Of a stretch of 18,982 nt of DNA, positions 1 through 18,982 are shown one piece after another. Position numbers and translations under genes: made by a program. The notes beneath the pieces were generated by a model. That model made no database searches, was not told the origin of the DNA, and worked only from the letters and a program-made list of their open reading frames with translations. Numbering within the stretch: position 1 is the first letter of the stretch; each line of letters begins with the position of its first letter. Source of the stretch: Dehalococcoidales bacterium (GTDB lineage Bacteria > Chloroflexota > Dehalococcoidia > Dehalococcoidales > UBA5760); NCBI GenBank assembly GCA_028710655.1, contig JAQTTS010000011.1, positions 1-18,982 on the forward strand, read 5' to 3'.

Positions 1-236
1 TCAAGCGGCGCCACTAACCCTGCCGTGTAGAGATAGGCGCAGGCTTCCGCGTCGGTGCCGGTCATCGGCTCTCCCCGGAGCGATCGGACATTCTCGGTCA
101 ACCTCTCCAGGGTGATAGCCTCTTTCAGCCAGTCCGGCAGGGTATCTCCCCAGCCCCCAGGGTGGACAATAATAGGGTCCGTAAAGACACCCGCTATGTC
201 GGAGATGCCCTTCTCCAATTCTTTATTCGATTTCAA
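1..236 (-). CDS. Hypothetical protein, C-terminus cut off by window edge
   Basis: The reading frame is open for 78 codons and runs off the left edge. The start is a TTG at 234-236, chosen because a GGAGGT sits at ordinary spacing upstream and the preceding gene's TAA ends at the adjacent base (237-239). The peptide begins MKSNKELEKGISDIAGVF and contains a proline/glycine/tryptophan-rich stretch (DPIIVHPGGWGDTLPDW), then an amphipathic helix-rich part. I do not recognise a family. It is the most downstream visible gene of a minus-strand run of small genes and is probably translationally coupled to the gene before it. The coding call rests on the SD, the tight junction and a plausible soluble composition. 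Confidence 0.7.
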   Translation of the reverse strand, partial: MKSNKELEKGISDIAGVFTDPIIVHPGGWGDTLPDWLKEAITLERLTENVRSLRGEPMTGTDAEACAYLYTAGLVAPL

Positions 237-428
237 TTAGTACCTCCTGTTATTCAGAGTATTCCCCACAATTCTAACCTTACGGCGCCAGTAGGGGCAG
301 TCCTTGCCGTTATGTTTGATTCTCTCTTGGATAAACTCCGGTTTGGTATCGGCCTCTAGGCAGACGTAGTGAGGGACGAGGCCCCGGGACATGACGAAGT
401 GGTAGCAGGTATCGCATGACCTATTCAT
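237..428 (-). CDS. Small four-cysteine protein, putative metal-binding
   Basis: This encodes 63 residues. CxxC occurs at residues 5-8 (CDTC), with further cysteines at 23 and 44 (KDCPYW), a spacing compatible with a small zinc-binding knuckle. The ATG overlaps the stop of the upstream gene in an ATGA arrangement at 425-428, and GAGAGGTGAAGGT lies just before it, so translation is likely coupled. The C-terminus is basic (RRKVRIVGNTLNNRRY). No family is recognised. Zinc binding is inferred from cysteine spacing only. It sits in a run of accessory genes of a mobile element. Confidence 0.72.
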   Translation of the reverse strand: MNRSCDTCYHFVMSRGLVPHYVCLEADTKPEFIQERIKHNGKDCPYWRRKVRIVGNTLNNRRY

Positions 429-631
429 ACCTTCACCTCTCTTTTCTCCGGGTTTAGCACGGCTTTAAGTACCACTTCCCCGGTGTCGGCGTCGATAATC
501 TCGGTTACGCCCTCGGCGGGCACGCCGATGTATCTCATTTTTATCACCATCGGCACGGTTGAGAGCGCGTCCCGGGCATCCGTGGCCGTCACGGGATAGG
601 TGCAGGTCACCTTCACCTTGTATTTGGGCAA
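425..631 (-). CDS. Small hypothetical protein, TTG start
   Basis: This encodes 68 residues from a TTG at 629-631. A longer start, GTG at 638-640, would abut the AAAGGAGG with no spacing. The TTG is 8 nt from the same SD and is therefore preferred. The protein begins MPKYKVKVTCTYPVTATDARDAL and later reads EIIDADTGEVVLKAVLNPEKREVKV. The alternating hydrophobic/charged pattern suggests a small beta-rich or alpha/beta fold. No family is recognised. Its stop overlaps the next gene by 4 nt, so it belongs to the same minus-strand operon. Confidence 0.72.
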   Translation of the reverse strand: MPKYKVKVTCTYPVTATDARDALSTVPMVIKMRYIGVPAEGVTEIIDADTGEVVLKAVLNPEKREVKV

Positions 632-665
632 AGAAACCACCTCCTTTCCGGGCAGGGCCGGCCCG

Positions 666-1148
666 TTATTCTTTGAACTTGGTTATATGCAGGCATGCGT
701 AGTGTCTCCTGAAGTTGTCAACAGGACTTTGCCAGAATCCGTTGCGAAAGTCAAGAAGATAGTGCCAGTAACCCTGGTACTCCTGGGTCCGGACGGCCAC
801 CAGGTAATCGGTGAATATCCGGACACAGGCATCCCGCCTTCCCCTGAGCACAATGACACTGGGGATAATTTCTCCAGCGGCTCCGCCGAAACACAGGTTC
901 TCCACCTGTAGTTTCAGGATTTTCAGGTTGTCCAGCCAGAAGTGCTGGCCGCCGGCGTCGTAAGTGCCGATGTAGATATCCTTGCCCTCGAGGTCTGCAA
1001 GGATATCCCTCAGTTGGGCGATTGCCTCTCTCCGTTGCTTCCGGATTGGGACAAGAGCCTCCCTCTTGCCGAGGCGTACCGTTGTTCGTGGCTCTGGCTT
1101 CTCTATCTCGACCTTCGCCTCTTCGAAAAGGCCGAGCTGGTTTGACAT
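666..1148 (-). CDS. Hypothetical protein with N-terminal clamp-binding-like QLGLF
   Basis: This encodes 160 residues. The start at 1146-1148 was chosen over a longer frame because AAAGGGGGT lies at good spacing upstream. The N-terminus is MSNQLGLFEEAK, and residues 4-8, QLGLF, match the consensus bacterial beta-clamp-binding pentapeptide (QL[S/D]LF). Residues 15-60 are charged and helical. The rest looks alpha/beta and aromatic-rich (KDIYIGTYDAGGQHFWLDNL; QGYWHYLLDFRNGFWQSPVD) and ends in HYACLHITKFKE. No catalytic motif is recognised. Because the window also encodes a sliding-clamp homologue at 2061-3302, docking on that clamp is a reasonable inference. The molecular function remains unknown. 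Confidence 0.75.
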   Translation of the reverse strand: MSNQLGLFEEAKVEIEKPEPRTTVRLGKREALVPIRKQRREAIAQLRDILADLEGKDIYIGTYDAGGQHFWLDNLKILKLQVENLCFGGAAGEIIPSVIVLRGRRDACVRIFTDYLVAVRTQEYQGYWHYLLDFRNGFWQSPVDNFRRHYACLHITKFKE

Positions 1149-1214
1149 GATGATACCCCCTTTCTGCATCAAAATGACACAAATAGCATCACTTAGCACC
1201 AGTTAGGACCAGTT

Positions 1215-1535
1215 TCAGACAAGCATCTGCTGGCTGCCATGCTGCTGCCGGGCCCGGTCGGACTCCACGGCGCCACTGGGAAGATTATCGCGGACGCTCT
1301 GGAGGCCGGACCTTATTCGGCCTACGGGTTCCCACTGGCTGCCGCCGATCGCCCGGTCTATCTCGCTGATAACCCGGGTAAAGTGCTGGCTCATATACTC
1401 CGGCAGGTTGTCCAGTTTCAGGGCTTCCCTGGCGGCGTTGCGGGCGCACTCCAGCGGCTCGACAGCCTCATCGAGAAACCCCTCGACCATATCGGCGGCC
1501 TCACTTACTTTCAAGGCGCTCCATTTTATGGGCAT
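1215..1535 (-). CDS. Hypothetical helical protein
   Basis: This encodes 106 residues. The ATG at 1533-1535 is preceded by a near-perfect SD, AAAGGAGGTGATACT. The sequence is almost entirely helix-forming and acidic in its first half (KVSEAADMVEGFLDEAVEPLE) and polar in its second half (VGRIRSGLQSVRDNLPSGAVE), with no cysteine pair except a lone Cys and no membrane segment. No family is recognised. It lies in the same minus-strand series as its neighbours, separated by about 66 bases from the next gene. Confidence 0.75.
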   Translation of the reverse strand: MPIKWSALKVSEAADMVEGFLDEAVEPLECARNAAREALKLDNLPEYMSQHFTRVISEIDRAIGGSQWEPVGRIRSGLQSVRDNLPSGAVESDRARQQHGSQQMLV

Positions 1536-1595
1536 AGTATCACCTCCTTTCAGGCGGAAATATCCCTGTAGATTTGAGCGTTAGCCCGCTCATCA

Positions 1596-1624
1596 CCGGC
1601 CAGCAGCTCCTGGTTGCTGGCCGG
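1596..1624. repeat. Perfect 10-bp inverted repeat in a short intergenic gap
   Basis: CCGGCCAGCA at 1596-1605 pairs with TGCTGGCCGG at 1615-1624 around a 9-nt loop, between the genes at 1215-1535 and 1635-1916. No T-run follows on either strand, so an intrinsic terminator is unlikely. It could be an mRNA-stabilising stem or a processing site. A 26-codon frame starting at a TTG crosses it on the minus strand but has no SD. Confidence 0.5.
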
Positions 1625-1634
1625 GGTCAATGGG

Positions 1635-1916
1635 TTAATACTCGTCTGGGAACAAGATAGTGGTAGCCGACCTGTCGGCCTCGGTGATAATCCAGATTTT
1701 AGGCAGGCCCTCGGCTTCATAGGCTGACAGGAGCCGGAAGCCTTCTTTAAGGCTAAGCTCGTTCTCCTGCTTGTCCTCATCGGATAGGTTGCCCCAGTCC
1801 CCCCGCCGGTGGCGGGTGAGGCTACTCATTACGAACTTGGCAAAAGCCTCATTCTCGGCAACCTGGTCATTGACGCCACGTGTCATAACAAGACGTCCCA
1901 GTTTGAAACTAATCAA
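1635..1916 (-). CDS. Conserved mobile-element hypothetical protein (TRGVND...TEADRSATT family)
   Basis: This encodes 93 residues from a TTG at 1914-1916. The start is supported by AAGGAG six bases upstream. The first ATG in frame comes ten codons later and has no SD. Residues from MTRGVNDQVAENEAFAKFV through RHRRGDWGNLSDEDK to IWIITEADRSATTILFPDEY resemble a small protein common on plasmids and integrative elements of Firmicutes and related bacteria. From memory, that family is sometimes mis-labelled as a type I restriction subunit. Its function is unknown. It has a GDWG motif, a conserved acidic middle and the WIITEADRSATT signature near the C-terminus. A structured, terminator-like hairpin directly precedes it. 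Confidence 0.85.
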   Translation of the reverse strand: MISFKLGRLVMTRGVNDQVAENEAFAKFVMSSLTRHRRGDWGNLSDEDKQENELSLKEGFRLLSAYEAEGLPKIWIITEADRSATTILFPDEY

Positions 1917-1936
1917 ATTCGTCTCCTTTCCGTCAC

Positions 1937-1979
1937 AAAAAAGGGGGTCTACTCCCGCATCGGGGAGCAAAACCCCCTT
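1937..1979 (-). terminator. Second of two tandem terminator-like hairpins after the clamp gene
   Basis: On the minus strand AAGGGGG (1973-1979) pairs with CCCCCTT (1941-1947), with an inner stem CTCCC/GGGAG, followed by a run of six T. It lies immediately before the SD of the gene at 1635-1916, so it could act as a terminator or as a leader attenuator for that gene. Confidence 0.6.
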
Positions 1980-1980
1980 G

Positions 1981-2019
1981 AAAAAACAAAAAAGGGCGAG
2001 TGATTAAACCCGCCCCTTT
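1981..2019 (-). terminator. Rho-independent terminator of the sliding-clamp gene
   Basis: On the minus strand AAAGGGGCGGG (2009-2019) pairs with CTCGCCCTTT (1991-2000), with one bulged G and an 8-nt loop. It is followed by a long T-rich tract (TTTTTTGTTTTTT). It starts about 40 bases after the clamp stop codon. Confidence 0.75.
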
Positions 2020-2060
2020 CTGCGTGGCTGTTTTCTGTGTTCAAGCGTTCAGACTTGACT

Positions 2061-3302
2061 TTATGCTACGGCTACAGGTTCTTTCGCCTTGTGCTTCCGC
2101 TTCGGCTTGTCCTCGGCTTCCGCTTCGGTTGCCTCTATAGGCTCGGCTTCCGTCTCGGTTGCTTCGGTTGCTTCCGCTTCCGCTTCCGGCTCGGCTTCTG
2201 TCTCCGGCTCGGTTGCCTCGGCTTCGGTGTTCGGCTTGTCTCCGGTCAGCATTGGCATGGTAACAAGCTGGTATCCGTCAACCTGAAAGAGGACTGGCGA
2301 CTTGCTATCGGTGAGCTTCAAGTCCACCATGCCGTTACAGGCTCTCAGGGCGTCTGCCAGATACTTGCCGTCAACCCTTACCTTGTTTGGCTCACCATCT
2401 ATGTCGGCTGGTATAACCGCTTGCCCCTTATCATCGGGACTTGACAGTATCACCATACCGTCATTGGTGGTGAGGTCTATCGGGTATGAATTGCTATCGG
2501 CTAACACCTTTAGCGAACCTACGGCCTTGACTGCCTCAACGGTGTCAAAGTGAATAGCGGTCTTTGTCTCAACGGGGATTAGCTTCTCATAGTCGGGGAA
2601 AGTGCCATCGGCACTCACGAAGCTATACCGAATTGCCTCGGTATCAATGAGTAACTTCATTCCGTCAAGGCTCTCACCGCTTTTCTCAAAGCTCAGATTA
2701 ACACGCCTTGCTTTACGCAGGGCGTTAGCGATGCCCCACAGGTCATCCCGCATTATCAGGGCTTGCCCTTCGCCGTCAAAGTCTATGCTCTGGACTGCCA
2801 GCCGGAAGCCGTCAGCACTTATGATGTTTAGCTTCCCCTCACCGGCTTTGAATAACACGCATTGTAAAACGGGGCGGTTATCCTCTTTTGATGTGAAGGG
2901 GAGCGTTCTGTTAAGTGCCTCGGCAAGCTCAACATTCCCGATGTTAGGCTTGACAGCGTTGTTAGGGCTTACTCTGACATCGGCGTTAGTCATAGGGGTA
3001 TTTTCGCCTATCCAAGCCATGTCCTCAAGGTAACTGGTATTGCTACCGCAAATTACTTTCAGGCGTTTACCGATGCCATGCGTCTCGCTATCTGCACCGT
3101 TAGCCGGAACGATTTTTACTACGTTGCTTCCGGCTATTGCCTTTAAGTAACCGAGTAAGCCTTTACGCCCAACAGTGAAGTCCAGCAGCATCAGCCTATC
3201 GGCTAATGCTCTGGACAAGGCGTTTACCAGTGTAGCTCTATGAGCTACAAAGCCGTTACCTGAACGCTTGCCCACAATATTCAGTTTTTCCAGTTTATTC
3301 AC
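2061..3302 (-). CDS. dnaN: DNA polymerase III beta sliding-clamp homologue with acidic C-terminal tail
   Basis: This encodes 413 residues. The clamp tethers replicative polymerase and other factors to DNA as a ring. Domain II is clear: VELAEALNRTLPFTSKEDNRP at about 124-144, then VLQCVLFK and ISADGFRLAV at about 161-170. FPDYEKLIP at 235-243 matches the FPDYxxxIP motif, and the clamp fold ends at YQLVTMPML (344-352), equivalent to the conserved MPMRL-like terminus. Residues 1-120 match the usual domain I poorly by eye. The protein then continues for 61 residues of Glu/Ala/Thr repeats (357-399) and a basic end (KPKRKHKAKEPVAVA), which is absent from typical clamps of about 370 residues. The GTG start touches the AAAAGGG SD, so the exact start is uncertain. 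The gene is followed by strong terminators. It is probably the element's own clamp. Confidence 0.9.
   Translation of the reverse strand: MNKLEKLNIVGKRSGNGFVAHRATLVNALSRALADRLMLLDFTVGRKGLLGYLKAIAGSNVVKIVPANGADSETHGIGKRLKVICGSNTSYLEDMAWIGENTPMTNADVRVSPNNAVKPNIGNVELAEALNRTLPFTSKEDNRPVLQCVLFKAGEGKLNIISADGFRLAVQSIDFDGEGQALIMRDDLWGIANALRKARRVNLSFEKSGESLDGMKLLIDTEAIRYSFVSADGTFPDYEKLIPVETKTAIHFDTVEAVKAVGSLKVLADSNSYPIDLTTNDGMVILSSPDDKGQAVIPADIDGEPNKVRVDGKYLADALRACNGMVDLKLTDSKSPVLFQVDGYQLVTMPMLTGDKPNTEAEATEPETEAEPEAEAEATEATETEAEPIEATEAEAEDKPKRKHKAKEPVAVA
2106..2234 (-). repeat. Low-complexity Glu/Ala/Thr repeat coding the clamp tail
   Basis: Degenerate in-frame repeats (units such as ACCGAAGC, GAAGCGGAAGC and GAGGCAACC on the minus strand) encode TEAEA/PEAEAE runs at about residues 357-399 of the clamp. 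The pattern suggests growth by slippage or unequal recombination. Confidence 0.7.
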
Positions 3303-3416
3303 CCCTTTTGACTATCCGGTGCTTGGGCAAGCTCCGGCTTCGTCTAATAGTAAGCTACCGTCTAGCTGAGATACTCTAGCCTAAACGGTGCTTCCACTAT
3401 ATATACTGCAATAAAG

Positions 3417-3452
3417 GGGCTTTTTGGGACATCAGAGCAGGGCTTTTTGGGA
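3417..3452. repeat. 13-bp direct repeat spanning the stop of the sigma-like gene
   Basis: GGGCTTTTTGGGA occurs at 3417-3429 and again at 3440-3452, with a period of 23 bp. The second copy lies inside the last codons (SQKALL) of the gene at 3432-4190 and the first lies just beyond its stop. It resembles a short tandem duplication of the gene end. Confidence 0.6.
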
Positions 3453-4190
3453 TGTTTTCCGGTATCGGTAAAGATACTTGCGGTCAGCCTCGGAAAGCGT
3501 CTTGCCATCCAGCTTTTTATAGGCTATCTCGGCAAGCCTCGGCGATAACGCCTCAGTCAGCTTTTTAAGGTCATACCACTGGTCGGGCATATCTTCTACC
3601 CTGTCAGATGCTACCGTGTCCAGCAGTGTTACCCTGTAGCCTTCGGGGTCTATCACTTCGCCGTCTAGCCGTTCCACTGGTCTAACCGCCAGCCAGGCAC
3701 ACCGCTTGCTCTCGGTATGCCTCTGACAGTTACGGCAGTGCGGTTCTACCGGATAGCCGTTGACGATGCAAACTCTAGTCGCATAGCGGTTTAGGTTGCG
3801 GAAATACAGGGCTACCATCAGGGAAGCTATCCGGTAGGCTCTCAGCTCCGGCAGGGGCTTGCCGTCTCTCGCTTCTGCCTTCTCCAGCTCCAGCATGGTA
3901 TCGTGTCTCCAGTCGTCTCTATCTTGAGCTGGTATATGGCTCTCGTATCGGCTGGTAACTTCATAGTAGCTTGCCCAAGCCCCGGTCAAGCCTTGATATT
4001 CGGGCTTGGTCTGGTCGGGCTTCCGGCGGGGTCGGCTTTTCATAGAGCGTTTGCAACCTGTTGACAGGGCGCCAATCCCTTGCCTGATAGCTTCGGCTCT
4101 CCGTTTGGTATCTAGTACCGCCTCAAGTGTCCCTGGGGGAAGCTCGCCATTAGCTTGCCTTGACTTCAACTCGGTCATAGTCATTACCAT
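3432..4190 (-). CDS. Sigma-70-like DNA-binding/transcription factor, putative
   Basis: This encodes 252 residues from the ATG at 4188-4190. That start lies 7 nt from GAGGT, whereas the ATG at 4194-4196 is too close to it. A helical block at about 90-135 (DRDDWRHDTMLELEKAEARDG, then AYRIASLMVALYFRNLNR) looks like a divergent sigma region 2. A cysteine-containing insert follows (CRNCQRH, later C164), then LLDTVASDRVED. The C-terminal helical block is LSPRLAEIAYKKLDGKTLSEADRKYLYRYRKTSQKALL, read as region-4-like. From memory, similar proteins ending in YLxRYRKxxQKxLF occur in Dehalococcoidia-type elements. The role is inferred, probably recognition of the element's own promoters. The N-terminal 60 residues are basic and probably disordered. 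No other function is recognised. Confidence 0.6.
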   Translation of the reverse strand: MVMTMTELKSRQANGELPPGTLEAVLDTKRRAEAIRQGIGALSTGCKRSMKSRPRRKPDQTKPEYQGLTGAWASYYEVTSRYESHIPAQDRDDWRHDTMLELEKAEARDGKPLPELRAYRIASLMVALYFRNLNRYATRVCIVNGYPVEPHCRNCQRHTESKRCAWLAVRPVERLDGEVIDPEGYRVTLLDTVASDRVEDMPDQWYDLKKLTEALSPRLAEIAYKKLDGKTLSEADRKYLYRYRKTSQKALL

Positions 4191-4272
4191 CGCCATTACC
4201 TCACTTTCAGTCTGGCAAGCGTTCAGGTTCTAGGCTCGGTTTATTCGGTTGTTAAGGTGCTAACTGGACTAA

Positions 4273-4290
4273 ACAGTATTCTAATACTGT
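4273..4290. promoter_or_regulatory. Operator-like perfect dyad (motif site A)
   Basis: ACAGTATT-CT-AATACTGT is a perfect 8+2+8 palindrome in the region upstream of the sigma-like gene. The same motif recurs at 6513-6530, 12310-12327, 14551-14568 and 17173-17190. It overlaps the proposed -10 of the minus-strand promoter, the position expected for a repressor site. Confidence 0.6.
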
Positions 4291-4310
4291 GTAGCCTAGC
4301 CTCAATTCAA
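4281..4310 (-). promoter_or_regulatory. Possible sigma-70-type promoter for the sigma-like gene
   Basis: The minus strand reads TTGAAT (4305-4310), 18 bp, TATTAG (4281-4286). The match is moderate. A second -35-like TTGACA at 4334-4339 has no good -10 at the right distance. Transcription would start about 80 bases before the ATG. Confidence 0.35.
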
Positions 4311-4630
4311 GCCTAGCATAGGCAATACCGGCTTGTCAAGTCCGGCGATTGGCGGTGCTGGCGGGGCTGCTGCTGGCGGTAATCATTCATTATCTTGAAT
4401 ATGGCGGCATCCGGCGGAAATCGGATTTTGTGGGGAACTTTGCGGGGAACATTGTGTCGTTAGCCGCCGCAGGAACTGGGGTAGCCGGCGTAGGCACTTG
4501 TGAGTTGTCGGACCGGTACGGCGTGGAATTGAGGCTAAAATAGGGCGATAACGCTAACCGCGGTCACTGCCTATAACTGGGTGACAAATATAGAATGGTT
4601 GAAATGGTTATCCGGGACCGCGAGCCGGTG

Positions 4631-5560
4631 TCAACGCTTCTTCTGCCAGAGCGGAAGGAAGGGGTGGATTGAATATATGACCTTGTCGATACCGAAAGGG
4701 TCGGTGTCCAGTATTTCCGGATGGCGATAGACGCCGACCATGGCCACGCCGCCGAAGAAGCCACCCATGGACTTCCGGCTCCAGCCTGAATAGTCCGCGA
4801 TAAGCGCCGGGTCCAAATTGTTCTTGGGCAGAGCCGCGGCTATCATTGTGGTCAGCGTGTGGCGGATACCATGCCACCCCCACCCGGGCTGGTGTTCAAG
4901 CCCAGCCTTGACGCAGATTCGGCGGAACATCAGGGAAAGGGCCGAGGGATTGTGCTCCTTGGGGCGGTACTCGGCGAAAATTCGCTTGAGAGCCGGCGGG
5001 ATCTGGTGCTTTACCTTTCGACCATGCTTGGAGTGGTGAATGATGAAGGTATCGTCATCATAGTCGCGTTTCTTGATACGGGAGAGGTCTTCCCGGCGAA
5101 CGATAAAGGTGGTGGCTATCGCCAGGTAGAACCTCTCGGCGGTGGAGTACTTCCCCTGGGCTTTTATCATCCGCGAGATGTCATCAGGCGAGAGAGGGTG
5201 GGACTGGGCCTCATCTTCAGGGTACGGGGTATCATCTGCTTCAAAGGGCCAGGGCCAACCGTTGGCCAATGCTAGCTTCTTGACGTGAAAAAACTCCTTG
5301 CGCAGGGTGCGTTCGCTGATCCCCTCGCGCCGGCGCCGGATAAAGTACTGACGGAAGTCGCTATCGGTCGGCACCTGGTTATTCTTCAGCCCGGCGAGAA
5401 AGTTGGTGCCGGTGACCAGGTAGCTGGATAATGTGCCCGGGGCCCGGAGCCGTGGGGATGAGAGACGTTCTACTAATCTGTCAAGCGCCGGGTGCAGCTT
5501 GGGGGCGGTTTTGTTGGCGAAAGGCGTTGGCTTTCGCCGTGTCTTCTTTCTGGTGACCAT
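4631..5560 (-). CDS. int: Tyrosine recombinase (phage-type integrase)
   Basis: This encodes 309 residues, a normal length. It carries out site-specific DNA strand exchange through a covalent phosphotyrosine. An N-terminal SAM-like DNA-binding region covers about 25-100 (LSSYLVTGTNFLAGL; SERTLRKEFFHVKKLA), and the catalytic domain follows from about 120. Catalytic residues can be assigned as Arg155/156 in TTFIVRREDLSRI, a Lys in KHGRKVKH (about 178-184), His230-x-x-Arg233 in HGIRHTLTTMI, Trp260 in DYSGWS, and Tyr278 in VGVYRHP. The Trp-to-Tyr gap (18 residues, Gly-rich) is longer than the usual 9, so the nucleophile assignment is less certain. The SD is GGGAGGAT. It is the last gene of the minus-strand run 4631-6478. 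It probably integrates or excises the element or resolves multimers. Confidence 0.88.
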   Translation of the reverse strand: MVTRKKTRRKPTPFANKTAPKLHPALDRLVERLSSPRLRAPGTLSSYLVTGTNFLAGLKNNQVPTDSDFRQYFIRRRREGISERTLRKEFFHVKKLALANGWPWPFEADDTPYPEDEAQSHPLSPDDISRMIKAQGKYSTAERFYLAIATTFIVRREDLSRIKKRDYDDDTFIIHHSKHGRKVKHQIPPALKRIFAEYRPKEHNPSALSLMFRRICVKAGLEHQPGWGWHGIRHTLTTMIAAALPKNNLDPALIADYSGWSRKSMGGFFGGVAMVGVYRHPEILDTDPFGIDKVIYSIHPFLPLWQKKR

Positions 5561-5562
5561 TT

Positions 5563-5904
5563 TTAGTTATCCTCCCGAGGCGGATTGTTGGCCGGCGCGG
5601 CGAGCGGTTTCTGTAGTTTCCTGCCCAGCTCGTAGCCGGTGATCAGCATCTCTGTCATAGCGCCCATGGTCATCGAGGCGGGATCCTGATTGTTCTTGGC
5701 CGCGACGAGAGCCAAGCCGGCCCACCTCTCTATGACAAAAGAAGTAATTGCCCGGCGAGTCTTGCCGTCAAGGTCTGCCGGCTGCGGTTCTGGCATCTGT
5801 TTCAGTAATTGGTATAATTCCCCATCCCTGTCGCTGGTTCTCCTCATATCAATCGAGGCAAGAACTCTTGCTTTATCCTTGGGTGTTAGCGTGTTGTCAG
5901 CCAT
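5563..5904 (-). CDS. Hypothetical helical protein upstream of integrase
   Basis: This encodes 113 residues. The ATG at 5902-5904 is chosen because it lies 9 nt from AAAGGAGG. The longer ATG at 5911-5913 directly abuts that SD. The sequence (MADNTLTPKDKARVLASIDMRR, then KTRRAITSFVIERWAGLALVAAKN and AMTEMLITGYELGRKL) is helical with a proline-rich C-terminus (AAPANNPPREDN). No membrane helix is convincing and no family is recognised. It ends two bases before the integrase start, so the two are probably co-translated. An accessory role for the recombinase, such as a directionality factor, is possible but unsupported by any motif. Confidence 0.72.
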   Translation of the reverse strand: MADNTLTPKDKARVLASIDMRRTSDRDGELYQLLKQMPEPQPADLDGKTRRAITSFVIERWAGLALVAAKNNQDPASMTMGAMTEMLITGYELGRKLQKPLAAPANNPPREDN

Positions 5905-5925
5905 TGTTCGCATCCTCCTTTAAGT

Positions 5926-6168
5926 TTAAACCCTTCCGTGGACTTCGCCCGCGGTAATCTTTAACCTCAGCCCCAGGGCGATACCGTATCTTAGGGCATT
6001 AATGACGACCTGGTCGGTCGGGGACTGGCGCTGCTCACTCATCTTCATCAGTGCCTCGGTGGCCAGCGAGCAGTAGTGCCGGAGTACCATACTTTCATCC
6101 TCTTGGAGAGATTCCAGCAGGGTCAAGCCATCTTCCTGCCGGCGTTTCATATCGTCAAAGTCTATCAT
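5926..6168 (-). CDS. Small helical hypothetical protein
   Basis: This encodes 80 residues, MIDFDDMKRRQEDGLTLLES and onward, mostly amphipathic helix, with ALRYGIALGLRLKI near the end. Its C-terminal half (INALRYGIALGLRLK) resembles ITGYELGRKLQK of the following gene, so the two may be distant relatives. The SD is weak (GGGGAAATAAACCA), and the ATG lies 4 nt after the upstream stop, which fits translational coupling. No family is recognised. Confidence 0.68.
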   Translation of the reverse strand: MIDFDDMKRRQEDGLTLLESLQEDESMVLRHYCSLATEALMKMSEQRQSPTDQVVINALRYGIALGLRLKITAGEVHGRV

Positions 6169-6172
6169 TGGT

Positions 6173-6478
6173 TTATTTCCCCGATGGCATCTTAAGAGCT
6201 ATTCCCATTGATTGCATCAGAAGGTCTGTGGGCATAGATAGTTTTTCAGCCCTGACACAGTAGTCTAGGCCGCATCCGGCACAAGTATCATAGTGACGCA
6301 TTAGGACCTTAGTGCTAGGTGTAGAAATGGCCAAAAAGTCTTGGATAGGAGTAATCTCCTTTTTAAGATAAGCTAGGGGTTTTATTGGTTTAGATGGCTC
6401 ACTCTCCATAGCCATTAGACCGAGGGTGCCCTCAGCTCCGCAGTTCGGGCATTTCTTGAACTCGATAGGAAACTCCAT
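6173..6478 (-). CDS. Zinc-ribbon-like small protein
   Basis: This encodes 101 residues. CPNCG at residues 10-14 and CAGCGLDYC at 66-74 give two cysteine pairs plus one extra cysteine, consistent with a zinc ribbon whose halves are separated by about 52 residues. The motif RHYDTCAGCGLDYCVRAEK resembles small zinc proteins I associate with phage and plasmid genomes, but no function is known for them. The SD, AAGGAGGT, lies 9 nt from the ATG. It is the first gene of the integrase operon, behind the promoter at 6529-6558. Confidence 0.78.
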   Translation of the reverse strand: MEFPIEFKKCPNCGAEGTLGLMAMESEPSKPIKPLAYLKKEITPIQDFLAISTPSTKVLMRHYDTCAGCGLDYCVRAEKLSMPTDLLMQSMGIALKMPSGK

Positions 6479-6512
6479 TTGGTATTGACCTCCTTAATCA
6501 GATACGAATTAA

Positions 6513-6530
6513 ACAGTATCATCGTACTAT
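6513..6530. promoter_or_regulatory. Operator-like motif (site B)
   Basis: ACAGTATC-AT-CGTACTAT fits ACAGTAT-N5-TACTRT. It covers the predicted transcription start (about 6522) and touches the -10 of the minus-strand promoter, so binding here would block the integrase operon. Confidence 0.5.
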
Positions 6531-6558
6531 TGTAATACGGCAGTGGGGGGCTTGTCAA
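6529..6558 (-). promoter_or_regulatory. Sigma-70-type promoter of the integrase operon
   Basis: The minus strand reads TTGACA (6553-6558), 18 bp, TACAAT (6529-6534). It lies 50 bases upstream of the zinc-ribbon gene start at 6478. Confidence 0.7.
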
Positions 6559-6580
6559 TAGTCACATGAGGGTGTATACT
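6552..6580 (+). promoter_or_regulatory. Sigma-70-type promoter of the transglutaminase-like operon
   Basis: The plus strand reads TTGTCA (6552-6557), 17 bp, TATACT (6575-6580). Transcription would begin near 6587, just before the SD of the gene at 6605. Its -35 uses the same bases as the opposing promoter's -35. Confidence 0.68.
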
Positions 6581-6604
6581 TTTGCCAGATGGGAGGTACC
6601 AGCC

Positions 6605-7189
6605 ATGCCGAGTGATGCCGTATCAGTTATCGTTGGGGGGAACCAGATACACTTATACGAGCAGCTCCGGGCCAACGTCCGCTATGACGGCCAGTACCAC
6701 AACGTCAAAGACCTGGTACAGCCAGACGACCCAGAGGTAAGAGACCTTGCCCGGGTACTGGTGCAAGCAAATGACTTCATCGACGCGGCACAGGAGTTCG
6801 TCAATTCCTTTACCCTCTATGAACCGGAGGTGGGGGATTACTGGACGGAGCCCTGGGAGCTGCTGGAGGCGCAGGCTGGTGATTGCGACGACAAGGCTAT
6901 CCTGCTCTGCTCAATCCTCAGAAACTACCTGTCCCCCGACCAGGTTTATTGCGCCTTTGGCCTGTGGGCGATCGATGGGGAGACCACCGGGCACATGTGG
7001 GTTGTTACGGACGGCGAGGACGGCGAGGACCGTATTATCGAAGCCACCGCCGGCCCGGAGCGGAAGACGAGAGGGAAATATGTACTGCACGGTATCTTTA
7101 ATGATAAGTATGCCTTTTCGACCGATGTCGGTCTTCGTGAGTTCGACTTGAAGACCGTTGAGGTCGAAGAGACACCGGTAAGGAGGTAA
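6605..7189 (+). CDS. Transglutaminase-like (papain-fold) protein
   Basis: This encodes 194 residues. The ATG at 6605 has GGGAGGTACC before it. A longer frame from 6566 would begin upstream of the predicted transcription start and is rejected. The core looks like a transglutaminase/cysteine-peptidase fold: AGDCDDKAILLCSILRNYL with Cys94 as candidate nucleophile, TGHMWVV with His130, and IIEATA with Glu146 in the place usually held by Asp. The N-terminal 60 residues include VNSFTLYEPEVGDYW leading into the helix. Proteins of this fold cleave or ligate peptide bonds or isopeptides. The substrate here is unknown. No signal peptide or TM is seen, so it is probably cytoplasmic or a virion-associated processing enzyme. 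It is the first gene of a three-gene operon ending at 7857. Confidence 0.78.
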   Translation: MPSDAVSVIVGGNQIHLYEQLRANVRYDGQYHNVKDLVQPDDPEVRDLARVLVQANDFIDAAQEFVNSFTLYEPEVGDYWTEPWELLEAQAGDCDDKAILLCSILRNYLSPDQVYCAFGLWAIDGETTGHMWVVTDGEDGEDRIIEATAGPERKTRGKYVLHGIFNDKYAFSTDVGLREFDLKTVEVEETPVRR

Positions 7190-7192
7190 GCG

Positions 7193-7585
7193 ATGGCAAC
7201 CAAGTCAAAAGCCAGGCAGGTCAAGAAGGTATTGCGTAACGCTGACGACATCATTCATCTGTTTACTGGAAAGCGTTTGAAAAACATTGTCGGGACCGGG
7301 ATTAACATCTTCGGCGAGGAGCTGGCCCGGAAAGCGGCTGGTGTGTTTTCCGGGCCGGAAGAGCCGGATCTGCCACCGGATAGTCCTTATAACGTGCTGG
7401 GAGTGCATCCGGAGGCCATGGACGTGGTGGTGAAGGGTGCTTATCGTGCCTTAGCCCGGGAGTATCATCCGGACACCGGTACCAAGCCGGACACGGCCAA
7501 GTTCCAGGCGGCTACCGAAGCCTACAATGCTATTTTGGCAGAGCGACAGGCTCGCAAGGAGCAGGAATGTGCCCCCAAGAACTAA
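7193..7585 (+). CDS. J-domain (DnaJ-like) co-chaperone
   Basis: This encodes 130 residues. A J-domain occupies about 63-117 at the C-terminal end (SPYNVLGVHPEAMDVVV; AYRALAREYHPDTG), with the essential HPD tripeptide at 92-94 between the two long helices. J-domains stimulate the ATPase of Hsp70/DnaK. The first 60 residues (basic, then GTGINIFGEELARKAAGVFSG) are not a known DnaJ part and may carry client or membrane specificity. No G/F or zinc region follows. The SD is AAGGAGGTAAGCG, three bases after the preceding stop. It probably recruits host DnaK for folding or disassembly of element proteins. Confidence 0.87.
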   Translation: MATKSKARQVKKVLRNADDIIHLFTGKRLKNIVGTGINIFGEELARKAAGVFSGPEEPDLPPDSPYNVLGVHPEAMDVVVKGAYRALAREYHPDTGTKPDTAKFQAATEAYNAILAERQARKEQECAPKN

Positions 7586-7857
7586 GGCGGCGACTGCATG
7601 CCGTCGACCCCAATCTAAACATTGTCCCTGGGGGGCATCACTATGGTTCACGGCAGGCAGAGGATAACTGGGCGAAGGCTGCCGGCGTCATCTGCTCAAA
7701 CTGCGGCCGTGAGGTATTCCGCAGCCGCGATGGGCTATGTATGCCGTGCTGGGAGCAGGCCCACGAGATTGAGGTGAGGGACGGCACCGGGATAACCAAC
7801 TGGCTGCCGATGTCTATCATCCAGCAGATCACCCATCAAGCCCGCAAGGAGCGGTAA
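7567..7857 (+). CDS. Small zinc-ribbon protein
   Basis: This encodes 96 residues and overlaps the J-domain gene by 19 nt. Its SD (AAGGAGCAGGA) lies within that gene. Cysteines 43 and 46 (CSNCG) and 58 and 61 (CMPCW) form a compact four-Cys zinc ribbon. The flanking residues are Gly/His-rich (PGGHHYGSRQ) and the C-terminus is helical (MSIIQQITHQARKER). No specific family is recognised. The overlap shows it is co-translated with the chaperone-like gene. It is the last gene before a strong terminator. Confidence 0.78.
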   Translation: MCPQELRRRLHAVDPNLNIVPGGHHYGSRQAEDNWAKAAGVICSNCGREVFRSRDGLCMPCWEQAHEIEVRDGTGITNWLPMSIIQQITHQARKER

Positions 7858-7892
7858 CGTCCAGAGATTTACAAAAGGTCTTAGAGAAACGG

Positions 7893-7928
7893 GAAGGGGG
7901 ATGGCTAAAAACCATCCCCCTTCTTTTT
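7893..7928 (+). terminator. Rho-independent terminator of the 6605-7857 operon
   Basis: GAAGGGGGATGG (7893-7904) pairs perfectly over 12 bp with CCATCCCCCTTC (7912-7923), with a 7-nt loop and a T-run to 7928. No T-run follows on the minus strand, so it is directional. Confidence 0.92.
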
Positions 7929-7955
7929 GTCGATCGGATAAAAGCCGACTTGCTT

Positions 7956-8180
7956 TTACCGCAGGCAGGACCGCATTATCGAGTTGCGCTCGATGCGGCT
8001 GGAGACGCCCTTGGTCTGAGCAGCACATTTGGAGAATTTCATTTTCTGCTCAGGGCTACCGGCTCCAGGAGCGCTAGGCGAGCGCATGAACACCGTGAGG
8101 TGTTTCTTTGCCGCTACGGCCTGGATCTGACCTACGGGCGGAGCCATTCCGGGATTTACCCTACTCCATTTAGCTGGCAT
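7956..8180 (-). CDS. Small basic hypothetical protein
   Basis: This encodes 74 residues, strongly basic. The middle is PSAPGAGSPEQKMKFSKCAAQTKG and the end is RIERNSIMRSCLR, with two cysteines (52 and 72). AAGGAGGGATGACCA gives a good SD for the ATG at 8178-8180, and the SD overlaps the end of the preceding gene. The composition suggests a nucleic-acid-associated or small structural protein, but no family is recognised. It is the last gene of the 9164-to-7956 operon. The stop overlaps a short AAAAGC/GCTTTT hairpin at 7940-7957 that might act as a weak terminator. Confidence 0.68.
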   Translation of the reverse strand: MPAKWSRVNPGMAPPVGQIQAVAAKKHLTVFMRSPSAPGAGSPEQKMKFSKCAAQTKGVSSRIERNSIMRSCLR

Positions 8181-8195
8181 TGGTCATCCCTCCTT

Positions 8196-8513
8196 CTATA
8201 GATTTGTATCGCCGTTCGACTCCACGGCGGCTTTATCTGCCACAGTTGCGGCAGGGGAAGCCTCTTTTAAACCTTCCAGCAGGTCCTTGGCTTCGATGTG
8301 AGATATCACCTTGTTCTTATCCGTGACGAGGATTACAATCGGCGCCAGGGGGAGGTCGTTTTCGAGGAACATCTCCTGCGCCTCTTCGTCCTGGTCTAAA
8401 TTTACAATCTTCGCCTCGCCGCTGTCAAGCTCTCGCCAAAAATTCTTCTTGAACTTTTCCTCAGCTTCTTCACATATCCCGCAGTCCTCACCGGTCAATA
8501 AGACAAGTTTCAT
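8196..8513 (-). CDS. Glutaredoxin/thioredoxin-like protein
   Basis: This encodes 105 residues. MKLVLLTGEDCGICEEAEEKF is the classic first strand plus redox loop plus helix, with a CGIC active site at 11-14. LPLAPIVIL at about 54-62 contains the expected cis-proline (Pro58). VNLDQDEEAQEMFLEND matches the second strand and helix, and the acidic/alanine-rich C-terminal 20 residues look disordered. Such proteins reduce or exchange disulfides using dithiol chemistry. Given the several Cys-rich proteins of this element, redox maintenance of those is a plausible but unproven role. It lies directly after the upstream gene, whose stop abuts its ATG. Confidence 0.82.
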   Translation of the reverse strand: MKLVLLTGEDCGICEEAEEKFKKNFWRELDSGEAKIVNLDQDEEAQEMFLENDLPLAPIVILVTDKNKVISHIEAKDLLEGLKEASPAATVADKAAVESNGDTNL

Positions 8514-9164
8514 CTATTCGGCCTCCTGAACTTCTTCTACTTCCTCGGCCTTGGTGGGGAAAAGAGCCTTGGGGTCGAGGGTTCCCATCAGCTCCTTGCG
8601 CAGGTCGCGGGCCTCGGTCCCGAAGGCTGGGTAAACATCGTCATACTTGCCTGAACTGACATGCTCCACTGTTGAGATAGGCCCCAGCCGGCGTACCCAA
8701 GCCAGAACACGGTAGTAGATATCCGGGTTGTCAACCATGCCGGCTGTTTCTTCTGCTAGGGCCTCCAGCTCGAGCAGATGTTTGGACTGGCCGCAGTCAC
8801 AGGCACGTCCAGCAATACGGAATTTTTGCACGCAGTGGCGCTGCAGCATGAGCAGGTTCTTGCCTATCTCGCGGTTCTGGTAATCAACGGTTTCCTTGGT
8901 AGAGACGGTGGAGGTTGTTGAGGGATTTGCTTCCAGGTGTACCTTCGGGCGCTGGTTTCCCAGGTCGGCCAGCTGTGGCCTCTCGGCGGTTTCTTCATGA
9001 GGGATCTCTGGCTCAGAGGGATTGGTCTCGGCCTGTTTGGGGTGGGACTCACCGAGAATATCGGCAAGCTCCATGAGGCGTTCCTTGTTTTCAGAGCGTT
9101 TCACCAGCAGGCGCTCTATGGGGATTTTATCAATAAGCTGTGTCGCCAGAGTTAGCCATTTCAT
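8514..9164 (-). CDS. Hypothetical protein with Cys/His cluster
   Basis: This encodes 216 residues. The N-terminus (1-40) is helical (KWLTLATQLIDKIPIERLL), and about 41-95 is a low-complexity Pro/Ser/Thr linker. A conserved-looking helical core follows: REIGKNLLMLQRHC, then RACDCGQSKHLLELEALAEET. Cys111, Cys122, Cys124 and His129 could bind a metal. The tail is Glu/Val-rich. The SD-like AGGTG is 5 nt from the ATG, and a promoter lies at 9182-9210. No family could be named. It is the first gene of the minus operon that also carries the glutaredoxin-like gene. Confidence 0.75.
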   Translation of the reverse strand: MKWLTLATQLIDKIPIERLLVKRSENKERLMELADILGESHPKQAETNPSEPEIPHEETAERPQLADLGNQRPKVHLEANPSTTSTVSTKETVDYQNREIGKNLLMLQRHCVQKFRIAGRACDCGQSKHLLELEALAEETAGMVDNPDIYYRVLAWVRRLGPISTVEHVSSGKYDDVYPAFGTEARDLRKELMGTLDPKALFPTKAEEVEEVQEAE

Positions 9165-9181
9165 AATCGCACCTATCTCCT

Positions 9182-9210
9182 ATATTAAAAGTGTTTTAGT
9201 AAATTGTCAA
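9182..9210 (-). promoter_or_regulatory. Sigma-70-type promoter for the 9164-7956 operon
   Basis: The minus strand reads TTGACA (9205-9210), 17 bp, TAATAT (9182-9187), a near-consensus promoter. Transcription would start close to 9175, giving a leader of about 10 bases. Confidence 0.8.
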
Positions 9211-9239
9211 GCCTTCACTCTTGGAAAGCGGTTAAAATG

Positions 9240-9269
9240 TTGACAAAACTGTTGGCACAGTCCTATAAT
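9240..9269 (+). promoter_or_regulatory. Sigma-70-type promoter for the 9291 gene with dyad in its spacer
   Basis: TTGACA (9240-9245), 18 bp, TATAAT (9264-9269): both hexamers are perfect consensus. The spacer contains ACTGT-TGGC-ACAGT, a 5-bp inverted repeat that could be an operator. It diverges from the promoter at 9182-9210. Confidence 0.85.
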
Positions 9270-9290
9270 TCGGATTAAAGGAGGTGTGCT

Positions 9291-10580
9291 ATGGCGAGTA
9301 AAGAGCAGATACTAGGTATCCTAGCCGGGGCCAGTGCGCCCACGAGCCGGGTAGAGATCGAGAAGAAGGTCGGGGAGAGCTACCGGCGCTTCCAGACGCA
9401 ACTTGACCGGTGGGTGAAGCAGGAGCTGATTGAGGATGTTGGCGACCATCGCTACGTGCTAACCGACCAAGGGAGGGACGAATCACTTCAGGAGGAGTTT
9501 GATGATATTCCGGACGAAACGGCGTCTTCGCCCCCCGGTGAGAAGAAGGAAGACACGCAGGCGACGGCTGGCACCACAGAATACCAGCAGTTTCTGAAGC
9601 TTGGCAAATATGTTGGCGTCGTGCCGATGAGCCTGATCAAGGTCACTACCGATCACGTCTGGAACGGTGGCGACTACCAGGACTTGAAATGGGTGGCGCA
9701 GGCCCTGCAGGAGATGGGTATCCAGCGTGACCTGGCCAATCGCTGGTTTAATTCTTGGCGCTCGCACCTGAAGCTGGCGCTGCCAGCAGATTTGCCGCAT
9801 GACTTCCTGCCGGCCGAGGCGCGTAAGGGCGAGGAAAAAGCTGAGGCCGAGAAGAAACAGGGCGCCGGCAAGCGGGATTATATCCTTGATGAGGATGATA
9901 GCCCTCAGTGGGTGGGTGATGGCAATGGGAACCTCGACTACAAGGACGCCCTCGACCTAGCCAAGATTCGCGCTGCCAGAAGGAAAGACGGCAACGGCTC
10001 CAGCCCCGGGTCCATGGCCGACGAGGTCACCAAGATATTCCGGGCGTTTAAGGAAACCATGGGGGAGAAGACCGAGGGCAAGTCGTATGTCGTGAAGCCT
10101 GGTGAAAACGGATATCAGGTGGAAGAGGTGGAGCCGGGCAAGCCTTTGATGATACCACAACCGGAGCACGCGAAGCCAACTCCCAGCTTCTTTGTGGATA
10201 ACGACGGGCAGGTGAAGGAAATCCAGCCCGGGCAGCCGGTGGTTATCATGAAAGATGCCCCGCGGCCGCCGCAGTCCAGCCAACAGTATCTTATTGACCA
10301 GCGGACCGGCGAGGTCAGGGAAGTAGCCGCCGGGCAACCGATCATCATCAAGACGGAGAGCGCTCCAGTATCACAGGCAACGCCGATCCAGATCAAGGAC
10401 AAGGACGGCAACCCGATGGTGCTTGACCTGAGTACCTTTATAAGGCTGGAGGAGCATAAAGAGAAAATGCGCCGCGACGAGGAAAGCCATCAGATGAAGG
10501 TGGATATCGCCAAGGGGTTCAAAGATCTCTTGAAGCATGCACAGTCGGCCATGTCCCACATGGGGGAGGAGGAAGAGTAG
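9291..10580 (+). CDS. Winged-helix protein with repeated [YF]xVD...G.V.EV.PGQP units
   Basis: This encodes 429 residues. AAAGGAGGTGTGCT precedes the ATG. Residues 1-62 form a probable winged helix-turn-helix (KEQILGILAGASAPTSRVEI, then FQTQLDRWVKQELIEDVGD, then RYVLTDQGRD). A helical region with Trp residues follows at 97-175 (KWVAQALQEMGIQRDLANRWF), then a charged linker. From about 265 four related units of about 33 residues occur: near 265-290 (VEEVEPGKPLMI), 299-320 (FFVDNDGQVKEIQPGQPVVI), 332-354 (YLIDQRTGEVREVAAGQPII) and a divergent one at 365-388. It ends in a coiled helix and an acidic tail. DNA or protein scaffolding is a fair guess. No homologue is recognised. Confidence 0.8.
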   Translation: MASKEQILGILAGASAPTSRVEIEKKVGESYRRFQTQLDRWVKQELIEDVGDHRYVLTDQGRDESLQEEFDDIPDETASSPPGEKKEDTQATAGTTEYQQFLKLGKYVGVVPMSLIKVTTDHVWNGGDYQDLKWVAQALQEMGIQRDLANRWFNSWRSHLKLALPADLPHDFLPAEARKGEEKAEAEKKQGAGKRDYILDEDDSPQWVGDGNGNLDYKDALDLAKIRAARRKDGNGSSPGSMADEVTKIFRAFKETMGEKTEGKSYVVKPGENGYQVEEVEPGKPLMIPQPEHAKPTPSFFVDNDGQVKEIQPGQPVVIMKDAPRPPQSSQQYLIDQRTGEVREVAAGQPIIIKTESAPVSQATPIQIKDKDGNPMVLDLSTFIRLEEHKEKMRRDEESHQMKVDIAKGFKDLLKHAQSAMSHMGEEEE

Positions 10581-11102
10581 ATGGCGATCAAAAAGAGCCT
10601 GGGGAAGTTCGGCAGCCGCTTCGCCTTCGAGTTTTTTCTCGAAACCATGCATGACTCCATTATCCAGGGTTTGAAGAAGTACCTGTCCTCTATCAACGCC
10701 GGCGATATCCCGACCATGGTGCGCAAGGGACAGTTCCCGCCGCTCGCCCACCTTGATTTTTCAGTCATTGGTGACAATATCGAGCATATCGAGAAGATAT
10801 CGCTGGTAAGACTGGTGGAGTTTATCGCCGAGGCCCGCTCCGACTTGGCCGCGGCCATCCAGGACATGGGCCCGGCCGGCGCGGAGTACATGGTAAAGCT
10901 GCGGACTCATATCCTTGACAAGATACGCCAGTCGGCGGTGGCCAAGGAGTTCAAGCCCGAGAAAGACATGGTGTTTGCCCACTGTGACGAGTGCGGCAAG
11001 AAATGGCCCGTGCCCCGGCAAGCAGCTTCGTCTATCACCAAATGCCCCTTTTGCGGCGCTGGGGAGAAGGAAGAAAAAGAGCCTCCGGTCGAGGAAGAAT
11101 AG
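10581..11102 (+). CDS. Hypothetical protein with C-terminal zinc ribbon
   Basis: This encodes 173 residues. The ATG follows the previous stop with no gap, and GGGGGAGGAGGAAG serves as SD. The first 125 residues are helical (FAFEFFLETMHDSIIQGLKK; ISLVRLVEFIAEARSDLAAA). Cysteines 135, 138, 155 and 158 (HCDECGKKW and KCPFCG) form a treble-clef or zinc-ribbon-like unit, and the tail is acidic. No family is recognised. Co-translation with the winged-helix protein suggests they act together, but the partner and target are unknown. Confidence 0.77.
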   Translation: MAIKKSLGKFGSRFAFEFFLETMHDSIIQGLKKYLSSINAGDIPTMVRKGQFPPLAHLDFSVIGDNIEHIEKISLVRLVEFIAEARSDLAAAIQDMGPAGAEYMVKLRTHILDKIRQSAVAKEFKPEKDMVFAHCDECGKKWPVPRQAASSITKCPFCGAGEKEEKEPPVEEE

Positions 11103-11112
11103 CCGGCTGCTA

Positions 11113-11142
11113 TTGACAAATCCTATTATCGAGTTACATAAT
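11113..11142 (+). promoter_or_regulatory. Sigma-70-type promoter before the two-TM gene
   Basis: TTGACA (11113-11118), 18 bp, CATAAT (11137-11142). CTATTAT at 11123-11129 and ATAATAG at 11138-11144 form a perfect 7-bp inverted repeat across spacer and -10. Predicted transcription start is about 11149. Confidence 0.65.
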
Positions 11143-11267
11143 AGTAGCAAATGGAAGATGGTTATGTGCGGCCGGAGCAGTTTCTGTTCAGTGTGGTGAC
11201 CAGCGTTCTGCTGGGTATGGTTATGAATGTTGCCTCTCGGTCGCAGACAACCGAAGGGAGGCAGATA

Positions 11268-12083
11268 ATGTTTGGAATTCCCAAAACAGATATTGAGCGC
11301 CTCATGTCGCATTACGGTATCAGCGAGGAAGAGGCTGCGGAGCTGCTGGCTAGCTATTCTATCGACCTACTGCTCCCCGAGAGGGGTTCTAGGCTGGCCC
11401 CGATAGAAATCATCGGAAACACACAACAGGAGCTGGCCTCCGGGCTGATGGTAATGGAGGGTAGCATGAGCGTTGGGGAGAAAGCCCGGCTGACCTTTTG
11501 TACCGAGGGACTTCCCAGCGACGAAGACCTCGCCGCCATGTATCTGGAGATGACTGCCCTGGGGTGCCATGTTTCCTATCCTACCGCATCTGTTATCGAG
11601 GGTATCCCGACTACCGAGTTTGTCATGCAGAAAGGGTCACCGGCTTGGCCGCTGATCATTCCGTTAATTATTCCCATATTAACCATTGGATTGATCACAT
11701 TCGGCATATTTAAGCTAGAAACCATCACCAAGGCTATTATGCCGATTATACTGGTAACTGTCGGGGGTGTAATAGTTATCGCGGCATTGTTCAGGAAGCC
11801 GGCCGAGAAGTACATCGAGCGGGGTGGCAAGGTCCCGTATCTGCCCGAAACAAAGAAAAAGCAAGGGTCGGGATCTCTTGGCCGCGCTATGCCTGCGAAG
11901 GCTAAGGGGTGGGATAACTTTCTAGGCCGTGATTACAGGAAGGGTGATAAGGTGGTTTGGGTAACACAGTCGATGTTTTCGAAGGAGCTACCCCCATTTC
12001 TGAATGATATCTACGTTATCCCTGCATCCTTTGCCGAGATGGCGAAAATATACCAGTTAAAAAAAGCACTGGCCGTCAGGTAG
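11268..12083 (+). CDS. Two-TM membrane protein, zero-frame product upstream of a frameshift
   Basis: This encodes 271 residues from the ATG at 11268, supported by GGGAGG six bases upstream. A longer in-frame start at 11151 adds a hydrophobic segment (FLFSVVTSVLLGMVMNVA) but would be nearly leaderless given the promoter at 11113. The N-terminal IERLMSHYGISEEEAAELLASY forms a UBA/CUE-like helical hairpin. Two adjacent transmembrane helices follow at about 127-148 and 155-174 (PLIIPLIIPILTIGLITFGI; IMPIILVTVGGVIVIAAL), then a basic cytoplasmic-looking tail. The stop TAG at 12081-12083 lies within a stable stem after the slippery run at 12059-12065, and the -1 frame continues into the large ORF. 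No family is recognised. Membrane anchoring is the clear property. Confidence 0.78.
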   Translation: MFGIPKTDIERLMSHYGISEEEAAELLASYSIDLLLPERGSRLAPIEIIGNTQQELASGLMVMEGSMSVGEKARLTFCTEGLPSDEDLAAMYLEMTALGCHVSYPTASVIEGIPTTEFVMQKGSPAWPLIIPLIIPILTIGLITFGIFKLETITKAIMPIILVTVGGVIVIAALFRKPAEKYIERGGKVPYLPETKKKQGSGSLGRAMPAKAKGWDNFLGRDYRKGDKVVWVTQSMFSKELPPFLNDIYVIPASFAEMAKIYQLKKALAVR

Positions 12084-12107
12084 GGAAAGACCACTATCTG
12101 GCGGCTA
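12059..12107 (+). promoter_or_regulatory. Predicted programmed -1 ribosomal frameshift signal
   Basis: The zero frame reads TTA AAA AAA GCA. The heptamer A AAA AAA occupies 12059-12065. A stem follows: GCCGTCAGGTAG (12072-12083) pairs with CTATCTGGCGGC (12094-12105) over 12 pairs, including two G-U, and U-A and G-U extend it to 14. The loop is 10 nt. The spacer is 6 nt to the 12-bp stem, or 4 nt to the 14-pair form. The zero-frame TAG forms the top of the stem. The -1 frame is open from 12065 to the stop at 14821. Confidence 0.75.
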
Positions 12108-14821
12108 CTGGTATTCAGGAATCACGCATCAAGCATGACCTCGCTCACAGCATAAGAGAAGAGCATGAGGCAGCCCGTGTATACCGTGAGCGGGGGAAAT
12201 ACGCCGCCGACGCCGGGGACAAGGAAACCGCCGATCTCTATGAGCATGTCGCCGGGGAGGAAGACCATCACAAGCAGGAGTTCCAGGAGCGCGGCATGAA
12301 GCTGGGCAAACAGTATTCTACTACTGAACACTTAGCCTCTACCAGTACCAGCGGTGAGAGATATAAGTTCCAGCGACTTTTAGAGCGTTCACCGTATGAA
12401 GCCGGTGAGATAGCCGGTATGCAAATGGACACTATTCCCGAGGCGCTTGAAAACCTTCAACTTACGTTTAGCAAGATGAAAGTTAAGATATACCCTTGGC
12501 TTACGCGGGAAAATGAAGTTGATGCATATGTGGTAGATGCAAAGGGCGATTTTTCTAGAGCATTATCCCCTCAAGAGCGCGAAGAATTTGAGAAAGGAAT
12601 ACGTGATTGGCTGAGGGGCGCTGTAAGGAGTGGTCCTAGTAAGAAGATATGGCCTCAGACTAAGAAAGAAAACTGGGTCAAGATAACCAAGCGCGGCGCT
12701 AGCTCCTTCTCCGAAGGCTCTCTTATCAAGTGGGAGGAGTTCAAGGAAGATGATCGAAGGGTGAGGGAGCGTGGGGAGGAGCCGGCCTCGGTCGAGATTG
12801 TCAAAGAGCCACACCCGGGTAATGGGAATGGTGGCAAGGAAGTTCCCGCTACTATCCAGGGCGAGCCGATTCCTGAGAAATATCGCCCTTTGATACCCCT
12901 CATTGATGAGCCGCTGCCGCCCGAGAGTGATTACCTGGTGCCGGCCATTGTTCTCGAGGAAGGGGAGCGGAAGATTGACGCCGTGCTTAGGCAACTGAAG
13001 GATGGCGTCGAGGGTATTCAGAATAGTGAACAGTTCCGGTTGTTCCTTGAAACTATGGCCAAGTTCCACCAGTACTCGCTGGGTAACCAGATCCTGATTG
13101 CCTTGCAGAAGCCGGAGGCCACCCGGGTAGCCGGTTTCAATACCTGGAAAAACCTTGGCCGCTGGGTTAAGAAAGGTGCTACCGGCATCGCTATTCTGGC
13201 ACCTATAATGCCGCCCAAGCCTAAAGAGGAAAAGAAAGAGGGGGAAGAGGAAGAGACGCCACTGACGCCGGTGTACTTCAAAGTTGTACACGTCTTTGAT
13301 GTCAGCCAGACCGAGGGCAAGCCGCTTCCCGAATTTGAAGTACCAAGCCTAACCGGCGAAGCCAATGAGGAGCTGTTTACAAAGGCGTTGGCACTGGCCA
13401 AGGCCCAGGGGCTGGAAGTAGATTTTGACCCAATGCCGGCACAGGACCCGTCGGTAAAAGGATTTTACTCGGGCAAGAAAATATGGGTAAAGCCCGATGA
13501 GCCCAGGGCACAGCAGCTCAAGACGCTATTGCATGAGCTGGCCCATTACTACTCCGAGGGAGTGTTCCGTATCCCCAGGCGGGATGCGGAGACGATTGCC
13601 GAGAGTGCTGCTTTTGCCGTGGGCGCACACTTCGGTTTTGATAGTGGCGTTAGGTCATTCCCCTACGTTGCCATCTGGTCTCAAGATCCCAAAGTGCTCA
13701 AGGACAACCTTGGCTCTATTCGGAAGGTGACCAGTGTTATGCTCGAGGGGCTGGAGAAAAGCAAAGTGGAGGAAGGCAAGCTATTGCCGGCGCTGCGACC
13801 CTATGACCCGTACGAATTCGCCGAGTACGTCCTCCGCTACAACCGGTTCAGTGACGCGGAGGTTCCGATCTACAGCGGACTGGCTGGCAAGGCGCCGCTT
13901 AGGGTTCCAGACAACGTCTGGCGAGAAGTTATCGAGGCGACTGAAGGTGAATTCATCAAGCAGGGGGAAATAAACATCTTCCATATCCCAGAGAAAGAGC
14001 GGCCTACCTATATGTATGCACCTCCATTCGGTGGTTTTGGCAAGGCTGTTCTCCCGGAATGGATACCGCCTGATGTTCAGGAACTGTTGACCACCGGCAT
14101 AGGTAGCCTCGAAGCGAAGTACAAGCTGCCTTCCTCGAAAGAAGCGAACAGAACACAAGCCCAGTCCAATAGATTGGTGGATCTGGTCATCAAGGCTGAA
14201 TCAGGTGCCAGGGATGTTAATCCTCAGCTCTCTGACCCGATCTGGAATGTCTATAAACATCTTTACAACCTGATGACGGATGATGAGGCGGCTCAGTATC
14301 GCAGATTAAGGAAAGAGCCGGATACTAGTCGGCTCATGCCTCAAACAGAATCCAATGGCACTTGTTACCAGGATGCCTGGCGTTTCCTTCTTAAAGAAAA
14401 GGAAGGGCACCTGGTGCATGGCACTGTCTGGAATGGTGACAAGAGGATCGGGCATGCCTGGGTTGAGACGGATACCGGTTACATTTGGGAGCCGGAAACC
14501 AAGAAGTTCTACACCAAGCTTGGGTTCGATAATGTCGCAGCTCCGGTTGCACAGTATAGATATACTGTAACCGAGGCCTCCGTCATGGCAGCTCGCACCA
14601 AGAGCTTTGGCCCGTGGAGCGACAAAGAAGTGGCTGATTATCTGAAGAAGAAATCCCCGGCGGTCATTCTCACGAAGCCTCCAGCCCCGATCCCCAAGGA
14701 AGAGATGGAATTTATCTCCGATACCCCGGAGCTGATACCCTTCACCATCGACGATATTGGGTACCGCGACAAACTGGACAATGCTTTCGAGATGGCTATT
14801 GCCAAAGTCCAAGGGGGATAG
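12065..14821 (+). CDS. Large polyvalent protein: helical domain, ArdC N-domain, HExxH zincin, papain-like domain
   Basis: The frame is open for 918 codons. No ATG, GTG or TTG occurs before the ATG at 12296, although that stretch reads as protein (ESRIKHDLAHSIREEHEAAR ... EHVAGEEDHHKQEF). I therefore treat it as the -1 frameshift extension of the gene at 11268, giving about 1184 residues in all. Numbered from the 12296 ATG: about 243-335 is ArdC-N-like (QFRLFLETMAKFHQYSLGNQ; GFNTWKNLGRWVKKGATGIAI), a single-stranded-DNA-binding antirestriction domain. HELAH at 413-417 with Glu432/436 is a zincin metallopeptidase. Cys690 (NGTCYQDAWRFL), His720 (IGHAWVE) and Glu732 suggest a papain/transglutaminase-like domain. 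Such multi-domain proteins are termed polyvalent and are thought to enter recipients with the DNA. A separate start at 12296 is possible, because AGGAG lies 6 nt upstream. Confidence 0.85.
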   Translation, partial: STGRQVGKDHYLAATGIQESRIKHDLAHSIREEHEAARVYRERGKYAADAGDKETADLYEHVAGEEDHHKQEFQERGMKLGKQYSTTEHLASTSTSGERYKFQRLLERSPYEAGEIAGMQMDTIPEALENLQLTFSKMKVKIYPWLTRENEVDAYVVDAKGDFSRALSPQEREEFEKGIRDWLRGAVRSGPSKKIWPQTKKENWVKITKRGASSFSEGSLIKWEEFKEDDRRVRERGEEPASVEIVKEPHPGNGNGGKEVPATIQGEPIPEKYRPLIPLIDEPLPPESDYLVPAIVLEEGERKIDAVLRQLKDGVEGIQNSEQFRLFLETMAKFHQYSLGNQILIALQKPEATRVAGFNTWKNLGRWVKKGATGIAILAPIMPPKPKEEKKEGEEEETPLTPVYFKVVHVFDVSQTEGKPLPEFEVPSLTGEANEELFTKALALAKAQGLEVDFDPMPAQDPSVKGFYSGKKIWVKPDEPRAQQLKTLLHELAHYYSEGVFRIPRRDAETIAESAAFAVGAHFGFDSGVRSFPYVAIWSQDPKVLKDNLGSIRKVTSVMLEGLEKSKVEEGKLLPALRPYDPYEFAEYVLRYNRFSDAEVPIYSGLAGKAPLRVPDNVWREVIEATEGEFIKQGEINIFHIPEKERPTYMYAPPFGGFGKAVLPEWIPPDVQELLTTGIGSLEAKYKLPSSKEANRTQAQSNRLVDLVIKAESGARDVNPQLSDPIWNVYKHLYNLMTDDEAAQYRRLRKEPDTSRLMPQTESNGTCYQDAWRFLLKEKEGHLVHGTVWNGDKRIGHAWVETDTGYIWEPETKKFYTKLGFDNVAAPVAQYRYTVTEASVMAARTKSFGPWSDKEVADYLKKKSPAVILTKPPAPIPKEEMEFISDTPELIPFTIDDIGYRDKLDNAFEMAIAKVQGG
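12310..12327. repeat. Intragenic copy of the 18-bp motif (site C)
   Basis: ACAGTATT-CT-ACTACTGA matches site A at 16 of 18 positions. With the two preceding A, 18 of 19 bases are identical from 12308 and 4271. It lies inside coding sequence, so it may be accidental. Confidence 0.35.
14551..14568. repeat. Intragenic perfect dyad of the 18-bp motif (site D)
   Basis: ACAGTATA-GA-TATACTGT is a perfect 8+2+8 palindrome with the same geometry as site A. It lies inside the polyvalent ORF, 271 bases before the GHKL/zincin gene start. Confidence 0.5.
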
Positions 14822-16729
14822 ATGTCTTATATCGAGGATGAGGGAAAATCCATTGCCGATACACTCGGTGTAAGATATGACGGCCCTCAATATTATAAGG
14901 AAGAGTTCAAGTTTCATCTTTTCACTGACTCTCTCACCGGATCCACATTTGCTGGTACGTCTCTGGAGGATAGCAAAAAGCGGCTTGTGAAGATGAGAAA
15001 GCAATTTGACATTCCTCAAGAAAGGTCACCTTCAACTCACCCCCTTGTCCTCGAGCGCTTTCCCTACCCCTCTCCGGAGCAGATGGAGCTTGGGGGAGAT
15101 ATTGGTAAGATAAAAGTTGAGATTCCCCCTCCCCGCAGCAGTGGTGAGAGCGTGCTTAAAAAACGGTTAAAAGCCAAGGCAGAAGCGTCCAGCCTTACCC
15201 CTCGAAATATCACCATGGGCGATTATAAAGAGTACTGGGAGCCTTATGGCTGGAAATTACTGGCCATCGGCCCCACGTCGACCTGGAGGCAGGACTGGGG
15301 GATGTGGGAAGCTATCCGGGACATAGTCCAGAACGCCCTTGATGAAACCGAGGCGTATCAGTGGGGATATGATGATAAAGGGCTTTGGATAGCCGATCAA
15401 GGGCGCGGTGTCTCGGTTGTCGACTTCCTTCTGGGCCCGCCGAAGTTAAAGCCGGAGTATGCCCGTGGCCGCTATGGAGAGGGCATGAAGATATCTACTC
15501 TGGTGCTGGTCCGTAGTGGCTACCCGGTACATATTACCACAGTGGGGAAGGAAATCTGGATTGTTTTTCTCGAGCTGGAAATTGACGGGGTTATGAGCCA
15601 ACAGCTGAATGCCCTCTATAAAGCTGATGGATCCACCCGCGGCACCAAATTTCATATAATTGGCTACACCGGTACGGCCTATGAAAGCAGATTTGCAGTG
15701 AATATCCCGGAAGATAATATTCTCTGGAAAGGCCCCAGCCTGGTTACTGAACCGAAGCAGCGTTATAATATGCTCTATCCCTCGCACTTTCCCGTTGAAG
15801 ATCCGGAAGGCTGGCATGATAAAGGTGCCGGCGCCGGCCGCATCTTCGCCCGGGATATCTATATGCGCGATATCGGCAGTCCTTACTCTTATAACCTCTG
15901 GAGCTTCAACCTAGCCCCCGACCGGCATGCTCCTGCATCCGAAGGCGATGTCTGGATAGATATCGGCCGGCTCTGGGCCACGGTAAACGACGTCAGCCTG
16001 CTTGAGAACTTTCTGCGGATGGTTAAGGATCCTCCGGAGATCGCCAGTGAGGAAAGCCGTAATATTAACATGAACCCCTGGGATATGGGGACAGACCCTG
16101 TTTCTGGAAAGCAGTACGTTGATATTATTAAGGAAAACGCCGCAGCTTGGCAAAAGGCTTGGAATAACGTATTCCATGAAGAAGGCATTATCCGCACTGA
16201 TGAGAAGTTGGAAAATGTCGTCAAGCATCTTGGATATTATTCCGTATCGCTTAACTGGGGTGTACGGGACGCCCTTCGCCATGTGATAAAAACCGATAAA
16301 CTCATCAGGGACATTTCTCAAGAAAAACTGAGGGAAACCGAGATCGTACCGGATGAACAACTTGATACTCGCCAGTTGGCTCACATTAAGTTGGCCAGAG
16401 CCATTGTCGACAAGATATTTGGTCTTGGTTCATTGTCAGGGGTGTATCCCGCCATTATACCGCCGGCCAGCGACCGCGTTCGGACTGCCGGCATGTATGG
16501 TACGAGCAGTAATGCCATTTATATATCCTTAGAGATGCTTTATAAAGGTAGGGATACCGTTGATACTCTGATTCATGAAATGGCGCATCATCGGCAGTGG
16601 CGGCAGACTGGAGAAGCAGAGGACCTTACTGAGAGTCACGCAGCGGCTATGACCAGTATCGCCAGTGATGTGATCAGGAAACTGTCAGAGGGTGATTTCA
16701 ATGAGTATCTTAAAGAGGTTTCCTGGTAA
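14822..16729 (+). CDS. GHKL-type ATPase fused to C-terminal HExxH metalloprotease
   Basis: This encodes 635 residues. Its ATG directly follows the upstream stop, with AAGGGGG as SD. The GHKL (Hsp90/MutL/histidine-kinase) nucleotide-binding signatures appear in order: N-box WEAIRDIVQNALDE (162-175), with the Mg-coordinating Asn171; G1-box IADQGRG (190-196); and G2-like RGRYGEGMK (215-223). The following region to about 380 would complete the ATPase fold and transducer. Residues 410-560 are helical. The C-terminus carries DTLIHEMAHH (HExxH at 585-589) with Glu604 as a likely third zinc ligand, a zincin. Residues 1-60 form a small alpha/beta domain of unknown type. Combining an ATP-driven clamp with a protease suggests conformational or DNA-gated proteolysis. 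It is probably another polyvalent protein acting with the upstream one. No described family of this architecture is recalled. Confidence 0.85.
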   Translation: MSYIEDEGKSIADTLGVRYDGPQYYKEEFKFHLFTDSLTGSTFAGTSLEDSKKRLVKMRKQFDIPQERSPSTHPLVLERFPYPSPEQMELGGDIGKIKVEIPPPRSSGESVLKKRLKAKAEASSLTPRNITMGDYKEYWEPYGWKLLAIGPTSTWRQDWGMWEAIRDIVQNALDETEAYQWGYDDKGLWIADQGRGVSVVDFLLGPPKLKPEYARGRYGEGMKISTLVLVRSGYPVHITTVGKEIWIVFLELEIDGVMSQQLNALYKADGSTRGTKFHIIGYTGTAYESRFAVNIPEDNILWKGPSLVTEPKQRYNMLYPSHFPVEDPEGWHDKGAGAGRIFARDIYMRDIGSPYSYNLWSFNLAPDRHAPASEGDVWIDIGRLWATVNDVSLLENFLRMVKDPPEIASEESRNINMNPWDMGTDPVSGKQYVDIIKENAAAWQKAWNNVFHEEGIIRTDEKLENVVKHLGYYSVSLNWGVRDALRHVIKTDKLIRDISQEKLRETEIVPDEQLDTRQLAHIKLARAIVDKIFGLGSLSGVYPAIIPPASDRVRTAGMYGTSSNAIYISLEMLYKGRDTVDTLIHEMAHHRQWRQTGEAEDLTESHAAAMTSIASDVIRKLSEGDFNEYLKEVSW

Positions 16730-16744
16730 GAGGCTGGAGAGAAC

Positions 16745-17164
16745 ATGGGGATAATACAAGATGTCAGGATGTTCCTAGCACATCCTCGTCCTGTGGTTGG
16801 GACAGCCACTGGCAACTGGAATTCGGGTGTAGCTACCAGCGGGCAGCCAGGAGCGGATCTGTTTACCTATGGAGCAGCTAATCAGTGGTGGCAGTTAAGC
16901 GAAGGCTATTTTCGTTTATTCCCAGGAATATGGAATATAGCCGCCGTTATAACTGTTAGAGCTTATCTCATCCTCATGGGGGTGGAAGTGGCTATTGGAG
17001 ATGAGGATTGGGATGCTGACGGAACAGACGGACAGGTAGGTATTTTCTATTGGTTCTGGATACCATATGAAATATTCGGACCCCTGCGGGTTGAGCTTTA
17101 CAGCGATCAGGCAGCTGACGATGGGGTGGTTGTACCTTACGAATACAGGGTTAAGAGCTGGTAA
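16745..17164 (+). CDS. Aromatic-rich hypothetical protein
   Basis: This encodes 139 residues with a GGAGAGAAC SD. It contains many Trp, Tyr and Phe (NQWWQLSEGYFRLFPGIWNI; VGIFYWFWIPYEIFGPLRVELY) and no cysteine. Hydrophobic beta-like segments alternate with Asp/Gly-rich turns (AIGDEDWDADGTDGQ). This pattern is common in secreted or virion beta-sandwich proteins but is not a recognised family. No signal peptide is visible. It lies 15 bases after the GHKL/zincin gene and may share its transcript. Confidence 0.75.
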   Translation: MGIIQDVRMFLAHPRPVVGTATGNWNSGVATSGQPGADLFTYGAANQWWQLSEGYFRLFPGIWNIAAVITVRAYLILMGVEVAIGDEDWDADGTDGQVGIFYWFWIPYEIFGPLRVELYSDQAADDGVVVPYEYRVKSW

Positions 17165-17172
17165 AAATCTAC

Positions 17173-17190
17173 ACAGTATTGACATACTAT
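17173..17190. promoter_or_regulatory. Operator-like motif (site E)
   Basis: ACAGTATT-GA-CATACTAT fits ACAGTAT-N5-TACTRT. It overlaps the -35 of the promoter for the beta-domain gene. A further inverted repeat, ATACTAT ... ATAGTAT, spans 17184-17209. Confidence 0.5.
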
Positions 17191-17207
17191 TGACATCTTG
17201 TGATAGT
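17179..17207 (+). promoter_or_regulatory. Probable promoter of the membrane-anchored beta-domain gene
   Basis: TTGACA (17179-17184), 17 bp, GATAGT (17202-17207). The -35 is perfect and the -10 is moderate. A second TTGACA at 17190-17195 has no matching -10. The leader would be about 11 bases. Confidence 0.5.
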
Positions 17208-17224
17208 ATATAAGCGAGGATAAT

Positions 17225-18652
17225 ATGGCAACAACAAAGACTCCTCCAGAGAAGAAAAAGGATTGGGTAACCCCGGTGGCTGTTGTCGGCGGTGTTGCTC
17301 TGGTGGGAGGAGGGCTTTATTATTTTCTCCAGAAGAAAGAAGGCTTCGGTGATCTGCATATCGACAGCTATAAAAATATGGCGACTGGAGTTGAGAGGGA
17401 GCCCCCTGCCGTACTCACAATCGATGACGGCGATCTTGTTCGGGTAAACTTTTCCTATTCTTATAAGGGCCCTGGCGTAAGCGGTAAATATCACGTCGCA
17501 TTCTGGCAGTCGAGTTGGAACGATCCCCATGATGAATTGTCGCCTGTTGAGGTGGACTTCACGCAGCCCGAATCATCTTCAACTAAAAAGTTTTTCGGAT
17601 CAGTACTCTTAACCAATGAAACAATGCAGGTGGGAACATACGGTCTTTATGTAAAAATAATGGGTATCTCGGGGGGAGACCTCCATTTCTATTTAGCGAA
17701 TGCTGTCAAAGTGGTTAGTGGTTCTTTATCGCTTGGGGTTATCAACACCAACAAGTACAGTTACCAGCCTGGCGAGGTGGTGACCATCACGGTGCCGGTC
17801 TCCAACAATACTGAATACTCGATATCGGGCAACGTCAAGGTCACGATCATGCAGGGGGCGCTTGTCGGCAGCGGCTCTATTCTGAATGTGCAGAACAAGA
17901 GCGTAACCGTGCCGGCGAATTCCACGCAGAACGCGGTGTTCACGTACACGGCGCAGGATGTAGGCGGGGATGCCACCCGGGACGTGGATGTCGACCTGAC
18001 GGTCGGCGGCTCTCAGGTGGACCATACCGAGGATGATGATGTTTTCCGCGTGGAGAGCGGTACCGCCCCTCTCCCTAGTCTCAGTGTCAATTATTCCCAA
18101 GGGATTGTATCGTATGCCTTTTCAGGTTTTCCTCCTAATGTATGGGTAACTCTCACAGTAGTGGAAACCGGGGGTTGGGTCGTTAAATCCTCTGACTCTG
18201 CAGGAGCAGGCTCCGGCTCTTTCATGGATAACGATCCGGATGGCATTTATACACTAAGATCTACTGATGCTTACGGGAACGTAGCGACAGCGAGTTTTAC
18301 CATAAGCGGGGCTTATGATTTGAGTATCGGCGAACCCACTGTTCCCAGATATCAGTACTATGATGGTGCACAAGTTGATATTACCATTCCTATCACTAAT
18401 AGAGGGGTAGCTAGTGTTGTCGCATCACTTAGGACCACAATTATGCAGGGTGCGTTAATAGGTAGTGGGGATGTATTGGATGAGAGGAGTGGGAATCTTA
18501 TAGTTCCCGGAAATTCAACTGAGATTATGCTCTTTAGTCATCGGGCTACATATATCTCTGGAGATGCGACCAGGGACATAGATCTAGACTTGACTGTCAA
18601 CGGTTCTCAAGTGGATCACATGGAGAGAGATAATTTATTCAGGGTAGGTTAG
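17225..18652 (+). CDS. Membrane-anchored surface or virion protein with two CARDB-like repeats
   Basis: This encodes 475 residues. GAGGATAAT precedes the ATG. The N-terminus is basic (EKKKDW), followed by one transmembrane helix at about 15-34 (VTPVAVVGGVALVGGGLYYF), so the rest is probably extracytoplasmic. A first beta domain spans about 42-165. Two homologous domains at about 166-276 and 364-475 share TIMQGAL[VI]GSG, VP[AG]NST, GDATRD[VI]D[VL]DLTV and GSQVDHxExDxxFRV, and look like CARDB/Ig-like adhesion modules. A distinct Ig-like domain (285-362) separates them. There is no sorting signal or cysteine. Roles could be surface adhesion, pilus-like structure or phage spike. The context does not decide between them. 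Confidence 0.82.
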   Translation: MATTKTPPEKKKDWVTPVAVVGGVALVGGGLYYFLQKKEGFGDLHIDSYKNMATGVEREPPAVLTIDDGDLVRVNFSYSYKGPGVSGKYHVAFWQSSWNDPHDELSPVEVDFTQPESSSTKKFFGSVLLTNETMQVGTYGLYVKIMGISGGDLHFYLANAVKVVSGSLSLGVINTNKYSYQPGEVVTITVPVSNNTEYSISGNVKVTIMQGALVGSGSILNVQNKSVTVPANSTQNAVFTYTAQDVGGDATRDVDVDLTVGGSQVDHTEDDDVFRVESGTAPLPSLSVNYSQGIVSYAFSGFPPNVWVTLTVVETGGWVVKSSDSAGAGSGSFMDNDPDGIYTLRSTDAYGNVATASFTISGAYDLSIGEPTVPRYQYYDGAQVDITIPITNRGVASVVASLRTTIMQGALIGSGDVLDERSGNLIVPGNSTEIMLFSHRATYISGDATRDIDLDLTVNGSQVDHMERDNLFRVG

Positions 18653-18669
18653 TTCTATCGCCTAAACAC

Positions 18670-18698
18670 TTGACAAATACCCAATTTAGTTTTAAAGT
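18670..18698 (+). promoter_or_regulatory. Promoter of a structured leader RNA
   Basis: TTGACA (18670-18675), 17 bp, TAAAGT (18693-18698). Transcription would start near 18705, directly before the terminator hairpin at 18711. The transcript would therefore enter that hairpin at once. Confidence 0.6.
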
Positions 18699-18710
18699 AA
18701 TAATAATCAA

Positions 18711-18766
18711 AGAGGGGGCGAGCACTCTCGACTGAGAGGTCTGAGGGCTCGCCCCCTCTTCCTTTT
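18711..18766 (+). terminator. Rho-independent terminator or attenuator arm
   Basis: AGAGGGGGCGAGC (18711-18723) pairs perfectly over 13 bp with GCTCGCCCCCTCT (18747-18759), followed by TCCTTTT. The loop contains a further 5-bp stem, CTCTC/GAGAG. It may simply terminate the beta-domain gene, but the promoter at 18670 lies upstream of it. Confidence 0.85.
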
Positions 18767-18810
18767 AGCAGAGTGCTCGCCCCAACCGCATAAGTCGAGT
18801 GCGGTAGTCT
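18715..18810 (+). ncRNA. Candidate attenuator leader with mutually exclusive hairpins
   Basis: GGGGCGAGCACTCT (18715-18728), part of the terminator 5' arm, is also perfectly complementary over 14 bases to AGAGTGCTCGCCCC (18770-18783) downstream of the terminator. That pairing would disrupt the terminator. A small hairpin, CCGCA ... TGCGG (about 18786-18804), follows, and its loop AGTCGAG (18793-18799) complements CTCGACT (18727-18733). The gene at 18828 is next. The ligand or trigger is unknown. Confidence 0.5.
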
Positions 18811-18827
18811 AAAATAAGGAGGAAAAC

Positions 18828-18982
18828 ATGATCAGGATCGAGGACTTTGGGGAAGTTGTCTATGGTGGCGCCGTCACTCTTTCCGAATGGTGGGACAACA
18901 AGCGCATCGAGGAAGGCAAGCTCACCACGAAGGATATCTTTAAGAAAGCATCCTTCTACACCTATCTCGGTGTCGGTCTTAC
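18828..18982 (+). CDS. Hypothetical protein, N-terminal fragment at window edge
   Basis: The frame is open for 51 codons to the edge. The ATG at 18828 has AAGGAGG five bases upstream. It begins MIRIEDFGEVVYGGAVTLSE, then WWDNKRIEEGKLTTKDIFKKA and SFYTYLGVGL. The last visible residues look like the start of a membrane helix, preceded by a basic amphipathic stretch. No family is recognised. The structured leader in front of it suggests a regulated or strongly expressed gene. Confidence 0.72.
   Translation, partial: MIRIEDFGEVVYGGAVTLSEWWDNKRIEEGKLTTKDIFKKASFYTYLGVGL

What the first reader, a model, noticed from the sequence alone, without database searches (positions are those of the whole stretch)
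12059..12107. Programmed -1 frameshift predicted to fuse a membrane protein to a giant ArdC/zincin polyvalent protein
The sequence shows a seven-A slippery heptamer in the correct register (TT A AAA AAA G), a 4-6 nt spacer, and a 12-14 pair stem with a 10-nt loop that encloses the zero-frame UAG. The -1 frame is exactly the frame of the ORF downstream, is open across the junction, and contains 77 codons of protein-like sequence without any ATG, GTG or TTG start. A similar layout (slippery A run plus stem) makes the dnaX frameshift product. Here it would attach ArdC, metalloprotease and papain-like domains to a two-TM anchor, and would yield both an unfused and an approximately 1184-residue fused product.
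Basis: partly seen in the sequence, partly recalled or inferred. Interest (0 to 1): 0.88.

Follow-up and report, generated by a model that had tools for sequence, protein, structure and literature searches.

The report
Conserved frameshift joins anchor to cargo
In a family of little-known genetic elements of Dehalococcoidia-type bacteria, a short RNA signal appears to make some ribosomes slip back one base, so that one gene pair yields both a plain membrane protein and a long version of it carrying interchangeable enzyme domains.

Summary
In detail: A7 in register (12059-12065), a 14-pair stem (12070-12083/12094-12107) over the zero-frame UAG, and a -1 frame open for 920 codons with no ATG/GTG/TTG for the first 77 after the slip. 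Comparison makes a programmed -1 frameshift well supported. Five further DNA loci with both parts carry a slippery heptamer, the same 5-nt register to a stem and an open -1 frame; one uses C CCA AAA and keeps the stem through a compensatory pair. Of 83 separately encoded upstream proteins (the window's own included), 74 end in KK-type and 3 in PK-type peptides. A sister clade has anchor, modules, ferritin-like domain and tail in one frame. Start codons are not conserved. The 48 nt from the slip are identical in window and L004 though the preceding 60 nt match at only 16 positions: a fixed joint between swapped modules. Likely products: a bare membrane anchor and a 1223-residue anchor-cargo fusion. 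No product has been measured; function is inferred. Corrections: three hydrophobic segments, not two; 'papain-like' has no family hit. New variant of a known kind.

The parts
11151..12083 (+). Upstream ORF (310 aa): N-terminal hydrophobic helix, small alpha/beta domain, hydrophobic hairpin, variable insert, C-terminus KKALAVR
   Evidence: 85 database relatives, 83 of them separate proteins; hydrophobic windows at residues 11-29, 168-186, 196-214; model of moderate confidence
11652..11792 (+). Codons of the hydrophobic hairpin (residues 168-214)
12059..12065 (+). Slippery heptamer A AAA AAA
   Evidence: C CCA AAA at the same place in L016
12066..12069 (+). Spacer GCAC between slip and stem
12070..12083 (+). 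5' arm of the stem, containing the zero-frame UAG (12081-12083)
12084..12093 (+). Hairpin loop (two more pairs possible inside it)
12094..12107 (+). 3' arm of the stem; in the -1 frame it encodes YLAA
12065..14821 (+). -1-frame part of the fused product, 918 residues after KK (the frame is open from 12008)
12140..12331 (+). Ferritin/rubrerythrin-like stretch, mostly in the start-less part of the -1 frame (below Pfam's cut-off in the window; above it in P0089, P0115 and L016)
   Evidence: codon-position counts in the -1 frame
12296..12298 (+). First possible start (ATG) of the downstream ORF, AGGAG at 12285-12289; not conserved
12971..13297 (+). ArdC-N domain
   Evidence: Pfam PF08401, E 7.3e-14
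13388..13552 (+). Zincin/metalloprotease-like stretch
   Evidence: phrog_87 E 5.5e-7; Peptidase_M78 below cut-off
14711..14821 (+). Conserved C-terminal tail FISDTPELIPFTIDDIGYRDKLDNAFEMAIAKVQGG and stop
   Evidence: tail pattern in 29 of 31 downstream or fused proteins (window counted twice) and in none of 83 separate upstream proteins

Best explanation
The site is a programmed -1 ribosomal frameshift signal. Ribosomes that do not shift read the upstream ORF to UAG and make a bare membrane protein; at A_AAA_AAA, helped by the hairpin 4-5 nt downstream, some slip back one base and continue into the -1 frame for 918 more residues, making a membrane-anchored fusion with a ferritin-like stretch, ArdC-N, a zincin-like stretch and a conserved C-terminal tail. 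Shown by comparison: conservation of heptamer, register, stem and open -1 frame; relatives with the same modules in one frame; no conserved start. Inferred: that the shift takes place and is ribosomal, its efficiency, that the fused form is the minor product, that the cargo faces the cytoplasm or particle interior, and that it works like a polyvalent protein (for example escorting or protecting incoming DNA).
For: Signal present in 6 of 6 loci whose DNA was read across the junction and that have a downstream partner (window, L001, L003, L004, L009, L016). L016 has C CCA AAA; of its 7 outer pairs, compared with the window's, 4 are unchanged, 2 changed on one side and 1 on both sides (C-G to G-C; the 3'-side change is synonymous, Ala GCG to GCC). 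Both heptamers fall in the class V_VV.A_AA.R that Sharma et al. list among the most efficient in E. coli (PMC4066793, passages). 74 of 83 separate upstream proteins end KK-type and 3 PK-type; the residue before KK can end in A in 74 of 74, while 14.5% of the residues upstream could not. In 73 of them the four residues after KK are 75% identical pairwise, the 20 before (less three) 14%. Differences in the start-less part of the -1 frame, by codon position, are 17/13/32, 14/13/35 and 10/5/28 in three pairs. In three contig-matched pairs the -1-frame start of the called downstream protein is codon-compatible with the zero-frame end of the upstream one right up to KK (8-9 of 8-9 residues). In-frame fused relatives: P0085, P0086, P0088-P0091, P0094. 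The tail follows another membrane-type anchor in one frame elsewhere.
Against: No protein, RNA or reporter data. The L016 stem is no more stable than shuffles (z -1.19, 53 of 500 as stable) and L003 only moderately so (z -2.69, 7 of 500). 6 of 83 upstream proteins lack a KK/PK end. A distant relative (L017, G486) has the hairpin but no downstream partner and no such signal in the bases read. A7 could also slip in transcription. ATG 12296 has an AGGAG, so an unfused downstream protein is possible; in L004 and P0096-P0098, P0100-P0102 a start is called upstream of the slip in the -1 frame. Relatives are not independent, and four of the six DNA loci share a nearly identical cassette.
Confidence: 0.86

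Rival explanations
1. Transcriptional slippage on the A run yields a mixed mRNA pool, and ordinary translation of the altered mRNAs makes the fusion.
For: AAAAAAA is underrepresented in E. coli genes in all frames, with transcriptional slippage named as a possible reason (PMC4066793, passage); the review describes Thermus dnaX as using it (PMC5009743, passage).
Against: A stem at a fixed 5-nt register is kept in 6 of 6 loci, which slippage in transcription would not need; L016 has only four A (CCCAAAA) at the same place.
Confidence: 0.1
2. Two independent proteins: the downstream one starts at its own internal start (ATG 12296 in the window) or by translational coupling.
For: AGGAG 6 nt before ATG 12296; starts called upstream of the slip in some relatives.
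Against: The first ATG/GTG/TTG lies at +237, +561, +159, -27, +78 and +54 nt from the slip in window, L001, L003, L004, L009, L016; differences in the start-less stretch fall mainly on third codon positions of the -1 frame; the AGGAG lies in the conserved coding stretch QEFQERG and the ATG is CAG in L001 and L004.
Confidence: 0.05
3. Sequencing or assembly indel, or a decaying gene.
For: Homopolymer runs are error-prone.
Against: The same frame break stands in two IMG/VR contigs, an NCBI MAG and two further genomes, one without an A run; 77 of 83 upstream proteins end alike; 459-920 open codons follow.
Confidence: 0.01

Closest known systems
E. coli dnaX -1 frameshift
   Same: A-rich heptamer in the -1 register and a stem shortly downstream (dnaX layout recalled; passages on dnaX in PMC5009743)
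   Different: In E. coli dnaX the shift makes the shorter product (recalled); here it makes the longer one. The 60 nt before the slip agree at only 15-17 positions (ungapped) among window, L001 and L004, so no shared 5' Shine-Dalgarno element is seen
Phage lambda G-GT and Ig-like extensions of phage coat or tail proteins
   Same: Frameshift in a phage-type element giving a C-terminally extended form (PMC5009743, passages)
   Different: Here a membrane protein is extended by a large modular array; no PHROGs hit of the upstream protein and no match in the phage collection
Frameshifted transposase genes of IS elements
   Same: 72% of their heptamers are A_AA.A_AA.G or A_AA.A_AA.A (PMC4066793, passage)
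   Different: The products here have no transposase hit
Polyvalent proteins (Iyer et al. 2017, PMC5512222)
   Same: ArdC-N plus a zincin in one long multi-domain protein of a mobile element (passages; hits)
   Different: ArdC-N is often at the N terminus there (passage); the main text has no 'frameshift' and no 'transmembrane'. Here a membrane anchor comes first, joined by frameshifting
Citrobacter rodentium tssM frameshift (PMC4256274)
   Same: Two length variants from an interrupted gene for a membrane-complex protein (title and start of abstract only)
   Different: Its title calls it transcriptional; it belongs to a secretion system

Membership tests
-1 programmed ribosomal frameshift signal | X_XXY_YYZ heptamer in the zero-frame register | tested here: met
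   A_AAA_AAA in five loci, C_CCA_AAA in L016
-1 programmed ribosomal frameshift signal | RNA structure a few nt downstream | tested here: met
   6 of 6 loci, first shared pair after 5 nt; 0, 0, 7, 0, 1 and 53 of 500 shuffles as stable in window, L001, L003, L004, L009, L016
-1 programmed ribosomal frameshift signal | Open, conserved -1 frame that continues the protein | tested here: met
   459-920 codons; codon-position counts; in-frame fused relatives
-1 programmed ribosomal frameshift signal | Measured frameshift product | not testable with these tools
   no proteomics or assay
Polyvalent proteins | Several domains, including ArdC-N and/or a zincin, in one polypeptide | tested here: met
   ArdC-N above cut-off, phrog_87 metallo-protease
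Polyvalent proteins | Encoded by a terminase-portal phage or a conjugative element | tested here: inconclusive
   A simple Walker A pattern matched nothing in ORFs of 120 aa or more in the pieces read of the 40-kb relative G537 (353 nt between pieces not read); no terminase profile search was run
Polyvalent proteins | Carried into the new host with the DNA | not testable with these tools
   needs particles or transfer assays

The most novel reading that the evidence does not exclude
The frameshift cassette is a 'universal joint' of a mobile element: a roughly 50-nt unit, coding in both frames and nearly invariant, at which unrelated C-terminal inserts of the anchor and unrelated cargo modules are exchanged, while the cassette sets the ratio of bare to cargo-bearing anchors. 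Relatives that fuse anchor and cargo in frame, or use a DUF192-type anchor, are other solutions to the same anchor-cargo-tail design.
Probability: 0.45. Interest if true: 0.82.

Novelty: new variant of a known kind. Interest (0 to 1): 0.72.

Why it matters
It would be a -1 frameshift outside the tail-chaperone, coat-extension and transposase settings named in the passages read, in elements linked to uncultured Dehalococcoidia-type bacteria, tying a membrane anchor to a modular, polyvalent-like cargo in a set proportion. It would mean that gene callers split one functional protein in two in this family. It also offers a natural series (two heptamers, several stems, and unshifted fused relatives) for testing how frameshift signals arise or are lost and why an element should keep a fixed anchor-to-cargo ratio.

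Tried and rejected
Five scans of IMG/VR gave two distinct contigs in all; the scan with the fused clade (A3) gave no relative. One scan of genome contigs gave one locus. tblastn found no relative of the upstream protein in the phage (E 1e-5) or plasmid (E 1e-3) collections; the 13 phage records that match the downstream protein do so only within residues 309-594, the ArdC/zincin part. Searches of genome groups gave 5 of 393, 4 of 156, 1 of 84, 9 of 393 and 1 of 400 genomes with a match.

Matches looked at and not put into the six-locus count: G230 and G264 (chance match in an unrelated protein), G435 (93-aa protein sharing only the N-terminal segment), G183 (runs off the contig), G486/L017 (distant relative with hairpin, ends ...VEKRF, next gene follows at once, no partner). 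Matches in G102, G110, G187 and two short ORFs of G001 (ferritin-like stretch only) were not looked at.

Of seven contig-length matches between upstream and downstream proteins one, P0075/P0100, is incompatible at the codon level (0 of 8 residues) and is dropped as a coincidence of length.

The model of the upstream protein (mean pLDDT 71.5, pTM 0.37) had no PDB or viral match at E 0.001 or better. A model of a possible coat protein (two rows, mean pLDDT 52.2) was too poor to search; its sequence and that of another structural candidate match no phage record. No Rfam match at E 1 in 11900-12400. The repeat finder listed no inverted repeat there, probably because of the G-U pairs.

Seven paper searches listed no paper whose title or abstract start reports frameshifting in ArdC or polyvalent proteins or in elements of this host group; passages only were read in PMC5512222, PMC4066793 and PMC5009743.

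Full report
OBSERVATION. The window holds TTA AAA AAA GCA CTG GCC GTC AGG TAG in the frame of ORF 11151-12083. The heptamer A_AAA_AAA lies at 12059-12065. The RNA after it folds into a 14-pair stem (12070-12083 with 12094-12107) that holds the UAG; the 50 nt after the slip fold at -26.5 kcal/mol, with 0 of 500 shuffles as stable and 13 of 4688 in-frame segments of the window's ORFs as stable. The -1 frame is open for 51 nt upstream and 920 codons downstream, with no ATG, GTG or TTG before 12296.

RELATED LOCI. All six have a slippery heptamer in register, a zero-frame stop 10-28 nt from its first base, an open -1 frame of 459-920 codons, and a stem whose first shared pair lies 5 nt after the heptamer. 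Five have A AAA AAA. L016 has C CCA AAA. In L016 the 3' arm still encodes YLAA, but one Ala codon reads GCC in place of GCG, and the facing base of the 5' arm differs so that C-G became G-C; two other outer pairs differ on one side and still pair, four are unchanged. Caveats: the L016 hairpin is no more stable than its shuffles (53 of 500 as stable) and that of L003 only moderately (7 of 500); L009 keeps nine outer pairs with a different inner helix. A seventh, distant relative (L017, G486) has the hairpin but no downstream partner and no such signal.

PROTEIN EVIDENCE. The upstream protein has 85 database entries including the window's own. Two are in-frame fusions; of the other 83, 74 end in KKxx[AV]..., 3 in PKxLA[VA]R (x any residue), and 6 in neither (P0054, P0058, P0069, P0074, P0083, P0084). 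PK ends would fit the C CCA AAR heptamer seen in L016. The residue before KK can end in A in all 74, while 14.5% of upstream residues could not. In 73 of them the four residues after KK are 75% identical pairwise, the 20 residues further up 14%. Seven upstream/downstream pairs share a contig length. One of these (P0075/P0100) is codon-incompatible and so a coincidence; in three (P0010/P0097, P0027/P0102, P0065/P0101) the called downstream protein runs across the slip and every residue before KK is codon-compatible with the upstream protein read one base later. In the other three the called downstream protein starts further on.

FUSED RELATIVES. P0085, P0086, P0088-P0091 and P0094 carry the same kind of N-terminal domain and hydrophobic hairpin, variable middle modules, a ferritin-like stretch and the tail in one open frame (family hits for the ferritin-like stretch in P0085, P0089, P0090 and P0094, the rest by alignment or by eye). 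P0092 and P0093 show only part. In other genomes the tail follows a different anchor in one frame: L045 has a DUF192 hit (E 8.6e-16), L046 and L048-L050 look alike by eye, and L047 runs off its contig. The tail pattern was found in 29 of 31 downstream or fused proteins (the window is there twice, as P0001 and P0095); P0089 has it by eye, P0115 does not; none of 83 separate upstream proteins has it. The natural reading is that anchor, cargo and tail form one protein and that one branch splits it by frameshifting.

NO CONSERVED START. The first ATG/GTG/TTG in the -1 frame lies at +237, +561, +159, -27, +78 and +54 nt relative to the slip in window, L001, L003, L004, L009 and L016. ATG 12296 of the window has an AGGAG at a suitable distance, so some internal initiation cannot be excluded. 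The GTG upstream of the slip in L004 overlaps a Trp codon of the zero frame, and the same follows for P0101 and P0102 from their partners. Between window, L001 and L004 the start-less part differs by codon position of the -1 frame as 17/13/32, 14/13/35 and 10/5/28, with 16, 21 and 19 synonymous against 24, 24 and 15 non-synonymous codon changes.

A FIXED JOINT. Between window and L004 the 48 nt from the slip are identical, while the 60 nt before agree at 16 positions (ungapped), near chance, since the upstream proteins have different inserts there. L003 and L009 go on into other modules without the ferritin-like stretch directly after the cassette. Thus the cassette stays while both neighbours are exchanged. 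The most novel reading rests on this; strong constraint from dual coding plus RNA structure, with no role in recombination, would look much the same.

MECHANISM. Both heptamers belong to V_VV.A_AA.R, which Sharma et al. list among the most efficient in E. coli (PMC4066793, passages); efficiency in the native host is unknown. Transcriptional slippage is less likely because L016 has only four A and because the stem register is kept. Hydrophobic windows at residues 11-29, 168-186 and 196-214, and basic residues after the hairpin, suggest that the cargo faces the cytoplasm or particle interior (inference). ArdC-N (PF08401, E 7.3e-14) and a zincin-like stretch (phrog_87, E 5.5e-7) point to polyvalent proteins, thought to travel with incoming DNA (PMC5512222, passages). 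Whether this one does is unknown. [quoted passage not shown] which class these elements are is open.

KNOWN OR NEW. -1 frameshifting in phages and IS elements is well known (PMC5009743 and PMC4066793, passages). The paper searches listed no report of frameshifting in a polyvalent or ArdC protein or in elements of this host group, within an open-licence library and judged from listings. I rate it a new variant of a known kind. On re-checking I dropped one contig pair and added the L017 locus; neither changes the odds.

Noticed in passing
P0001, P0085, P0088-P0094, P0096-P0115: A short motif [LIVFYM]P[AS]T recurs, by eye often near domain boundaries: 37 times in 29 proteins against 2.8 expected from shuffled residues. 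Relatedness inflates the count. It may mark linkers or cleavage sites.
   Followed up: partly
L045, L046, L048, L049, L050 (G238, G377, G116, G494): The same C-terminal tail ends proteins with a DUF192-type N-terminus (Pfam hit tested for L045 only) and a hydrophobic stretch, in one frame; the tail may be a targeting signal. In L048 it is diverged and followed by an extension.
   Followed up: partly
IMGVR_UViG_3300024262_000007 (L051, L006, L001, L052): 40-kb record with a 127-bp direct repeat at its ends; a simple Walker A pattern matched nothing in ORFs of 120 aa or more of the pieces read, so no packaging ATPase or terminase was evident.
   Followed up: partly
window 14822-16729: 635-aa protein with a phrog_6077 region (E 2.9e-22) and a weak SprT-like end; a relative, full or shortened, follows the cargo gene directly in L001, L003 and L004.
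   Followed up: no
window 6566-7189: Transglutaminase/CEP76-peptidase-like protein (PF24656, E 6.8e-7); similar ORFs by eye in L003 and L006.
   Followed up: no
window 2061-3302 (-): Element-encoded DNA polymerase sliding clamp (phrog_947, E 3.6e-35) with a Glu/Ala/Thr-rich C-terminal stretch.
   Followed up: no
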